A stretch of 64,000 nucleotides of DNA from Variovorax sp. PCZ-1 (GTDB lineage: Bacteria > Pseudomonadota > Gammaproteobacteria > Burkholderiales > Burkholderiaceae_C), in contig NZ_JAHCDN010000002.1 of the NCBI RefSeq assembly GCF_018413605.1, positions 434,001-498,000 on the forward strand. The letters run 5' to 3'. Positions 1 through 64,000 of this stretch are shown here, piece by piece (within the stretch, counting starts at the first letter, position 1; every line of letters starts with the position of its first letter). The notes beneath the pieces were generated by a model that was not told the origin of the DNA, did no database searches, and worked only from the letters and a program-made list of their open reading frames with translations. The position numbers and the translations under genes were made by a program.

Positions 1-198
1 GTAGCCCTGCGCTACAGGTTTGAGCACAGCTTTATCAATACCTTCGTTGAAGGAATACATGCTGCGATTCAAAGGCTCGAGTGGGTCAGTCGGATTGGCC
101 TGCGGGCCACTGGCACATCCAGAAATCAGGCAAAAAACAAGTATAGCCGGCAACAATACTGCGCGACGTGCTATTAATTTAATAGTATCTGAAAACAT
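1..198 (-). CDS. mlaA: MlaA (VacJ) phospholipid-removal lipoprotein, N-terminal part
   Basis: Outer-membrane lipoprotein of the Mla pathway, which extracts mislocalised phospholipids from the outer leaflet and passes them to MlaC. Only the first 66 codons are inside the window; the gene continues past the left edge. Seen: a signal peptide ending in the lipobox LISGC (Cys at about residue 28), then the family hallmark DPLEPLNRSMYSFNEGIDKA and VLKPVAQGY. It lies 9 nt downstream of mlaD in the same operon. Odd: the hydrophobic core of the signal peptide (IARRAVLLPAIL) is encoded by a copy of repeat R read backwards, and the ATG lies just beyond the repeat tail. Family assignment is firm; the start is the only in-frame ATG close to the signal peptide. 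Confidence 0.93.
   Translation of the reverse strand, partial: MFSDTIKLIARRAVLLPAILVFCLISGCASGPQANPTDPLEPLNRSMYSFNEGIDKAVLKPVAQGY
122..188 (+). repeat. Repeat R, copy 1 (inside mlaA signal peptide)
   Basis: Core GCCGGCAACAATACTGCGCG, then GACGTGCTATTAATTTAATAGTA as a hairpin tail (split: GACGTGCTATTA / ATTTAATAGTA), preceded by the GCAAAAAACA lead seen in other copies. The orientation is + while mlaA is transcribed from the minus strand. It encodes part of the MlaA leader. Confidence 0.8.
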
Positions 199-207
199 AA
201 TGCGCAC

Positions 208-696
208 TTACTTTTTCGCCCCATTGGTATTTGATGAACCGCCCTCTGAGGCTTTGCTGAATAAAAACTGTGAAATCAAATTTTCTAAGATCACCGCGGA
301 TTGAGTGGCTTTGATCGTGTCACCAGCAGCTAGATTTTTTTCTTCCGCACCAGCTTCCATTCCCACATACTGTTCTCCAAGCAAACCACTCGTGAGAATT
401 TTTAGTGAACTGTCTTTAGGAAAAGCATACTTGCTTTGCATAGCCAATGTAGCTTGCGCCTGGAAAGTTTTGTCATCAAACGTGATGGATTCCACGCGTC
501 CGACCACGACACCGGCGCTTTTGACGGCCGATCCTGCTTTCAGACCACCGATATTGTCAAATTTAGCAATCACGCGGTAGGTCGAATCAAAGTTGAATGA
601 CAGCAAATTTGCTGACTTCAAAGCCAAAAACAAGACTGCTGCCGCGCCAATCAGCACGAAGAGACCAACCCACACATCATTTTTAGAGCGTTGCAT
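208..696 (-). CDS. mlaD: MlaD, MCE-domain substrate-binding subunit of the Mla ABC transporter
   Basis: Periplasmic lipid-binding subunit of the MlaFEDB inner-membrane complex, 162 aa, close to the family length. Seen: one N-terminal membrane anchor (WVGLFVLIGAAAVLFLAL, about residues 8-25), then the MCE domain with YRVIAKFDNIGGLKAGSAVK and GVVVGRVESI, and an LLGEQYVG motif. An upstream in-frame ATG at 717 exists, but the ATG at 696 starts with the family-typical MQRSKNDVWVG and has GGAG placed six to seven bases before it, so 696 was chosen. It sits between mlaE and mlaA. Identification is firm. Confidence 0.95.
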   Translation of the reverse strand: MQRSKNDVWVGLFVLIGAAAVLFLALKSANLLSFNFDSTYRVIAKFDNIGGLKAGSAVKSAGVVVGRVESITFDDKTFQAQATLAMQSKYAFPKDSSLKILTSGLLGEQYVGMEAGAEEKNLAAGDTIKATQSAVILENLISQFLFSKASEGGSSNTNGAKK

Positions 697-713
697 CGCG
701 TTTCTCCAAACTT

Positions 714-1496
714 TCAAATCGAAAACATCATCGCTGTGAGCATGAAATCCAGCCCCAGCACGGCCAAGCTACCCATCACCACCGTGCGCGTGGTCGCGCG
801 CGACACGCCCTCAGGCGTAGGCTGCGCTTCATAGCCTTGCAGCAGGGCGATGAACGTCACGGCGATACCAAACACAATGCTTTTGATGATGCCATTGCCT
901 ACGTCGCGCCATACATCTACGCCGCCTTGCATCTGGCTCCAAAACGCACCGCCATCAATACCAATCATGAGCACACCAACGACGTAGCCGCCTAAGATGC
1001 CCACCGCGCTGAAAACTGCTGCTAACACTGGCATCGCAATCACACCACCCCAAAAGCGTGGCGCAAGGATACGGCGAATCGGATCGATTGCACTCATCTC
1101 CATATAGGCCAGCACTTCATCGCGTTTCATGATGCCCACCTCAGCTGTGAGCGCTGTGCCCGCGCGGCCTGCAAAGAGCAGAGCTGTCACCACAGGTCCG
1201 AGTTCCCGCACCAAGCTCAGAGTCACCAGCAATCCTAGTGATTCCGCTGCGCCATAGCGTTGCAAGGTGTAGTAGCCCTGCAAGCCGAGCACGAAGCCCA
1301 CAAACAAGCCGCTCACCGTGATGATGAGGAGCGAATAATTGCCCAAGAAATGAATCTGATCGCGCACCAAGCCGAAACGCTTGAAGCTTGCACCTGCAAG
1401 CGAGAGCAAGCGCACAAACAATCGCGCAGCGTGCCCCATGTTGGCCAGTGTATTGCGCACACCATAGCCGATATCCGAAGGGTTCAGCCAACTCAT
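714..1496 (-). CDS. mlaE: MlaE, permease of the Mla phospholipid ABC transporter
   Basis: Inner-membrane permease, 260 aa, full family length. Seen: several hydrophobic segments, the GLFVGFVLGLQGYYTLQRYG region near residue 60-80, and the MlaE core LVRELGPVVTALLFAGRAG followed by EVGIMKRDEVLAYMEMSAIDP. It ends with SLAVLGLDFMLTAMMF. The start overlaps the mlaF stop by 4 nt and the end runs into the mlaD start region, so the three genes are almost certainly translationally coupled. No damage seen. Confidence 0.96.
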   Translation of the reverse strand: MSWLNPSDIGYGVRNTLANMGHAARLFVRLLSLAGASFKRFGLVRDQIHFLGNYSLLIITVSGLFVGFVLGLQGYYTLQRYGAAESLGLLVTLSLVRELGPVVTALLFAGRAGTALTAEVGIMKRDEVLAYMEMSAIDPIRRILAPRFWGGVIAMPVLAAVFSAVGILGGYVVGVLMIGIDGGAFWSQMQGGVDVWRDVGNGIIKSIVFGIAVTFIALLQGYEAQPTPEGVSRATTRTVVMGSLAVLGLDFMLTAMMFSI

Positions 1497-2350
1497 TTGC
1501 GGCCCCCGTTCTTGATACCAGAGCCGAAGTCTTCTTCGATACTCACTCCAGGGTAATGAAACTTCACCGGCCCATCAGCTTTGGCATTCACGAACTGATG
1601 CACCAAGGGATCTGTGCTGTTCTTTACCTCATCTGGCGTGCCTTGTGCAGCAATTTTCCCATTCGCCAAAATGATCACGCGATCTGCAATCAAGAATGTT
1701 TCTTCCAAATCATGTGAGACGATGATGCTCGTGATGCCTAAAGCATCATTGAGCTGGCGAATCAGCTGGCCAGACGTACCCAGCGAAATCGGATCCAGTC
1801 CTGCAAACGGTTCGTCATACATCACCAGCTCAGGATCGAGCGCCATCGCCCGCGCGAGCGCCACGCGCCGCGCCATGCCGCCCGAGAGCTCGCTAGGCAT
1901 CAAATCTCGCGCACCTCGTAGGCCAACGGCATGCAGCTTCATCAGCACAATATCGCGGATCATCGGTTCGCTCAAATCGGTCAGCTCACGCAGCGGGAAG
2001 GCGACATTCTCAAACGCGCTCAAATCCGAAAAAATCGCGCCAAACTGGAACAACATACCCATACGCCGACGCACGGCATACAGGCCGCTTTGATCGAGGG
2101 TAGCGATATTGCTGTCGTCAAACAGCACCTCACCCGCTTGCGCTTTGACTTGCCCACCAATGAGCCGCAGCACCGTCGTCTTACCGCCGCCAGAAGCGCC
2201 CATCAGCGCCGTGACTTTGCCGCGCTCAATCGATAGGCTCACGCCATCTAAGATTTTGCGTCCTGTGCCATAACCAAAATGCACATCCTTGAGTTCGATC
2301 AAAGATGCGCTGGCTGGGGCCGGAGAAGAAGCAGGTGTATTTGTAGTCAT
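1493..2350 (-). CDS. mlaF: MlaF, ATPase of the Mla phospholipid ABC transporter
   Basis: Cytoplasmic ABC ATPase that energises MlaE, 285 aa from the chosen start. Seen: Walker A GASGGGKTT (about 51-59), Q-loop near FQFGAIFS, ABC signature LSGGM (about 155-159), Walker B LVMYDE (about 175-180) and the switch His in IIVSHDLEE. An ORF start 36 nt upstream (2386) would add 12 residues, but the Ala/Pro/Ser-rich MTTNTPASSP start is more typical; neither has a strong Shine-Dalgarno site. It is the first gene of the mlaFEDA operon here. Confidence 0.95.
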   Translation of the reverse strand: MTTNTPASSPAPASASLIELKDVHFGYGTGRKILDGVSLSIERGKVTALMGASGGGKTTVLRLIGGQVKAQAGEVLFDDSNIATLDQSGLYAVRRRMGMLFQFGAIFSDLSAFENVAFPLRELTDLSEPMIRDIVLMKLHAVGLRGARDLMPSELSGGMARRVALARAMALDPELVMYDEPFAGLDPISLGTSGQLIRQLNDALGITSIIVSHDLEETFLIADRVIILANGKIAAQGTPDEVKNSTDPLVHQFVNAKADGPVKFHYPGVSIEEDFGSGIKNGGRK

Positions 2351-2532
2351 TAGAAAAAATGCCTCGCTGATTTCTCGGCAAGGCATCTAATGATACGGGA
2401 AACTACCTAAAGTTCGCTCCCTACTGTTGGGGATGTGTTGTAAGGAGTCAACGCGCTTTACGCATGTTTACTTGGTGACTAAGAATGAACTTGCGATGCC
2501 TTGAACATCGTTGATGAGTACAAAACAGGAAT

Positions 2533-3471
2533 TTAGAAAACTCGGCGAACGATATAGCCTTTTTGCTCCATCAACTTGGGCAGAGCCAAAGCGCCTGTCA
2601 TGTGTAAAGCGCCGATCACAGCGAATACTTTCTTGCCAGAACTGTGTAAGCGATCCAACTCGGAGGCCATGCCGGGATTACGGCCATCGTTCATTTCAGT
2701 GAGCAGTCGTCGTTGAAATGCATCGTCTTTGCATTCACACCATTGATCGATATCAGCAAACTTCTCGAGTTGATTGGTCGACCAAAAATTGAGCATTTTG
2801 GACATCACGCGATCAGTCGCTCCATTTTCGATATCTGCAAGGTACTTATCAACCATGATTGAAGGAACATCCCAGCCCAAGGTCAGTGCTTGAGCTTGCA
2901 CTTTAGCAGTCTCGAGAGAAAATACGGTTTTTTGCAAGTTGCTTGCGAGAATCGCCAGAAAAACTTCGCGAGATAAAGCTGGCTCGAGTCCAAGAGTACG
3001 AACCTTACCCATCGTTATTTGGATGTATTTGAAAGACCAAGGCTGATCATCCTTCAGATCTTTTTCGATACAAAATTTCTTGGCTAACCGCATCGCCTCT
3101 TTTTGTTGTGCCGCATTCAAGCGCATCAAATCTGGAGCTTTCTTGATTTCAGCCATCAGCTCTTCTACGAGCTGCGCATCAAGCACATTCACTTCTACAG
3201 CAACAGCATCGCTGCTCTGAAAAGCTTGCATCGTCTTACGACCAGGCATCACAAACTTTTCGGGCAGCACATGCATCGTGCCGTAGAGATGCGAAACGCG
3301 TCCATTTTTTTCAATTTGCCAGAGAAAGCCTGTATCTTGGGCTTGCTCTGGCTTGACCCTAGCAAATACCTTTTCCAGATCTGGCTGAGGGATACATTGC
3401 GCGATCGTGTGAGAGGAGAAAAAGGCTGAGATGAACAAAAGGGCGAATAACAAGCGCCTCGTTAGCTTCAT
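2533..3471 (-). CDS. TraB/GumN family protein, exported
   Basis: Member of the TraB/PrgY/GumN family (312 aa). Bacterial members are poorly characterised; a metalloprotease-like fold has been proposed for the family. Seen: signal peptide (RRLLFALLFISAFFSSHTIA), the family motif HLYGTMHVLPEKF, and the C-terminal partner motif VIGALHMTGALALPKLM, both carrying conserved GxxH-type His residues. The upstream TTG at 3477 was not used because the ATG at 3471 has AGGGA at good spacing. It lies downstream of gltD on the same strand with 48 nt between, so read-through transcription is possible. Confidence 0.85.
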   Translation of the reverse strand: MKLTRRLLFALLFISAFFSSHTIAQCIPQPDLEKVFARVKPEQAQDTGFLWQIEKNGRVSHLYGTMHVLPEKFVMPGRKTMQAFQSSDAVAVEVNVLDAQLVEELMAEIKKAPDLMRLNAAQQKEAMRLAKKFCIEKDLKDDQPWSFKYIQITMGKVRTLGLEPALSREVFLAILASNLQKTVFSLETAKVQAQALTLGWDVPSIMVDKYLADIENGATDRVMSKMLNFWSTNQLEKFADIDQWCECKDDAFQRRLLTEMNDGRNPGMASELDRLHSSGKKVFAVIGALHMTGALALPKLMEQKGYIVRRVF

Positions 3472-3519
3472 ATCCAATCCCTTAATCGCTTTTTTGGTTG
3501 AGCTGTACGATGAAAAGTA

Positions 3520-4986
3520 TCAGCGTGGCAAATCGCTAAAACCCATCAGAAACTCATCCACAGCGCGAGCGGCTTGGCGGCCTTCTCTGATGGCCCAAAC
3601 AACTAAGCTTTGGCCACGGCGCATGTCGCCTGCGGCAAACACCTTGGGCACATTGGTGGCATAGCCGCCTGTGAACTCGGTGTGGGCTTTGGCGTTGCCA
3701 CGGTTGTCTTTCTCGATGCCGAAAGCGTCGATCACGCTGGCGACGGGGGAGACGAAGCCCATGGCTAGGAAGACCATGTCGGCTTTGTAGGTCTTTTCGG
3801 TGCCTGGCACTTCAGTGAGCTTGCCGTCTTTCATTTCGACGTGGACAGTTTTCAGACCGGTAAGCTTGCCTTTTTCGCCGATGAATTCTTTGGTGGAGAT
3901 GGCGAATTCGCGGTTGCAGCCTTCTTCGTGGCTGGAGCTGGTGCGTAATTTCAGCGGCCAGTAAGGCCACACGAGGGGCTTGTTTTCTTCTTCGGGGGGC
4001 TGGGGCATCACTTCGAATTGCGTGACGCTCACGGCTCCGTGGCGGTTGCTGGTGCCGACGCAATCTGAGCCCGTGTCGCCGCCGCCGATCACGATGACAT
4101 GTTTGCCGTCTGCGCGCAATTGGCCTTTGAGTTTGTCGCCGGCGTTGACCTTGTTTTGCTGTGGCAGGAATTCCATGGCGAAATGCACGCCATCGAGATC
4201 ACGGCCGGGCACGGGCAGATCGCGCGACTGCTCTGCGCCGCCGGTGAGCAGCACGGCATCGAAGTCTTTCTGCAATTGCTCGGGAGAAATGGTCTCTTTC
4301 GCCCAGTTCGTCACCTTGCTGTCTTTAGGCAAGCTGGCCACCATCACGCCAGTTTTAAACGTCACACCCTCGGCTTGCATTTGCTCCACACGGCGATCAA
4401 TATGGCTTTTCTCCATTTTGAAGTCAGGAATGCCATAGCGCAGCAAGCCGCCGACGCGATCGTTCTTTTCAAACAAAGTCACATCATGGCCTGCGCGAGC
4501 GAGCTGCTGAGCAGCGGCCATGCCTGCGGGGCCGGAGCCGACGATGGCGATTTTCTTACCGGTTTTGTGTTTGGCGACGACGGGCTTGACCCAGCCTTCT
4601 GCCCAGGCTTTGTCAATGATGGCGTGCTCGATGGATTTGATGCCGATCGGGTCGTCGTTGATGTTCAGCGTGCAAGCGGCTTCGCAAGGCGCGGGGCAGA
4701 TGCGGCCTGTGAACTCGGGGAAGTTGTTGGTGGAATGCAATACGGTGATCGCGTTCTTCCAATCGCCCTGGTACACCAGATCGTTGAAATCGGGAATGAT
4801 GTTGTTGACCGGGCAGCCGTTGTTGCAAAACGGTGTGCCGCAATCCATGCAGCGCGCACCTTGCTTTTTGGCATCGTCTTCGCTGAGGCCAATCACAAAC
4901 TCTTTGTAATGCTTGACGCGCTCGGGCACAGGCTTGTAGCCCTCTTCGATGCGCTCAAACTCTAAGAAACCAGTTGCTTTTCCCAT
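3520..4986 (-). CDS. gltD: Glutamate synthase (NADPH) small subunit
   Basis: Oxidises NADPH through FAD and passes electrons to GltB for glutamate synthesis from glutamine and 2-oxoglutarate. 488 aa, full length. Seen: N-terminal 4Fe-4S cysteines [15 protein letters not shown] (Cys46, 49, 54, 58) and CPAPCEAAC, the FAD fold [20 protein letters not shown], the NAD(P) fold [14 protein letters not shown], and the C-terminal FAD motif [18 protein letters not shown]. Second gene of gltBD, with 110 nt and one R repeat between the two genes. Confidence 0.98.
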
Positions 4987-5014
4987 GATACTCTGTCTTT
5001 CGGGTTGGCTAAAT

Positions 5015-5080
5015 TACTATTGATTTAATAGCACTCCGCGCAGGTTTTATGCCGGCGAAGTGCTTAAATTGCTTTAAAAA
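5015..5080 (-). repeat. Repeat R, copy 2 (gltB-gltD intergenic, reverse orientation)
   Basis: Read on the + strand as TACTATTGATTTAATAGCAC then TCCGCGCAGGTTTTATGCCGG and CGAAGTGC (split for length). One of only two copies pointing to the minus strand. It sits in the gltB-gltD spacer and could form an RNA hairpin between the two messages. Confidence 0.8.
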
Positions 5081-5096
5081 TACGAATAAAACGAGA

Positions 5097-8000
5097 TTAA
5101 GCAGTTGCCTTGGCTTTTTTCGCCGCCAGCTCAGTCATCGCACGCTTGTATTCCGTTGGCATGACTTTGACGAACTTGCCGCGCTGCTCTGTCCAGTTGT
5201 CCAGAATCTCGCGCGCTCGCAGGCTGCCTGTCCACTTGTGGTGATCTTCCACGAGTTTTTTCAGCAGTGCGTCATCGGTCTGGCCGAAGTGCAGAGGATC
5301 GGTTTGCTCTGAAGCCGCTGTGACCTTGGCCAAGCCCACCATCGAAGTGTTGCAGCGCTTGGCAAACTGGCCATCCACGTCATACACATAGGCCACGCCG
5401 CCACTCATGCCAGCGGCGAAGTTGCGGCCGGTTTTGCCGAGTACGACGACGGTGCCGCCTGTCATGTATTCGCAGCCATGATCGCCTGTGCCTTCAACGA
5501 CTGCAGTGGCTCCTGAGAGGCGCACGGCGAAGCGCTCGCCGCCCACGCCGCGCAGGAAGGCTTCGCCCTCCGTAGCGCCGTAGAGCACGGCGTTGCCCAC
5601 GATGATGTTCTCCGCTGCGTTGCCACGGAAATCAATGCTCGGGCGCACGACGATGCGGCCGCCGCTCATGCCTTTGCCGGTGTAGTCATTCGCTTCGCCA
5701 ATAAGATACAACGTGATGCCGCGAGCTAGGAATGCGCCGAAGCTTTGGCCGCCTGTGCCTTCGAGCTGAATGCGGATGGAATCATCTGGCAAGCCCTTAG
5801 AGCCATAGCGCTTGACGACTTCGCCGGAGAGCATCGCGCCCAAAGAGCGGTTCACATTGCGCGCCGCTTCGATGAAATGCACTTTCTCGCCTTTTTCCAA
5901 AGCGGCTTTGGATTTTTCGATCAGCTTCAAGTCCAGCGCTTTATCCAGCGCGTGATCTTGTGTGCTCTCATGCTTGCGCGGCACATCAGCCGGCACTTCT
6001 GGCTGATAGAAAACGCGAGAGAAATCAAGACCCTGCGCCTTCCAATGCGCGATGCCTTTGCGGGTATCGAGCAACTCAGCGCGGCCAATCAGATCGTCAA
6101 ACTTTTTGATGCCCAGCTGCGCCATGATGCCGCGCACTTCTTCTGCCACGAAGAAGAAATAGTTCACCACATGCTCAGGCTTGCCTTGGAATTTGGCGCG
6201 CAACACGGGATCTTGCGTGGCCACGCCCACAGGGCAGGTGTTCAGGTGGCATTTGCGCATCATGATGCAGCCTTCCACAACCAGCGGTGCAGTGGCAAAG
6301 CCCATTTCATCAGCGCCGAGCAGAGCTGCAATCACCACATCGCGGCCTGTTTTCATCTGCCCATCGGCCTGCACGCGAATGCGGCCGCGCAGGCGGTTGA
6401 GCACGAGGGTTTGCTGCGTCTCTGCCAAGCCCAGCTCCCAAGGTGTGCCAGCATGCTTGACAGAAGACAGAGGCGAAGCGCCCGTGCCGCCATCGTGCCC
6501 AGCGATCACCACATGATCGGCCTTGCACTTGGCCACACCTGCGGCAATCGTGCCCACGCCGACTTCTGAGACTAGCTTCACAGAAATATCCGCAGCGCTG
6601 TTGGCATTCTTCAGATCGTGAATGAGCTGAGCCAAATCTTCAATCGAATAGATGTCGTGATGCGGAGGAGGGCTGATGAGGCCAACGCCTGGCACGCTGT
6701 AACGCAGCGCGCCGATATAGTCGCTCACCTTGCCGCCGGGCAACTGGCCGCCTTCGCCGGGCTTCGCGCCTTGCGCCATCTTGATCTGGATTTGATCGGC
6801 AGAGACGAGGTATTCAGCCGTCACGCCGAAGCGGCCAGAGGCCACTTGCTTGATCTTGCTGCGCAATGAGTCACCGGCTTGCAAAGGAATATCCGCCACG
6901 ATGCGATCACCGCCAAGCTGCGTGCCCACGCTCTCGCCCGCTTTGATCACGGGGATGAAACGTTTTCCCTTGCCCTCGGCCTTGCCTGCATCCATCTCAC
7001 CGCGATAACGCAGCGGATCTTCGCCACCTTCGCCCGTGTTGCTCTTGCCGCCGATGCGGTTCATCGCAATCGCGAGTGTTGTGTGGGCTTCTGTCGAGAT
7101 TGAGCCGAGAGACATCGCTCCCGTCGCAAAGCGCTTGACGATTTCTTTCGCGGGCTCGACATCATCAATCGAGATGGCTTTGCTCGCATCAATCTTGAAT
7201 TCAAACAAGCCGCGCAGCGTGAGGTGGCGCTTGGTTTGATCGTTGATGATCTGGGCGTATTCTTTGTAGGTGGCGGCGTTGTTGGCGCGGGTGGCGTGTT
7301 GCAGTTTGGCAATCGCGTCGGGCGTCCACATATGGTCTTCACCGCGCACGCGCCAGGCGTATTCGCCGCCCACTTCGAGCATGCCTTCCAAAATAGGATC
7401 GCTGCCGAAAGCGGCTGCATGCACGCGGATGGATTCTTCGGCGATTTCAAACACGCCGATGCCGCCGACTTGGCTTGCCGTGCCGTAGAAATATTTGTCC
7501 ACGAAAGCGCGATCCAAGCCCACCGCTTCAAAAATCTGCGAGCCGCAATAGCTCATGTAGGTGGAGATGCCCATTTTGGACATCACTTTGTTCAAGCCCT
7601 TGCCCACAGCTTTCACGAAGTTGTACACCGCTTTGTCTGCGTCCACATCCTTGGTGTGCTTGGTGAGCTCGATCACCGTTTCCATCGCGAGATACGGATG
7701 GATGGCTTCTGCGCCATAACCTGCGAGCAGGGCGAAATGGTGCGTCTCGCGGGCGCTGCCGGTCTCTACCACCAAGCCTGCGTTGCAGCGCTGGCCTGCG
7801 CGCACGAGGTGTTGGTGAATGGACGATGTAGCGAGCAGCGCGGGCACAGGCACGCGCGTGCTGTCCATCGCGCGATCAGACACGATGAGGATGTTGTGGC
7901 CGCTCTTGATCGCGTCCACTGCTTCGGCATTGAGCGAAGCAAGCTTCGCCTCCACGCCTTCGCGCCCCCAAGCGGCGGGGTAAGTGATATCCAGCGTGTA

Positions 8001-9803
8001 GCTCTTGAACTTGCCGCGCGAATGCGTGGCAATGTCGCGGATCTTGGCCATGTCGGCAAAGTCGAGCACGGGTTGATCCACCTCCAAGCGCAGCGGTGGG
8101 TTCACCGCATTGATGTCCAGCAAATTCGGCTTGGGGCCGATGAAGCTGTTCAAGCTCATCACGATTTGCTCGCGGATCGAGTCAATCGGCGGGTTCGTCA
8201 CCTGAGCGAAGAGCTGCTTGAAGTAGTTAAACAGTGGCTTGTTTTTGTCAGACAACACAGCCAAAGGCGAATCATTGCCCATGGAGCCCACGGCTTCTTC
8301 GGCATTGGCGGCCATGGGCGCCATGAGGAATTTCAGGTCTTCCTGCGTGTAGCCGAAAGCTTGCTGGCGGTCGAGCAAGTTTTCTTTGATGGGGGCTATG
8401 GAGTCCGCTGCGGCTTGCGGCACGTCATCCAATTTGATACGCACTTCGTCAATCCACTGGCGATAAGGCTTGCTGTTGGCCAGTTGGCTTTTCAGTTCTT
8501 CGTCGTCAATCAGGCGGCCTTGCTCTAGGTCAATCAAAAACATCTTGCCGGGCTGCAAGCGCCATTTTTTGACGATTTTGTTTTCTGTGATGTGTGGGAG
8601 CACGCCAGCTTCAGACGCCATGATCACCATGTCGTCGTCCGTCAAGCAATAGCGCGATGGGCGCAGGCCGTTGCGATCAAGAGTCGCGCCGATTTGGCGG
8701 CCGTCGGTGAACACAATACTTGCTGGGCCGTCCCACGGCTCCATCATGCTCGCGTGGTATTCGTAAAACGCTTTGCGGCGCTCGTCCATCATCGTGTGTT
8801 GTTCCCATGGCTCGGGCATCATCATCATCACGGCGTGGCTGATGGGGTAGCCGGCGGCAGTGAGCAGCTCTAGCGTGTTGTCGAAAGTCGCGGTGTCAGA
8901 CTGGCCTTCAAAGCTGATCGGATAGAGCTTCTTCAAATCATCGCCCAGCACGGGCGATTTCATCACGCCTTCGCGAGCGCGCATCCAGTTGAAATTGCCG
9001 CGAACGGTGTTGATCTCACCGTTGTGCGCCACATAGCGATAAGGGTGAGCCAGCGGCCACTCGGGGAAGGTGTTGGTGGAGAAACGCTGATGCACCAAGG
9101 CCAAGGCCGAGACGCATTTTGGGTTTTGCAAATCAAGGAAATACTCGCCCACTTGTGTAGCGAGCAGCAGGCCTTTGTAAACCATGGTGCGGCAGCTCAT
9201 GCTGGGCACGTAATATTCTTTGCTGTGCTTCAGACCCAGATTCTGAATCGCGGCACTCGCCGTTTTGCGAATGACATACAGCTTGCGCTCCAGCGCATCA
9301 GGCACGGTGATGTCTGCACCCCTGCCAATGAAAATCTGGCGAATGATCGGCTCTTTTTCGCGCACGAAGGGGCTCATCGGCATCGTCTTGTTCACAGGCA
9401 CATCGCGCCAGCCCAGCACCACTTGGCCTTCCGCCTTCACAGCGCGCTCAAGCTCTTGTTCGCAAGCCAAGCGAGATGCATGCTCTTTGGGCAAGAAAAT
9501 CATGCCCACGCCATATTCACCCTGCGCTGGAAGCTCTAAACCTTGCTTGGCCATCTCTTCCCGGTAAAAATCATCCGGTAACTGAATCAAAATGCCTGCG
9601 CCATCGCCGCAAAGCTCATCTGCGCCCACAGCGCCCCGGTGATCCAGATTCTCAAGAATCTTCAAGCCGTTTTGCACAATCGCATGCGACTTCGCGCCCT
9701 TGATATGCGCCACAAAACCCACACCGCAAGCGTCTTTTTCTTGCGAAGGCATATACAAACCGTTAGAAGCAGCGGCCGCGATTTCTTTGTCCAGAGCACC
9801 CAT
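5097..9803 (-). CDS. gltB: Glutamate synthase (NADPH) large subunit
   Basis: Catalytic subunit of GOGAT, 1568 aa, the usual size. Seen in order: class II glutaminase domain with the nucleophile at Cys26 (EKDACGVGF, preceded by a short propeptide), central domain, FMN/2-oxoglutarate synthase domain ([58 protein letters not shown]), the cysteine-containing [14 protein letters not shown] 3Fe-4S region, and the C-terminal beta-helix ([26 protein letters not shown]). Start has AGGAG eight bases upstream. Identification certain. Confidence 0.99.
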
Positions 9804-9876
9804 GTGCTTCTCCTAGTATTCAAAAGGGAAGCGTATTTTATTGCGTTGCAGCATCTTCTGTGTGACACTTGAGTCC

Positions 9877-9909
9877 AAATTAATTGGGGTCAGAACCCAA
9901 TTAATTTTT
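9877..9909. repeat. REP-like palindrome, left of RAYT
   Basis: AAATTAATTGGGGTCAGAAC followed by CCAATTAATTTTT. It is the reverse complement of the palindrome on the other side of the transposase. A partial related word, TTAATTGGGGACATATTTAA, lies at about 9930-9949. Confidence 0.9.
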
Positions 9910-9959
9910 CTTGAATTGTCTTAGTTTATTAATTGGGGACATATTTAAGATGCTTGATT

Positions 9960-10667
9960 TTATTGGTTTCTATTCAAAGACTTGGCTCCAAACGGTCGTC
10001 CCGCTTTGCTAGCATGCAGCCGTTTTTCGGTCTTCTTCTCTAAACTCAGCACAAATTCATCATCGCCCAAAGCATGGTTTTTCAGCAGGGTTTGGGTGAT
10101 CTGGGTTTGCTGATGCGCCGTCAATCCGGCATGCACCAGCTCTTGGTAAGCCTTCTCGCGCGAAAACGGCGTGTTGCCCAGATTGAAAAAATGCGGATGA
10201 GGCGTGATCAAGCGATCAGACAGCCCGCCCGAGTAATGCGCATAGCTGCTCCAAGCAAAATCCTGCGGCTGCGCCACCATTTGCGCACGCACAGGATTCA
10301 AATCGATATACGCCATACACGCCAAAAGATAGCGCTCACTCTGCACCAAAGCACTGCGAAACCGGCCTTCAAACAACGTGCCCGAGCGCCCCTGCCGCTT
10401 GTTAAACCGCAGCACATAGCTGCGCCCGATTTGCTGCATCATCTTTGACAAGCCCTCTTGCGTGCTCGGCGTGAGCAGCAGATGCAGGTGGTTGTCCATC
10501 AACACATAGCTGTGAATCGCCACCGCATGCTCGCGCGAAGCTTCAAACAACAGCGCCAGCATCTCGCGCCGATCCGCATCTGAGACAAAAATCAGCTGAT
10601 GATTGTTGCCCCGCTGGATCACATGATAGGTGTAGCCCGGAAGAGCCGTGCGCGCTTGTCTTGCCAT
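9960..10667 (-). CDS. REP-associated tyrosine transposase (RAYT, IS200-like Y1 family)
   Basis: 235 aa. Y1 transposases of this group cut and join single-stranded REP palindromes. Seen: MARQARTALPGYTYHVIQRG N-terminus, the HUH motif in MDNHLHLLL (His-hydrophobic-His), and the region YLLACMAYIDLNPVRAQMV with the candidate catalytic Tyr and WSSYAHYSGG. It is flanked on both sides by AATTAATTGGG..CCC palindromes in mirror orientation, as expected for a RAYT and its cognate REPs. It is inserted between gltB and an unknown gene on the same strand. Intact reading frame. Confidence 0.92.
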   Translation of the reverse strand: MARQARTALPGYTYHVIQRGNNHQLIFVSDADRREMLALLFEASREHAVAIHSYVLMDNHLHLLLTPSTQEGLSKMMQQIGRSYVLRFNKRQGRSGTLFEGRFRSALVQSERYLLACMAYIDLNPVRAQMVAQPQDFAWSSYAHYSGGLSDRLITPHPHFFNLGNTPFSREKAYQELVHAGLTAHQQTQITQTLLKNHALGDDEFVLSLEKKTEKRLHASKAGRPFGAKSLNRNQ

Positions 10668-10682
10668 GCGGGCAGTTTAGCG

Positions 10683-10714
10683 AAATTAATTGGGTTCTGA
10701 CCCCAATTAATTTT
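10683..10714. repeat. REP-like palindrome, right of RAYT
   Basis: AAATTAATTGGGTTCTGACC followed by CCAATTAATTTT, the mirror of the left palindrome. It ends two bases before the stop codon of the next minus-strand gene, so the element was inserted right at, or has redefined, that gene's end. Confidence 0.9.
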
Positions 10715-10716
10715 CT

Positions 10717-11367
10717 TCAAACAAAGCGGCTTTGCTGACCGACGATGCGCTTGGCCAATTCATCGAGCAGGCCAGAAGTGACCTGCTGAGCTGGATAGGT
10801 CATGTTGTCAACAGCGAATTCCTGGATATTGGACAGGCGAAACGCGATTTGCCCAGTGTCCTGATCAGGCGAGAGTGTCACCGAGCCGCGCGATTGCGTT
10901 TGGTATTCGAAGATATAGGCTTGTAGCTTGTTCGTTTCAGGGTGGCGCTGCTCTTTGCGTTCATGATTGATGTGGCCGAAAGACAGGCGCTTCGTCACGC
11001 GCTCCAAATCTGGCGGAAAATTCACTGCGATGCTGTGCGTGGCAACTTTCCCGGTGCTGGGCAGCAAATCCCAGCCGATGCCTATGTAGTCAAACATCTC
11101 TTTGCCACGATGCATTTTCTTGCGCGAATCGCAGCGGAAATTGAGCATTTGCATCTGTGGGAAGGGCGCTTTGCCATCGAGAGAAAACCGTCCAGCAGCC
11201 GGCGGTTTGATGACATTGAGCTGCGCGCACAAATCGCGTAAATAGTTCAACGCCGTGATGCAAGCATTCTCCGTGGCTTGCGTCACGGCTGTTAAATCTT
11301 GTTGGAATCCCGATTCCTGTTCGCGCAGCGTTTGCGCTTGGTTTTTAAGCTGATTCAGAAAACTCAT
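10717..11367 (-). CDS. Unrecognised protein, 216 aa
   Basis: Not recognised. Seen: an N-terminal coiled-coil-prone stretch (NQLKNQAQTLREQESGFQQD), no signal peptide or membrane segment, a basic region CDSRKKMHRGKEMFDYIGIG, and a beta-rich C-terminal half with GSVTLSPDQDTGQIAFRLSN. Conserved-looking codon use matches the neighbours. It lies between dgt and the RAYT; the stop codon is immediately beside the right REP palindrome, so the last residues (QQSRFV) could have been altered by that insertion. Function unknown. Confidence 0.75.
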   Translation of the reverse strand: MSFLNQLKNQAQTLREQESGFQQDLTAVTQATENACITALNYLRDLCAQLNVIKPPAAGRFSLDGKAPFPQMQMLNFRCDSRKKMHRGKEMFDYIGIGWDLLPSTGKVATHSIAVNFPPDLERVTKRLSFGHINHERKEQRHPETNKLQAYIFEYQTQSRGSVTLSPDQDTGQIAFRLSNIQEFAVDNMTYPAQQVTSGLLDELAKRIVGQQSRFV

Positions 11368-11438
11368 GGGTGTACTCTGCGATGCGATTCCTCTGACCGG
11401 ATTTTATAGGCAGGAATGGACTTCAAGCTACGCACATT

Positions 11439-12581
11439 TCACGCCTTCAGCTTGCGGCAGCTTAATTCTGCGAATCGATCCGTCATGCCGGCGATGTAGT
11501 CTGAAATTGCTCTAGGGAGATCATCTTGCTGCGCGTAGGCTTTTGGCATAAAGGTCGGATTTTGCAGGTAGGCCGAGAAGAGTTCACGCACCATGCCTTG
11601 CGCTTCGTCCATCTTGGCGATGACTTGAGCGTGGCGATAGAGGTGTTTGAAGAGCCAGCTTTTGACTTGCTGCACTTCTTTGGCGAGATTGGGGGAGAAG
11701 CTCACAAGAGGCGGGGCTTGGCGGACGTCTGTTTCTGATGCAATGCCGTGCTCTGAAATTCGTTTTCTCGTTTGGTCGATCACATCGAAGATTTGCGAAG
11801 ACAGCAAGCGACGGATGATCTCAGACAGTAGGCGGCGGCCTTGGAGCTGGGGATACTCGGCGCAAACTTGGGCGTGAAAGCGCTCGAATAACGCGAGTTC
11901 GCGCAAAGCCTCCATGTCAATCAAGCCAGAGCGAATACCGTCATCAATATCATGCGCGTTGTAGGCCATCTCGTCGGCGAGATTGACGAGCTGCGCCTCC
12001 AGAGAAGGCTGTTGCTTAGCAATAAAGCGATGCGCCACGCCGCCAGGCTCAAGCGCCTCCAATCGCGCAGCGTCTTTCGCCGAGCAGTGCTTCAAAATGC
12101 CTTCGCGTGTGGCGAGCGTGAGGTTGAGGCCATCGAAATCGGGGTAGCGCTCTTCCAAGCTATCGACCACGCGCAGGCTTTGCAAGTTGTGCTCAAAGCC
12201 GCCGTGGCCGGGGGCGAGCTCGCGCAAGGCGGCATTCAAAGCGTCTTGCCCAGCATGGCCAAAAGGCGTGTGGCCAAGATCATGCGCCAAGGCCATGGCT
12301 TCCACCAAATCTTCATCCAGCCCGAGTGCCCGCGCCATCGAGCGCGAGAGCTGCGCCACTTCGAGCGAATGCGTCATCCGCGTGCGAAACAAATCGCCTT
12401 CATGATTCAAAAACACCTGCGTTTTATAGACGAGGCGGCGAAAGGCGGTGGAGTGAACGATGCGATCTCGGTCGCGCTGAAAGTCTGAGCGATGCTCGTT
12501 AGAAGCGCCTGATGGCTTCTCAGCATAACGACGGCTGCGCATCTGCTGAGACTGGGTGGCGTAGGGCTGCAATATCCGCAT
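11439..12581 (-). CDS. dgt: Deoxyguanosinetriphosphate triphosphohydrolase-like protein
   Basis: Hydrolyses dNTPs to deoxynucleoside and triphosphate; HD superfamily, 380 aa, typical for the dGTPase-like type. Seen: RDRDRIVHSTAFRRLVYKTQVF near residues 37-58, metal-binding His71 (TRMTHSLEV), the HD pair His100-Asp101 in MALAHDLGHTPFGHAG, and a later Asp in NLADEMAYNAHDIDDG. In Burkholderiales dgt follows aroB; here aroB is upstream too, but a ParDE pair and two R repeats have come between them. Confidence 0.95.
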   Translation of the reverse strand: MRILQPYATQSQQMRSRRYAEKPSGASNEHRSDFQRDRDRIVHSTAFRRLVYKTQVFLNHEGDLFRTRMTHSLEVAQLSRSMARALGLDEDLVEAMALAHDLGHTPFGHAGQDALNAALRELAPGHGGFEHNLQSLRVVDSLEERYPDFDGLNLTLATREGILKHCSAKDAARLEALEPGGVAHRFIAKQQPSLEAQLVNLADEMAYNAHDIDDGIRSGLIDMEALRELALFERFHAQVCAEYPQLQGRRLLSEIIRRLLSSQIFDVIDQTRKRISEHGIASETDVRQAPPLVSFSPNLAKEVQQVKSWLFKHLYRHAQVIAKMDEAQGMVRELFSAYLQNPTFMPKAYAQQDDLPRAISDYIAGMTDRFAELSCRKLKA

Positions 12582-12590
12582 TTATTATGA

Positions 12591-12658
12591 GAAATTTAAG
12601 GCCAAATCAGCATATCGCCGGCATAGAATATGCGCAGAGTGCTATTGAATTAATAGTA
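12591..12658 (+). repeat. Repeat R, copy 3 (left of parDE)
   Basis: GAAATTTAAGGCCAAATCAG, then CATATCGCCGGCATAGAAT, then ATGCGCAGAGTGCTATTGAA, then TTAATAGTA. Almost identical to copy 4 on the other side of the ParDE module and in the same orientation. Confidence 0.92.
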
Positions 12659-12671
12659 ATCGTTGTGTGCT

Positions 12672-13016
12672 TCATGGCGACTGATTCAAACTACCCTCAT
12701 CATCTTGCAGCCACGCAGGAATATCGCGCTTGCCATGCAGCACTCGCCACACATCAATGCTGTCTGCTTGCTCAAAATAAAATACCAAATACGGGAATCG
12801 CGTACAGCTCCAAAACCGCAAGCCGGGCAGATTCAAGGTGTGCGCATATCTCGGAGAGCCAGTTCCTGGGTGGCGTTGAATATGGCCGAGCGCCGCTTCG
12901 AGTTCGTCAACTAAATCAAAGGCAGCCTGCGGTGCATCTTGCTCAAGGTAATACCGCGCGGCTTCGAGCACATCCTGCTCAGCCAATGCGCGCCGGATGA
13001 TCGGCTTGAGTTTCAC
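12672..13016 (-). CDS. parE: ParE/RelE-type toxin
   Basis: 114 aa, RelE/ParE superfamily; ParE toxins act on DNA gyrase. Seen: N-terminal RRALAEQDVLEAARYYLEQD helix pair, the LGHIQRHPGTGSPRY segment and the beta-sheet core LRFWSCTRFPYLVFYFEQ..SIDVWRVLHGKRDIP typical of ParE. The ATG overlaps the stop of the upstream antitoxin by 4 nt (ATGA), as in most parDE operons. Flanked by R repeats. Toxin type is by family resemblance; target not shown by sequence. Confidence 0.88.
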   Translation of the reverse strand: MKLKPIIRRALAEQDVLEAARYYLEQDAPQAAFDLVDELEAALGHIQRHPGTGSPRYAHTLNLPGLRFWSCTRFPYLVFYFEQADSIDVWRVLHGKRDIPAWLQDDEGSLNQSP

Positions 13017-13264
13017 TTCGTTGCGGTTTTGTTGGCCATCTTGGAAATCGTTTGGCGCAAGCTATCAAAGTAAGCTGCGTCAAACTCACCGACGGCTGGC
13101 GAACGAGCGCCAGCCAGCAGCAAGCCACGCAACTGTTTACGCTCCTGATCTTCGCGTATGAGCGCGCGCACGTATTCGCTAGCAGTGCCAAAGCTTCCTT
13201 CTGAAACTTGGTCGTCCACATAAGTCTTCAAGCCATCAGGCAGGGAAATGTTCATCGTGCTCAT
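13013..13264 (-). CDS. parD: ParD-type antitoxin (ribbon-helix-helix)
   Basis: 83 aa from the ATG at 13264; the open frame extends further upstream, but residues before MSTMNISLPDGL have no family resemblance. Seen: RHH DNA-binding strand MNISLPDGLKTYVDDQV, then GSFGTASEYVRALIREDQER and a C-terminal toxin-binding tail ending SKMANKTATK. Neutralises the ParE encoded immediately downstream and probably autoregulates the operon. An alternative start at 13255 (MNIS) cannot be excluded. Confidence 0.9.
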   Translation of the reverse strand: MSTMNISLPDGLKTYVDDQVSEGSFGTASEYVRALIREDQERKQLRGLLLAGARSPAVGEFDAAYFDSLRQTISKMANKTATK

Positions 13265-13362
13265 GGGGAAATGATAGCGAATTTGGCAAAATTTGGCAAG
13301 AATGACTGCGGCGCAAGCCTCGCGGTCAACCTCTACAGCTTCAAGCCTGGTGCCCTTTTGAC

Positions 13363-13431
13363 AAAAATCTAAGGCCAAATCAGCACATCGCCGGCATAGA
13401 ATCTGCGCAGAGTGCTACTAAATTGATAGTA
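13363..13431 (+). repeat. Repeat R, copy 4 (between parDE and aroB)
   Basis: AAAAATCTAAGGCCAAATCA, then GCACATCGCCGGCATAGAAT, then CTGCGCAGAGTGCTACTAAA, then TTGATAGTA. Same orientation as copy 3, differing at only a few positions over the shared 60 bp. It ends 4 nt before the aroB stop codon. Confidence 0.92.
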
Positions 13432-13435
13432 TTCA

Positions 13436-14557
13436 CTATGCCATACAAGTAGCAATCACCTCGCGCACCATACCTTCCGGAGCAGTGCGCAGCGTAGCCC
13501 GCCCAGGCGGATCAATCGTGATAAAGCGAATCTCGCCCGCCTCAGCTTTCTTATCCACCTGCATCAACTGCAAATAGCGCGAAGCAACATCGGAGCAGCC
13601 TTCCAAAGGCAACGCAGGCGCTCGCGTAGGCAAGCCCGCCCGCTCAATCAAGCGCGTGAGCCGCTGCACAAAAGCCGTATCCACCGTCCCCAGCTTTTCC
13701 GAGAGCACAGCTGCCATCACCATCCCGCAGCCCACGCCCTCGCCATGCAGCCACGCGCCGTAGCCCAAGCCTGCTTCAATCGCGTGGCCGAAGGTGTGGC
13801 CGAAATTCAAAATCGCGCGAATGCCGCCTTCCTTCTCATCCTCGCCCACCACAGCCGCCTTGATCTCGCAACTGCGCTTCACCGCATGCGCGAGCAGCAC
13901 CTCGTCGCCCGCGCGCAACCCATCGATATTCGCCTCAATCCAATCAAAGAAAGCCATGTCGTAAATCGGCCCGTATTTAATGACCTCGGCCAAACCCGCA
14001 GACATCTCACGCGGCGGCAGCGTCTTGAGCACCGCCAAATCACACACCACCAGCTCCGGCTGATAAAACGCGCCAACCATGTTCTTGCCCAGCGGATGGT
14101 TGATCGCCGTCTTCCCGCCCACACTCGAATCCACCTGCGCCAGCAGCGTGGTCGGCACCTGCACAAACGGCACCCCGCGCATATAGCAAGCCGCCGCAAA
14201 CCCCGTCATATCGCCCACCACCCCGCCGCCCAAGGCAAACAGCGTCGTCTTGCGATCCGCCCCGCTGCCCAGCAGCTGATCAAAAATCTTATTTAAAGTC
14301 TCCCAGCTTTTGAACTCCTCCCCATCAGGCAGGATAAGCGTCTGCACATTCGGATAGCGCGTTTGCAAAGCCTCGAATAGCTGCGCCGCATAGAGTGGCG
14401 CCACCGTGCTGTTCGTCACAATCAAAGCGCTACTCGCCTTAGGAAGCTTGGCATAAGTGGCCGCGTCTTGCAGCAGCCCCGAGCCAATCTGAATGGAATA
14501 AGAGCGACCTTCAAGGCTGACGGGGACGGTGTGGAGAAGCTTTGAAACTGTAGGCAT
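13436..14557 (-). CDS. aroB: 3-dehydroquinate synthase
   Basis: Second step of the shikimate pathway: DAHP to 3-dehydroquinate, NAD- and metal-dependent. 373 aa from [15 protein letters not shown]; an ORF start 24 nt upstream is less typical. Seen: [14 protein letters not shown], the NAD-binding [40 protein letters not shown], metal ligands in AEVIKYG and [12 protein letters not shown], and [13 protein letters not shown]. Normally the gene directly after aroK; here aroK is 40 kb away at 54.1 kb on the other strand. Confidence 0.97.
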
Positions 14558-14654
14558 GCCGTGATTGTCTGCGATCAACATGCAGGCATTGCCTTAAAGA
14601 AAGCGCAGAAATGAAAATCTGAGCACAAAAGGCAGCCAAAGGCTACAATATGGC

Positions 14655-14948
14655 ATGCAAACGGACAAACCCATCACTTGGAGCGCGGAAAAGAATCTGC
14701 AACTGATGGCGCAGCGCGGCGTGTGTTTTGAGGACGTTTTGGTGGCCGTGGCTGGAGAAGGTTTGCTGGCCAATGTGTCGCATCCGCAGCCTGAGCGCTA
14801 TGGGCATCAAAGGATATGGGTCGTCAAAATGAAAGCCTATGTTTATCTTGTGCCGTATGTAGAAAACGATCAGCATATTTTCCTGAAAACCATAATTCCC
14901 AGCCGCAAAGCCACGCGCCAATACCTCGGAGAAACCCATGAAAGCTAA
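14655..14948 (+). CDS. BrnT-like toxin of a type II toxin-antitoxin pair
   Basis: 97 aa. Resembles BrnT/DUF4258-type small RNase toxins: ITWSAEKNLQLMAQRGVCFED at the N-terminus, central RYGHQRIWVVKMKAYVYLVPY and the C-terminal IIPSRKATRQYL, which corresponds to the ARKATR-type motif of BrnT. It overlaps the next gene by 11 nt, and that gene encodes a CopG-like antitoxin, so toxin comes first as in brnTA. Exact subfamily uncertain. It starts the + strand accessory block next to aroB. Confidence 0.75.
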   Translation: MQTDKPITWSAEKNLQLMAQRGVCFEDVLVAVAGEGLLANVSHPQPERYGHQRIWVVKMKAYVYLVPYVENDQHIFLKTIIPSRKATRQYLGETHES

Positions 14949-15249
14949 CGCCCCCCGCACAGCAAAAATCACCACCACGCAAGACGATGCCAACGAGCAA
15001 GCCCTGCTCGATTCCTTCGAGGCCGGTGAGTGGATTTCCAATTCCGATGAAGCCACAGACATCGCCCGCTACCGCACAGCCGCCTCCAAAGCCCTGCTCA
15101 AAAACAAACGTGTGAACATCCGCTTATCCAGCATGGATTTAGAAGGCCTGCAAGCCAAAGCCGCGCAGGAAGGTTTGCCTTATCAAACTTTGATTGCTAG
15201 CGTGTTGCACAAGTATGTCTCGGGGCGGTTGGTGAATTCGCAGATGTGA
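14938..15249 (+). CDS. CopG-family antitoxin partner
   Basis: 103 aa. Seen: C-terminal ribbon-helix-helix-like segment VNIRLSSMDLEGLQAKAAQE followed by GLPYQTLIASVLHKYVSGRL, a very characteristic CopG/BrnA-type antitoxin signature, and an acidic N-terminal half (LDSFEAGEWISNSDEATD) that would bind the toxin. Overlaps the BrnT-like gene by 11 nt, so the two are translationally coupled. Expected to repress its own operon. Confidence 0.82.
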   Translation: MKANAPRTAKITTTQDDANEQALLDSFEAGEWISNSDEATDIARYRTAASKALLKNKRVNIRLSSMDLEGLQAKAAQEGLPYQTLIASVLHKYVSGRLVNSQM

Positions 15250-15297
15250 ATTTGCTTTTTCTTCGCTCTACCCGCAAGCTTGCTTCGCCTTCACGCA

Positions 15298-15460
15298 ACC
15301 CGCTCGCCTGCCACGTGACGTGCCCGAAAAAGCCGAGGACTGTCTTTTTCAGCGCGTTGTGCATGGTTTCACAAGCTGCTGATCTTTTGTAGCGATGATT
15401 ACATGGCTGGCCGCGCCCGACCGAGACAGTCTTCGTTTTTTCAGACCCATCACGCGGCGG
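15298..15460. repeat. 163-bp element, copy 1 (MITE-like)
   Basis: Begins ACCCGCTCGCCTGCCACGTG and ends TTTTCAGACCCATCACGCGG; about nine in ten bases match copy 2 at 16100-16261, 802 bp downstream, same orientation. Inside each copy, CGAAAAAGCCGAGGACTGTC near the left is roughly the reverse complement of AGACAGTCTTCGTTTTTTCA near the right, so each copy could fold into a long stem. Confidence 0.85.
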
Positions 15461-15496
15461 CTATACGTGTCGGCGCGTTGTTCCTTCGTTTTACAG

Positions 15497-15560
15497 GGAA
15501 TTTGAAGCAAAAGAGGCATATCGCCGGCGTATTTATTGCGCGGCGTGCTATCGAAATATG
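15497..15560 (+). repeat. Repeat R, copy 5
   Basis: GGAATTTGAAGCAAAAGAGG, CATATCGCCGGCGTATTTAT, TGCGCGGCGTGCTATCGAAA, TATGA. Shares the unusual TTTATTGCG variant only with copy 6, on the other side of the VOC gene. Confidence 0.88.
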
Positions 15561-15612
15561 AGTTCATGCACAGGAAGATGGTTACGCAAAAGCAGTCGCG
15601 AGACCAGTGATG

Positions 15613-15987
15613 CTAAGGCGCGATGACTTGACCAATCCGTACCAAATTACCATCAACGTCAATCAAAGCAAACTCGCGCAGCCCCCAAGGCTTGTTTTCT
15701 AGCTCGGTCAAGCGAGGTATGCCTGAGCTTGGCAATTGAGCTGCCCGGCAAGCGCGATAGAAAGATTCGACATCGGTGACGCGGATGTAGCAGCCCACTG
15801 AAGACTCCGCAGGCACGAGCTCTTGATGAGTGAAAAAATGAAGCTCAACGCTGCCTCTGTGGAGGATGGCATAGCCTTTGTCACACGCGTGGACTCCGCC
15901 CTCAAAACCAAGACGCTTGTAGAACGCAACCGTGTCGCTGACCGAGCGGCTCGGCAGTATGGGGATAGCGATATCGAGCAGTTCCAT
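15613..15987 (-). CDS. VOC-fold protein, bleomycin-resistance (Ble) type
   Basis: 124 aa from MELLDIAIPILPSRS. Seen: VOC fold with ILPSRSVSDTVAFYKRLGFE, VELHFFTHQEL, VGCYIRVTDVESFYRA and the C-terminal KPWGLREFALIDVDGNLVRI, the order found in Ble drug-binding proteins, which sequester rather than degrade glycopeptide drugs. The open frame extends upstream through R copy 6 and the 163-bp element, but that part is repeat sequence. Bracketed by R copies 5 and 6 and the two 163-bp elements, so it looks like an acquired cassette. The ligand is not known. Confidence 0.85.
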   Translation of the reverse strand: MELLDIAIPILPSRSVSDTVAFYKRLGFEGGVHACDKGYAILHRGSVELHFFTHQELVPAESSVGCYIRVTDVESFYRACRAAQLPSSGIPRLTELENKPWGLREFALIDVDGNLVRIGQVIAP

Positions 15988-16023
15988 AGCTCTTTCGATT
16001 CTACGCCGCTTGAGATCTTGCAG

Positions 16024-16089
16024 AGGATTTAAAGCAAAAAACAGCATATCGCCGGCATTTTTATTGCGAAGTATGCTATCAAAATAATA
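16024..16089 (+). repeat. Repeat R, copy 6
   Basis: AGGATTTAAAGCAAAAAACA, GCATATCGCCGGCATTTTTA, TTGCGAAGTATGCTATCAAA, ATAATA. Same orientation as copy 5. Confidence 0.88.
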
Positions 16090-16099
16090 ACATTGCACC

Positions 16100-16261
16100 A
16101 CCCGCTCGCCTGCCACGTGACGTGCCCGAAAAAGCCAAGTACTGTCTTTTCGGCGCACTGTGCACGGTTTCACGAGCTGTCGATCTTTTGTAGCGATGAT
16201 TACATGACTGGCTGCGCCCGATCGAGACAGTCTTCGTTTTTTCAGACCCATCACGCGGCGG
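16100..16261. repeat. 163-bp element, copy 2 (MITE-like)
   Basis: Direct repeat of 15298-15460 (ACCCGCTCGCCTGCCACGTG to CAGACCCATCACGCGGCGG) with scattered substitutions and one deleted base. Ends 150 bp before the GHKL ATPase start. Confidence 0.85.
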
Positions 16262-16411
16262 ATGCGAAGTCTTTACTGTATTGCACTCGTCTAATCTACG
16301 AACAATAATGTTCATTGGTATGTCGTTAGTTTTGAGCGAGCACCTCTGCGTATACTACGTCAACTGTTACAAATAACGCTGACAAACAAGGTCAAAAAGA
16401 AAGCAAAAGTC

Positions 16412-18379
16412 ATGGAACAACGATCGGATGTGGAGTTCAGAGCTGAGAAGTTGTACAAAAACTCTAGAGAGAAGTTTGGCTACCTGTTTCGAGAGGTCGT
16501 CTCAAACTCAATCCATGCCGCACTGATCAAAACTTCCTTACAAACATCAAAAGATTTTAAGCCGCTTGTCAGATTCACTGTTAAAAGACAACACGGAGCC
16601 TTAGAAATTTGCATTGAGGACAACGGTGAGGGTTTTCATGATCGCAACAGAGCGTATTTCACAAGCCTAGATTCCAAAAATACTGAAAAGGAGAAGCTAA
16701 ATTTTCACCCAAAGGGACAAGGTCGCCTCGCAATCGTTTACTTTTCCGATATGGCAAAGTATTCGTCTGTTTACGCTAATTCGTCAGGGGAGTTAAATCG
16801 CATTGAATTTGATTACCCTGAACGCAGCCCATCGTTGTTTGATCTGAGTGACGTAGGTTCATCAATTGTGAATGAGGGAATTACTGGTACAACGATCCAA
16901 CTCACACTTGCAAAGCAACAGTCGCTTGGTCGAGCCAATACATTCTTCAATAAATACTCTGATGTCAATAAGCTGGCTGGATGGTTCATAGAGACGTTTT
17001 TTCCTTTTTTCATGGAAAATGAAGCCCTAGAACTCCAAATCAATATTCAAGGAGACGCGGAGCCAATAACTATTAATAAAGCATTCATCGAAAAGAATGT
17101 AAAGCGTGTTCCATTCAGCGTGAAATTTGATGGGTCTTCCGCCAACACTACACATTTTCAAATGTGGTTGGTGTCAGTGGCAACGGCACCAAAGAGCAAG
17201 AATCAAGTAACTTGCTTCGCAAGGCATCTCCAAGCTGAAATCGAGGGCGGAAAACTTGAGTATGAAATTGATCTTCCTGTTGCCTATGACTGGAGATTAA
17301 CGTCGGAGTTTTTCGACGATAACGTTGATCAAAAGGGTGACAAAATTGAGATAAGTGACGCCGACTTAGAGCAAATTCAAGTCGCTTTAAATCAAGCACT
17401 AGATACTGAGTTCTCATTGCAGATCACTGCTAATCGCGCAGAGTCTCAAAAAAATGTCGAGAATGCGAAGGCTAAGTTCCAATCGCTTTCGGTCTTTATT
17501 GATGCTCGGAAAAATTCAGAAACGAGACGGATTCTGAAAGACGCAGATATAGTGAGCGGTGCCTTGGAGGATAAGGGTAAGGTCGAGAGGACATATTGGA
17601 TTAGCGAAGAAGCGGATCCAGAAGAAGTAGGAAAGCTATTGAACTCTTCACTTCACATATACATCCACCATAGAGGCAGAGTTTTAAAGCGTCTCAAAGA
17701 ACTGGTTCTTCTATATAACGAAGAAGGCGAAGAAAAGAAAGAGCGGGAAAATGATGTTCATGATCTGTTCCTGCGTAGAGGTAATTCTCTTAAGGAATCG
17801 AATGGAAAAAGCCATCTTCACAATCTTTGGATTCTGGACGATAAGTACACGATCTTTTCAGAGACTCTTCAAGCCTCAAGTACAAAAAGCGGTTCGTCAG
17901 TATCTGACATTTACATCTGGGCAGATGATTTGGAAAAGACGAAAGAGCTTTTGATACTTGAGCTTAAGTCAACAACCTCATCTCACAATGCAGGAGATAA
18001 ATATGAGAGTATGGTCGCGCAGGTGAAGCGGTATGCAAAGCAGTTTTATCAAAATCCTACAAAAGTTCTCAACTGGCATGTGAATCCGGAAAACGTTTTG
18101 TATTCTGGCGTTGTGCTAGCTAGAAAAAGTGACATCTATAGGGAACTGAATTCAAACAATGGCGGGTCGTCGCCGAACAAGATTCCGTTTCTGGAGTCTT
18201 CTTATTACTTCTACGAGAATTTCTCTGTAGAGCAGAACGCTACGGCAGAACCTAAATTCATGAAGATTCGCATAGAAATGTATTCCTATGAGGACATCCA
18301 TAGACTCGCAGAATCTAGAAATGCGGTGTTCCTAAAGCTCCTCAAAAATGAGTTTAGCGTCGGCAAATCGCAACTCTAA
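16412..18379 (+). CDS. GHKL (Hsp90/MutL-like) ATPase with C-terminal PD-(D/E)XK-like domain; candidate defence protein
   Basis: 655 aa, no signal peptide or membrane segment. N-terminal GHKL ATP-binding fold: N-box REVVSNSIHAAL (Glu28, Asn32), G1 box IEDNGEGF (Asp70), a lid with HPKGQGRLAIVYF (about 99-111) and GITGTTIQL (about 157-165). Middle region about 200-440 has no recognised domain and includes charged helices. C-terminal part (about 445-560) has NLWILDDKY, then SDIYIW, LLILELKS and QVKRYAKQF, matching the D..ExK..Q pattern of PD-(D/E)XK nucleases. Similar ATPase-plus-nuclease proteins are annotated only as ATP-binding proteins. The gene is visibly more AT-rich than its neighbours, stands alone, and abuts repeats, all suggesting transfer. 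No strong Shine-Dalgarno site. Role in phage defence is inference. Confidence 0.8.
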   Translation: MEQRSDVEFRAEKLYKNSREKFGYLFREVVSNSIHAALIKTSLQTSKDFKPLVRFTVKRQHGALEICIEDNGEGFHDRNRAYFTSLDSKNTEKEKLNFHPKGQGRLAIVYFSDMAKYSSVYANSSGELNRIEFDYPERSPSLFDLSDVGSSIVNEGITGTTIQLTLAKQQSLGRANTFFNKYSDVNKLAGWFIETFFPFFMENEALELQINIQGDAEPITINKAFIEKNVKRVPFSVKFDGSSANTTHFQMWLVSVATAPKSKNQVTCFARHLQAEIEGGKLEYEIDLPVAYDWRLTSEFFDDNVDQKGDKIEISDADLEQIQVALNQALDTEFSLQITANRAESQKNVENAKAKFQSLSVFIDARKNSETRRILKDADIVSGALEDKGKVERTYWISEEADPEEVGKLLNSSLHIYIHHRGRVLKRLKELVLLYNEEGEEKKERENDVHDLFLRRGNSLKESNGKSHLHNLWILDDKYTIFSETLQASSTKSGSSVSDIYIWADDLEKTKELLILELKSTTSSHNAGDKYESMVAQVKRYAKQFYQNPTKVLNWHVNPENVLYSGVVLARKSDIYRELNSNNGGSSPNKIPFLESSYYFYENFSVEQNATAEPKFMKIRIEMYSYEDIHRLAESRNAVFLKLLKNEFSVGKSQL

Positions 18380-18500
18380 CAACTGCTTTGACCCGTTTAC
18401 CAAGCTGGAACTTTGTGAGCTAAGCGAATTGTTTTGCAAACGCGGATGATCGTGGCAGATGTTTGTTGCTGAAAGAACTGCCGTAAGATTTTTCCGTAGT

Positions 18501-19124
18501 TCACTTGGCAGGCGAGCGGGTGGTGCGAAACTTATTCCAAACTCGCCAGCCTAGCAACACGGCAAGAATAGCGGCGTACACATACACCTCGTTGTAATCA
18601 TTCTTCCCAGATCGCATCCAGAAAAAATGCAAGATGCCCAGACCTGCGATCACGTAGACCAGCTTATGCAGCATTTGCCAACGCTTTGCACCTAGCGCTT
18701 TGATGGCTCGGTTGAAAGAGGTGAGCGCAAGTGGTGTGAGCAGCAGAATTGCCGCTGAGCCGACGAGGATGAAGGGGCGTTTGATGATGTCGTTGATGAT
18801 GTCGCCGATGTCGAAGCCCATGTCGAACCAGCTGTAGGAGATGAGGTGGAGCAGGGCGTAGAAATAGACGAAGAGGCCGAACATGCGGCGGAAGCGGGCG
18901 AGCTGGGGGGTTTTGCTCATGACGCGCAGGGGCGTGACGGCGAGGACGATGCAGAGGAAGCGTAGCGTCCAGTCGCCAGTGGAGCGGATCAGGTATTCAG
19001 CGGGGTTGGCGCCGAGTTGGTTGGTGATGATGCCGTAGATCAGCCAAGCGAAGGGGAGGAGGCATGCTATGAAAAGAATAGCTTTTGCCGCAGGTTTTAA
19101 AAGGGCTTGGCGCGGATTTATCAT
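18501..19124 (-). CDS. msrQ: MsrQ, heme-binding membrane subunit of the MsrPQ methionine sulfoxide reductase
   Basis: Inner-membrane b-type heme protein that passes quinol electrons to MsrP for repair of oxidised periplasmic proteins. 207 aa, normal length. Seen: about six hydrophobic segments, TGDWTLRFLCIVLAVTPLR, MFGLFVYFYALLHLISYSWFD (heme His), RWQMLHKLVYVIAGLGILHFFW (heme His). Encoded just after msrP; a 106-bp hairpin element lies in the 139-nt gap. Confidence 0.95.
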   Translation of the reverse strand: MINPRQALLKPAAKAILFIACLLPFAWLIYGIITNQLGANPAEYLIRSTGDWTLRFLCIVLAVTPLRVMSKTPQLARFRRMFGLFVYFYALLHLISYSWFDMGFDIGDIINDIIKRPFILVGSAAILLLTPLALTSFNRAIKALGAKRWQMLHKLVYVIAGLGILHFFWMRSGKNDYNEVYVYAAILAVLLGWRVWNKFRTTRSPAK

Positions 19125-19144
19125 AGATTTTTGCGAATAAAAAA

Positions 19145-19250
19145 AACTAGGTAACGCGAAAAACGCGAAATAAATTCAAGAAAAACGCAAAAATTTTTTA
19201 GTTTTTTTGCGTTTTTCGCATACTTTTAGCGCTTTTCGCGTTACCTAGTT
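19145..19250. repeat. Long imperfect hairpin of CGC/AAAA words between msrP and msrQ
   Basis: Ends are inverted: AACTAGGTAACGCGAAAA on the left matches the reverse complement of the right end exactly for 18 bases, and inner arms GAAAAACGCAAAAA / TTTTTGCGTTTTTC also pair. It would form a long stem in the msrPQ transcript. Similar in style to the hairpin at 38019-38164. Confidence 0.85.
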
Positions 19251-19263
19251 CTAAGCACGTAGC

Positions 19264-20250
19264 TCAATAAAACTTCTTCAAATCCATACCCGCATACAAC
19301 TGCCCCACCTGCGCCTCGTAGCCGTTGAACATCAGCGTTTTGCGCTTCTTGGCAAACAAGCCGCCTTCATCGCCGATGCGGCGCTCGGTGGCTTGGCTCC
19401 AGCGGGGGTGATCAACCGTTGGGTTCACGTTGCTGAAGAAACCGTATTCCTGTGGCGCGGCTTTGTTCCAAGAGGTACGCGGTTCTTTTTCTGTGAAGCG
19501 GATTTGCACGATGCTTTTGCCGCCTTTGAAGCCGTATTTCCAAGGCGACATGAGTCGCAGCGGCGCGCCGTTTTGATTGGGGAGCACTTCGCCATACATG
19601 CCGAATGCGAGCATCGTGAGCGGGTGCATGGCTTCGTCCATGCGCAGGCCTTCGACGTAGGGGAAATCTAGCGAGCCGTTGCGCAGGCCGGGCATTTGCT
19701 TCGCGTCGGCCATCGTGATGAACTCGACGTATTTCGCGTTGCCTAGGGGCTCCACTTTTTTGATGAGCTCGGCTAGCGAATAGCCCACCCACGGGATCAC
19801 CATGCTCCAGCCTTCGACGCAGCGGAAGCGATAAATGCGCTCTTCCATGCCGGAGACTTTGAGCAACTCTTCGATGCCCATCTTGCCGGGCTTTTTCACC
19901 GCGCCAGTGATCTCGACCGTCCAGGGCTTGGTGATGAGCGTGTGCGCGTTCTTCGCTGGGTCAGCTTTGTCTGTGCCGAATTCGTAGAAGTTGTTGTAGG
20001 TGGAGGCGTCTTTGTAATCGGTGAGCTTTTCCATGACGTTTGCGCCACTCACTGCGCTTTTGCCGCCGGGGAGCTTTGCTAAGCCGCCCATCGCGCGTGC
20101 ATCGCGCGCTGCGTAGCTGGCCAATGCCGCGCCCGCTGCGCCGCTTGCCCAGAGTTTGAGCAGATCGCGGCGGCCTTCAAATGCTGCGCGCGATGTGATC
20201 TCACTGGGGATACCGTGATCAAAGCCATTGGAATTTGTGCGAATCAACAT
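19264..20250 (-). CDS. msrP: MsrP, periplasmic molybdopterin methionine sulfoxide reductase
   Basis: 328 aa. Reduces methionine sulfoxide in periplasmic proteins. Seen: Tat leader with [11 protein letters not shown] (twin Arg 27-28), sulfite-oxidase-type Mo-cofactor domain with the Mo-ligand Cys in [15 protein letters not shown], then [15 protein letters not shown] and [23 protein letters not shown] end ([18 protein letters not shown]). First gene of msrPQ. Start ATG has an upstream purine-poor region, but the Tat leader supports it. Confidence 0.96.
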
Positions 20251-20298
20251 GAAAACACTCCTTGTGATGACTTTGAGTCGGGCGGCGGTGGCAAGTTC

Positions 20299-21627
20299 TT
20301 ACAGCGACCCGTAACTGTGCAAACCGCTTAAGAACATGTTCACGCCAATGAAGGCAAAAGTCGTCACGCCCAAGCCCGCGAGTGCCCACCAAGAAGCGAC
20401 TTCGCCGCGAAGGCCCTTCATGAGGCGCATGTGCAGCCAAGCGGCGTAATTCAGCCAAACAATCAGAGCCCAGGTTTCTTTTGGATCCCAGCTCCAGTAG
20501 CCGCCCCAAGCTTCTGCCGCCCAGAGTGCGCCGAGCACGGTGGCGATGGTGAAGAAGGCGAAGCCCACAGCGATGGATTTGTACATCACATCATCGAGCA
20601 CTTCAAACTCGGGCAAACGATCGCTGATGCGATCGCGCAGCCCAACGAGCGCGAATGAGATAAGCGCTGCTGCAATGGGATAGAACACGTAATCGGTGGT
20701 GATCGTTTTGCCGCGCAGCGCTACGGGGCCGAGGAAGATCATGAAGAGCACGAAGCCGCCGAACCATAAGGCCCCGAGGCGCAGCTTGCTTTGCGCGCCG
20801 ACGTTGGACTTGAGCAAATACGCATAGGCCACCATCGCGGCCAAGGAGAAAGTGCCATAGCCCACAAAATTAGCGGGCACATGCAGCTTCATCCACCAGC
20901 TTTTGAGCGCGGGCACGAGCGGCTGAATTTCATGCGCACCGCGATCCAAGCTGTACCAAACGATGAAGCCCACCGCCGCGCTGATCACGAGCATAACGAA
21001 TGCGCCGAGCGAGCGAATGTGCTGCTGATCTTTGTAATGCGTTTCGTAATACAAATAAAACAGCGTCGTCATCCACACGAAGAGTACGAAGACTTCATAC
21101 AAATTGCTCACGGGGATGTGGCCAATATCGGGGCCAAGCAAATGGCTCTCATGCCAGCGCACCATCGTGCCGATGAGTGCCATCGTCACCGCGCTCCAAG
21201 CGAGCTTGGAGCCCAGGCTAGACCATGTGGCTGAGTCAGACTTTTTGAGCACGCCAACCCAGTAAAACAAGGTGCTGAGCAGAGTCAACAAGCACATCCA
21301 CAAAATCGCCGATTGGCTGGAGAGCAGGTATTTCAGCCAAAACACGTTTTCAGCGCGGCCTAGATCTCGCTGATACGAGCTAATGGCGAGCAACGAGAAG
21401 AACGCGACGGTGATCATCAGCGGGCGCAAAGGCCGCCAAAACCAACCGATCCAAATTGCGCTCGGCACTGCGCCCGCGAGAATCCATTTCTCGTAAATGT
21501 CCATCGAGGGCGAATAGCGCATGAAGGCATAGGCCGCACCGAGCACCACGAGCAGGGCGAAGACCCAATCGCTCGCGTTGCGTTTGCTTAAGTAGCTTTC
21601 GTTGTAATTGATGGTTGCGGTATTCAT
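20299..21627 (-). CDS. ccsA: CcsA/ResC-type heme-handling protein of cytochrome c maturation (System II)
   Basis: Membrane protein that with ResB/CcsB exports heme and ligates it to apocytochromes; betaproteobacterial databases often call it ccsB. 442 aa. Seen: many membrane helices, the tryptophan-rich WWD motif WGGYWSWDPKETWALIVW (about 372-388), and conserved His residues in the flanking helices. It follows resB with 228 nt between, filled by a terminal-inverted-repeat element that ends one base before the ATG, so there is no recognisable Shine-Dalgarno site. Confidence 0.95.
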   Translation of the reverse strand: MNTATINYNESYLSKRNASDWVFALLVVLGAAYAFMRYSPSMDIYEKWILAGAVPSAIWIGWFWRPLRPLMITVAFFSLLAISSYQRDLGRAENVFWLKYLLSSQSAILWMCLLTLLSTLFYWVGVLKKSDSATWSSLGSKLAWSAVTMALIGTMVRWHESHLLGPDIGHIPVSNLYEVFVLFVWMTTLFYLYYETHYKDQQHIRSLGAFVMLVISAAVGFIVWYSLDRGAHEIQPLVPALKSWWMKLHVPANFVGYGTFSLAAMVAYAYLLKSNVGAQSKLRLGALWFGGFVLFMIFLGPVALRGKTITTDYVFYPIAAALISFALVGLRDRISDRLPEFEVLDDVMYKSIAVGFAFFTIATVLGALWAAEAWGGYWSWDPKETWALIVWLNYAAWLHMRLMKGLRGEVASWWALAGLGVTTFAFIGVNMFLSGLHSYGSL

Positions 21628-21628
21628 A

Positions 21629-21895
21629 AGGGCGTGCCAGTGCTGTGAATGGAGAGCGCGTTGCGAGTCAAAAAAGTCTCAGGCAAGGCGCGAAATGCAG
21701 CCGGGGTCGCCCCCCGGCAAGGCTTCGCAACGCGGCCTGAGGCTTTTTTGGCCGCAACCCGTAGGGAATGAGTGGCAAAAGCCGCCACTCGTCGTTGCTC
21801 GTCTAGGCAAGGCTCCAGCCTTGCCGTCGCCGTGCGCCTAGATTGGCGGCTTTTGTCACTCATTCGCGCCTCCATTCACAGCACTGGCACGCCCT
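21629..21895. mobile_element. 267-bp terminal-inverted-repeat element (MITE-like) at the resB-ccsA junction
   Basis: The outermost 26 bases on each side are exact inverted repeats: left AGGGCGTGCCAGTGC.. at 21629-21654, right the complement at 21870-21895. A second inverted pair, GAATGAGTGGCAAAAGCCGC at 21766 against its near-complement ending at 21865, and inner hairpins (CTCAGGC..GCCTGAG; GGCAAGGCTCCAGCCTTGCC) lie inside. No ORF of its own. It encodes the last 12 residues and stop codon of ResB and abuts the ccsA start. Confidence 0.82.
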
Positions 21896-24018
21896 GTACC
21901 TAACAACTTGGTTTTTAACATTTCAAACTCCTTATCACCATCCATCGTCTTGCGGTTGGTGGAGAGCGCCATTTGCGCTTTGGATGCGTCGCCTTCCGGC
22001 GTGATCCACACCCAGACGCGGCGCTCGCGCACGTAGAGCATGGCAAACACGCCGAGGATGAGGAATAAGCAACCTGTGTACACCACCCATTTGCCCGGCG
22101 CACGAGCGAGCTGGAAGATGCTGGCTTGCACTTGGTTGAATTCTTTTAGAGTGAAGGAGAAAGGCGCGGGATAGAAGAAAGAATCGGAGAGGGCTACCAC
22201 GGCCTGCGTCATAAAGGCTTGTGTTTTTTCATCAGGCTCGAGTGGCTTGAGATTGGCCTTCTCGCGCGTAAGCTGCGCGAGCTCAAAGAGCACGCCATTC
22301 AAAATACGCACCAGCACTTCGCCCGCTTTTTCGCGCTCTGCGGCGGGTACAGCGGTTTCCATGAAATCGGCGATGGCTTGCAGGCCGGCCACTTCTTTAT
22401 CGCCAATTTTCTCAGCGCCAGCAAACAAATTCAAAGCACGGCCAGCGGAGATGCTGAGCTGCTGCGCCATCTCGGGCTTGGCGGGGTCAACCGCCTTGGC
22501 CACATAGCGCTTCACAGCCGCTTCGCGCATCGCAGGCTCGGCCAGAGCCATCTTTAAGCGCGAGAAACCATCGGGGCTGCCTTGGTCATCGGCAGGCACG
22601 CGCAGGTAAGAGAAGCTGTCGTTCGGATTGGTGCGCATGCCCCAGAGATATACAGCAAGCCCTTCGCCTTTTTCATTCGGCTCCATGATCACGGGCAGCA
22701 TGTAGTTGTTGAATTCCGTCGCTTGGCCAGCGCCATCGCGCAGCTTGTAGGAAATGCTGGGGCCGACATTGCGCAGGCCTTTGTCTTGGCCGAGTTTGTT
22801 GGCCGAGCCTAGGCGCGAGTCGATAGATTCGCGCAGATCCACTTTGCGCACATCGACTTCTGATCCGCCACCTGCATTCTTAGAAAAATTCTCAACGTTG
22901 ATCACGCGCAGGCCGGTGTATTCCAAAACCATCTTGTCTGCACCAGCGTCTTGACCTTTTGTGAGTTGTGATTGCCCACCAATCGCGCCCTGCACATCAA
23001 AGGCCTTGCCGCCTGCAGACAAAGGTACGGCTTGCAGCTTCACGCTGGAGCCGCCGTCGTCAAAGCTGGATTGATAAATCTCAATGCCGCGATGCCGCGC
23101 CGGATGATTCACCTCCACGCGCGCTTCTTTTTTCTCGCCGGTTTCTTTGTCGTGAATGATGATCTCGCTGGCGAAGAGCTTGGGCATGCCAGTGGAATAG
23201 TGCTCCACGATGAATTTTTTCAGCTCGATGGAGAAGGGCAAATCTTGTAATAGTACGCCGCCGTTTTGATTCAAGATGGCAGTCGATGCGCTCGTGCCTT
23301 CGCTCACAAACATATTGCCGCGAAAGGCGGGGTTGGTGGGCGGCAGGCGATGCTCTGCGGGCACTTCAGCAATCATGCCACCGCCAGTGAAGATCGTTTT
23401 CCCGCCAAACCATTGCTGCATGCGGATGAACAAATCGCCATCGAGCAAGCCGCCGATGCAGACCAAGACGATGGCGCTGTGGGCGGCGATGTAGCCGAGC
23501 TTATTCGCGCTGCCGGCTTTGGCGGCGATCATCGTGCCGTTGTCGCGAGTTTGCACCTTCACTTTCCAACCACTGCCTGCGAGCTGGCGAGCAATGCGGT
23601 CTGTGGCCGTGGCGGTGTCTTGCGTGAGAGTAGCTTCGTGTTTGTGGCCAAAGGCTTTGAGGCTTTGCTCACGCATGCCTTCTTTGAAGACTTTCAAATC
23701 AGCCAAAATTTTTGGTGTGTTGCGCGCGATGCACAGCGAGGTGGAGATCACCAAAAATGCCAAGATCAGCATGAACCACCAAGCGCTGTAAACGGTGTTG
23801 AGATTCAGCGCACGAAACACATCCGACCAAAAAGGACCGAATTGATTCACGTAATTGTTGAGCGGCTCGCCTTGCTTGAGCACGGTGCCGATCACGGAGG
23901 CAATGCAAATCACCGTGAGCAGCGAAATCGAAAAACGCATGCTCGATAGCAACTCGACTGCTGCGCGCAAGGCAGCAGAGGGTGTTTTGAGGCGCAGGCC
24001 TTGGGTGGAAACTGACAT
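21856..24018 (-). CDS. resB: ResB/CcsB-type protein of cytochrome c maturation (System II)
   Basis: About 720 aa from MSVSTQGLRLKT (an in-frame ATG 30 nt upstream is also possible). Partner of CcsA in heme delivery. Seen: N-terminal helices with LLSSMRFSISLLTVICIASV and YSAWWFMLILAFLVISTSLCIARN, a large periplasmic part with NHPARHRGIEIYQSSFDDGGS, and a last helix WVVYTGCLFLILGVFAMLYV followed by RRVWVWITPEGD. Odd: after the expected end DKEFEMLKTKLLG the frame runs into the inverted-repeat element and gains GRASAVNGGANE before its stop. Confidence 0.95.
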   Translation of the reverse strand: MSVSTQGLRLKTPSAALRAAVELLSSMRFSISLLTVICIASVIGTVLKQGEPLNNYVNQFGPFWSDVFRALNLNTVYSAWWFMLILAFLVISTSLCIARNTPKILADLKVFKEGMREQSLKAFGHKHEATLTQDTATATDRIARQLAGSGWKVKVQTRDNGTMIAAKAGSANKLGYIAAHSAIVLVCIGGLLDGDLFIRMQQWFGGKTIFTGGGMIAEVPAEHRLPPTNPAFRGNMFVSEGTSASTAILNQNGGVLLQDLPFSIELKKFIVEHYSTGMPKLFASEIIIHDKETGEKKEARVEVNHPARHRGIEIYQSSFDDGGSSVKLQAVPLSAGGKAFDVQGAIGGQSQLTKGQDAGADKMVLEYTGLRVINVENFSKNAGGGSEVDVRKVDLRESIDSRLGSANKLGQDKGLRNVGPSISYKLRDGAGQATEFNNYMLPVIMEPNEKGEGLAVYLWGMRTNPNDSFSYLRVPADDQGSPDGFSRLKMALAEPAMREAAVKRYVAKAVDPAKPEMAQQLSISAGRALNLFAGAEKIGDKEVAGLQAIADFMETAVPAAEREKAGEVLVRILNGVLFELAQLTREKANLKPLEPDEKTQAFMTQAVVALSDSFFYPAPFSFTLKEFNQVQASIFQLARAPGKWVVYTGCLFLILGVFAMLYVRERRVWVWITPEGDASKAQMALSTNRKTMDGDKEFEMLKTKLLGTGRASAVNGGANE

Positions 24019-24073
24019 CGGGGATTTGTCTTTACTGCGAAGGGTCAACCCTGTATTGTCTCAAACGGGCATG

Positions 24074-24110
24074 AAAAAAGCGGGTCTCCTGTTGGAAAAC
24101 CCGCTTTTAA
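24074..24110 (-). terminator. Intrinsic terminator downstream of the cytochrome c4 gene
   Basis: Stem AAAAGCGGGT (24076-24085) / ACCCGCTTTT (24099-24108); read on the minus strand it is followed by Ts. A second perfect palindrome CCTTTTGAGCTCAAAAGG lies at 24115-24132. Confidence 0.85.
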
Positions 24111-24147
24111 TGAGCCTTTTGAGCTCAAAAGGTTCAGATCAAGTGTA

Positions 24148-24768
24148 TCAACGCAGGCCGGCGAGGTAATCCGCCACCGCCTTGATTTCACGATCATTCA
24201 TTTTTGCTGCTACGCCTGTCATCACAGCATTGTTCGTACGGCCACCGTCGCGGTAAGCCTTGAGCGAGGAAACGATGTAATCCGCATGTTGGCCAGCCAA
24301 GCGTGGGTATTGTGAGGGCATGCCAGCGCCTGAGGGGCTGTGGCAGCCTGCGCAAGCGGCGATGTTGCGGTCTGCAATGCCGCCTTTGTAAATGCGCTCG
24401 CCAGCGGCGACCAAAGCCTTGTCTTTCGCGAAGCCTGGCTTGGCTTTTTGGCTGGCAGCCCAATGAGCGATGTTGCGCATGTCCTCATCAGAGAGCGTGG
24501 CTGCGAAGCCTTGCATGATGGCGTTTTTACGCTTGCCGTTTTTGAATTCGGTGAGTTGCTTCACCAAAAACTCGGGATGCTGGCCAGCGAGCTTGGGATT
24601 CTCTGGCGAGCCAGAATTACCATCAGCACCGTGGCAAGAAGCGCACACGGCTTCGTATTTATTAGCGCCAGCGGCGATGTCAATTTTTGGGCCCGCAGGC
24701 TTGGTGTCTGCAGCGAGGGCAGAAGCGGAAACAATGGCTGTCAGCAGCAGGCTGGCGATGAATTTCAT
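24148..24768 (-). CDS. Diheme cytochrome c4
   Basis: 206 aa from MKFIASLLLTAIVSASALAA, a clear Sec signal; the longer open frame upstream is not credible. Two c-type domains: CASCHGADGNSG (Cys42, Cys45, His46) and CAGCHSPSGAGM about residue 140, each with distal Met regions (AIMQGFAATLSDEDM, AVMTGVAAKMNDREI). Periplasmic electron carrier to terminal oxidases. It sits directly before resB-ccsA on the same strand, separated by a terminator, the usual Burkholderiales order, and diverges from engB. Confidence 0.95.
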   Translation of the reverse strand: MKFIASLLLTAIVSASALAADTKPAGPKIDIAAGANKYEAVCASCHGADGNSGSPENPKLAGQHPEFLVKQLTEFKNGKRKNAIMQGFAATLSDEDMRNIAHWAASQKAKPGFAKDKALVAAGERIYKGGIADRNIAACAGCHSPSGAGMPSQYPRLAGQHADYIVSSLKAYRDGGRTNNAVMTGVAAKMNDREIKAVADYLAGLR

Positions 24769-24818
24769 AATGAACTCAGAATTGTGATCGGGTAAACCCA
24801 AAGATTTTACAATGGCGG

Positions 24819-25631
24819 ATGACCGAAACTCCAAAAAAGCCATCAAATACGAAATTAGCTGGCCCCCGCTTGACACCGAAGTACAAGCTTGTTCCTCCAA
24901 GTTACCGCAGAAGTCAGCCGCGCTCACGCGCTGCTTCCGAGGCTGGGCAAGCAGTGGCAGGCAGCAGCTCAGAAGGTAAAACCGCGCTGGCTTGGCTGCA
25001 TACCGCGCGTTTTCTCACCACTTCGGCGCAACTGCACCAACTCCCCGACCATGACTACCCCGAAGTGGCCTTCGTCGGCCGCTCTAACGCGGGCAAATCC
25101 ACCTGCATCAACACGCTTTGCCAACAGCGCCAGCTCGCCTACGCCTCAAAAACGCCGGGGCGCACGCAGCACATCAATATGTTTTCCCTAGGCAAGCAGG
25201 GCACAACCGACCTGATCTTGTGCGATTTGCCCGGCTATGGCTATGCGGCGGTGGACAAGCTCTCCAAAGCGCGTTGGCAGCAAGTGATGGCCAATTACCT
25301 GGTTTCGAGACCACAACTCAAAGCCGTAGTGATGCTGGCCGATTCGCGCCATGGGCTCACCGAGCTGGATGAGAGCTTGCTGGATGTGATTCGCTCGCGC
25401 GTGGAAGCTGGGCTTGAGTTTGTGGTGTTGCTCACCAAAGCGGATAAGTTGAACAAAACAGAGGCCTCCAAAGCTTTGTCTATTGCAAAACTGCAAACCG
25501 CAGGCGGCGATGTGCAGCTTTTTTCTGCTTTGAAGCGGATCGGGATTGAAGAAGCGGCGCTGCGCCTGTATGGATGGCGAATGCCTGCTTTGGGCGATCA
25601 GAGCCTGCCTGCCGAGCCTGAAAACGGTTAA
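24819..25631 (+). CDS. engB: EngB (YihA/YsxC) ribosome-biogenesis GTPase
   Basis: GTPase needed for large-subunit assembly. Seen: G1 GRSNAGKST (about 87-95), G2 TPGRTQHIN, G3 DLPGYGYA, G4 TKADKLNK, and C-terminal SALKRIGIEEA. With the ATG at 24819 the protein has 270 aa and an about 55-residue basic, proline/serine-rich N-terminal extension (KLAGPRLTPKYKLVPPSYRR) before the family start near ALAWLHTARFLTT. A TACAAT -10-like word lies only 11 bp before the ATG, so a downstream non-ATG start is possible. Confidence 0.92.
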   Translation: MTETPKKPSNTKLAGPRLTPKYKLVPPSYRRSQPRSRAASEAGQAVAGSSSEGKTALAWLHTARFLTTSAQLHQLPDHDYPEVAFVGRSNAGKSTCINTLCQQRQLAYASKTPGRTQHINMFSLGKQGTTDLILCDLPGYGYAAVDKLSKARWQQVMANYLVSRPQLKAVVMLADSRHGLTELDESLLDVIRSRVEAGLEFVVLLTKADKLNKTEASKALSIAKLQTAGGDVQLFSALKRIGIEEAALRLYGWRMPALGDQSLPAEPENG

Positions 25632-25695
25632 AATACGGGGTTGTTCCGAATAACAGACTGGCGCTGACAAGCCCAGCCTAGATGCGAGTAATCCC

Positions 25696-26172
25696 ATGGC
25701 CGTTGTTGTAAATAAACCCCTCCCAGAATTCGAAGCTAACGCCACAGGAGGCCTCAAAGTTACCAACCAGAGCCACAACGGCCAAGTCATGGTGCTGTAT
25801 TTCTACCCGAAAGACAACACCCCCGGCTGCACCACCGAAGCGATGCAGTTTCGTGACAAATACAAAGATTTCGTGAAAGCTGGCGCAGTGGTTTTCGGCG
25901 TGAGCCGCGACAACATGAAATCGCATGACGAATTCAAAGCCAAGCTGGAATTGCCTTTTGAGCTGATCGCCGATACGGAAGAAAAGCTCTGCCACGGCTT
26001 CGGTGTGGTGAAAAATAAAATCATGTACGGCAAAAAAGTCAAAGGCATCGAGCGCAGTACCTTTTTGGTGGGTGCAGATGGCGTTTTGAAGCAAGAATGG
26101 CGCGGCCTGAAAGTGCCTGGCCATGTGGAAGAAGTGCTCAAAGCGGTCAAGGCGCTGAAAAAAGCGGCTTGA
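25696..26172 (+). CDS. bcp: Thioredoxin-dependent thiol peroxidase (Bcp/PrxQ)
   Basis: 158 aa, reduces hydroperoxides. Seen: VMVLYFYPKDNTPGCTTEA with the peroxidatic Cys45, FGVSRDNMKSHDEFKAKLEL, and RSTFLVGADGVLKQEWRG. The second cysteine five residues after the first, found in E. coli Bcp, is absent (TTEAM); another Cys lies in EEKLCHGFG, so a 1-Cys or atypical 2-Cys mechanism is likely. Next to engB and phoH, same strand. Confidence 0.95.
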   Translation: MAVVVNKPLPEFEANATGGLKVTNQSHNGQVMVLYFYPKDNTPGCTTEAMQFRDKYKDFVKAGAVVFGVSRDNMKSHDEFKAKLELPFELIADTEEKLCHGFGVVKNKIMYGKKVKGIERSTFLVGADGVLKQEWRGLKVPGHVEEVLKAVKALKKAA

Positions 26173-26296
26173 TTTTTAGGCGGGTTTTGGGCGAGTAATT
26201 TCCCCGCAAATCTCTTAAGTCCTTGTCACTGCTCATTTTTTGCTAGCAAGCTAGCATTTCAAGAGCGGATACAAAAAATATTCAAAAATATTTTTC

Positions 26297-26324
26297 TTGC
26301 ACTGACACACAGCTTGTGTATAGT
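26297..26324 (+). promoter_or_regulatory. Sigma-70 type promoter before the phoH leader
   Basis: -35 TTGCAC (26297-26302), 16-bp spacer, -10 TATAGT (26319-26324). An inverted repeat AAAATATTCAAAAATATTTT overlaps its upstream edge and could be an operator. Confidence 0.7.
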
Positions 26325-26330
26325 GGCTGC

Positions 26331-26416
26331 TATGAATTTGATACTGACGCGGGTTCACAGCCCTGTCACTGCTGAAGACACCAATGAAGCCACACGGGTT
26401 GCCGGGTGGCTTTTTT
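26331..26416 (+). ncRNA. Candidate small RNA or attenuator leader upstream of phoH (about 86 nt)
   Basis: Bounded by the promoter at 26297-26324 and the terminator at 26389-26416. The sequence has GGGTTCACAGCCCTGTCACT near its middle, with GGGTTCACAGCCC able to form a small hairpin, then GAAGACACCAATGAAGCCAC leading into the terminator. I do not recognise an Rfam family. It may act alone or control phoH by attenuation. Confidence 0.55.
26389..26416 (+). terminator. Intrinsic terminator in front of phoH
   Basis: Stem GCCACACGG (26389-26397) / CCGGGTGGC (26402-26410) with one A-G mismatch, loop GTTG, followed by TTTTTTGTTTTTT. It lies 85 bp before the phoH start. Confidence 0.85.
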
Positions 26417-26500
26417 GTTTTTTGCGCCGGGTTGTGCGTGATTCAGCAAGTTCATTTCATACCACCTTCCTATCAACCCCACCCAAGAGCTGTAAACACT

Positions 26501-28234
26501 ATGCCTCTGCCTCCCGCCCCCAACCAACGCGCTGCTTTGCTCTCTCCCGAGGCTTACGACGCGCCGGCACGCTCACCCAGAGCAGGCCGCAAGAGCGCTT
26601 CATCGGTAGATTTTGAAGACAGCAGCGCTCACACCCAAGACATAGAGCTCTTTGATGAGCGCGCTGGCGGCGACGCACCCGAGGCGTTTGAAGAAACGCA
26701 AGCCCTACTGGAAGCTGTTTCAGGCAAATCCAAAGCGGGTTTAGAAGCAAAAACGCCAGTTAACCGCCATAAAACAAGCGCAAGCAGCTATGAAAAGAAT
26801 AGCATGCCCGCGCCTGCCAAATCCATCCGCAAGAAGAGCACAGGCCCCGCCAAGCTCTTTGTGCTCGACACCAATGTGCTACTGCACGATCCGATGAGCC
26901 TCTTCCGCTTTGAAGAGCACGATATTTTCTTGCCGATGATCGTGTTGGAAGAGTTGGATGGCCACAAGAAGGGCATGACCGAAGTGGCGCGCAATGCGCG
27001 CCAAATCTCACGTGCGCTGGATGCGCTGGCGGCTGTGCAGGGCGCAGACATGAAAGATGGTTTGAAGCTGGATGTCACGGGGCATCGCGAAGCCGTTGGC
27101 CGCCTGTTTTTCCAAACGCAGGTGATCAATTCCAACTTGCCTGCCGCACTGCCACAAGGCAAGGCAGACAATCAAATCCTCGGCGTGGTCGCTGGCTTGG
27201 GAGAGCTGCACAAAGGCCGCGAAGTCGTCTTGGTTTCCAAAGACATCAACATGCGCGTCAAAGCCCGTGCGCTCGGCCTGCCCACCGATGATTACCAAAA
27301 CGACAAAACGCTGGACGACGGCGATTTGCTCTACACCGGCAGCCTCGCCTTGCCCGCAGATTTTTGGGACAAGCATGGCAAAACGGCGGAGAGCTGGCAG
27401 AGCGGCGGCCATTCGTTCTACCGCATCAGCGGCCCCATCGTGCCGCAATTGCTCATCAATCAATTCGTCTATTTCGAAACGCCCGGCGAGCCATCGCTGT
27501 ATGCGCGCGTCACTGAGATTCGCGGCAAAACCGCTGTGCTCAAAACCCTCAAAGATTATGGCCACGCGAAAAACGCCATCTGGGGCGTGACCACGCGCAA
27601 TCGTGAGCAAAGCTATGCGATGAATCTGCTGATGGACCCTGATGTGGATTTGGTGACGCTCGCAGGCACAGCAGGCACAGGCAAAACTCTGATGGCTCTC
27701 GCTGCAGGCCTCACGCAAGTCTTGGACGAGCGCCGTTACACAGAAATCATCATGACCCGCGCCACCGTGAGCGTCGGCGAGGACATCGGTTTCCTTCCCG
27801 GCACCGAAGAAGAAAAAATGGGCCCATGGATGGGTGCGCTCGACGATAACTTGGAATTCCTCACCAAGAACGATGGCGGCAACGCTGGCGAATGGGGCCG
27901 CGCTGCCACCAACGAGCTCATCCGCTCCAAAATCAAAATCAAGAGCATGAATTTCATGCGAGGCCGCACCTTCTTGAACAAATACGTGATCATTGACGAA
28001 GCGCAAAACTTAACGCCCAAGCAAATGAAAACGCTCATCACCCGCGCCGGCCCCGGCACGAAGATCGTTTGCATGGGCAACCTCGCGCAGATCGACACGC
28101 CTTACCTTACCGAAGGGTCGAGTGGCATGACGTTTGCCGTGGACAAGTTCAAAGGCTGGCCCCACAGCGGCCACATCACCCTCGCACGCGGCGAGCGCTC
28201 GCGCTTGGCGGATTTTGCGAGCGAAGTGCTGTGA
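26501..28234 (+). CDS. phoH: PhoH-family ATPase with N-terminal PIN domain
   Basis: 577 aa from MPLPPAPNQRAALLSPEAYD; the frame is open further upstream, but there it crosses the terminator. PIN-PhoH proteins are RNA helicase/ribonucleases. Seen: PIN domain about 120-260 (KLFVLDTNVLLHDP with the first acidic residue, LPMIVLEELDGHKKG, VVLVSKDINMRVKA), PhoH domain with Walker A GTAGTGKT (about 388-395) and Walker B YVIIDEAQNLTPKQMK. The low-complexity N-terminal 115 residues include a degenerate R repeat read in frame (RHKTSASSYEKNS). Confidence 0.93.
   Translation: MPLPPAPNQRAALLSPEAYDAPARSPRAGRKSASSVDFEDSSAHTQDIELFDERAGGDAPEAFEETQALLEAVSGKSKAGLEAKTPVNRHKTSASSYEKNSMPAPAKSIRKKSTGPAKLFVLDTNVLLHDPMSLFRFEEHDIFLPMIVLEELDGHKKGMTEVARNARQISRALDALAAVQGADMKDGLKLDVTGHREAVGRLFFQTQVINSNLPAALPQGKADNQILGVVAGLGELHKGREVVLVSKDINMRVKARALGLPTDDYQNDKTLDDGDLLYTGSLALPADFWDKHGKTAESWQSGGHSFYRISGPIVPQLLINQFVYFETPGEPSLYARVTEIRGKTAVLKTLKDYGHAKNAIWGVTTRNREQSYAMNLLMDPDVDLVTLAGTAGTGKTLMALAAGLTQVLDERRYTEIIMTRATVSVGEDIGFLPGTEEEKMGPWMGALDDNLEFLTKNDGGNAGEWGRAATNELIRSKIKIKSMNFMRGRTFLNKYVIIDEAQNLTPKQMKTLITRAGPGTKIVCMGNLAQIDTPYLTEGSSGMTFAVDKFKGWPHSGHITLARGERSRLADFASEVL
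26742..26804 (+). repeat. Repeat R, copy 7 (degenerate, inside phoH)
   Basis: TAGAAGCAAAAACGCCAGTT, AACCGCCATAAAACAAGCGC, AAGCAGCTATGAAAAGAATA, GCA. Retains the CCGCCATAAAA core, the GCGCAAGCAGCTAT junction and the hairpin tail, but is more diverged than the others. It codes for part of the linker before the PIN domain. Confidence 0.6.
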
Positions 28235-28237
28235 GGC

Positions 28238-28870
28238 ATGCACATTCAGCCGATCTTCGCGGTAGCCGATAAAGACGAACTCCATCAACTCATGCGGGCG
28301 TATCCGCTCGCTACGGTGATCATCACCGTAGCGGGGCGGACGGAAGTGAATCTCCTGCCTGTAGAAATTTCCTCAGATGGAGAGCTTGGCAAACTCTCTG
28401 GCCACGCATCGCGTAATCACGCGCTGTTTCAACTGATGAGTGATGGCAGTGAAGCGACGGTGCTTTTTCAAAGCCCCAATGCCTATATTTCTCCTCGCTG
28501 GTATGTCAGTGGTCAGCAAAGTGGCCGCAATGCTCCCAGTTGGAATTACATCGCCGTGCAAGCGCGAGGGCAGATAAGATGGGTGGATGATCGAGAGTGG
28601 TTGATGGCGCATTTGGCGGCGCTGACCGCAGGCCAAGAAGCAGGTCGCGTCAACGAGTGGCGCATGCAAGATGCTGCCCCCGATCACATTGAAAATGCTG
28701 CGAACCATCTGTTGGGTTTTGAAATTCACATCACTGAGCTGCTAGGCAAAAAATTTCTTTCGCAGCAGCGAACGCCTATTGATCGGGAGAGCCTGGTGAT
28801 GCATCTGAAAACCGAATTCAGGGGTGCGGCGAATGATGTGGCTGATTTGATCGATTCCATGCGCGGTTAG
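28238..28870 (+). CDS. PaiB-like FMN-binding negative transcriptional regulator family protein
   Basis: 210 aa. Family fold is a flavin-reductase-like split barrel; B. subtilis PaiB affects sporulation and protease genes, but a DNA-binding role for most members is unproven. Seen: MRAYPLATVIITVAGRTEVN, SGHASRNHALFQL, and the family signature YISPRWYVSGQQSGRNAPSW followed by NYIAVQARGQIRW, then LLGFEIHITELLGKKFLSQQ. It begins 3 nt after the phoH stop codon, so the two are probably cotranscribed. Confidence 0.88.
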   Translation: MHIQPIFAVADKDELHQLMRAYPLATVIITVAGRTEVNLLPVEISSDGELGKLSGHASRNHALFQLMSDGSEATVLFQSPNAYISPRWYVSGQQSGRNAPSWNYIAVQARGQIRWVDDREWLMAHLAALTAGQEAGRVNEWRMQDAAPDHIENAANHLLGFEIHITELLGKKFLSQQRTPIDRESLVMHLKTEFRGAANDVADLIDSMRG

Positions 28871-28875
28871 GGCAT

Positions 28876-28896
28876 GAGTATCATTTTTTGATACTC
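28876..28896. other. Perfect hairpin after the PaiB-like gene
   Basis: GAGTATCA / TGATACTC stem with a TTTTT loop. There is no T tract behind it, so it may be a weak terminator or a protein-binding site. Confidence 0.5.
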
Positions 28897-28988
28897 AGCC
28901 AGCCACCCGCTGCCACTTTCTAGCCATTTCTTGGCAGGTGATAAAGTTACGTGATACTTCAAAACATGTTCAACAAAGAAAGGTATTT

Positions 28989-29447
28989 ATGAGTAACCCA
29001 CTGATTCAACGCGACACTGCTGCATGGCAATTGCAAGTGTGGATTTCCTTTGGCTTAGCCGTTTTTCTCTGCGGCACGGGTCTGGCTTGGCTGCCTGGGC
29101 AGGATTTGGATCGCGCGTTCATGGTGATGGGTTATATCTTCTGTTTGTCTACAGCTTTCTTCTTGGCGAAGTTTGTGCGCGATAACCAGTACAAGAAGGT
29201 GGATACGCCGATGTGGCGTATGGTGGTGTACACCGCTTTCTTCGTGGCCATGACGCTCACCGGCTGGGGCTTGTGGCGCATGAATGTGAATGACACTTAC
29301 AAGGCCTTCCTCTTGGTGAGCTGGTTGTACCTGATCACCACCACGTTCACGCTGGCCAAGACGCTGCGTGATAAGCATGAGGCTGATTTGGCTGAAGCCC
29401 GTCTGCAAGCTCGCGCTGAAGCACGTCGCGAGATGGAAACTCAGTAA
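28989..29447 (+). CDS. YiaA/YiaB-family inner-membrane protein
   Basis: 152 aa from MSNPLIQRDTAAWQLQVW, with GAAAGG seven bases upstream; the extra residues of the longer frame were not used. Four membrane helices arranged as two YiaAB two-helix repeats: WISFGLAVFLCGTGLAWLPG/MVMGYIFCLSTAFFLAKFVR and MVVYTAFFVAMTLTGWGLWR/AFLLVSWLYLITTTFTLAKT. Each repeat ends in an AK[FT]xRD motif followed by a charged tail. Function unknown. Confidence 0.88.
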   Translation: MSNPLIQRDTAAWQLQVWISFGLAVFLCGTGLAWLPGQDLDRAFMVMGYIFCLSTAFFLAKFVRDNQYKKVDTPMWRMVVYTAFFVAMTLTGWGLWRMNVNDTYKAFLLVSWLYLITTTFTLAKTLRDKHEADLAEARLQARAEARREMETQ

Positions 29448-29538
29448 GAGTTTTGCCATACCCTGCAAGCTCAGTGATTGTGCTGATCTAGCCCCCCCAA
29501 AATTGATAAATTCTTCTCGATCAGAAATGGAGCGAGTG

Positions 29539-30033
29539 ATGAAAGCTTTTTCTTTGAAATCTAGCGTAGTGTCTGTAGCTACTACGTTTTCTATAGCACT
29601 TAGCGCAGTATTTATAACGGCGAGTATCGGTTTTTCGTCTCAATCTTATGCTCAGAGTGAGGCATCCATCGTGCTCAGTGCGCTACCCGTGGCTTCTGTG
29701 GTCGTCACAGGTGTGGGCGCGAGCACGGCGGCCGGTGCGTCAGTCGCTGCACCTGTGATCCTCTCTGCGGCAGGTGCGGTCTTCGTCGTGAAGGTGGTGG
29801 AAGTGACCGCGCGTGGCACGGTGTATGTGCTGGAGCGTGCATCCGATGGCGCGCGTGTGAGTGTGGAGATTTTGGGCAAAGGTGTGAAGGCTAGTGCGGT
29901 CGGCGTGGGCGCAACTGTCGCCGTGAGCGTGATCGGCACAGGCATGGTGCTCTCGGCTTTGGGCGAGGCGATTGCCTTCATTCCCAACGAGCTTGGCAAA
30001 GCGCTGCTGCACAACGAGCGCATCACAAACTAA
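29539..30033 (+). CDS. Exported hydrophobic protein of unknown function (partner of DUF2145 gene)
   Basis: 164 aa. Signal peptide ends about SQSYAQ|SEA. The mature part is rich in Gly, Ala, Val and Ser with alternating hydrophobic runs (ALPVASVVVTGVGASTAAGA, VILSAAGAVFVVKVVEVTAR, VGATVAVSVIGTGMVLSALG), so it is likely membrane-associated. GGAG lies upstream of the ATG at 29539. The signal-peptide core SIALSAVFITASIGF is encoded by a reverse-oriented R copy. The DUF2145 gene starts 12 nt downstream and is probably in the same operon. Confidence 0.78.
   Translation: MKAFSLKSSVVSVATTFSIALSAVFITASIGFSSQSYAQSEASIVLSALPVASVVVTGVGASTAAGASVAAPVILSAAGAVFVVKVVEVTARGTVYVLERASDGARVSVEILGKGVKASAVGVGATVAVSVIGTGMVLSALGEAIAFIPNELGKALLHNERITN
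29589..29636 (-). repeat. Repeat R, copy 8 (inside a signal-peptide sequence, reverse)
   Basis: TTCTATAGCACTTAGCGCAG, then TATTTATAACGGCGAGTATC. Matches the reverse complement of R across the hairpin edge, the CTTCGCGCAG-like junction and the ATGCCGGCGA-like core, with several substitutions. Confidence 0.65.
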
Positions 30034-30045
30034 ACGAGGCTGATC

Positions 30046-30843
30046 ATGAAGATCATTCGTTCTGCTTTTGTCGCCTTGCTAGCAGCAGCTGCCATGCATG
30101 CCCATGCTGGCCGCTCCTGCGATGCGCCTAAACCATCTGCGCCACAAATGATCATGCAAGGCATGAATCTCGCGGAGAAGACTTGGCGTGCGCTTGAGGC
30201 CGAACACACCAAGAGTGGGGCAAAGGTCGTCGTGCTCGCGCGCGCAGGGCAGGATTTGAGCAAGTATGGCCTGCGCTATTCGCATCTTGGTTTTGCCTAC
30301 AAAGCTCAAGATGGTCGCTGGCTGGTGGCGCATAAGCTCAACACTTGTGGTACGGCGGAAGCTTCGCTCTATCGCCAAGGCTTGGGCGAATTCTTCCTCG
30401 ACGATCTTTTTCGCTTTGAAGCGACATGGGTTGTGCCTACCAAAGAAGTGCAAGACAAATTACATGCGGCATTGCTCAATGAAGCCCGCACCAAAGCCAT
30501 GCACATCAAGCCCTACAGCATGGTGAGCTATGTGTGGGGCACGAAGTATCAGCAGAGCAACCAATGGGCGATTGAGACGCTCGCCGCTGCGATGGAGCCC
30601 AGCATTCGCACGCGTGATCAAGCGCAGGCGTGGCTGCAGTTCAAAAACTATCAGCCCACCGTGCTCAACATCAAACCGCTCACACGCTTGGGTGGCCGTA
30701 TCACGCAAGCCAATGTGGAGTTTGACGATCATCCGGCGAAAAAACGCTTCTCAGATCGAATCGAGTCTGTCACAGTGGACAGCGTGTTTGAGTGGATGCC
30801 ACGTGCAGGCTTAGGAGCTGCTCCGGTAGCTTTGAAACTGTGA
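30046..30843 (+). CDS. DUF2145 protein, exported
   Basis: 265 aa. Signal peptide MKIIRSAFVALLAAAAMHAHA. Seen: SKYGLRYSHLGFAYKAQDGR, CGTAEASLYRQGLGEFFLDD, PYSMVSYVWGTKYQQSNQWA and RVQAWLQF-like segments, the conserved blocks of DUF2145. The conserved HLGF and NQW..E parts recall NlpC/P60-type papain folds, but the catalytic set is not obvious; function unknown. GAGG upstream of the start. Second gene after the exported hydrophobic protein. Confidence 0.85.
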   Translation: MKIIRSAFVALLAAAAMHAHAGRSCDAPKPSAPQMIMQGMNLAEKTWRALEAEHTKSGAKVVVLARAGQDLSKYGLRYSHLGFAYKAQDGRWLVAHKLNTCGTAEASLYRQGLGEFFLDDLFRFEATWVVPTKEVQDKLHAALLNEARTKAMHIKPYSMVSYVWGTKYQQSNQWAIETLAAAMEPSIRTRDQAQAWLQFKNYQPTVLNIKPLTRLGGRITQANVEFDDHPAKKRFSDRIESVTVDSVFEWMPRAGLGAAPVALKL

Positions 30844-30908
30844 TTTTTAAGCTTTTTAAGCATATTGCCGGCGTAGATACTGCGCGAAATGCTATGAAAT
30901 TGATAGTA
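30843..30908 (+). repeat. Repeat R, copy 9
   Basis: ATTTTTAAGCTTTTTAAGCA, TATTGCCGGCGTAGATACTG, CGCGAAATGCTATGAAATTG, ATAGTA. Begins at the DUF2145 stop codon and ends 10 bp before the next start. Confidence 0.85.
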
Positions 30909-30918
30909 AAGGTGCATC

Positions 30919-31980
30919 ATGAGTAAGTCGCTCCGTCTTTCTGAAAAATGGTTTCGCCGTGGCCTTTGGCTGGTGGCGTTTGTGTTTGCTGGCTTCTTGA
31001 TCGGGCTGGGCGGCACGGTGGTGGGTGATTTGCCCAAGGTGGAGAAGCAACTGGAGCTGGATGATTTTCTGGATAAGCCACAGGCTGAGCGACTTAGGAA
31101 CAACATTGCAGCTGCAGGGCGCACCGAACGTACGAGCAACGAAGCCTTAGAACAAGCGCGGCTCAAACTCAACTCGGCGCGCGCAGATTCCGAAACGGCA
31201 CGCGAAAGCTTTGATGCTTGGATTGCTACACGTAGCGCCACCCAGCGCGGCGAACAAGATCCCCAAGTGATTGCACGCACTCGCGAGTTGGATAGGCTCA
31301 AAGCGGCTGAGCGCCAAGCACAGGCTGCTTTGGAGGCGCAAGACAAGATCGCTCTCGATGCTCGGCAACTCGCCTCACGCGAGCGCGAGCAGTTGCAAAG
31401 TCTGGAGACTGATGGCTACAAAAAGCTCAATGCCGAGCAACGCCGCGTTGAGCTGCGCGTCTTTCTCTATCGTTTGGCGCTTACCTTACCGTTGCTAGCC
31501 ATTGCCGCTTGGCTCTTCGTGAAAAAGCGCAAAGGCACGTATTGGCCTTTCGTTTGGGGCTTCATCATCTTCGCAGGCTTCGCCTTCTTCGTGGAGCTTG
31601 TGCCCTATTTGCCAAGCTACGGTGGCTATGTACGCTACATCGTGGGCATCGCGCTCACAGCGGTGATAGGCCGCTACGCCATCCTCGCGCTCAATCGATA
31701 CCTAGAAAAACAAAAAGCCGCCGAGCTTTTGCCTGATGCCCAGAGACGCGAAGAGCTGAGCTATGACACCGCATTGGCACGCTTAGCCAAAGGTGTATGC
31801 CCCGGCTGCGAGCGCCCAGTTGATCTGAAAAACGACAAGATCGACTTTTGCCCGCACTGCGGCATCGGCCTACACGATCATTGCGGTGCTTGCAATACGC
31901 GAAAGAGCGCGTTTGCGAAGTTTTGTCATGCATGTGGGGCTACTGCCAGCGAGGTTGTCACCGCTACAGCTAAGGCTTGA
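30919..31980 (+). CDS. Membrane protein with coiled coil and C-terminal zinc ribbons
   Basis: 353 aa. Not recognised as a named family. Seen in order: one N-terminal membrane helix (GLWLVAFVFAGFLIGLGGTV), a long charged coiled coil (about 40-180, rich in RLKAAERQAQAALEAQDK-like sequence), three closely spaced hydrophobic segments (LYRLALTLPLLAIAAWLFV, FVWGFIIFAGFAFFVELVP, YIVGIALTAVIGRYAILAL), and two zinc-ribbon pairs at the end: CPGC..CPHCG and CGAC..CHACG. The coiled coil probably faces the periplasm and the zinc part the cytoplasm. It overlaps the convergent next gene by 11 nt. Confidence 0.8.
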   Translation: MSKSLRLSEKWFRRGLWLVAFVFAGFLIGLGGTVVGDLPKVEKQLELDDFLDKPQAERLRNNIAAAGRTERTSNEALEQARLKLNSARADSETARESFDAWIATRSATQRGEQDPQVIARTRELDRLKAAERQAQAALEAQDKIALDARQLASREREQLQSLETDGYKKLNAEQRRVELRVFLYRLALTLPLLAIAAWLFVKKRKGTYWPFVWGFIIFAGFAFFVELVPYLPSYGGYVRYIVGIALTAVIGRYAILALNRYLEKQKAAELLPDAQRREELSYDTALARLAKGVCPGCERPVDLKNDKIDFCPHCGIGLHDHCGACNTRKSAFAKFCHACGATASEVVTATAKA

Positions 31981-32761
31981 TTTCAGCGGCGCTAGCTAGT
32001 GCGGGTGGTGCCTTCAAATGGCCAATGTACAGCAAGGCCTGATGAATTTTGATCGAGGGCACATCGCCTTGGCGCATGTGGAGCAAGTCGCCGGGAGTCA
32101 CTAAGCGTGGGTCAGAGTCGGTGAGGGGAATGCCGGCAGCTTTGTAGGCTTCTAGGACGAATTGGCTGCAGAAAAATTGATCGTTGGGCACGGGGCCGAG
32201 GGTGATGGCGGCTGAGCCGCGGATGCAGGCATCACGCACGAGGGCGGGCATGATGGGTAGCTCGCAGAATTTGCGTTGCAAAGTGAAGGGTGTTTGCAGC
32301 ACGATGCCAGCGGTGTTGTATTTCGTGCCGATGTGTTTTTCTGCAAACTTTTGAATCAGTGCGGCTTCGATGCCGTCGATCTTGGGGTGGCGGAAGGCGA
32401 CGATGGTCGCCTCTTCCGCGATGAACTCTTCGATGCTTCTTTGCCGCACACCAGAGCCCACGGCTTCAATGATTTGACCGTTGCCCACATAGAGCGCTGC
32501 ATGGCTCACGGGGGATAGCGTGATGGCGCGAATACCTGCAGAGTTGATGCCATTCGCGGCAGACAGGATGATGTCGCCTGTACGCAAGGCTTGTGGCTTG
32601 ACCAATTCGCCGCCGTTGCTGGGATCGAGTGATTTGTTTTGTACGGCGATGCTGCCTTTGCCGCTCTGTGGATCGAGCCTCACATCGGTGGCGCAGGCAC
32701 TCAAAGTGAGTGCTGTAGCGATGCACATGAAACGAGCAGTGATAGACTTGGTTGAAGGCAT
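31970..32761 (-). CDS. YiiX/YebB-like NlpC/P60-superfamily cysteine hydrolase, lipoprotein
   Basis: 263 aa. Lipobox LTLSACAT. Seen: LRTGDIILSAANG, the catalytic-type His in SPVSHAALYVGNGQIIEA, and FFCSQFVLEAYKAAGIPL with the candidate Cys, in the permuted His-then-Cys order of the YiiX/DUF830 group, followed by VTPGDLLHM. Likely an envelope amidase or acyl hydrolase; substrate unknown. It overlaps the end of the convergent zinc-ribbon gene. Confidence 0.85.
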   Translation of the reverse strand: MPSTKSITARFMCIATALTLSACATDVRLDPQSGKGSIAVQNKSLDPSNGGELVKPQALRTGDIILSAANGINSAGIRAITLSPVSHAALYVGNGQIIEAVGSGVRQRSIEEFIAEEATIVAFRHPKIDGIEAALIQKFAEKHIGTKYNTAGIVLQTPFTLQRKFCELPIMPALVRDACIRGSAAITLGPVPNDQFFCSQFVLEAYKAAGIPLTDSDPRLVTPGDLLHMRQGDVPSIKIHQALLYIGHLKAPPALASAAEIKP

Positions 32762-32770
32762 AAATATATA

Positions 32771-32827
32771 GAGAATCGGCCTCTAGACGGCGTAGAATAT
32801 TCGCGAAATGCTATCAAATACGTAGTA
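32771..32827 (+). repeat. Repeat R, copy 10
   Basis: GAGAATCGGCCTCTAGACGG, CGTAGAATATTCGCGAAATG, CTATCAAATACGTAGTA. Lies between the tgt stop and the YiiX-like gene start. Confidence 0.75.
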
Positions 32828-32843
32828 ATAAGCTTGGCGCAAG

Positions 32844-34750
<1,907 letters not shown>

Positions 34751-34756
34751 GCGTGT

Positions 34757-35806
34757 TTATTTACGCCGCTCTAACAGCATCGAATCACCATAGCTGAAGA
34801 AGCGGTATTTTTCCTGTACGGCGGTTTTATACAGAGCCATGATGTGCTCGTAGCCTGCAAACGCGCTGACAAGCATCATCAGCGTGCTTTTGGGTAGGTG
34901 GAAATTGGTGATGAGCAGGTCAACAATTTCGAATGCAAAGCCAGGCGTGATGAAGATATTGGTATCGCCGCTGGTTTGTTGGTTCTTTGCGTAGCTTTCT
35001 AGCGTGCGCACGGTCGTTGTGCCCACCGCAATCACGCGACCGCCCCTTGCCTTGCAGTGTTGAATGGCCTCCAGCGTTTCTGGTGGAATGCTATAACGCT
35101 CAAAGTGCATGGTGTGATCAGCGATCTGCGCGGCCTTCACAGGCTGGAAAGTGCCTGCGCCGACATGCAGCGTGACGAAGGCGCGTTCGATGCCTTTGGC
35201 TTTCAGTTGTTCAAATAAAGCATCGTCAAAGTGCAAGGCAGCAGTCGGTGCAGCCACTGCACCAGGATGCTTGGCAAACACAGTTTGATAGCGCTGCTCG
35301 TCTTCTTGTTCGTCTTCATGCGTGATGTAGGGCGGCAGCGGTACATGGCCAAATTGCTCCATCACCCAATACGGATCATGCGATAGCTCAAAGCGAAACA
35401 GCGCACCATCTTCCTCCGGCCATCGGCCAATGAGCTGGGCTTTGATGATGTCTTGGCCATTGCCATAAAGATGCACCCAATCGCCCAGGCGTGGTTTCTT
35501 GCTCACCTTCATGTGCGCGACCACTTCTTTGCCAGAGACGACACGCTCAATCAGCAGCTCCAATTTGCCGCCCGTGGCCTTCTCGCCAAAGAGCCGCGCT
35601 TTCACCACTTTGGTGTCGTTGAAGACCAAGAGATCGCCCGCCCGGAGTAAATCAGGCAGCTCGCGAAAGACGCGATGCACGGGCTGAAGGCTACTGCCAT
35701 CAAGCAATCGTGAAGCCGTGCGCTCTGCTGCGGGGTGTTGTGCGATCAGCTCGGGAGGTAACTCAAAATCGAAATCTTGAGTGCTAAATTGCCGTTTGGC
35801 CGGCAT
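34757..35806 (-). CDS. queA: S-adenosylmethionine:tRNA ribosyltransferase-isomerase
   Basis: Transfers and isomerises the AdoMet ribosyl group to preQ1-tRNA. 349 aa from MPAKRQFSTQDFDFELPPEL. Seen: ELIAQHPAAERTASRLL, LLVFNDTKVVKARLFG, PLPPYI, TVFAKHPGAVAAPTAALHF, THVGAGTFQPV-type segment (LHVGAGTFQPVKA) and LLITNFHLPKSTLMMLVSAF. Both possible start codons (35806 and 35836) are supplied by a copy of repeat R; homologues begin close to the RQFSTQDF point, so 35806 is preferred. Stop is 6 bp from the convergent channel gene. Confidence 0.95.
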   Translation of the reverse strand: MPAKRQFSTQDFDFELPPELIAQHPAAERTASRLLDGSSLQPVHRVFRELPDLLRAGDLLVFNDTKVVKARLFGEKATGGKLELLIERVVSGKEVVAHMKVSKKPRLGDWVHLYGNGQDIIKAQLIGRWPEEDGALFRFELSHDPYWVMEQFGHVPLPPYITHEDEQEDEQRYQTVFAKHPGAVAAPTAALHFDDALFEQLKAKGIERAFVTLHVGAGTFQPVKAAQIADHTMHFERYSIPPETLEAIQHCKARGGRVIAVGTTTVRTLESYAKNQQTSGDTNIFITPGFAFEIVDLLITNFHLPKSTLMMLVSAFAGYEHIMALYKTAVQEKYRFFSYGDSMLLERRK

Positions 35807-35840
35807 AGAATCTGCGCGAGGTGCTATTAACGTCATAGTA
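35784..35840 (+). repeat. Repeat R, copy 11 (queA start region)
   Basis: CTAAATTGCCGTTTGGCCGG, CATAGAATCTGCGCGAGGTG, CTATTAACGTCATAGTA. Carries both candidate start codons of queA. Confidence 0.88.
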
Positions 35841-35890
35841 TCTTGAGGATTGGACGAATCCGTGCCAAGTGAACAAGGCACAATTATCCT

Positions 35891-38005
35891 ATGCCTCGCA
35901 AAAAACCCACACCTGAAGCGGCTGCTGCACTCAAGCCGCAGCCCAAATCTGCCGTGGAAAAAGCGCTCGATAAGCTGGGCTTGCATCGCCCGATCGATTT
36001 TGCGCTGCACCTTCCGATTCGCTACGAAGACGAAACGAAGATCAAAAAACTGGAGGATGCGCTGGATGGCGACAACGCCCAGATTGAAGGTGAGATCACA
36101 AGTTGTGAGATTGCTTATCGCCCGCGCCGCCAGCTCGTGGCGGTTTTGAACGATGGCACAGATTCTTGCCAACTGCGTTTCTTCAATTTCTATCCCTCAC
36201 AGCAAAAGCAGCTCGCCGTGGGTGCGCGCATTCGCGCACGCGGGGAGTTGCGTGGCGGCATGTTTGGTTGGCAAATAGTGCATCCTGTGTGCAAGGCTGC
36301 GGGTAGCGCCTTGCCTACTTCGCTCACGCCGGTGTATTCCACGGTGGCGGGGCTGCCGCAGGCTTACTTGAGAAAAGCTGTGGTTAATGGCTTGGCGCGC
36401 GCTGAGAGCAGTGGTGCTCTGCGAGAGACGATTTGCTCAGAAATTTTAAGCAAAATAGGCCAATCGGCGGCATGGAATCTGCGCGAGGCGCTATCATTTT
36501 TGCACTACCCGTCACCCGATGTGACGCTGGCTCAGTTTGAAGATCACACGCATCCTGCTTGGCAACGCTTGAAAATTGAGGAGCTGCTGGCGCAGCAGCT
36601 CTCTCAACTCACCTCCAAGATGGAGCGTGATGCCTTGCTTGCGCCGTCACTGAAAGCGCAAAAGGGCGGCCTGCATGAAAAACTGCTGGCTACGCTTCCT
36701 TTCGCGCTTACGAAAGCGCAACAGCGCGTGAGCGAGGAGATCGCGCAAGACCTATCTCAAACCCGCCCGATGCACCGTCTGCTGCAAGGCGATGTGGGTT
36801 CTGGCAAAACCATTGTGGCCGCGCTCGCAGCTGCAATCTGCGTGGATGCAGGTCAACAATGCGCGCTGATGGTGCCCACGGAGATTCTGGCTGAGCAGCA
36901 TTTCCGTAAACTCGTGGTGCTGCTGGAGCCATTGTTTGAGCCTTTGAATTTGAAAGTGGCATGGCTCACAGGCAGTCAAACCGCGAAGCAGCGGCGCGAA
37001 GCATTGGCACTCATTGAAAGCGGACAAGCGGCTCTGGTGGTGGGCACGCACGCCATCATTCAAGACAAAGTGATCTTCAAAAACTTCGCACTCGCCATCG
37101 TCGATGAACAGCATCGCTTCGGCGTAGCACAGCGCTTGGCACTGCGCGCGAAGATGAATGCACCGGGGCATGAACCGCATCTGCTCATGATGACCGCCAC
37201 GCCGATCCCGCGCACGCTGGCCATGAGCTATTACGCGGATTTGAATGTCTCCACCATTGATGAGCTACCGCCAGGGCGCACACCGATTCTCACCAAGGTG
37301 CTTTCCGATTCGCGCAAAGATCAGGTGATCGAGCGTATCGCTGATCAGATCAAGCGAGGCAGGCAAGTGTATTGGGTTTGCCCACTGATTGAAGAATCCG
37401 AAATGCTCGATCTGAGCAATGCCACACAAACACATCAAGAACTCACCGAAGCTTTCCCCGGCATGTTGATTGGCCTGCTGCATTCACGCATGCCGCCTGC
37501 AGAGAAAAAGGCAGTGATGCAACTCTTCACCAGTGGCGAAATGAAGCTCTTGGTGAGCACCACGGTGATTGAAGTGGGCGTGGATGTGCCCAATGCCTCG
37601 CTCATGGTGATCGAACACGCCGAGCGCTTTGGCCTCTCTCAGCTTCATCAATTGCGCGGCAGGGTAGGGCGCGGTGCGGCAGCTTCAGCTTGCGTGTTGC
37701 TGTATTCCACCGGCGAGAGCGGGCGCTTAGGTGATACGGCTAAAGCGCGATTGAAGGCGATGGCCGAGACGAATGACGGCTTTGAAATTGCGCGGCTCGA
37801 TTTAGAGATACGTGGGCCAGGAGAGTTTTTGGGCGCTCGGCAAAGCGGTGCGGCTTTGTTGCGCTTTGCGGATTTGCTGGAGGATGCGGCCTTGCTGGAG
37901 CGCATTCGCAGTGTGGCTCCTTTGATCTTGCGAGATCATGCTGAATTGGCTGCGCAACATATTGAGCGGTGGATGGGTGGGAAGGTGGATTTTCTGAAGG
38001 CTTAA
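35891..38005 (+). CDS. recG: ATP-dependent DNA helicase RecG
   Basis: Branch-migration helicase for recombination and fork rescue; 704 aa. Seen: N-terminal wedge (YEDETKIKKLEDALDGDNAQ, RARGELRGGMFGWQIVHP), FALTKAQQRVSEEIAQDL, Walker A GDVGSGKT, DEQH box in AIVDEQHRFGVAQR, TATPIPRTLAMSYY, TTVIEVGVDVPNASLMVIEH, QLRGRVGRGAAASACVL and the RecG C-terminal region IRGPGEFLGARQSG. An R repeat is embedded in frame before the LREALSFLHYPSPDV segment. Diverges from queA; 54 bp between R copy 11 and the start. Confidence 0.97.
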   Translation: MPRKKPTPEAAAALKPQPKSAVEKALDKLGLHRPIDFALHLPIRYEDETKIKKLEDALDGDNAQIEGEITSCEIAYRPRRQLVAVLNDGTDSCQLRFFNFYPSQQKQLAVGARIRARGELRGGMFGWQIVHPVCKAAGSALPTSLTPVYSTVAGLPQAYLRKAVVNGLARAESSGALRETICSEILSKIGQSAAWNLREALSFLHYPSPDVTLAQFEDHTHPAWQRLKIEELLAQQLSQLTSKMERDALLAPSLKAQKGGLHEKLLATLPFALTKAQQRVSEEIAQDLSQTRPMHRLLQGDVGSGKTIVAALAAAICVDAGQQCALMVPTEILAEQHFRKLVVLLEPLFEPLNLKVAWLTGSQTAKQRREALALIESGQAALVVGTHAIIQDKVIFKNFALAIVDEQHRFGVAQRLALRAKMNAPGHEPHLLMMTATPIPRTLAMSYYADLNVSTIDELPPGRTPILTKVLSDSRKDQVIERIADQIKRGRQVYWVCPLIEESEMLDLSNATQTHQELTEAFPGMLIGLLHSRMPPAEKKAVMQLFTSGEMKLLVSTTVIEVGVDVPNASLMVIEHAERFGLSQLHQLRGRVGRGAAASACVLLYSTGESGRLGDTAKARLKAMAETNDGFEIARLDLEIRGPGEFLGARQSGAALLRFADLLEDAALLERIRSVAPLILRDHAELAAQHIERWMGGKVDFLKA
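36439..36500 (+). repeat. Repeat R, copy 12 (inside recG)
   Basis: AGAAATTTTAAGCAAAATAG, GCCAATCGGCGGCATGGAAT, CTGCGCGAGGCGCTATCATT, TT. Nearly identical to copy 13 at 41011 over the first 45 bases, and encodes ILSKIGQSAAWNLREALSF in RecG. Confidence 0.85.
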
Positions 38006-38018
38006 GGTTTTGGGTGCT

Positions 38019-38164
38019 CTTGAGAATAGAACGCAAAAGACGCAGAAATGCGCAAAAAACGCAGAAGAATCAAAAATGAGATGTCTTGGAAGGGGTCAAT
38101 TTGCTTTTTGTTTTTCTTTTGCGTCTTTTGCGCATTTCTGCGTCTTTTGCGTTCTATTCTTAAG
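38019..38164. repeat. Long inverted repeat of CGCAAAA-type words between recG and pdxA
   Basis: Left arm from 38019 (CTTGAGAATAGAACGCAAAA, then GACGCAGAAATGCGCAAAA) pairs with the right arm ending at 38164; after one mismatch near the tip, 34 consecutive bases match exactly, then further pairing with few mismatches. Loop about 40 bases. It sits between convergent genes and may act as a two-way terminator. Confidence 0.88.
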
Positions 38165-38176
38165 CTTGCAAACCAA

Positions 38177-39226
38177 CTAAATCAAAGCCCGAGCCTGCTT
38201 CACTGCCTCGACCAAACTCGAAGCATCCGCCACACCTTGCCCCGCAATATCAAAAGCCGTCCCGTGATCCGGGCTCGTTCTCACCAGCGCTTGGCCTTTG
38301 CCGTTGTGTAGCCCCAGCGTCACGTTCACGCCTTTTTCTACGCCGAGGTATTTCACGGGAATCAAACCTTGGTCGTGATACATCGCAATCACTGCGTCAA
38401 ATTTTCGGAAGCCGCGCGCTTGCATGAAGATCGTGTCAGGCGGGAAGCTGCCTTGGGCGTTGATACCCTCCAGCTTGGCAGCAGCAATCGCGGGATGAAT
38501 CACTTCGATTTCTTCTCTTCCAAACAAACCGCCTTCACCTGCATGTGGGTTCAAGCCTGCCACAGCGATACGCGGCGCGGATCTCAAGCTTTGCGATAAA
38601 GCGGCGTGTGTGATGCGTAGAGTTTGCAAGACGTTCTCATGTGTCACGCGATCCAGCGCCTCGCGCAGGCTCACATGGATGCTCACGAGCACGGTGCGCA
38701 GCTCGTCGCTGGCGAGCATCATGCGCACGGGCATTTCATCCACAGCCATTCCAGCGAACGCTGCGGCCTCATGTTGCAGCAGCTCTGTATGCCCCGGAAC
38801 TTTCACGCCAGCCGCGCCCCAAGCTTCTTTATGTATCGGCGCAGTGACCACAGCCGCCGCCTCGCCGCGCAAGGCCATACGCGCAGCTTCACGCACGCAG
38901 GCATATGAGAATATTCCAGCCAAATCGCTGACTGCACGATATGGGATCTGCGCGAGATGCTCACTTTTTAGGAGCGGATCGGCATCATTCAAGGCCAGAA
39001 CAGGAATACCTTGAGAGGGTTGTGAACCTGCTTGCGAGATGGGGTGAGCGGAAATTCCTCCGATCAAATCGGCTGCCCGCTGCATCATCGGCAGATCCCC
39101 GAGCACAAAGCAATGGGCCATCACATCAGGCGCATCACGGAAGGCTTTGGCCACAATCTCAGGGCCGATGCCAGCGGGATCGCCCGGTGTGATGACGATG
39201 GGCTTGATGCTTTCAGTATTCTTCAT
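38177..39226 (-). CDS. pdxA: 4-hydroxythreonine-4-phosphate dehydrogenase
   Basis: NAD-dependent step of vitamin B6 synthesis; 349 aa from MKNTESIKPIVITPGDPAGI. Seen: GDPAGIGPEIVAKAF, TAPIHKEAWGAAGVKVPGHT with metal His, VLVSIHVSLREALDRVTHEN, AGLNPHAGEGGLFGREEIEV, and YHDQGLIPVKYLG with VNVTLGLHNGKG. The open frame begins 75 nt further upstream, but those residues are not conserved-looking. Convergent with recG. Confidence 0.96.
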   Translation of the reverse strand: MKNTESIKPIVITPGDPAGIGPEIVAKAFRDAPDVMAHCFVLGDLPMMQRAADLIGGISAHPISQAGSQPSQGIPVLALNDADPLLKSEHLAQIPYRAVSDLAGIFSYACVREAARMALRGEAAAVVTAPIHKEAWGAAGVKVPGHTELLQHEAAAFAGMAVDEMPVRMMLASDELRTVLVSIHVSLREALDRVTHENVLQTLRITHAALSQSLRSAPRIAVAGLNPHAGEGGLFGREEIEVIHPAIAAAKLEGINAQGSFPPDTIFMQARGFRKFDAVIAMYHDQGLIPVKYLGVEKGVNVTLGLHNGKGQALVRTSPDHGTAFDIAGQGVADASSLVEAVKQARALI

Positions 39227-39333
39227 AAACGTGATTTCATCACATCTGCGCATGGCGCTGCGCGTCAAGCGTCTTGGCAAAGCAAGGCGCAGCCTGCACA
39301 ATGTGCAAAATTTTTACCAACAGGAGTGTCTTC

Positions 39334-39879
39334 ATGCGCATCGCCTTCATTATCAGCAGCGTCTTTATCGCTAGCCTTGCCTTCGCACAAAGCAGCAACA
39401 AACCGGGCTTGTGGGAAGTCACGAGCAAGATGACTGCCCCTGCGAATCCGCAGCTGGCCAAGCAGATGGAAGAAGCGCAAAAAGCCATGGCCTCCATGCC
39501 AGCTGCGCAGCGCAAGCAGATGGAAGAGATGATGGCCAAGCAAGGCGTCAGCATGAGTTTTGGCGCAGGCGGCACCACCGCGGTCAAGGTCTGTATCACA
39601 CCGGATATGGCTAACCGCTTGCCAATTGAACAGCGCCAAGGCTGCACCTACAAATTTTCACAAAGCGGCGCAACGCACAATTTCAGCTTTCAGTGCACGA
39701 ACCCGCCGGGCGATGGCGAAGGCCAATTTACCTTCAGCGATGCTGATAACTACAGTGGCAAGATGCGTGTGACCAGCACGCAAGGCGGCAAAAAAGACAC
39801 CATGGACATACAAACCACGGGCAAGTTTTTAGGTACAAACTGTGGCAACGTCAAGCCGATGCCTATGGCAACGAAATAG
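39334..39879 (+). CDS. DUF3617 protein, exported
   Basis: 181 aa with signal peptide MRIAFIISSVFIASLAFAQ and CAGGAG upstream. Seen: NKPGLWEVTSKM, a Met/Gln/Ala-rich helical stretch (AKQMEEAQKAMASMPAAQRK), KVCITPDMANRL, GCTYKFSQSGATHNFSFQC and MRVTSTQGGKKDTMDIQTTG, the DUF3617 pattern. Four cysteines could form two periplasmic disulfides. Function unknown. Confidence 0.87.
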   Translation: MRIAFIISSVFIASLAFAQSSNKPGLWEVTSKMTAPANPQLAKQMEEAQKAMASMPAAQRKQMEEMMAKQGVSMSFGAGGTTAVKVCITPDMANRLPIEQRQGCTYKFSQSGATHNFSFQCTNPPGDGEGQFTFSDADNYSGKMRVTSTQGGKKDTMDIQTTGKFLGTNCGNVKPMPMATK

Positions 39880-39976
39880 ACACACGGCCCCAATGGTGAC
39901 TCTTGAAGAGCCGAGTTTGGAACTTATCTGAGTGGCTGGCATCAGCCATTGCAAACTCATCTTCCTCCTCATCGCT

Positions 39977-41020
39977 ATGCCTACCCCTTTTCAAAAGCGC
40001 CTTGCAGTAGCCGCCCTCCTTGCCGCTGCCACGCTGCCCCTGATCGGCTGCGCCAGCAATAGCAACACCCAGCAACAATCTTGGGACAGCCGCTCTGCCA
40101 ATCGCAGTTTGGCCTTGGCTGCGGCTGTAGGCATGCCCGAAGCTGATACCCATGAAGTGCGCGATCTGCAGTGGACGGACGCTTCTCGCCAGCGTGTTGT
40201 CCCAGCCAAGCTGTATCTGCCCAAAGACGCGGCCAGCAAAGCGCCCTTGGTGATCTTCTCTCACGGCATTGGCGGCTCGCGCGAGGGCTACACCTACATT
40301 GGTAAATACCTGGCTGCCAACGGCATCGCTGCGCTGCATGTGCAGCATGTGGGCAGTGATCGCAGCTTGTGGTTTGGCAATCCGATTCAGATGGTGGGGC
40401 GCTTGCAAGATGCCGCCAAAGAATCCGAGGCTGTGGATCGCACGAAAGACATGCGCTTTGCACTGGATCAGCTGCTCTCGGATGCGCAATTGAGCACCCG
40501 TTTGGATGCGCAGCGTATTGCAGCGGCGGGCCATTCTTATGGCGCGAACACCACGATGCTCTTGGCCGGCGCACGCGTGCAGCGCGCAGGCTCGGAGATG
40601 GATTTGGCTGATCCGCGCATCAAGGCCGCTGTGATCATCAGCGCTCCGCCTTTTTATGGCGAAGGTGAGCCCTCCGCCATCGTCGGCAAGATTCGCGTGC
40701 CCAGCTTGCACATCACCGCCACGGGCGATGAGATCAAGATCCCTGGCTATTACTCTTCTGCCAAAGATCGCGTCGCCGTTTATGAGGCCACCAGCAGCCA
40801 GCCGGGCAAGATGCTGGCCGTGTTCAAAGAAGGCAGCCACAGCATGTTCACAGATCGCTTAGGCACGGGCGGTGAGGCGCTCAACCCGCAAGTGAAAAAA
40901 GCCACGCGTGAGTTGATGCTGGCTTTCTTGCAAAAACAGTGGTCAGGTGACTCCCAAGCGCTGAAGCGCTGGCCTGCGCAGCATGCGCCATTGGTGGCGC
41001 GTTTTGAGCAGAAATTTTAA
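39977..41020 (+). CDS. Alpha/beta-hydrolase lipoprotein (chlorophyllase/acetylhydrolase-like)
   Basis: 347 aa from MPTPFQKRLAVAALLAAATL with lipobox PLIGCAS. Seen: oxyanion region PLVIFSHGIGGSREGYTYIG, nucleophile elbow AAGHSYGANT, Asp region ITATGDEIKIPG and His in FKEGSHSMFTDR, together a complete Ser-Asp-His triad. Probably an outer-membrane-attached esterase; substrate unknown. The last codons (FEQKF) and the stop lie inside the lead of R copy 13. Confidence 0.87.
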   Translation: MPTPFQKRLAVAALLAAATLPLIGCASNSNTQQQSWDSRSANRSLALAAAVGMPEADTHEVRDLQWTDASRQRVVPAKLYLPKDAASKAPLVIFSHGIGGSREGYTYIGKYLAANGIAALHVQHVGSDRSLWFGNPIQMVGRLQDAAKESEAVDRTKDMRFALDQLLSDAQLSTRLDAQRIAAAGHSYGANTTMLLAGARVQRAGSEMDLADPRIKAAVIISAPPFYGEGEPSAIVGKIRVPSLHITATGDEIKIPGYYSSAKDRVAVYEATSSQPGKMLAVFKEGSHSMFTDRLGTGGEALNPQVKKATRELMLAFLQKQWSGDSQALKRWPAQHAPLVARFEQKF

Positions 41021-41076
41021 GCAAAATAGGCCATTCGCCGGCATGGAATCTGCGCGACATGCTATTAAAATCATAG
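41011..41076 (+). repeat. Repeat R, copy 13 (hydrolase 3' end)
   Basis: AGAAATTTTAAGCAAAATAG, GCCATTCGCCGGCATGGAAT, CTGCGCGACATGCTATTAAA, ATCATA. Supplies the stop codon of the hydrolase gene. Confidence 0.92.
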
Positions 41077-41194
41077 TTATTGCTGTTTGTTATCACAGCA
41101 CATCACTGATCAATTGTTCAGTGTGCAAGCGGTTTTGCTGGCGTGAGCAGGGTAAAATCATTGACATCTTTTGACAAATCGAGACAGAGGCTCT

Positions 41195-42409
41195 ATGCAG
41201 TTTTTAGACAACACCTTGGCGCAAGCCTTGATCCAGTGGCTCGCTCATGGTTTGAGCGAAGCGTCTTGGTGGCAGATCGTGCTCTACACGTTGTTCACCA
41301 CGCACATCACGATTGCCGCCGTGACGATTTATTTGCACCGCACCATGTCGCACCGCGCGCTGGATCTGCATCCCATCGTGTCGCATTTCTTCCGCGGCTG
41401 GCTGTGGATCGGCACCGGAATGAAGACCGCCGATTTCGTGGGTGTGCACCGCAAGCACCATGCCAAATGCGAAACCGAAGAAGACCCACACAGCCCGCAA
41501 ACGCGTGGCCTCAAGGCTTTGCTGTTGACCGGCACCGAGCTGTATCAAGCCGAAGCTGCTAACCCTGAAACACATGCAAAATACACCCATGGCTGCCCGA
41601 CAGATTGGGTCGAGCGCAATGTGTACTCTCGCTACACTTGGCAAGGCGTGGGCTTGATGCTCGTGCTCAACTTGGCTTTGTTTGGCATGCTCGGCCTGAC
41701 CGTCTGGGCGATTCAGATGCTCTGGATTCCCGTGCTCGCCACCGGCGTGATCAATGGCATTGGCCACTACTGGGGCTACCGCAATTTTGAATCGCAAGAT
41801 GCCGCTACAAACGTGAGCCCATGGGGCATTTTGATTGGTGGCGAAGAGCTGCACAACAATCATCACACTTATGCCACGAGCGCCAAATTTTCTGTGAAGC
41901 CATACGAGTTTGATATTGGTTGGCAATACATTCGCGCCTTGAGCGCACTGGGCTTGGCCACCGTGAAAAAAGTGCCACCCAAATTGGCTTTGGGTGATGT
42001 GCGCCCTGTGGCAGATGCCCAGACGCTTGAAGCTCTGATTGCGCATCGCTACGAACTCATGGCTGCTTACGCACGCGATATGCGCGCCGCCTGCAAAGCT
42101 GAAATCGAAGCGCTCAAAGCCAAGCAAGGCGATGTATCGCTCTTGAAAACGGCTAAGCGCTGGTTGCACCGCGATGATGAAAAAGTACCTGCCACGGCAG
42201 TGGCTGATTTGAAGGCCGCTCGCGCTCAGTATCCCGTGCTCGGAAAAATGGCTGAGATGCGCGATGAGCTGCGCCAGCTGTGGAGCAACACACATCTCTC
42301 GCGCGAACAGCTCGCGGCCAATCTGGCGGCTTGGTGCAAGCGCGCAGAAGAAAGCGGCATTGCGGCTTTGCAAGAAATGTCGATGCGCTTGCGTGCAGCG
42401 CGCGCTTAA
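41195..42409 (+). CDS. Membrane acyl-CoA/fatty-acid desaturase
   Basis: 404 aa from MQFLDNTLAQALIQWLAHGL, with AGAGG upstream; the TTG at 41171 was not used. Di-iron desaturase: His boxes HRTMSH (48-53), HRKHH (85-89) and HNNHH (about 218), with hydrophobic segments between them and GHYWGYRNFE. The C-terminal about 150 residues are charged and helical (AEIEALKAKQGDVSLLKTAK), an extension common in proteobacterial delta-9 type enzymes. Followed by a strong terminator. Confidence 0.93.
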   Translation: MQFLDNTLAQALIQWLAHGLSEASWWQIVLYTLFTTHITIAAVTIYLHRTMSHRALDLHPIVSHFFRGWLWIGTGMKTADFVGVHRKHHAKCETEEDPHSPQTRGLKALLLTGTELYQAEAANPETHAKYTHGCPTDWVERNVYSRYTWQGVGLMLVLNLALFGMLGLTVWAIQMLWIPVLATGVINGIGHYWGYRNFESQDAATNVSPWGILIGGEELHNNHHTYATSAKFSVKPYEFDIGWQYIRALSALGLATVKKVPPKLALGDVRPVADAQTLEALIAHRYELMAAYARDMRAACKAEIEALKAKQGDVSLLKTAKRWLHRDDEKVPATAVADLKAARAQYPVLGKMAEMRDELRQLWSNTHLSREQLAANLAAWCKRAEESGIAALQEMSMRLRAARA

Positions 42410-42427
42410 CGTTGGCTATGAATGTAA

Positions 42428-42459
42428 AAAGAGGCTCTGCGAGCCTCTTTTTTTTTTGG
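42428..42459 (+). terminator. Intrinsic terminator after the desaturase gene
   Basis: Perfect stem AAAGAGGCTC (42428-42437) / GAGCCTCTTT (42441-42450), loop TGC, then a run of Ts. Confidence 0.95.
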
Positions 42460-42469
42460 TCAAAATATG

Positions 42470-42526
42470 ATCAAAATCAGCATATGGCCGGCATAGAATC
42501 TGCGCGGAATGCTATCAAATAAATAG
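42470..42526 (+). repeat. Repeat R, copy 14 (lysA 3' end)
   Basis: GATCAAAATCAGCATATGGC, CGGCATAGAATCTGCGCGGA, ATGCTATCAAATAAATA. The lysA stop codon (CTA on the + strand) begins at the next base. Confidence 0.92.
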
Positions 42527-43801
42527 CTAAACCAGCTTCTCACGCAGCATCTGATCCTGCGTTGTCTCGCGCTCGCGCATGAGTAAAGCCTTTGCGCCAT
42601 CCACCAAGACTTCAGCAGCACGGCCACGCGTGTTGTAGTTGCTCGCCATGCTCATGCAATAAGCACCAGCAGAAAGCACAGCCAGCAAATCGCCGCTGTT
42701 GATATTCAAATCGCGGTCATGCCCGATCCAATCACCGCTTTCGCACACAGGGCCAACAACCTCGTATGTCGTCTGTGCACCTTCACGCGGCTGCACTGGC
42801 ACGATGCTATGAAAGGCCTGATACATCGCAGGGCGTGGCAGATCATTCATCGCCGCATCCACGATACAGAAATTCTTCTGCTCGCCGGGTTTGAGGTAGA
42901 GCACTTCCGTTACACACACGCCCGCATTACCCACAAGAGAGCGGCCAGGCTCAATCATCAAATGCCGTTGGCCAAAGCCACGTGCATCAAGCTTTGCAAG
43001 CAGCTGCTGCCACAGATCATCTGCCGCAGGCGGTTGCGTGCCTTCGTAATTGATGCCCAGGCCGCCGCCAAAATCAATGTGCTCAATTGGGATGCCCGCC
43101 GCTTCAATCGCCTTGACCAAATCCAAAATACGGTCCATCGCATCGAGATAAGGCGCAACGGTGGTGATTTGAGAGCCGATGTGGCAATCAATACCCACGA
43201 CTTTCAGACCTTTGAGCGAGGCTGCATGCTTGTAAACCGGCACAGTGCGCTCATGTGAAATGCCAAACTTGTTGCCCTTGAGGCCGGTGGAAATATAAGG
43301 ATGCGTTTTTGGATCAACGTTTGGATTCACGCGGATGCTCACGGGTGCAACCTTGCCCATGCTTGATGCCACTTCGGAGAGCACATCCAGCTCTTCCTCG
43401 CTCTCCACGTTAAAGCACTGAATGCCCACTTCAAGCGCACGGCGCATCTCAGCGCGCGTTTTTCCCACGCCAGAGAAAATAATCTTCGCAGGAGAGCCGC
43501 CAGCGGCCAACACGCGCTCCAATTCACCGCCTGAAACGATATCAAACCCGCATCCCGCTTGCGCGAACAGCTTCAAAATCGATAGCGATGAGTTCGCCTT
43601 CATGGCATAACAAATCTGCGCCTTGCGGCCTGCAAAGCCTTTTTGGTAAGCAGCCAGTGCGGCCAGCATCGAAGCTTTGGAATACACAAACAAAGGCGTG
43701 CTGTGCTCGCGTGCGAGATCAGCCACGCGAGCGCCTTCGACGCAGAGCTGGCCGTCTTGGTAGGCAATGAAGGGTTGGCCGGGCAGGGCAGAGTGAGTCA
43801 T
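42527..43801 (-). CDS. lysA: Diaminopimelate decarboxylase
   Basis: Last step of lysine synthesis, PLP-dependent; 424 aa. Seen: PLP Lys68 in ICYAMKANSSLSILK, DIVSGGELERVLAAG, the HIGSQI box, FGGGLGINYEG, EPGRSLVGNAGVCV, and C-terminal GPVCESGDWIG with the Cys contributed across the dimer, GAYCMSMASNYNTRGRAAEV. Encoded 18 nt after lptM, so in one operon; the end abuts R copy 14. Confidence 0.97.
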   Translation of the reverse strand: MTHSALPGQPFIAYQDGQLCVEGARVADLAREHSTPLFVYSKASMLAALAAYQKGFAGRKAQICYAMKANSSLSILKLFAQAGCGFDIVSGGELERVLAAGGSPAKIIFSGVGKTRAEMRRALEVGIQCFNVESEEELDVLSEVASSMGKVAPVSIRVNPNVDPKTHPYISTGLKGNKFGISHERTVPVYKHAASLKGLKVVGIDCHIGSQITTVAPYLDAMDRILDLVKAIEAAGIPIEHIDFGGGLGINYEGTQPPAADDLWQQLLAKLDARGFGQRHLMIEPGRSLVGNAGVCVTEVLYLKPGEQKNFCIVDAAMNDLPRPAMYQAFHSIVPVQPREGAQTTYEVVGPVCESGDWIGHDRDLNINSGDLLAVLSAGAYCMSMASNYNTRGRAAEVLVDGAKALLMRERETTQDQMLREKLV

Positions 43802-43819
43802 AAATCTGAGGGGCTGGCT

Positions 43820-44014
43820 TCAGCGCTTAGGCGCAGAGGCGGGCGAAAGGGGGGAAGATGCGGGCGAGACGGGGTTGAGCACTTGAGGCAAGGTGGCGCG
43901 GTTTTGCGCTGCAGGCTCTTGAGGCAGCGTCAATGGGCCTTTCTGTCCACAAGCTGCACTTGCAAGTACGAAGCCTATACAACACAGGCCTACAATCGGT
44001 TTGAAATTCAACAT
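43820..44014 (-). CDS. lptM: LptM (YifL), small lipoprotein of LptD maturation
   Basis: 64 aa. Signal peptide and lipobox leading to the hallmark ACGQKGPLTLPQ, then a Pro/Ala/Ser-rich tail. LptM promotes disulfide maturation of the LPS translocon LptDE. Located directly before lysA and divergent from cyaY with 18 bp between starts, the order seen in many proteobacteria. Confidence 0.9.
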   Translation of the reverse strand: MLNFKPIVGLCCIGFVLASAACGQKGPLTLPQEPAAQNRATLPQVLNPVSPASSPLSPASAPKR

Positions 44015-44032
44015 CTTTTCATTTTACTAGTC

Positions 44033-44359
44033 ATGACCGACACAGAATACCTTCAACACGCGGAAAGCTTGCTCAGGAGCGTGGAGGCCAGTTGCGATCG
44101 CATCAATGACACGAGTGATGCCGATATCGACAACCAGCGCGTGGGTGGCATGATCACCATCAGTTTTTCTAATCGCAGCCAAATCATCATCAATCTGCAA
44201 AAGCCATTGCATGAGGTGTGGCTGGCCACCAAGGCGGGTGGCTTTCACTACAAATTTGAAAGCGATTGGCGTTGTACCCGTGCTGGCACGGAGTTTTTTG
44301 CGGATCTGAGCCAGCATGCCAGTGCGCAATCTGGCATGGCCTTGGTTTTCAGTTCCTGA
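44033..44359 (+). CDS. cyaY: CyaY, frataxin-like iron-binding protein
   Basis: 108 aa from MTDTEYLQHAESLLRSVEAS; the longer frame upstream runs through lptM and lysA and was discarded. Frataxin fold: acidic first helix, DADIDNQRVGGMITISFSNR, QIIINLQKPLHEVWLATKAG, GFHYKF.SDWRCTRAGTEFF. Regulates Fe-S cluster assembly. The last 11 nt overlap the end of the convergent mrcA. Confidence 0.95.
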   Translation: MTDTEYLQHAESLLRSVEASCDRINDTSDADIDNQRVGGMITISFSNRSQIIINLQKPLHEVWLATKAGGFHYKFESDWRCTRAGTEFFADLSQHASAQSGMALVFSS

Positions 44360-46736
44360 ACAAATCCAAAATTGTTTTCTTCTCTTCTGCCGGCGCTTGC
44401 GATGGAGCCTGCTGAGGGAGCGGCACATTCGGATCTAGAAGCGGATCAGACAAGCCCAGGCTGTTGACGCCCGCGCCTCTTGCAAATTCATCATAGAACC
44501 ATTCGCCACCGATATTGAGCACGCCCTCAGGCGCAGTGGGCTCTACCACGGGGACGCCTTTCAGAGCAGTTTCCATATAGCTGATCCATACCGGCAACGA
44601 CAGCCCTCCCCCGGTTTCTCTGTCGCCTAGCTTGCGTGGTGTGTCATAACCAATCCAGCTCACGGCCACTGTCGTTGGGTGATAGCCGGCAAACCAAGCG
44701 TCGATCGAGTCGTTGGTCGTGCCTGTTTTGCCATAGATATCGGGGCGCTTGAGGGTGGCCTGAGCCCTTGCTGCTGTGCCAGATCGCGTGATCTCTTGCA
44801 TCAAATTTGTCATGATGAAGGCATTGCGCGCATCGATACCGCGCATCGATTCATCCAACGCGGGCGGCTTGTGGTCAAGCAGCACGCGGCCTTTTTGATC
44901 GGTGATGCGGCTGATCACAAACGGGTTCACGCGATAGCCGCCATTGGCAAACACCGCATAGCCCGTAGCCATCTGCATCGGTGTCACCGAGCCTGCACCT
45001 AGTGCCATGGTCAGATAAGCGGGATGCTTCTCCGCTTCAAAGCCAAAGCGTGTGACCCAATCTTGAGCGTTCTGCGCACCGACGGATTGCAAGATGCGAA
45101 TCGAGACCATGTTCTTTGACTTGGCCAAGCCGCGCCGCATCGACATCGGCCCATCAAATGTACCGTCGTAATTCTTCGGCTCCCAAGCTTGGCTGCCCGT
45201 CACGCCAGCGTCAAAAAACAAGGGCGCATCATTGATCACGGTTGCGCCGCTGAATCCCTTTTCGAGTGCAGCAGAATAAACAAAGGGCTTGAAGCTCGAG
45301 CCCGGCTGGCGCCAAGCTTGCGTCACATGGTTGAATTTGTTTTTGTCGTAATCAAACCCTCCCACGAGTGCGCGCAAAGCACCATTGCGCGGGTCGAGTG
45401 CCACGAAAGCGCCTTCAACTTCGGGCAATTGTGTGATCTCCCATGTGCCTTTGGGTGTTTTCACCACTCGGATGATGGCGCCTCGGCGAATTTTGATGTT
45501 GGCCGCTGCATTGGCAGACAAGCCAGACTGCGCCGGACGAAGCCCGTCCCCTGTGATTTCCAGTTGCTCGGCATTGCGGCGCATCGCCACGATCTTCTTG
45601 GCATTGGCCTCAAGCACAACAGCAGCGAGCACTTCATCGTTATCAGGCTGCTCTGCCAGCGCATCATCAATGGCTTCCTCCATCTCATCTTTGGCTTGTG
45701 GCAGCTCAATAAATTTTTCAGGGCCACGATAGGGCTGGCGGCGCTCAAAATCCATGATGCCTTTGCGCAAGGCTCGATAAGCGGCTTGCTGCTCGGCAGA
45801 TTTGATCGTGGTGTACACATCCAAGCCACGCGTGTAGGTCTCTTCACCGTACTGCGCAAAAATCAGCTGACGCACCGTCTCAGCCACATACTCCGCATGT
45901 ACGCGGGATGTATCTGGGCCAGTGCGCACTTTCACATCCTCAGCACGTGCGGCCACGGCTTGTGCTTCAGTGATGAAGCCGTTTTCTAGCATGCGATCAA
46001 TGATGTAGAGTTGACGGCGTTTGGCACGGGTGTAATTTGCAACCGGATTGGCGCTGGAAGGGAATTTGGGCACGCCGGCTAGCATGGCGGCTTCAGCGAT
46101 GCTGATACTTTTGAGCGGTTTACCAAAATACGTGTCTGCGGCAGCCGAGAAACCATAGGCTCGGTTGCCCAGGTAAATCTGGTTCATATAGACCTCAAGA
46201 ATCTGCTCCTTGGTCAGGGCATGCTCTAGCTTGAAGGTCAGCAGGATTTCGTAAATCTTCCGTGTGTAGGTTTTTTCGTTCGACAGATAGACGTTTTTCG
46301 CCACCTGCATGGTGATCGTGGAAGCGCCTTGACTTTTGAGTTTGCCCAAGTTGGCTAAGGCTGCGCGCATCACGCCGATGTAATCCACGCCGCCGTGGGA
46401 GAAAAAGCGGGCATCCTCAATCGCCAGAACGGCATCTTGCATGTGCTTGGGGATGTCTTTGAGAGGGGTGAGCGTACGATGCTCCTCACCGAATTCCCCG
46501 AGCAGCGCACCTTCAGAGGAAAACACGCGAAGCGGTAGCTTGGGACGGTAATCTGTCAGATCACTCACATCAGGGAGATTGGGGTAAGCCGTCGCCAAAG
46601 CCAAGCCCAGCATGAAGGCCACGCACAAAACGCCCGCCAAGATCAAACCTCCCGTCCATGCGATGAGGCGGAAAACGGTTTTCTGCCAAGACGATCGGCC
46701 GGGGGTAGACGGGCTAGGAGTTGAGGTGTCTTGCAT
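44349..46736 (-). CDS. mrcA: Penicillin-binding protein 1A (bifunctional peptidoglycan synthase)
   Basis: 795 aa. N-terminal membrane helix (LIAWTGGLILAGVLCVAFML), glycosyltransferase GT51 domain (AIEDARFFSHGGVDYIGVMR, GASTITMQVAKNVYLSNEKT, LEVYMNQIYLGNRAYG), OB-like insert, and transpeptidase domain with PGSSFKPFVYSAAL (catalytic Ser-x-x-Lys), SKN in LAKSKNMVS and KTGTTND. Divergent from pilM, the standard betaproteobacterial arrangement. No damage seen. Confidence 0.97.
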   Translation of the reverse strand: MQDTSTPSPSTPGRSSWQKTVFRLIAWTGGLILAGVLCVAFMLGLALATAYPNLPDVSDLTDYRPKLPLRVFSSEGALLGEFGEEHRTLTPLKDIPKHMQDAVLAIEDARFFSHGGVDYIGVMRAALANLGKLKSQGASTITMQVAKNVYLSNEKTYTRKIYEILLTFKLEHALTKEQILEVYMNQIYLGNRAYGFSAAADTYFGKPLKSISIAEAAMLAGVPKFPSSANPVANYTRAKRRQLYIIDRMLENGFITEAQAVAARAEDVKVRTGPDTSRVHAEYVAETVRQLIFAQYGEETYTRGLDVYTTIKSAEQQAAYRALRKGIMDFERRQPYRGPEKFIELPQAKDEMEEAIDDALAEQPDNDEVLAAVVLEANAKKIVAMRRNAEQLEITGDGLRPAQSGLSANAAANIKIRRGAIIRVVKTPKGTWEITQLPEVEGAFVALDPRNGALRALVGGFDYDKNKFNHVTQAWRQPGSSFKPFVYSAALEKGFSGATVINDAPLFFDAGVTGSQAWEPKNYDGTFDGPMSMRRGLAKSKNMVSIRILQSVGAQNAQDWVTRFGFEAEKHPAYLTMALGAGSVTPMQMATGYAVFANGGYRVNPFVISRITDQKGRVLLDHKPPALDESMRGIDARNAFIMTNLMQEITRSGTAARAQATLKRPDIYGKTGTTNDSIDAWFAGYHPTTVAVSWIGYDTPRKLGDRETGGGLSLPVWISYMETALKGVPVVEPTAPEGVLNIGGEWFYDEFARGAGVNSLGLSDPLLDPNVPLPQQAPSQAPAEEKKTILDLFRN

Positions 46737-47022
46737 GGATTTGCTTTATTAATGCTTGGATTATAGGAAGGGGGGTGAAGCCAGGGTGAAGTCAATCTAA
46801 GCCATCAAAACTAAGCGTACTGTAATTTTAACGAGTTGTTACGATTCCAAAAACGTGGGATTTTGACAACGCTTAGAAACGCTTGAAAAAGAAAAAATCC
46901 TTGTTTAACAAGGAACTTACTGCTAGTATTGAAATACTTTCTTAAGTTTTTATTCCTTTTTTGCGCCAAATATTGGATCATTGGGGAACTGAGACAAGAA
47001 CATTTTTAAATTGGAGTTTCGC
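46737..47022. other. mrcA-pilM divergent control region
   Basis: 286 bp without a gene, AT-rich. Contains the candidate pil promoter (46901-46929) with the palindrome CCTTGTTTAACAAGG at 46899-46913 over its -35 box, and repeated ACGCTTAGAAACGCTTG words near 46870. mrcA promoter must also lie here; I could not single it out. Confidence 0.65.
46901..46929 (+). promoter_or_regulatory. Candidate promoter of pilMNOPQ
   Basis: -35 TTGTTT (46901-46906), 17-bp spacer, -10 TAGTAT (46924-46929). The 15-bp palindrome CCTTGTTTAACAAGG covers the -35 box and could be a regulator site. Confidence 0.55.
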
Positions 47023-48102
47023 TTGGTTTCGCTAGCCAACCTTTTCAGCCGCCAGCCAGCGCCCCTCGTCGGCCTGGATATCAGCTCATCCAGCGTCAAG
47101 CTGGTCGAGCTTGGGCGCAATAAAGCCGGTGAGTGGGTGCTTGAGCGCTGCGCCACCGAACAGCTCGAACGCGGCTGGATCACAGATGGCAACGTTGAAA
47201 AGTTCGACGAAGTGGCCGAAGCGATCCGCAAAGTCGTGAAAAAAAGCGGTACTCGCACCAAAAACGTGGCGATGGCGCTACCAGCTTCTGCTGTGATCAC
47301 CAAGAAAATCGTTCTGCAAGGCGGTTTATCGGATGCTGAGCTGGAAATTCAAGTCGAAGGTGAAGCTAATCAATACATTCCCTTCTCGCTTGACGAGGTG
47401 AGCTTGGATTTCTGTGTGGTTGGCCCCAGCGCGAATTCTGCCGGTGATGTGGACGTTCTGATTGCCGCCTCCCGCAAAGAAAAAGTGCAAGATCGCCAAG
47501 GTTTAGCCGAGGCCGCAGGCCTCAAACCCATCGTCTTAGATGTGGAATCCTATGCCTCCCGCTTGGCCACTCGCCGATTAGTAGAGCAGCTCCCAGAAGA
47601 GGGGAAAGATGCCCTGGTCGCTCTGTTCGAAGTGGGTGCGATGACCACCAGCATGCAGGTCATGAAAAACGAAGAAGTTGTGTATGACCGCGACCAGGCT
47701 TTTGGTGGTGCGCAGCTCACCCAACTGATTGTGCGCCAGTATGGCTTCTCGCCTGAAGAGGCCGAAAGCAAAAAACGCAGTGGCGAGCTGCCTGAAGATT
47801 ACGAATCTTCTGTGCTCAAGCCTTTCGTCGAAAACATGGCGCAAGAAATTGCCCGTGCTTTGCAATTTTTCTTCACCAGCACACCGCACAACCGTGTGGA
47901 CCATGTGATGCTTGCGGGCGGGTCTTCCTCATTGCCAGGTTTGACTGAAGCAGTGACAGCGCAAACGTCATTCGATTGCCAAGTTCTCAACCCATTTGAC
48001 GGTATGCAACTGTCATCGAACATCAAAGAAAATAAAATGCGCCGAGAAGCGCCTTCGTATTTGAGCGCCTGTGGTTTGGCGATGCGGAGGTTCTTACAGT
48101 GA
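47023..48102 (+). CDS. pilM: PilM, cytoplasmic actin-like protein of the type IV pilus
   Basis: 359 aa. Start is TTG at 47023 (GGAG eight bases upstream; VSLANLFSRQPAPLVGLDIS matches family N-termini); no in-frame ATG fits. Seen: actin-fold phosphate loops GLDISSSSVKLVELGR and ALVALFEVGAMTTSMQV, and VDHVMLAGGSSSLPGLTEAV. Binds the PilN N-terminus to link the alignment complex to the cytoplasmic motor. Overlaps pilN by 4 nt. Confidence 0.94.
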   Translation: MVSLANLFSRQPAPLVGLDISSSSVKLVELGRNKAGEWVLERCATEQLERGWITDGNVEKFDEVAEAIRKVVKKSGTRTKNVAMALPASAVITKKIVLQGGLSDAELEIQVEGEANQYIPFSLDEVSLDFCVVGPSANSAGDVDVLIAASRKEKVQDRQGLAEAAGLKPIVLDVESYASRLATRRLVEQLPEEGKDALVALFEVGAMTTSMQVMKNEEVVYDRDQAFGGAQLTQLIVRQYGFSPEEAESKKRSGELPEDYESSVLKPFVENMAQEIARALQFFFTSTPHNRVDHVMLAGGSSSLPGLTEAVTAQTSFDCQVLNPFDGMQLSSNIKENKMRREAPSYLSACGLAMRRFLQ

Positions 48103-48734
48103 TTTTGATCAACCTACTCCCCCATCGCGAAGAGGCTCGCAAGCGCCGCAAAGAGGCATTTTTTGTATCGTTAGGAATAGCTGCTTTGATTGGCGGCGTG
48201 ATTTGCGGATTTATTTATGCTGCTTATCAAGCTCAGATTTCGTCGCAGAACGAGAAAAATGCGTTTCTCCAAAAGGAAATCACGAAGCTAGAAAACGAAA
48301 TCAAGGAGGTTTCAACTTTGCAGGCGGAAATTGCATCATTGCGCGCACGTCAGCAAGCGGTTGAATCCCTGCAGGCTGACCGTAATATGCCCGTATATCT
48401 GCTAACAGAGCTTGTAAAGCAGCTTCCAGATGGTGTTTACGTATCTTCCATGAAGCAAGATAATGTCACTTTAAGTTTGCTTGGTACGGCTCAGTCTCAG
48501 GAGAGAGTATCTGAATTACTGCGTAATCTTGCAAATAACAGCCAATGGTTCAACAAGCCTGAGCTCATCGAAATTGTGGCTGGATCTGTAGCGCTAACGC
48601 CTCGTGATCAACGTCGTGTTTCGAACTTCTCCATAAAAGTCCAAGTACGTAAACCTACAGATGTACAGAAGCCAGCGGCTGGTGCGTCAGGTGCGGCTGG
48701 CTTACCAGTGGCTCAAGAACAAAAGAAAGCTTGA
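48099..48734 (+). CDS. pilN: PilN, inner-membrane alignment protein of the type IV pilus
   Basis: 211 aa. N-terminal INLLPHREEARKRRKEAFFV is the PilM-binding motif, followed by one membrane helix (SLGIAALIGGVICGFIYAAY), a coiled coil (NEKNAFLQKEITKLENEIKE) and a periplasmic ferredoxin-like domain with LTELVKQLPDGVYVSSMKQD. The tail is Ala/Gly-rich. Start overlaps the pilM stop by 4 nt (GTGA). Confidence 0.95.
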   Translation: MILINLLPHREEARKRRKEAFFVSLGIAALIGGVICGFIYAAYQAQISSQNEKNAFLQKEITKLENEIKEVSTLQAEIASLRARQQAVESLQADRNMPVYLLTELVKQLPDGVYVSSMKQDNVTLSLLGTAQSQERVSELLRNLANNSQWFNKPELIEIVAGSVALTPRDQRRVSNFSIKVQVRKPTDVQKPAAGASGAAGLPVAQEQKKA

Positions 48735-48741
48735 GTTAGTC

Positions 48742-49425
48742 ATGGCAAAAACATCCAAAAACAATATCGATTTTGCTGCATTGCAAGAGAAGCTTGCGTC
48801 CCAGTTTCGAGGCCTGAATCCGAATGATCCCTCGACTTGGCCAGCTATTCCCCGCTATGGCCTCTGCTTGCTTCTGGCTATCGCTGTGGTGACTGCATTA
48901 TGGTTCTTGTGGTTACAGGGTTCGGCCGACGAACTCAAAGTAGCGCAGGACAAAGAAATTACACTTAGAGAAGACTATAAGAAAAAGCTAGTTCAAGCAG
49001 TAAATTTAGAGACGCTAAAAAAGCAGCGTGAGCAGGTTCAGCAGTATGTGACGCAGCTTGAAAAGCAATTACCTAGCAAGGCTGAGATTGATGCTTTATT
49101 GTCTGATATCAATCAAGCTGGCTTAGGCCGTAGTTTGCAATTCGAATCCTTTAAACCAGGAGCAGTTGCAGTCAAAGAGTACTATGCTGAATTACCCATA
49201 GCACTGAAAATCACTGGTAAGTATCACGATATTGGTGCGTTTGCTGCTGATGTGGCTAATCTATCTCGAATCGTTACCTTGAATAACTTGTCGGTCACAC
49301 CAGGTGCTGCCAAGGATGGCACATTGGTTCTCGATTCAACTGCTCGCACGTATCGATATTTGGATCCGGAAGAAATCAAGGCACAACGAGCAGCCGCTGC
49401 ACCCGCAGGAGCGCCCAAGAAATGA
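48742..49425 (+). CDS. pilO: PilO, inner-membrane alignment protein of the type IV pilus
   Basis: 227 aa from MAKTSKNNIDFAALQEKLAS. Short cytoplasmic part (FRGLNPNDPSTWPAIPRY), one membrane helix (GLCLLLAIAVVTALWFLWLQ), coiled coil (KAQDKEITLREDYKKKL-like), then LEKQLPSKAEIDALLSDINQAG and the ferredoxin-like domain ELPIALKITGKYHDIGAFAA. Pairs with PilN. Starts 7 nt after pilN and overlaps pilP by 4 nt. Confidence 0.95.
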   Translation: MAKTSKNNIDFAALQEKLASQFRGLNPNDPSTWPAIPRYGLCLLLAIAVVTALWFLWLQGSADELKVAQDKEITLREDYKKKLVQAVNLETLKKQREQVQQYVTQLEKQLPSKAEIDALLSDINQAGLGRSLQFESFKPGAVAVKEYYAELPIALKITGKYHDIGAFAADVANLSRIVTLNNLSVTPGAAKDGTLVLDSTARTYRYLDPEEIKAQRAAAAPAGAPKK

Positions 49426-49979
49426 ATACCATAACGCCTATATTTTTCCGCGCACTACTGTGTTTTTCATTTCTGCCGTTTCTCACTGCCTGTTTTGGTG
49501 ACGACCAGCAAGATATCAAACAGTGGATGCAAGAGCAGCGTAACGCAACCAAGCCTAACGTTCCACCTATTCCAGAACCTAAGAAATTCACGCCAGAGTC
49601 GTATAAGAATGATTTATCCATAGAGCCATTTAGCAACCAAAAATTGACACAAGCTCTCAAGCGAGAATCTAGTCAAGCGACAGCGAATGCTGCTCTAGTC
49701 GCGCCAGAATTGAATCGCCGCAAAGAGGTTTTGGAAGGATTTCCACTTGACGCTATCAGTATGGTGGGCACGATGCTTCCCAAAGGCGTACCTGTCGCTT
49801 TGGTAAAGGTCGATAAATTACTCTATCAAGTGCGCTTAGGTAGCTACCTTGGGCAAAATTACGGCAAAGTCGTTAAATTGTCTGAAACAGAGTTGGTATT
49901 GCGTGAAATCGTGCAGGATGCAGCTGGTGAATGGATCGAACGTCAAGCTAGTTTGCAGCTTCAAGAGGGTTCTAAATGA
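49422..49979 (+). CDS. pilP: PilP, lipoprotein linking the alignment complex to PilQ
   Basis: 185 aa. Signal peptide and lipobox FLTACFGDD, flexible linker with KPNVPPIPEPKKFTPESYKN, then the beta-sandwich domain LEGFPLDAISMVGTM and YQVRLGSYLGQNYGKVVKLS with EIVQDAAGEWIERQASLQL. Binds the N0 domain of PilQ. Overlaps pilQ by 4 nt (ATGA). Confidence 0.95.
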   Translation: MNTITPIFFRALLCFSFLPFLTACFGDDQQDIKQWMQEQRNATKPNVPPIPEPKKFTPESYKNDLSIEPFSNQKLTQALKRESSQATANAALVAPELNRRKEVLEGFPLDAISMVGTMLPKGVPVALVKVDKLLYQVRLGSYLGQNYGKVVKLSETELVLREIVQDAAGEWIERQASLQLQEGSK

Positions 49980-52132
49980 AAACATCTATGAAAACAATGT
50001 GGCAATTGCCTAGCCAGTGGCTTATTGGAATCTGTTTGTTAGCTATTAGCGGTTGGACGTTCGCACAGAATGCCATTGAAAATCTAGCCGCAAGCGTACG
50101 TGGCGGTGTCGAAGTCGTCAGGATCGATTTCGCACAGCCAATCACCGTTGCACCAACGGGTTTTGCAATTCAAACACCAGCTCGTATTGCCTTAGATTTT
50201 CCTGGGTTCAACAACGCCTCAGGTAAAAATATCGTCGATATCAATCAAGGTAATTTACGCTCTGCCAACATAGTGCAAGCTGGAGAGCGCACACGCGTGG
50301 TACTTAACCTCAAGCAAGCAGCTAACTACAAAACTGAAATACAGGGAAAAAGCCTGCTTATTTCGTTAGACAATGTGGCTGGCAATAGTGTTGCGCCAGC
50401 TTCCAATGCGGCAACTGCTCCACCTGCATCGAGTTTTGCTGAATCGCGTGCGCGAGAAGTGCAATCACTCAAAGATATTGATTTTCGTCGCAGCCAAGAT
50501 GGTGTAGGTCGTGTTGTGGTCGATTTGCCCAGCAGTCAAGTTGGAGTAGACATCAAACAGCAAGGGCAAACCCTTGTAGTTGAATTTCTCAAAACAAATT
50601 TGCCAGAGGGCCTACGTCGGCGCTTAGACGTTGCTGACTTTGGCACACCAGTACAACTGGTCAGCACCACACAGATTGGTGATCGCGTACGCATGGTTGT
50701 TGAACCAAAAGGTCAGTGGGAGCACAGTGCTTATCAAAGCGACAATCAATTCGTTCTTGAGGTTCGTCAGCTGAAGATCGATCCTACGAAACTAACGCAA
50801 GGGCCTGGCTACAGTGGCGAGAAACTTTCTTTGAATTTCCAAAATATTGAAGTACGCTCTTTGCTGCAAGTCATCGCTGACTTCACAAATTTCAACGTCG
50901 TCACCTCAGATACTGTCAGTGGAGCAGTGACATTGCGCCTAAAAGATGTGCCGTGGGATCAGGCTTTGGACATCATTCTTCAGGCCAAAGGCTTGGGAAT
51001 GCGTAAGAACGGGAATGTGCTTTGGATCGCACCGAAAGACGAACTGGCAGCTAAAGAAAAACAAGATCTCGAAGCAAAAGCCGCTTTACAAACTTTGGAG
51101 CCTGTACGCTCGCAAGCAATTCAGCTCAACTACACAAGGGCAGCTGATATTGCGACGCAGCTTGGCAGCACTACAGGCTCTGGAACAAACGCAACACGGT
51201 TGCTTTCTAGTCGCGGCAGTGTAATTGCAGAGCCACGCACCAACCAAATCTTTGTCACTGATGTTCCGAGCAAGCTTGAAGAGGTTCAAGCCTTGGTCTC
51301 AAAGCTTGATGTGCCCGTACGCCAAGTGATGATCGAAGCTCGCATCGTGGAGGCATCAGATCAATTTGGCAAATCTTTAGGTGTCAAACTGGGCGCGAAC
51401 GATCTGCGTGGTATTCGTGGCGGAGATGCGGGTTATGGCGTACTGGGTAGTAACAACCGAGTTGCTTGGGGGACGAATTATGGGAATGTAGTAGGAACTA
51501 CTGGAGCTCAGAATGGTGCTGTTGACACTAGCGGTACATTCTTCAATATGCCAGCAGTCGGACAAAACGGCTTCAATGCTGCGGCTATTGCGTTGTCTAT
51601 TTTTAATGCATCCGCAAATCGATTCTTGAACCTAGAGCTGTCGGCTTTAGAGGGCGATGGTAAAGGGCGTATTGTTTCTAGCCCTCGAGTCATAACAGCC
51701 GACCAAACACGAGCCTTAATTGAGCAGGGTACAGAATTGCCGTATCAAGTTGCCACAGCTAGCGGCGCGACTTCAATTGCATTCCGCAAAGCCAACCTCA
51801 AGCTAGAGGTCACGCCACAGATCACGCCAGAAGGCAATATTATTCTCGATGTTGATGTGAACAAGGACAGCGTAGGCCAAGCGACAGCGGCAGGATTTGC
51901 AATCAATACCAAACATGTCAAAACGCAGGTGTTAATTGAAAATGGCGGCACAGTGGTGATTGGTGGTATTTTCGAGCTGACTGAAACTGAGAGTGAGACG
52001 CGTATCCCCTTCCTATCTGATATCCCATATGCTGGTAATTTATTCAAGCAGCGTCAAAAAAGCGCAAATAAGCAGGAATTGTTAATATTTCTAACACCTC
52101 GCATGATTTCAGATCGTGCAGCGGCTAGATAA
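49976..52132 (+). CDS. pilQ: PilQ, outer-membrane secretin of the type IV pilus
   Basis: 718 aa. Signal peptide ending about GWTFAQ, two AMIN domains that bind peptidoglycan (NAIENLAASVRGGVEVVRID; LKDIDFRRSQDGVGRVVVDL), an STN/N0 domain (LSLNFQNIEVRSLLQVIADF), an N1 domain (LKLDVPVRQVMIEARIVEAS region at its end) and the secretin barrel ending VIGGIFELTETESETRIPFL and RQKSANKQELLIFLTPRMI. Last gene of the operon proper. Coding DNA here is more AT-rich than the flanking core genes. Confidence 0.97.
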   Translation: MKTSMKTMWQLPSQWLIGICLLAISGWTFAQNAIENLAASVRGGVEVVRIDFAQPITVAPTGFAIQTPARIALDFPGFNNASGKNIVDINQGNLRSANIVQAGERTRVVLNLKQAANYKTEIQGKSLLISLDNVAGNSVAPASNAATAPPASSFAESRAREVQSLKDIDFRRSQDGVGRVVVDLPSSQVGVDIKQQGQTLVVEFLKTNLPEGLRRRLDVADFGTPVQLVSTTQIGDRVRMVVEPKGQWEHSAYQSDNQFVLEVRQLKIDPTKLTQGPGYSGEKLSLNFQNIEVRSLLQVIADFTNFNVVTSDTVSGAVTLRLKDVPWDQALDIILQAKGLGMRKNGNVLWIAPKDELAAKEKQDLEAKAALQTLEPVRSQAIQLNYTRAADIATQLGSTTGSGTNATRLLSSRGSVIAEPRTNQIFVTDVPSKLEEVQALVSKLDVPVRQVMIEARIVEASDQFGKSLGVKLGANDLRGIRGGDAGYGVLGSNNRVAWGTNYGNVVGTTGAQNGAVDTSGTFFNMPAVGQNGFNAAAIALSIFNASANRFLNLELSALEGDGKGRIVSSPRVITADQTRALIEQGTELPYQVATASGATSIAFRKANLKLEVTPQITPEGNIILDVDVNKDSVGQATAAGFAINTKHVKTQVLIENGGTVVIGGIFELTETESETRIPFLSDIPYAGNLFKQRQKSANKQELLIFLTPRMISDRAAAR

Positions 52133-52178
52133 TAGCTATACTTCTTATAGCATGAACGTATTGTTTGGAGGGAATCGT

Positions 52179-54134
52179 ATGAAATTTCTGAAATGGATTG
52201 CAGCTGGCATTTTGGCCGCTTCTTTGATTGCTTGTGGTGGCGGTGGTGGGAGTGCAGGAACTAACAGTATCAATCCGACCCCGACCCCTAACCCTAATAC
52301 CGATACAACTACCAACACTGCAACTGCTTCAGTAACAGCATTGGCGATTTCATCTAGTGTTAATCAAATCAATGCGGATAACTCTGATAATGCAACTATT
52401 GTAGTGACGGCGATCAATGCTAGTAATGCATCTGTATCAGGTGCGGAAATCCGCTTAAGTACAGATACGGGCCTCTTGGATGCATCGGCAAAGCTAACAG
52501 ATGCTACTGGGAGGGCAAGCTTTGTGTTGAGTTCTGGTACTCTAAATCAAACCAATCGCATTGCATCGCTAACTGCGATTTCTGGAACGCGATCTGCACA
52601 AACTTCAATCAGAATTGCTGGAGGTTCATTAACGATAGATACCTCGGGGGTTAATGTTATTGTATCGGGTTCAACACCTCTAACATTTAATGTTTCCTTG
52701 CGAAATGCTACTGGAGCTGTTGTACCAAATTCAACGTTGACCTTGTCGAGTAGTAATCCTAATGCGGTATCGACCACAGCAGTCACTGCAGTAACTAACG
52801 CAGTAGGCATAGCTACATTTTCACTCACAGGCCTATCAGTTGGATCGTCTAATGTCTCTGTTAGTGGGGGTGGCTTGGTGGCTGCTAAAGAGATTTCAGT
52901 AACTGCGCCAGGCACGGGTTTCTTTTTCCTAAGTCCAAGCAATAATAGTGTGATTTCTACAGGTTCAGCCAATGCTATTTCTGTACAGGCTGGTACAGCT
53001 ACACAAGTCCAATTCGTAACTACATTAGGAACTTTCGTAGGAGGATCAAATGTTTTGACGGCACCAGTTAATAGCGGTGTAGCGAGTGCAGTGTTAACTG
53101 TTCCTGCTGCAGGCGTCGCAACCATAAATGCGATCCATGCAAGCGTCTCAAGCATCAGTGCAACCCTTGCTCTAAATGCTTCTCCACCCGTTTCAAGTGC
53201 CAATAAGTTACTTTTGACAGCATCTCGCAATAGCGTTTCCGTCTCTTCGGGGACTAGTTTGAATACCGTTCAAATCAAAGCAAGAGCTTTGTTTAACTCT
53301 GCAGGAATAGATGCTGCAGTATTTGGTGTGCCTGTGCTGTTTAGCATCAGTGGTGGACCGGGCGCAGGAGAACGTTTGAGCCAAGCAATTGTCTATACCA
53401 ATGCTGCTGGTGAAGCCATCACTGATTTTGTTGCTGGTACTCAAGCTAGCACTCAGAATGGTATTTCTGTAACGGCGCAAATTTTGGGCACTGCTGTACG
53501 CACAGGTACATCACCCTCGGGGAATGATGTCGTATTGACTGTTGGTGGGCAAGCGCTATCGGTAGCATTTAGTCCATCAACTGTCATTAGAAGCTCTGCA
53601 GATAATACTTTCTATGAACTAGACTTCAGCGCGCAAGTCACTGATGCCGGTGGTGGATCTGTCGTTGGCGTACCAGTTAGCTTGAATGTGAAACCCTACG
53701 CATTCACTGTGGGATCCGTTAATGCGTGCTCTGCTAACCAGACCACGACTTTTACATATTGTTCGGAGGATAGAAACGGTAATGGTTCCTTAGATAATGG
53801 AGAGGATGGGCAACGCATTCAACTGCCTTTTGGTTTGAATCCTGTTGCTTGTACTAATCCAGTGGTATTCGGTACATCTAACTCGCAACTGACCCCCCCT
53901 AATTCAGCTGCTGGATCGGTTCCTCCTATAGTTACTACTGGATCTAACGGTATTGCTCCATTCACATTAACGTATTTGAAAGGCAGTGCGGTTTGGATAG
54001 TGGTTGAGTTGTCTGCGACGGTTAGCTCAAGCGGTACGGAGGCGAAGTCATCATCAATATTTCGTTTGTCACCTTCTGCCACAGATGCCGCTTCGAATCC
54101 TTGTGCATTGCCAGCATCGCCTTATGCGAATTAA
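52179..54134 (+). CDS. Lipoprotein with bacterial Ig-like (Big_1/invasin-type) repeats
   Basis: 651 aa from MKFLKWIAAGILAASLIACG, with GGAGG eight bases upstream. Lipobox LIACG followed by GGGG, a Pro/Asn/Thr linker (NPTPTPNPNTDTTTNTATA), then about five beta-rich Ig-like units: each has a strand such as VNQINADNSDNATIVVTAIN or VIVSGSTPLTFNVSLRNATG, a ..A.G.A.F.L or A.ITDFVAG segment and variable loops. Near residue 540 a Ca-binding-like loop DRNGNGSLDNGEDGQ and paired cysteines. AT-rich, Ser/Thr/Asn-rich and unlike flanking aroK. It lies 46 nt after pilQ and 3 nt before aroK. Probably a surface adhesin or pilus accessory protein; function inferred only from context. Confidence 0.8.
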   Translation: MKFLKWIAAGILAASLIACGGGGGSAGTNSINPTPTPNPNTDTTTNTATASVTALAISSSVNQINADNSDNATIVVTAINASNASVSGAEIRLSTDTGLLDASAKLTDATGRASFVLSSGTLNQTNRIASLTAISGTRSAQTSIRIAGGSLTIDTSGVNVIVSGSTPLTFNVSLRNATGAVVPNSTLTLSSSNPNAVSTTAVTAVTNAVGIATFSLTGLSVGSSNVSVSGGGLVAAKEISVTAPGTGFFFLSPSNNSVISTGSANAISVQAGTATQVQFVTTLGTFVGGSNVLTAPVNSGVASAVLTVPAAGVATINAIHASVSSISATLALNASPPVSSANKLLLTASRNSVSVSSGTSLNTVQIKARALFNSAGIDAAVFGVPVLFSISGGPGAGERLSQAIVYTNAAGEAITDFVAGTQASTQNGISVTAQILGTAVRTGTSPSGNDVVLTVGGQALSVAFSPSTVIRSSADNTFYELDFSAQVTDAGGGSVVGVPVSLNVKPYAFTVGSVNACSANQTTTFTYCSEDRNGNGSLDNGEDGQRIQLPFGLNPVACTNPVVFGTSNSQLTPPNSAAGSVPPIVTTGSNGIAPFTLTYLKGSAVWIVVELSATVSSSGTEAKSSSIFRLSPSATDAASNPCALPASPYAN

Positions 54135-54137
54135 GCG

Positions 54138-54704
54138 GTGATCATCCTCATCGGCCTTCCCGGTTCCGGTAAGTCCACAGTAGGCCGGCAGCTTGCACGC
54201 AAGTTGTCGGCTTCTTTCTTGGACTCGGATCATTTGATTGAGCAGCGCTTGGGTTGCTCGATCAGGGAGTATTTCGAGCGTGAGGGGGAGGGGGCGTTTC
54301 GGGATGTGGAGGAGGCGGTGTTGGCGGATGCGGTGGATGCACACGCGCAATCGACGAACGCTCAGATCGTTTTAGCTACTGGTGGTGGCGCGGTGATTCG
54401 TGAAAACAATCGTCGCTTGCTGCATTCTGCAGGTCGTGTGGTGTATTTGCGCTCAAGCCCAGAGGATTTGTACAAGCGGCTACGCCATGACCGCAATCGA
54501 CCCTTGCTGCAAGGTGTTGATCCGATGCTGCGGCTCAGGGATTTGTATGCGCAGCGTGACCCGCTGTATCGCGAAACGGCGCATTTCCAAGTGGAGACAG
54601 GCAGGCCGAGTGTGGCGACTCTGGTGAATATGATTGCGATGCAACTTGACCTCGCTGGTGTTCAGCCTGTAAGCGCAGCGCAGACCATTTATACATCTGC
54701 TTGA
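54138..54704 (+). CDS. aroK: Shikimate kinase
   Basis: Phosphorylates shikimate; 188 aa. GTG start at 54138, giving the family start IILIGLPGSGKSTVGRQLAR with the P-loop at residues 6-14. Seen: FLDSDHLIEQRLGCSI (shikimate-binding Asp), GEGAFRDVEEAVL, LATGGGAVIRENNR, and the lid RNRPLLQ. Stop codon TGA is immediately adjacent to the convergent slt stop. The usual next gene, aroB, is 40 kb away. Confidence 0.96.
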   Translation: MIILIGLPGSGKSTVGRQLARKLSASFLDSDHLIEQRLGCSIREYFEREGEGAFRDVEEAVLADAVDAHAQSTNAQIVLATGGGAVIRENNRRLLHSAGRVVYLRSSPEDLYKRLRHDRNRPLLQGVDPMLRLRDLYAQRDPLYRETAHFQVETGRPSVATLVNMIAMQLDLAGVQPVSAAQTIYTSA

Positions 54705-56747
54705 TCAGGGAATATCTCGATTCGGCTCGGGAGAGCCGCCTTCGCGAGGCCCTATCGTTCCCATGCGCGCTTTCAGACTGGGCTGGCCGCCTAGGATGAG
54801 GCCATACACGGTCGCGTTTGCCGCAACTTTCTTGACGTAATCGCGGGTCTCGGCAAAAGGCACATTCTCTGCCCAAGCCGCGCCTTCCATAACGGGACCA
54901 TTGCGCCATACACGTGGACGACTGGGGCCTGCGTTATAGGCGGCGGCAGCCAATGGGCTGGAACCCTGGAAATCATCCAGCACGAGCTTGAGGTAGGCGG
55001 TGCCGATGGCGATGTTGGTGTCGCGGTTGTTGAGTTGATCGATACTGAAGCCATCGAGCCCGATGCGCTTGGCTGTCCATCTGGCAGTGGCGGGCATGAC
55101 TTGCATTAAACCCGAAGCCCCGACGACAGAGCGCGCATCCATGATGAAGCGCGATTCTTGCCGGATAAGACCATACACATAAGCGGGATCAAGGTTGATC
55201 TCCCGGCTGCGCTTGACGACGGCATCACGGAAAGGCATGGGAAAGCGCTGGTCTGCATTGAAGGCTTCCTTGGTGCGCTCGCTGGTGTTGATGCAGCGAT
55301 CCCAGACTTCGCGTTGACAAGCGAAATCAGCTGCGGCGAGCAACTCACGCTCGCTCATACCGCCGCGTGTGTGAAGATTGGTGGTGTAGTTCCACTCACG
55401 CACACCATCTGAGCGCAGGCCTAACGCAATCGCATACAGCGCGCGATTGAGGCCGGGGTTCAATCTAGCTGCTTCTTTTTCTGTAGCACTCAGCGCAGAA
55501 GGTGTGGGGGGAAGCGCGGCTTTTCGGCCTAATTCCTCAGTCGCTAAGATTTCGTAGAAGCCGCGCACAGAGGCGATGCTCTCTAAAAGATTCTGAGCTT
55601 CTTGCAGCTCGGGGCGAAGCACCAGGGTTGGTGTGGGGCTTTGTGGGGTGGAGTTCACCATCTCTGGTTTGCCTTTGGCTGTCTCGCGCAAGGCGCGGGC
55701 TTTCCAATAGACCCAGGTGTTGTCTTTCTTGCCTTCTTCACTCATCGCGTTGATCGAGGCCAACACCACTGGCCAGCCCTGTGCGGCTGAAGTCGCACGC
55801 AATGCGGTGCGGGCTTTCCATCCGAGCAGATCATCGTTCAAATGCTCGTTACGGGATTTGGCGTAATACTCGCCCGCATCTGATGAGAGCTTGAGATTGG
55901 CCTGCTTGCCGATCACCGCCCAGACCCAGCTGCGCTCCTCAGGTGTGAGTTGTACAGACCATTTGCTTTCTAGCGCGCCAGCTGCCGCTTCGGCATCGTT
56001 GCTAGCCATTTTGATGAGAGCTAGTGTGACAAGCTCTTTGCGGGTGTTGCCAGCGGCCGTGGCGCGGGCGCTCAGGTAGCGTGCAGGGTTGGCGTTGATC
56101 TCGCCGATAGCACCAGCTGATTCTGGCGAGACGAGTGTGACGGCGTTGGTTGCTGCACGCGCTCTGTTGCCCTCTATCGACAAGCGTGCTTCTTTCCACA
56201 CATCTAGCGCTGTGATCAATTTGGCTTCTAGCAGACCGCCGGCAGCTAGGGTGCAGCCGTCATCGGCATCACGCATGCCATACCAGTTACGCAACACTTC
56301 TTGCGCAGCCGCTTCACCACTGATCGCACCACGTAAGCGATCAATATGAAGTGCATAGCAGCGCACTTCACGGTCATCTTGCATGCGGTATTTGGCGTAT
56401 TCGCTGGAGAAGGATTGCCAGTCGCGTCGCTGCCCCAGCAGCTGAAGCCAATCGTTGCGCAAACGATCTTCTTGATAGCTGCCAGCGATGCTTTGCAATG
56501 CGGCTTGAATCTCTGCATTGCTCGCTTCTTGTAGGCGTGCTTTCATCTCCCAATACACGCCCCAAGGCTCCAAGACATGGCCTCGCACTTGCGGTAAAAG
56601 AGAGGAGAGTCGAGCCTTGTCGCCGCGCTTGGAGGCTTCGCTCATTTGCACAATCAGATCATCACCTCGCTGGCTTTGAGAGAAAGCGGCACCAGCCAGA
56701 AAAACACTGCACAAACCTGCCAGAATGAACGTCTTAAATACTTGCAT
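54705..56747 (-). CDS. slt: Soluble lytic murein transglycosylase (Slt70 family)
   Basis: 680 aa from MQVFKTFILAGLCSVFLAGA; the longer frame extends over the neighbouring divergent gene. Cleaves peptidoglycan with 1,6-anhydro formation. Seen: signal peptide, a long helical superhelix (residues 30-480, e.g. WVYWKARALRETAKGKP), then the catalytic domain with YGLIRQESRFIMDARSVVGA (catalytic Glu), GLMQVMPATARW and AAAYNAGPSRPRVWR. Its start is only 9 bp from that of the divergent cyclo-ligase gene. Confidence 0.95.
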   Translation of the reverse strand: MQVFKTFILAGLCSVFLAGAAFSQSQRGDDLIVQMSEASKRGDKARLSSLLPQVRGHVLEPWGVYWEMKARLQEASNAEIQAALQSIAGSYQEDRLRNDWLQLLGQRRDWQSFSSEYAKYRMQDDREVRCYALHIDRLRGAISGEAAAQEVLRNWYGMRDADDGCTLAAGGLLEAKLITALDVWKEARLSIEGNRARAATNAVTLVSPESAGAIGEINANPARYLSARATAAGNTRKELVTLALIKMASNDAEAAAGALESKWSVQLTPEERSWVWAVIGKQANLKLSSDAGEYYAKSRNEHLNDDLLGWKARTALRATSAAQGWPVVLASINAMSEEGKKDNTWVYWKARALRETAKGKPEMVNSTPQSPTPTLVLRPELQEAQNLLESIASVRGFYEILATEELGRKAALPPTPSALSATEKEAARLNPGLNRALYAIALGLRSDGVREWNYTTNLHTRGGMSERELLAAADFACQREVWDRCINTSERTKEAFNADQRFPMPFRDAVVKRSREINLDPAYVYGLIRQESRFIMDARSVVGASGLMQVMPATARWTAKRIGLDGFSIDQLNNRDTNIAIGTAYLKLVLDDFQGSSPLAAAAYNAGPSRPRVWRNGPVMEGAAWAENVPFAETRDYVKKVAANATVYGLILGGQPSLKARMGTIGPREGGSPEPNRDIP

Positions 56748-56756
56748 GCCCACATT

Positions 56757-57509
56757 ATGAATGCTGAGAAAAAAATCCAGCGGCAAAGGCTCATTGAAGA
56801 GCGCTTGAATTTGCCTGATCGCATGGAGCGGGCTGCGGATTTGCAGCGCGTGCTCAGAGCGTTTCTGGTGAGTCGGCCGGATGAAATCATTGGCGCGTAT
56901 TGGCCGATCAAGGGCGAGTTTGATGCCCTGCCAGCGCTGTATCGTTGGCAAGAAGATGCATTGCTCGGCTCAGGTCTGGAGGAAACGGCTCAAAGCTTGG
57001 GGAACCCTTTGGAACCGCAGATTTTGAAGGAAAATCAGCCGATCGCCGGCATAAAATCTGCGCGAAGTGCTACTGAATTTATAGCAAATTTGATGGATTC
57101 TACGCAAGGCTCAGCCATGCATGCGGCCTTGCCCGCAGGCCCGCTGGCCTCGCGCCGCAAGATCGGCCTGCCCGTGGTGGATCGTCTTCACAAAACCTTG
57201 CAATTCCATGCTTGGTGGCCAGGCTGCCCGATGGAAAACGACGCTTACGATATTCCTAAGCCCAAAGACACGGATGTGATCATGCCGACTTTGCTGCTCG
57301 TGCCTTGTTTGGGTTTTGGGCCTGGAGGGTTTCGCTTGGGCTATGGCGGTGGTTTTTATGACCGCACCTTGGCTTCGATTTCGCCCAAGCCATTCACGGT
57401 CGGTCTAGGGTTTGCCAATGGTTATGTGAGCAGCTTTGCACCTGAGGCACATGATGTGCCACTCGATGCCATCCTCACGGATCATGGGCAGATGTGGCCT
57501 CTTGGCTGA
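56757..57509 (+). CDS. 5-formyltetrahydrofolate cyclo-ligase
   Basis: Converts 5-formyl-THF to 5,10-methenyl-THF with ATP; 250 aa from MNAEKKIQRQRLIEERLNLP, larger than the usual 190-200. Seen: IIGAYWPIKGEFDALPALYR, then an insertion of about 60 residues, then RRKIGLPVVDRLHKTLQFHA, DTDVIMPTLLLVPCLGFGPG and RLGYGGGFYDRTLA. The insertion contains an R repeat read in frame (IAGIKSARSATEFIA). It joins beta strands at the substrate edge, so function may still be intact. Divergent from slt. Confidence 0.93.
   Translation: MNAEKKIQRQRLIEERLNLPDRMERAADLQRVLRAFLVSRPDEIIGAYWPIKGEFDALPALYRWQEDALLGSGLEETAQSLGNPLEPQILKENQPIAGIKSARSATEFIANLMDSTQGSAMHAALPAGPLASRRKIGLPVVDRLHKTLQFHAWWPGCPMENDAYDIPKPKDTDVIMPTLLLVPCLGFGPGGFRLGYGGGFYDRTLASISPKPFTVGLGFANGYVSSFAPEAHDVPLDAILTDHGQMWPLG
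57019..57085 (+). repeat. Repeat R, copy 15 (in-frame inside the cyclo-ligase gene)
   Basis: AGATTTTGAAGGAAAATCAG, CCGATCGCCGGCATAAAATC, TGCGCGAAGTGCTACTGAAT, TTATAGCA. Full-length and close to consensus. Confidence 0.92.
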
Positions 57510-57515
57510 GTGGTT

Positions 57516-58001
57516 TCACTGCGAGGCAGGGAAGATCCAAAGCAGCGCAGTCGTCATCACCAAATAACGTAAAAATTTACCGATCAGCATGTAGCCCACG
57601 CAGGGCCAAAACGGGAAGCGCAGCCAACCTGCGACAGCACACAGCGGATCTCCTACACCTGGCAGCCAAGATAGCAAACAAGCCTTGGGCCCTAGCTTTT
57701 CAAGCCATTGCAGAGCTTTGAGATGGATGGAGCGCCCTTTGTATTTATCGATTGCACTGTGCGCGCCATAGCCGACCCACCAATCAATCGCACCACCAAT
57801 CGTGTTGCCGGCCGTTGCCACAAGTATTGCGGGCCAAAATAAATCCGGATTGAGCTTGATCAGACCAAACACCGCAGGCTCGGAGCCCAAAGGCAGCAGG
57901 GTGGCGGAGATGATGGAGATAACGAATACCGTGGAGAGGCCAAACTGGGGTAAAGCCAGCCATGCCATCAGCGCGATCAGCCAAGAAGGTAAATTTTCCA
58001 T
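57516..58001 (-). CDS. YqaA-family (DedA/VTT-type) membrane protein
   Basis: 161 aa, four to five membrane segments. Seen: LSTVFVISIISATLLPLGSE, LVATAGNTIGGAIDWWVGYG, ACLLSWLPGVGDPLCAVAGW and PCVGYMLIGKFLRYLVMTTA, the YqaA pattern of the SNARE-associated/DedA superfamily, whose members act in lipid transport and envelope homeostasis. The stop is 6 bp from the convergent cyclo-ligase stop. Confidence 0.9.
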   Translation of the reverse strand: MENLPSWLIALMAWLALPQFGLSTVFVISIISATLLPLGSEPAVFGLIKLNPDLFWPAILVATAGNTIGGAIDWWVGYGAHSAIDKYKGRSIHLKALQWLEKLGPKACLLSWLPGVGDPLCAVAGWLRFPFWPCVGYMLIGKFLRYLVMTTALLWIFPASQ

Positions 58002-58068
58002 ATGGTGAGAGTCGAGACGAGTATACTCGTGCCTCTTTTTTCAGCAATTGAACCCGCATCTTTCCCTC

Positions 58069-59154
58069 ATGAACACCGAGCTTTCAGGCCCAAAGTTGGG
58101 CCCTTACCAGCTCCCCAGCCCGGTGTTTGTTGCGCCGATGGCGGGTGTGACGGATCTGCCGTTTCGCAAGCTCTGTAAATCCTTTGGTGCAGGCTATGCA
58201 GTGAGCGAGATGGTGACCTCGCGCAAAGACCTGTGGGCGAGCCTGAAAACTTCTCGCCGAGCTAATCACGAAGGTGAGTCGGCACCGATTGCTGTGCAGA
58301 TCGCAGGTACTGATGCGCAGATGATGGCTGAGGCTGCGGCTTACAACATCGATCGCGGCGCACAGATCATCGATATCAATATGGGTTGCCCCGCCAAGAA
58401 GGTGTGCAACAAATGGGCGGGCTCGGCGCTCATGCAAGATGAAAAGCTTGCTTTAGAGATCATTGAAGCGGTGGTGCAAGCAGCATTGCCGCATGGCGTG
58501 CCTGTGACGCTCAAGATGCGCACGGGTTGGTGCGCCACGCATAAAAACGCGCTCAGCATCGCCTTGGCTGCCCAGGATGCAGGTATTCAGATGCTCACAG
58601 TTCATGGCCGTACGCGCGAGCAGGGCTACAAGGGTGTAGCCGAATACGAGACCATGGCAGAGATCAAGAGCCGCTTGAGCATTCCGATGGTGGCTAACGG
58701 TGATGTGGATTCACCCGAGAAAGCCAAGGCCGTGCTTGAATTCACAAAAGCCGATGCCGTGATGATTGGCCGCGCCGCGCAAGGCCGGCCTTGGATTTTT
58801 CGTGAGATCACGCACTATTTGAAAACAGGTGAGCATCTCGCGCCGCCCTTGGTGGCTGAAGTACGCCGCGCGATGCTCGCGCATTTGCTGGAGCATTACG
58901 CACTCTATGGCGAGTTCACCGGCGTGCGCAGTGCACGCAAGCACATTGGCTGGTATGTGCGCGAATTACCTGGCGGTGAGGTGTTTCGTCAGCAGATGAA
59001 CGCAGTCGAGGATGCGAGGCAGCAGCATGAAGCTGTCGCAAATTATTTTGAGGGTTTGGCGCAGCAGATGGATCGCTTACCGATGCATCGCGCCAATGGA
59101 GTGTCGGAAGAATCGGAAGTTGTGAGTGAAGAATATGAGCAAGAAAAACATTGA
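58069..59154 (+). CDS. dusB: tRNA-dihydrouridine synthase B
   Basis: FMN enzyme that reduces U17-type uridines in tRNA; 361 aa from MNTELSGPKLGPYQLPSPVF (TTG at 58048 is an alternative). Seen: VFVAPMAGVTDLPFRKLCKS, IDINMGCPAKKVCNKWAGSA with the catalytic Cys, TLKMRTGWCATHKNALSIA, LTVHGRTREQGYKG, VANGDVDSPEKA, AVMIGRAAQGRPWIF. The tail (SEESEVVSEEYEQEKH) overlaps the fis start by 20 nt, as in the conserved dusB-fis operon. Confidence 0.96.
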   Translation: MNTELSGPKLGPYQLPSPVFVAPMAGVTDLPFRKLCKSFGAGYAVSEMVTSRKDLWASLKTSRRANHEGESAPIAVQIAGTDAQMMAEAAAYNIDRGAQIIDINMGCPAKKVCNKWAGSALMQDEKLALEIIEAVVQAALPHGVPVTLKMRTGWCATHKNALSIALAAQDAGIQMLTVHGRTREQGYKGVAEYETMAEIKSRLSIPMVANGDVDSPEKAKAVLEFTKADAVMIGRAAQGRPWIFREITHYLKTGEHLAPPLVAEVRRAMLAHLLEHYALYGEFTGVRSARKHIGWYVRELPGGEVFRQQMNAVEDARQQHEAVANYFEGLAQQMDRLPMHRANGVSEESEVVSEEYEQEKH

Positions 59155-59368
59155 AGATAGCGTGCGCCACGGTTTGGATGCGTATTTCAAAGATTTAGGC
59201 AGCGAAACGCCTCATGAGCTCTACGCCATGATGCTCGGCATTGTGGAAAAGCCGATGCTGGAAGTGGTGATGCGGCAAGCAGGCAACAACCAATCCAAAG
59301 CCGCCGAATGGCTGGGCTTGAACCGCAACACGCTTCGCAAGAAGCTCAGCGAACATCAGATGCTCTGA
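59135..59368 (+). CDS. fis: Fis-family DNA-binding protein
   Basis: 77 aa from MSKKNIEDSVRHGLDAYFKD. Seen: EKPMLEVVMRQAGNNQSKAA and EWLGLNRNTLRKKLSEHQ, the Fis helix-turn-helix. Nucleoid-associated regulator. Overlaps dusB by 20 nt and is thus translated from the same message. Confidence 0.95.
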   Translation: MSKKNIEDSVRHGLDAYFKDLGSETPHELYAMMLGIVEKPMLEVVMRQAGNNQSKAAEWLGLNRNTLRKKLSEHQML

Positions 59369-59413
59369 TGAGTCGCTGCTTGCAACAATTTTTATTACTT
59401 TGAGGGAGCGCAC

Positions 59414-61003
59414 ATGCGTGCATTGATTTCTGTGTCTGACAAAACTGGCGTGCTGGAGCTCGCCCGTGAACTGCATGCTTTGAAAGTGGATCTCATTTCC
59501 ACAGGTGGCACGGCTAAATTGCTGGCCGACAACGGCCTGCCCGTGACAGAGATTGCACAAGTCACCGGATTCCCCGAAATGCTCGATGGCCGCGTGAAAA
59601 CGCTTCATCCTAAAGTGCATGGCGGCTTACTCGCGCGGCGCGATCTGCCTGCACACATGGCGGCTTTGAAAGAGCATTCAATTGAGCAAATTGATATCCT
59701 CATCGTGAATCTCTACCCGTTTGAAGCCACCGTAGCCAAGCCCGGCTGCACGCTGGAAGATGCGATTGAGAACATCGATATCGGTGGCCCCGCCATGGTG
59801 CGCAGCGCGGCGAAGAATTGGAAGGATGTGGCTGTGCTCACCGATGCTTCGCAATACGCGGGCGTGATCGCAGAGCTCAAAGCGGGCGGCATCTCGCAAA
59901 AGACCAAATTTGCGCTCAGCGTGGCAGCATTCAACCGCATCAGCAATTACGACGGCGCGATCAGCGATTACCTTTCTGCTATTGATTTCGAAGCATCTAG
60001 CGCAAGTCCTACGACGGTGAGAGGCCAATTTGCTTCACAAACGAACGGCCGCTTCGTGAAGCTGCAAGACCTGCGATATGGCGAAAATCCACACCAAGCC
60101 GCAGCGTTTTACCGTGATCTGTATCCCGCACCCGGCTCGCTGGTGACGGCCAAGCAACTGCAAGGCAAGGAACTCTCCTACAACAACATCGCTGACGCCG
60201 ATGCCGCTTGGGAATGCGTGAAGAGCTTTTCTGAGCCCGCCTGTGTGATCGTCAAACATGCCAATCCTTGCGGCGTGGCCGTTGGCGTCGATGGTTTGGC
60301 GGCTTACAGCAAAGCTTTCCAAACCGATCCTACTTCCGCTTTCGGCGGCATCATCGCCCTGAACTGCCCACTGGATGAGCGTGCAGCGCTACAAATTTCG
60401 AAGCAGTTTGTGGAAGTGTTGATTGCGCCGAGCTATTCTCCAGAAGCTTTGGCGGTATTCAAAGCGAAGGCGAATGTGCGAGTGTTGGAGATTGCCTTGC
60501 CGCCCGGTGGTGATAACGCTTGGAGCAAAGGCCAAAACGCCATGGACATCAAGCGCATTGGCTCCGGCCTCTTGATGCAAACCGCAGACAACCATGAGCT
60601 GCAACTGGCTGATCTCAAAGTCGTCACCAAGATGCAGCCCAGCCCGCAGCAATTGCAAGACCTGCTCTTTGCATGGAAAGTCGCCAAGTTCGTCAAATCC
60701 AACGCCATCGTCTTCTGCAAAGACGGCATGACCATGGGCGTAGGCGCAGGCCAAATGAGCCGCTTGGATTCAGCGCGTATCGCCAGCATCAAGGCTGGGC
60801 ATGCGAACCTCAGCTTGCAAGGCACTGCGGTGGCCTCGGATGCATTCTTCCCCTTCCGCGATGGCTTGGATGTGGTGGTCGATGCTGGCGCCAGCTGTGT
60901 GATCCAGCCCGGCGGCAGCATGCGTGATCAAGAGGTGATTGATGCGGCCAACGAGCGCGGCGTGGCCATGGTGTTTTCTGGCGTGAGGCATTTCAGGCAT
61001 TGA
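59414..61003 (+). CDS. purH: Bifunctional AICAR transformylase / IMP cyclohydrolase
   Basis: Last two steps of IMP synthesis; 529 aa, GAGGGAG upstream of the ATG. Seen: IMP cyclohydrolase domain ([84 protein letters not shown]) and the transformylase domain with [47 protein letters not shown], and [20 protein letters not shown]. Ends before a bidirectional terminator. Confidence 0.98.
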
Positions 61004-61025
61004 GCTACGCGCCTCAAGAAAAACA

Positions 61026-61050
61026 AAAGGCTCCCGCGGGAGCCTTTGTT
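61026..61050. terminator. Bidirectional intrinsic terminator, purH / trxA
   Basis: Perfect 22-bp palindrome AAAGGCTCCCG / CGGGAGCCTTT (61026-61047) between convergent genes with A/T-rich flanks on both sides. Confidence 0.92.
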
Positions 61051-61067
61051 GTTTGCAGCTTGAAAAC

Positions 61068-61403
61068 TTAAGCAGCGATGGTTTGATCCACAAACGCTTG
61101 CAACTGGGCTTTGCTCAATGCACCCACCTTGGTGGCAGCGAGTTGGCCTTTGTTGAAGATCATGAGGGTGGGGATACCGCGGATGCCGAATTTGCCGGGG
61201 ATGTCGCGGTTGTCGTCCACATTGAGCTTGGCGATTTGTAGCTTACCGTTGTAGGCGGTGGCCATTTCGTCCAGAGCTGGGGCGATCATTTTGCAGGGGC
61301 CGCACCACTCGGCCCAGAAATCGACCAGCACGGGCTTGTCGGCTTGCAAGACGTCAGCCTCGAAGCTGGCATCGGTGATGTGTTTAATGAGGTCGCTGGC
61401 CAT
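61068..61403 (-). CDS. trxA: Thioredoxin
   Basis: 111 aa. Cytoplasmic disulfide reductase. Seen: [20 protein letters not shown] with the active-site Cys34-Gly-Pro-Cys37, [20 protein letters not shown], the cis-Pro segment [13 protein letters not shown] and [17 protein letters not shown]. Convergent with purH. Confidence 0.98.
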
Positions 61404-61526
61404 GATGTTTTCTCGCTGGGTTTGTGAAGATGAGATATCGTCGAACTGAGCCGACTGCTATTACAGTGTGGGCATTGTGACAGAAACCAAGTTTTTTCTT
61501 GCGGCCATGCCGCCCAAGCATAGGCT

Positions 61527-64000
61527 ATGACGTTCATAGCCAAAACGAATAGCTGGGCTGAGCTGTGGGCGAATGTTTGCCAGGCTGTGGCTCAAACCAA
61601 AGCCCATCCGGCGCGTTGCGTGGTGCTGCTGCCGTATTTCCAGTTGCAAGCGCTGCTGCGGCAGGCTGCGCAGGCCTCCAGCACGGGATTTTTGCCCAGG
61701 ATTGAGACCACCAAGAGCTGGCAGCAGCGCATCGCGCCTTTTGAGCCTGATGTGTGGGATGTGAGTCTGGATGCAGGGCTGGATAGTTTGCGCTCGCGCA
61801 ATTGGCTCGCACGCTCGGGCCTGGCCGAGCATCAGGCCGTGCTCACGCCTTTGCTGGTGGAGACGGCGCAGCAGCTGGCAGCTCTTGCTGCTGCCGTGTT
61901 GCCAGAGCAGCGCGCAGCTTGGGCTCAGGGATTACGGGGTGCGATAGCGCAAGGTAACGAGGCGGGGTTTGCGGTGTACGAGGCTGCGGTGGCAAGGATT
62001 GCGCTGGAATGGGCTGCGGCGTCGAGTTATGCAAGCGATGCTTTGCTCACAAAGCAAGCCTTGGCTGAGGTGGAGCAGCTCATCATTGTGCGTGGCGTGC
62101 AAGAAAATGCACTCACCCAAACCCTGGCTGCACGGTGGACTGAACTCAGCGGTCAAGAAGCCGTTTGGCTGGACTTGCCGCAGGCGCCAGTGGGCGCATT
62201 CAGCGTGCATACAGCGCAAGATGCCGAGGATGTGGCGCAGCGTGCGGCAGCTTGTGTGCTCGCGCATATCAAAGCAGGGCGTATACCTGTGGCGCTGCCA
62301 GCGATTGACCGGCTGGCCACGCGGCGCATCAGCGCGATGCTGCATGTGCGCGGTGTGAGCTTGTCTGATGAGACGGGCTGGCGCTTATCGACGACGCGAT
62401 CAGCGGCGAGCCTGATGAGTTTGCTGCGTGCTGCGATGCCCTTAAGTGGAGACGATGCCCTGCTGGATTGGCTCAAACACACGCGTGTGAGCGAGCAGGC
62501 TGTGCAGCATCTAGAGGGCTTGCTTCGAGGGCAAAATCACGATATCGCCGGCATAAATGAAGCGCGAGCAGCTATCAAATTCATAGTGGATGAAGTGACT
62601 TATGAGCCTGCTGCTGTGTTGCAAACTCTGCGCAGCACTCGCCCGATTGCTGCATGGCTCTGGGCGCTTCAGCAGGCTTTGCGCATCAGCGGGCAATGGC
62701 AAACATTGACAGACGATGCCGCTGGTGCGCAGATGCTGCAAGCCTTGCATTTGAATGATGAATCGAGCGCGATTGTGCAAAGTGATGCTTCGCGTATGAG
62801 CCTCTCAGAATTCAGCACCTGGGTGCAAACGGCGCTCGAAGGCGCGAGCTTCAAGCCGCCTTCTCCGTTGCAAGAGGCTCAAGTCGTGATCCTGCCTCTG
62901 GCACAAATGGCGGCGCGGCCTTTTGGAGCGGCTGTGCTCGCTGGCTGTGATGCGCAGCGCTTGCCTCTTGCGCCTGAGCCTGCGGGCATGTGGACGCGCG
63001 GTCAGCGCGAGGCGCTGGGCTTGCCAGCGCGCGAGGCTCTAGCGAATGAGCAGACAGATGTGTGGGCTTGGGCGATGCAAGCGCCTCATGTTGATGTACT
63101 TTTCATGCAAGCACAGGGCGATGAAGTGTTGCAGCCCAGCCCCTTGCTGCAAGCTTGGCAAGCAAAGCATCCGTGGCACGAAAGTGATGATCCACGCGAA
63201 GAAAAAAGCATAGATGCACAGCCTGTGCACATGCCTGCACCGAGCATAGGCGAGGCCAGCCGTCTCATGCCACGCAGCTTCTCGGCCAGCAGCTATGCCG
63301 ATGCACGCGCCTGTCCTTATCGTTTCTTCGCGCTGCGATTGCTCAAACTCAGCGAAGCCAAAGAGCTGGACGAAGAAATCTCCAAACGCGATTTCGGTGC
63401 TTGGTTGCATGCGGTGCTGGGTGCGTTTCATGAGAGAAGGCCGCGCGAGACGGATGCTCAGAAAGATGCTGAATTGCTCGATGCTTGCGCTTCGGAGGAA
63501 TCAAAGTCTCTTGCACAAGACCCAGGCTTCGTGCCTTTTGCTGCCTCATGGCCGCGCTTGAGAGACAGTTATTTGCTATGGTTATCAGAGCATGAGGCGC
63601 AGGGCTGGCGTTTTGAAAGCAGTGAAACGTCTCTTGAGCTAGAAACTGAAGATGGCTTGAAACTGCAAGGCCGTTTGGATCGGGTTGATTTACTCGCAGG
63701 CTCTGGTGCCAGTGAGCATTTCGTGATGGATTACAAAACCGAGAGCAGCCAATCACTCAAAAAGCGCGTGGCCGATCCGCTGGAAGATACGCAACTCACT
63801 TTCTATGCTGCTTTGCTTGGCAAAGAAGAGGTGAATGCAGCCTATCTGGCCGTGGGCGAGAAGGCGACAGATTTGATCCCTCAACCACAAGTGAAGGAAG
63901 CTGTGCCGATGTTGCTCGCTGGCTTGGCTGATGATGCGCAAAGAATGCGCAATGGCCATGCGCTGCCGGCAATGGGCGAAGGTATGGCTTGCGAGTATTG
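61527..64000 (+). CDS. PD-(D/E)XK nuclease family protein (RecB/AddB-like), N-terminal part
   Basis: The frame from ATG 61527 is open to the window edge (824 codons). N-terminal inactive-helicase-like region with VVLLPYFQLQALLRQAAQA, IETTKSWQQRIAPF, ARAAACVLAHIKAGRIPVAL and LSDETGWRLSTTRSAASLMS; C-terminal nuclease domain with SASSYADARACPYRFFALRL (Fe-S Cys), DFGAWLHAVLGAFHE, the active-site run LKLQGRLDRVDLL..HFVMDYKT (Asp, Asp, Tyr-Lys) and DTQLTFYAALL. A further Cys at MACEY would continue the Fe-S cluster. An R repeat is in frame at 62527. Usually followed by a UvrD/AddA-type helicase, here outside the window. Confidence 0.88.
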   Translation, partial: MTFIAKTNSWAELWANVCQAVAQTKAHPARCVVLLPYFQLQALLRQAAQASSTGFLPRIETTKSWQQRIAPFEPDVWDVSLDAGLDSLRSRNWLARSGLAEHQAVLTPLLVETAQQLAALAAAVLPEQRAAWAQGLRGAIAQGNEAGFAVYEAAVARIALEWAAASSYASDALLTKQALAEVEQLIIVRGVQENALTQTLAARWTELSGQEAVWLDLPQAPVGAFSVHTAQDAEDVAQRAAACVLAHIKAGRIPVALPAIDRLATRRISAMLHVRGVSLSDETGWRLSTTRSAASLMSLLRAAMPLSGDDALLDWLKHTRVSEQAVQHLEGLLRGQNHDIAGINEARAAIKFIVDEVTYEPAAVLQTLRSTRPIAAWLWALQQALRISGQWQTLTDDAAGAQMLQALHLNDESSAIVQSDASRMSLSEFSTWVQTALEGASFKPPSPLQEAQVVILPLAQMAARPFGAAVLAGCDAQRLPLAPEPAGMWTRGQREALGLPAREALANEQTDVWAWAMQAPHVDVLFMQAQGDEVLQPSPLLQAWQAKHPWHESDDPREEKSIDAQPVHMPAPSIGEASRLMPRSFSASSYADARACPYRFFALRLLKLSEAKELDEEISKRDFGAWLHAVLGAFHERRPRETDAQKDAELLDACASEESKSLAQDPGFVPFAASWPRLRDSYLLWLSEHEAQGWRFESSETSLELETEDGLKLQGRLDRVDLLAGSGASEHFVMDYKTESSQSLKKRVADPLEDTQLTFYAALLGKEEVNAAYLAVGEKATDLIPQPQVKEAVPMLLAGLADDAQRMRNGHALPAMGEGMACEY
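62527..62588 (+). repeat. Repeat R, copy 16 (in-frame inside the nuclease gene)
   Basis: CGAGGGCAAAATCACGATAT, CGCCGGCATAAATGAAGCGC, GAGCAGCTATCAAATTCATA, GT. The AAGCGCGAGCAGCTAT junction is the form I associate with other Comamonadaceae genomes. Encodes IAGINEARAAIKFIV. Confidence 0.88.

Follow-up and report, generated by a model that had tools for sequence, protein, structure and literature searches.

A stand-alone GHKL ATPase-nuclease gene of the paraMORC3 type, a candidate for single-gene defence

The paraMORC3 proteins join GHKL and S5 domains to a C-terminal domain of restriction-endonuclease fold with an E-D-ExK signature, as described in the part of Iyer, Abhiman & Aravind 2008 that was available to us (PMC2292703). 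According to the same partial text, nuclease-bearing paraMORC3 genes that stand alone occur mainly in proteobacteria and Bacteroidetes, a role in RM systems is proposed for the paraMORCs, and repair is raised as possible outside RM contexts. In the available sections of a 2025 publication, VcSduA of V. cholerae (GHKL + DUF4263) is a single-gene anti-phage system that loses its activity upon E27A or K557A substitution and that its authors relate to Shedu type I-D and to paraMORC3 (PMC12137116). Shedu, in the accessible portions of two papers, is a nuclease with variable N-terminal regulators (PMC12904381, PMC12409362), and EcSduA, which senses DNA ends, is reported as tetrameric (PMC12904381). 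The defence gene PD-T4-8 also carries a DUF4263 domain, as given in an excerpt of PMC9519451.

Here we describe a gene in a 64-kb stretch of DNA (the window), which corresponds to C2:434001-498000 of a 3.54 Mb source assembly in 24 contigs, where the gene is single-copy. We assign its product by architecture to a divergent paraMORC3-type branch; the homology evidence for this comes from proteins of the same architecture, while published paraMORC3 is known here by description. The gene is a new example of a known GHKL-nuclease type and not a new kind of system. The original prediction of a single-gene defence candidate remains credible, while its view that no named system matches does not stand in the light of paraMORC3 and VcSduA, as far as the available parts of PMC2292703 and PMC12137116 describe them. 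The gene and its immediate neighbours are:
16412..18379, + strand: GHKL ATPase-nuclease gene assigned to the paraMORC3 type, 655-aa open reading frame
14655..15249, + strand: BrnT/BrnA-like toxin-antitoxin pair, with Pfam matches under cut-off; a neighbour, not part of the system
15613..15990, - strand: glyoxalase/bleomycin-resistance-like (VOC) gene, a neighbour

The frame of 655 codons contains zero internal stops and begins with an ATG, a start backed by an N-terminus that resembles that of Bacteroidota relatives. As the original prediction had it, the gene is AT-rich, has no operon partner and lies near toxin-antitoxin genes and repeat DNA. Its GC content is 0.418 and its GC3 is 0.434, compared with a GC3 of 0.63-0.73 in six other window genes (aroB, msrQ, msrP, ccsB, ysxC and dgt) and of 0.58-0.65 in the three small upstream genes (VOC and BrnT/BrnA-like); the AT-rich stretch around it runs from ~16270 to ~18500. 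Judged by composition, the gene is of horizontal origin. The nearest upstream gene on the same strand is the BrnA-like gene, which ends 1.16 kb away and is separated from the GHKL gene by the opposite-strand glyoxalase-like gene, and the msrQ-like gene downstream is convergent, so the GHKL gene stands alone without an operon partner. A ParDE toxin-antitoxin pair is located at 12672-13273, near the BrnT/BrnA-like pair, and copies of a ~165-bp repeat lie at 15298-15460 and 16100-16262. No Rfam family reaches the gathering score between 14000 and 19300, the 64-kb window yielded no tRNA, and a promoter scan gave 4 promoter-like sites against a mean of 4.6 in shuffles, which is no excess.

The observed domain order places an ATPase half before a nuclease half:
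16469..16909, + strand: predicted GHKL ATP-binding domain (about residues 20-166), from motif columns and fold matches
17024..17416, + strand: putative S5-like transducer domain (about residues 205-335), from predicted secondary structure and two-domain GHKL+S5 fold matches; boundary approximate
17621..18361, + strand: predicted PD-(D/E)XK-type nuclease domain (residues 404-650), from conservation, model and profile comparison
17747-17749, + strand: E446, nuclease motif residue
17906-17908, + strand: D499, nuclease motif residue
17960-17968, + strand: E517-x-K519, nuclease motif residues
18020-18022, + strand: Q537, nuclease motif residue

In the N-terminal half, the GHKL motifs comprise an N-box with E28 and N32, the D70-N71-G72-E73-G74 segment and K101-G-Q-G-R105, and all 21 of 21 aligned proteins share E28, N32, D70, G72, G74, G102, G104 and R105. 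Pfam models of the same fold score the 655-aa protein under their curated cut-offs (HATPase_c_3, E 0.0011; HATPase_c, E 0.007). The predicted fold of residues 111-390 has a pLDDT of 70-94 in 26 of 28 ten-residue blocks. When the model of the N-terminal half was compared with the PDB, GHKL ATPases came out on top, with E down to 2e-10 for 3h4l, the N-terminal domain of a DNA-repair protein which we take to be yeast PMS1; other fold matches are Hsp90/TRAP1, SMCHD1, GyrB and topoisomerase VI-B, and the TM-scores by query are low throughout the 50 rows shown (0.19-0.33). The protein is thus predicted to contain a GHKL domain with intact ATP-binding motifs, in agreement with the intact fold with N-box, DNGEG and KGQGRL that had been proposed, and the GHKL+S5 fold matches with their low TM-scores provide moderate evidence for an S5 domain behind it.

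The C-terminal half had been singled out as a nuclease-like module running from LELKS to QVKRYA, and E446, D499, E517, K519 and Q537 are indeed invariant in 21/21 aligned sequences. The full-length structure model is weak in this half (pLDDT about 25-40 for residues 411-570), and the C-terminus was hence modelled alone, which gave a pLDDT of 73 and a pTM of 0.73. Foldseek with this model found no match at E <= 0.001 in the PDB and viral models. The top rows of VIA-align are Nt.BspD6I (Z 8.9), E. coli SduA (8ps4_A; Z 8.8 over 166 residues, rmsd 5.4), B. cereus Shedu (8ti9_C; Z 7.8) and FokI (Z 7.5), followed by McrBC and restriction enzymes, with unrelated proteins among the lower rows; a Z of 8-9 is barely above the best Z of 7-8 that is typical of models without a clear match, and sequence evidence therefore matters for the nuclease reading. 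The structure check suggested with the original prediction thus returned PD-(D/E)XK nucleases as the best matches of the C-terminal model, whose predicted fold class is PD-(D/E)XK, and Shedu is not singled out, since Nt.BspD6I ties with it.

The sequence evidence comes from profile-profile comparison with a C-terminus alignment of 22 rows, made up of the window protein, the relatives at loci L001, L002 and L004, and 18 of 26 relatives from viral contigs. These 22 family C-termini align with eight SduA_C proteins at a score of 65.5 (E 3.2e-8), compared with at most 25.6 in 60 column shuffles and 13.5 for the reversed profile. Taken by itself, the branch of the window protein (4 rows) scores 23.0 against the SduA_C proteins, at the level of its shuffles (23.4), and its C-termini score 103-105 against the wider family (at most 22.5 in 60 column shuffles of the own-branch profile against ten wider relatives); the link to SduA_C therefore runs via the wider family. 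Read by eye, the order E...D...ExK...Q is common to the SduA_C proteins and the window protein. The proposed ATPase-plus-nuclease design is upheld by this family alignment, far above shuffled controls, together with the PD-(D/E)XK structural matches. Two of the Bacteroidota relatives match PDDEXK_9 under its cut-off (E 0.0044 and 0.13), which is consistent with a nuclease and was not relied on.

The Pfam model SduA_C (PF14082) recognises 8/8 classical SduA proteins as a positive control, and it gave no hit in the window protein at E <= 1 and 0/10 among wider-family relatives at E <= 0.1. The source genome gave no SduA_C match, and neither did control genomes, which makes this search uninformative. 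A search of solved structures returned nothing with the single protein (E <= 1) or with a profile of ten relatives (E <= 0.1). No model or family of PADLOC 2.0.0 matched the 655-aa protein, and NCBIfam gave just one chance-level row. We discarded TerD, DUF2141, Tox-HNH-HHH, CARF_2M and similar Pfam rows as chance matches that are weak and absent across the wider family.

The ATPase halves of MutL/PMS1, MORC/SMCHD1, Hsp90 and topoisomerases share the GHKL + S5 module, and to our knowledge these proteins are without this C-terminal nuclease domain. The N-terminal regulatory domains of EcSduA and B. cereus Shedu are not known to be of the GHKL type. They resemble the window protein in their C-terminal PD-(D/E)XK core (PDB 8ps4, 8ti9); unlike EcSduA, a DNA-end sensor reported to be tetrameric in the text available (PMC12904381), the GHKL window protein would be expected to form dimers. 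With paraMORC3, the window protein has in common the GHKL motifs, the putative S5 domain, the C-terminal E-D-ExK domain, and a sporadic, mobile distribution in which some members stand alone. As in VcSduA, a single gene encodes a GHKL ATPase followed by a PD-(D/E)xK nuclease, and E27 and K557 of VcSduA correspond by motif to E28 and K519 here. The relatives at loci L025 and L026 carry the invariant Glu at E27 and the invariant Lys at K556, close to the VcSduA positions. Two differences remain: a DUF4263 is reported for VcSduA whereas Pfam finds no SduA_C in the window protein, and the anti-phage activity is experimental there and predicted here. The window protein is Shedu-like and would work like a GHKL-type Shedu; since SduA_C, the Pfam signature model, does not recognise it, we do not file it as Shedu.

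Relatives of the window protein are few at close range. A single-protein scan of genome_contigs (84,980 species), which picks up close relatives only, found four loci, all in Bacteroidota metagenome assemblies and 45-47% identical in the best segment; two of the loci, L002 and L003, encode one identical protein. The single-protein scan of viral contigs gave no match, and an alignment scan of them added L127, on a virus-collection contig, at 49.6% identity. Setting L002/L003 aside, the own-branch relatives are 71-76% identical to each other and ~48% identical to the window protein, and beyond the window gene the branch was found only in Bacteroidota assemblies and this one virus-collection contig. 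Among 60 whole genomes around the source genome, the source itself is the single match. The own-branch profile (5 rows) matched 4 of 398 genomes of the source phylum, namely the source and three partial, weak ones, of which L024 (G837) shares the GHKL-nuclease architecture; L022 was rejected as a UvrD-type helicase on reading its translation. In a Bacteroidota sample the profile matched 10/395 genomes, including that of L001, and the architecture recurs in L010; two others, L017 and L020, were set aside, their translations reading as histidine kinases. The window protein had no match in 72,556 plasmid records or 50,697 phage records, and the L127 protein had none in the plasmid records.

The wider same-architecture set is common: the L024 protein as query matches 54 of the 72,556 plasmid records, and a profile of ten wider relatives (eight plasmid loci, L010 and L024) finds 26 loci in viral contigs. 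Family homology extends over the full length, as the own-branch profile aligns with these ten relatives over 569 columns at E 1.6e-31. The window protein differs from 18 same-architecture relatives outside its own branch in being only 15-21% identical to them and in a four-column insertion before KGQGR that they lack. No near DNA match to the L025 GHKL gene was found in E. coli genomes. At L004 (6175-8144), the Prevotellaceae relative is split by a frame change into two overlapping frames, by real decay or an assembly error.

The own branch comprises six loci in five distinct contexts, and in two of the five the GHKL gene comes last in an RM operon. At L002/L003, a helicase, an Eco57I/type IIG-like methylase and an SMC-like ATPase precede the GHKL gene, and HipA (after a small HTH-like gene), SIR2-like and DUF2971 genes follow; at L004, an XRE-like gene, a type IIG enzyme and a methylase precede the frame-broken GHKL gene. 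In the 8 kb upstream of the L001 gene there are genes for a helicase and an AbiP2-type reverse transcriptase, with HTH and DUF4062 genes directly downstream, and L127 has tyrosine integrase genes upstream, two of them checked by Pfam; the fifth context is that of the window gene, near toxin-antitoxin genes and repeats. In the wider family, RM, Abi, presumably CBASS-like or other defence-type genes flank the gene in 7 of 8 annotated plasmid records (L025, L026, L028, L029, L031, L032 and L033), a count from nine hand-picked records fetched out of the 54, eight of them annotated, without a background control; an integrase lies in the flanks of another plasmid locus, L027. The homologues examined in the neighbourhood survey that the original prediction had called for are thus in RM, defence or mobile settings and not in housekeeping operons. 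L025 is a type I RM operon that holds both a classical Shedu gene and the GHKL-nuclease gene. As side observations, these two genes overlap in L025 (1-9995, a Vibrio fluvialis plasmid), which puts two Shedu-like nucleases in tandem, L026 carries a comparable operon minus the classical Shedu gene, and the helicase-methylase-SMC-GHKL operon with HipA and SIR2-like genes in Paludibacteraceae (L002 3-8516, L003 2-7639) may be a composite defence system.

MutL, Hsp90 and MORC proteins dimerise through their GHKL domains when ATP-bound. By analogy with such relatives, ATP binding would lead two subunits of the window protein to dimerise through their GHKL domains, the S5/middle region would close as a clamp round DNA, and the clamp movement, with ATP hydrolysis likewise presumed from relatives, would license cleavage by the C-terminal PD-(D/E)XK domain with the aid of E446, D499, E517, K519 and metal ions. 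As the trigger, the leading guesses are the topology of the DNA or its ends, the latter being what E. coli SduA is reported to sense. The gene product is in all likelihood a stand-alone ATP-gated DNA endonuclease of a divergent paraMORC3-type, VcSduA-like kind that acts alone, as proposed for VcSduA, in restricting phages or other DNA from outside, the anti-phage effect being predicted from the same relatives. Its closest relatives, at the end of RM operons in two of the five contexts, may act with partners.

This last point bears on another explanation, that the protein is an RM subunit with a GHKL motor by which DNA is looped or remodelled in the service of a type IIG-like enzyme and its methylase, the window gene being either an orphan after partner loss or the partner of a distant RM system. 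The operon-end position at L002/L003, the position behind a type IIG enzyme and a methylase at L004, the role proposed for paraMORCs in the available part of PMC2292703 and two Eco57I-methylase matches elsewhere in the source genome (C4 and C1, just above the family cut-off) would all fit such a subunit. We nevertheless consider it unlikely, as an adjacent RM partner is lacking at L127, at the window gene and, it seems, at L001, and the window gene is intact with its motifs kept, while stand-alone nuclease-bearing paraMORC3 genes are described in the same partial source and VcSduA protects alone in the sections available of PMC12137116.

A function in DNA repair or recombination, such as MutL-like mismatch or end processing, would agree with the DNA-repair protein domain 3h4l, the top structural hit for the N-terminal half, and with the possibility raised for paraMORC members outside RM contexts (PMC2292703, in part). 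A repair gene is hard to reconcile, however, with presence in 1/60 related genomes, the source itself, with low GC, bracketing repeats and absence from the equivalent interval of a same-genus genome, and with relatives in defence-type, plasmid and virus-collection settings, and we judge this function very improbable. It would also be surprising to find here a decayed or silent passenger without function: the right-hand repeat piece is just 36 bp long and promoter-like sites are at the shuffle level (4 against 4.6), but the 655 codons are open and the catalytic columns are intact at ~48% identity to relatives. The endonuclease reading extends the GHKL-nuclease defence type to a branch that escapes Pfam SduA_C and PADLOC 2.0.0, and finders built on such models would therefore miss it. 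As the branch occurs both alone and within RM operons, it is well suited for deciding between a GHKL motor that is a sensor in its own right and one that serves as a subunit of an RM system.

The repeat DNA beside the gene consists of copies of a dispersed hairpin repeat of ~165 bp:
15298..15460, + strand: further upstream copy of the hairpin repeat
16100..16262, + strand: left copy, bordering the AT-rich insert
18501..18536, - strand: 36-bp outer-end piece, inverted, which forms the last codons of the msrQ-like gene

The low-GC GHKL insert sits between the 16100-16262 copy and the inverted 18501-18536 piece, and a same-genus homologue of the msrQ-like protein matches it (91%) over residues 3-200 only. 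A window copy folds as one long hairpin of -61 kcal/mol, a value without a shuffle control. The repeat query has at least 45 matches in the source genome, pieces included (40 of 131 candidates scored), and 35 of the 45 overlap the repeat core. Of 16 neighbouring core pairs within 3 kb, 14 are head-to-head, including the window pair, two are direct and none is tail-to-tail; the direct ones are the window pair 15298/16100 and a pair on C1 that resembles a single interrupted copy. Pair interiors span 131-2028 bp and have a GC content below that of their flanks in 10/10 measured pairs. The repeat was present in 3/3 genus genomes searched, and one weak piece was found in 1 of 32 other genomes. A crude test for target-site duplication outside the ends of 10 pairs gave no shared word longer than 7 nt, and no transposase was recognised inside the repeat pairs (L090-L107); the Y1-type transposase gene at 9960-10667 would be a first candidate for moving the units. 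Among ten cargo proteins scanned with Pfam, five had no row and the others gave NUDIX, DUF6985, DUF4272 and two rows under cut-off. L100, read by eye, also looks VapBC-like.

These genus-specific repeat pairs, most of which enclose low-GC cargo, may represent an undescribed cassette-like element. The aroB-msrQ interval of G001, a genome of the same genus, is without the BrnTA-VOC-GHKL block and holds other genes instead; comparison of this interval (G001:C71:1-14000) with window 13436-19124 revealed a 237-aa ORF between opposed repeat pieces, and the msrQ C-terminus differs between the two genomes. One could imagine an undescribed cassette system, restricted to the genus, in which low-GC genes lie between head-to-head ~165-bp hairpin repeats and the GHKL gene is the cargo for defence; such a system would have brought an ATP-gated nuclease into a Burkholderiales-type chromosome and would swap the aroB-msrQ contents between sister species; we regard this as possible but rather doubtful. 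The G001 interval also has two short ORFs that read like a putative regulator/toxin pair. Elsewhere in the window, a Y1-type (IS200-like) transposase gene is located at 9960-10667.
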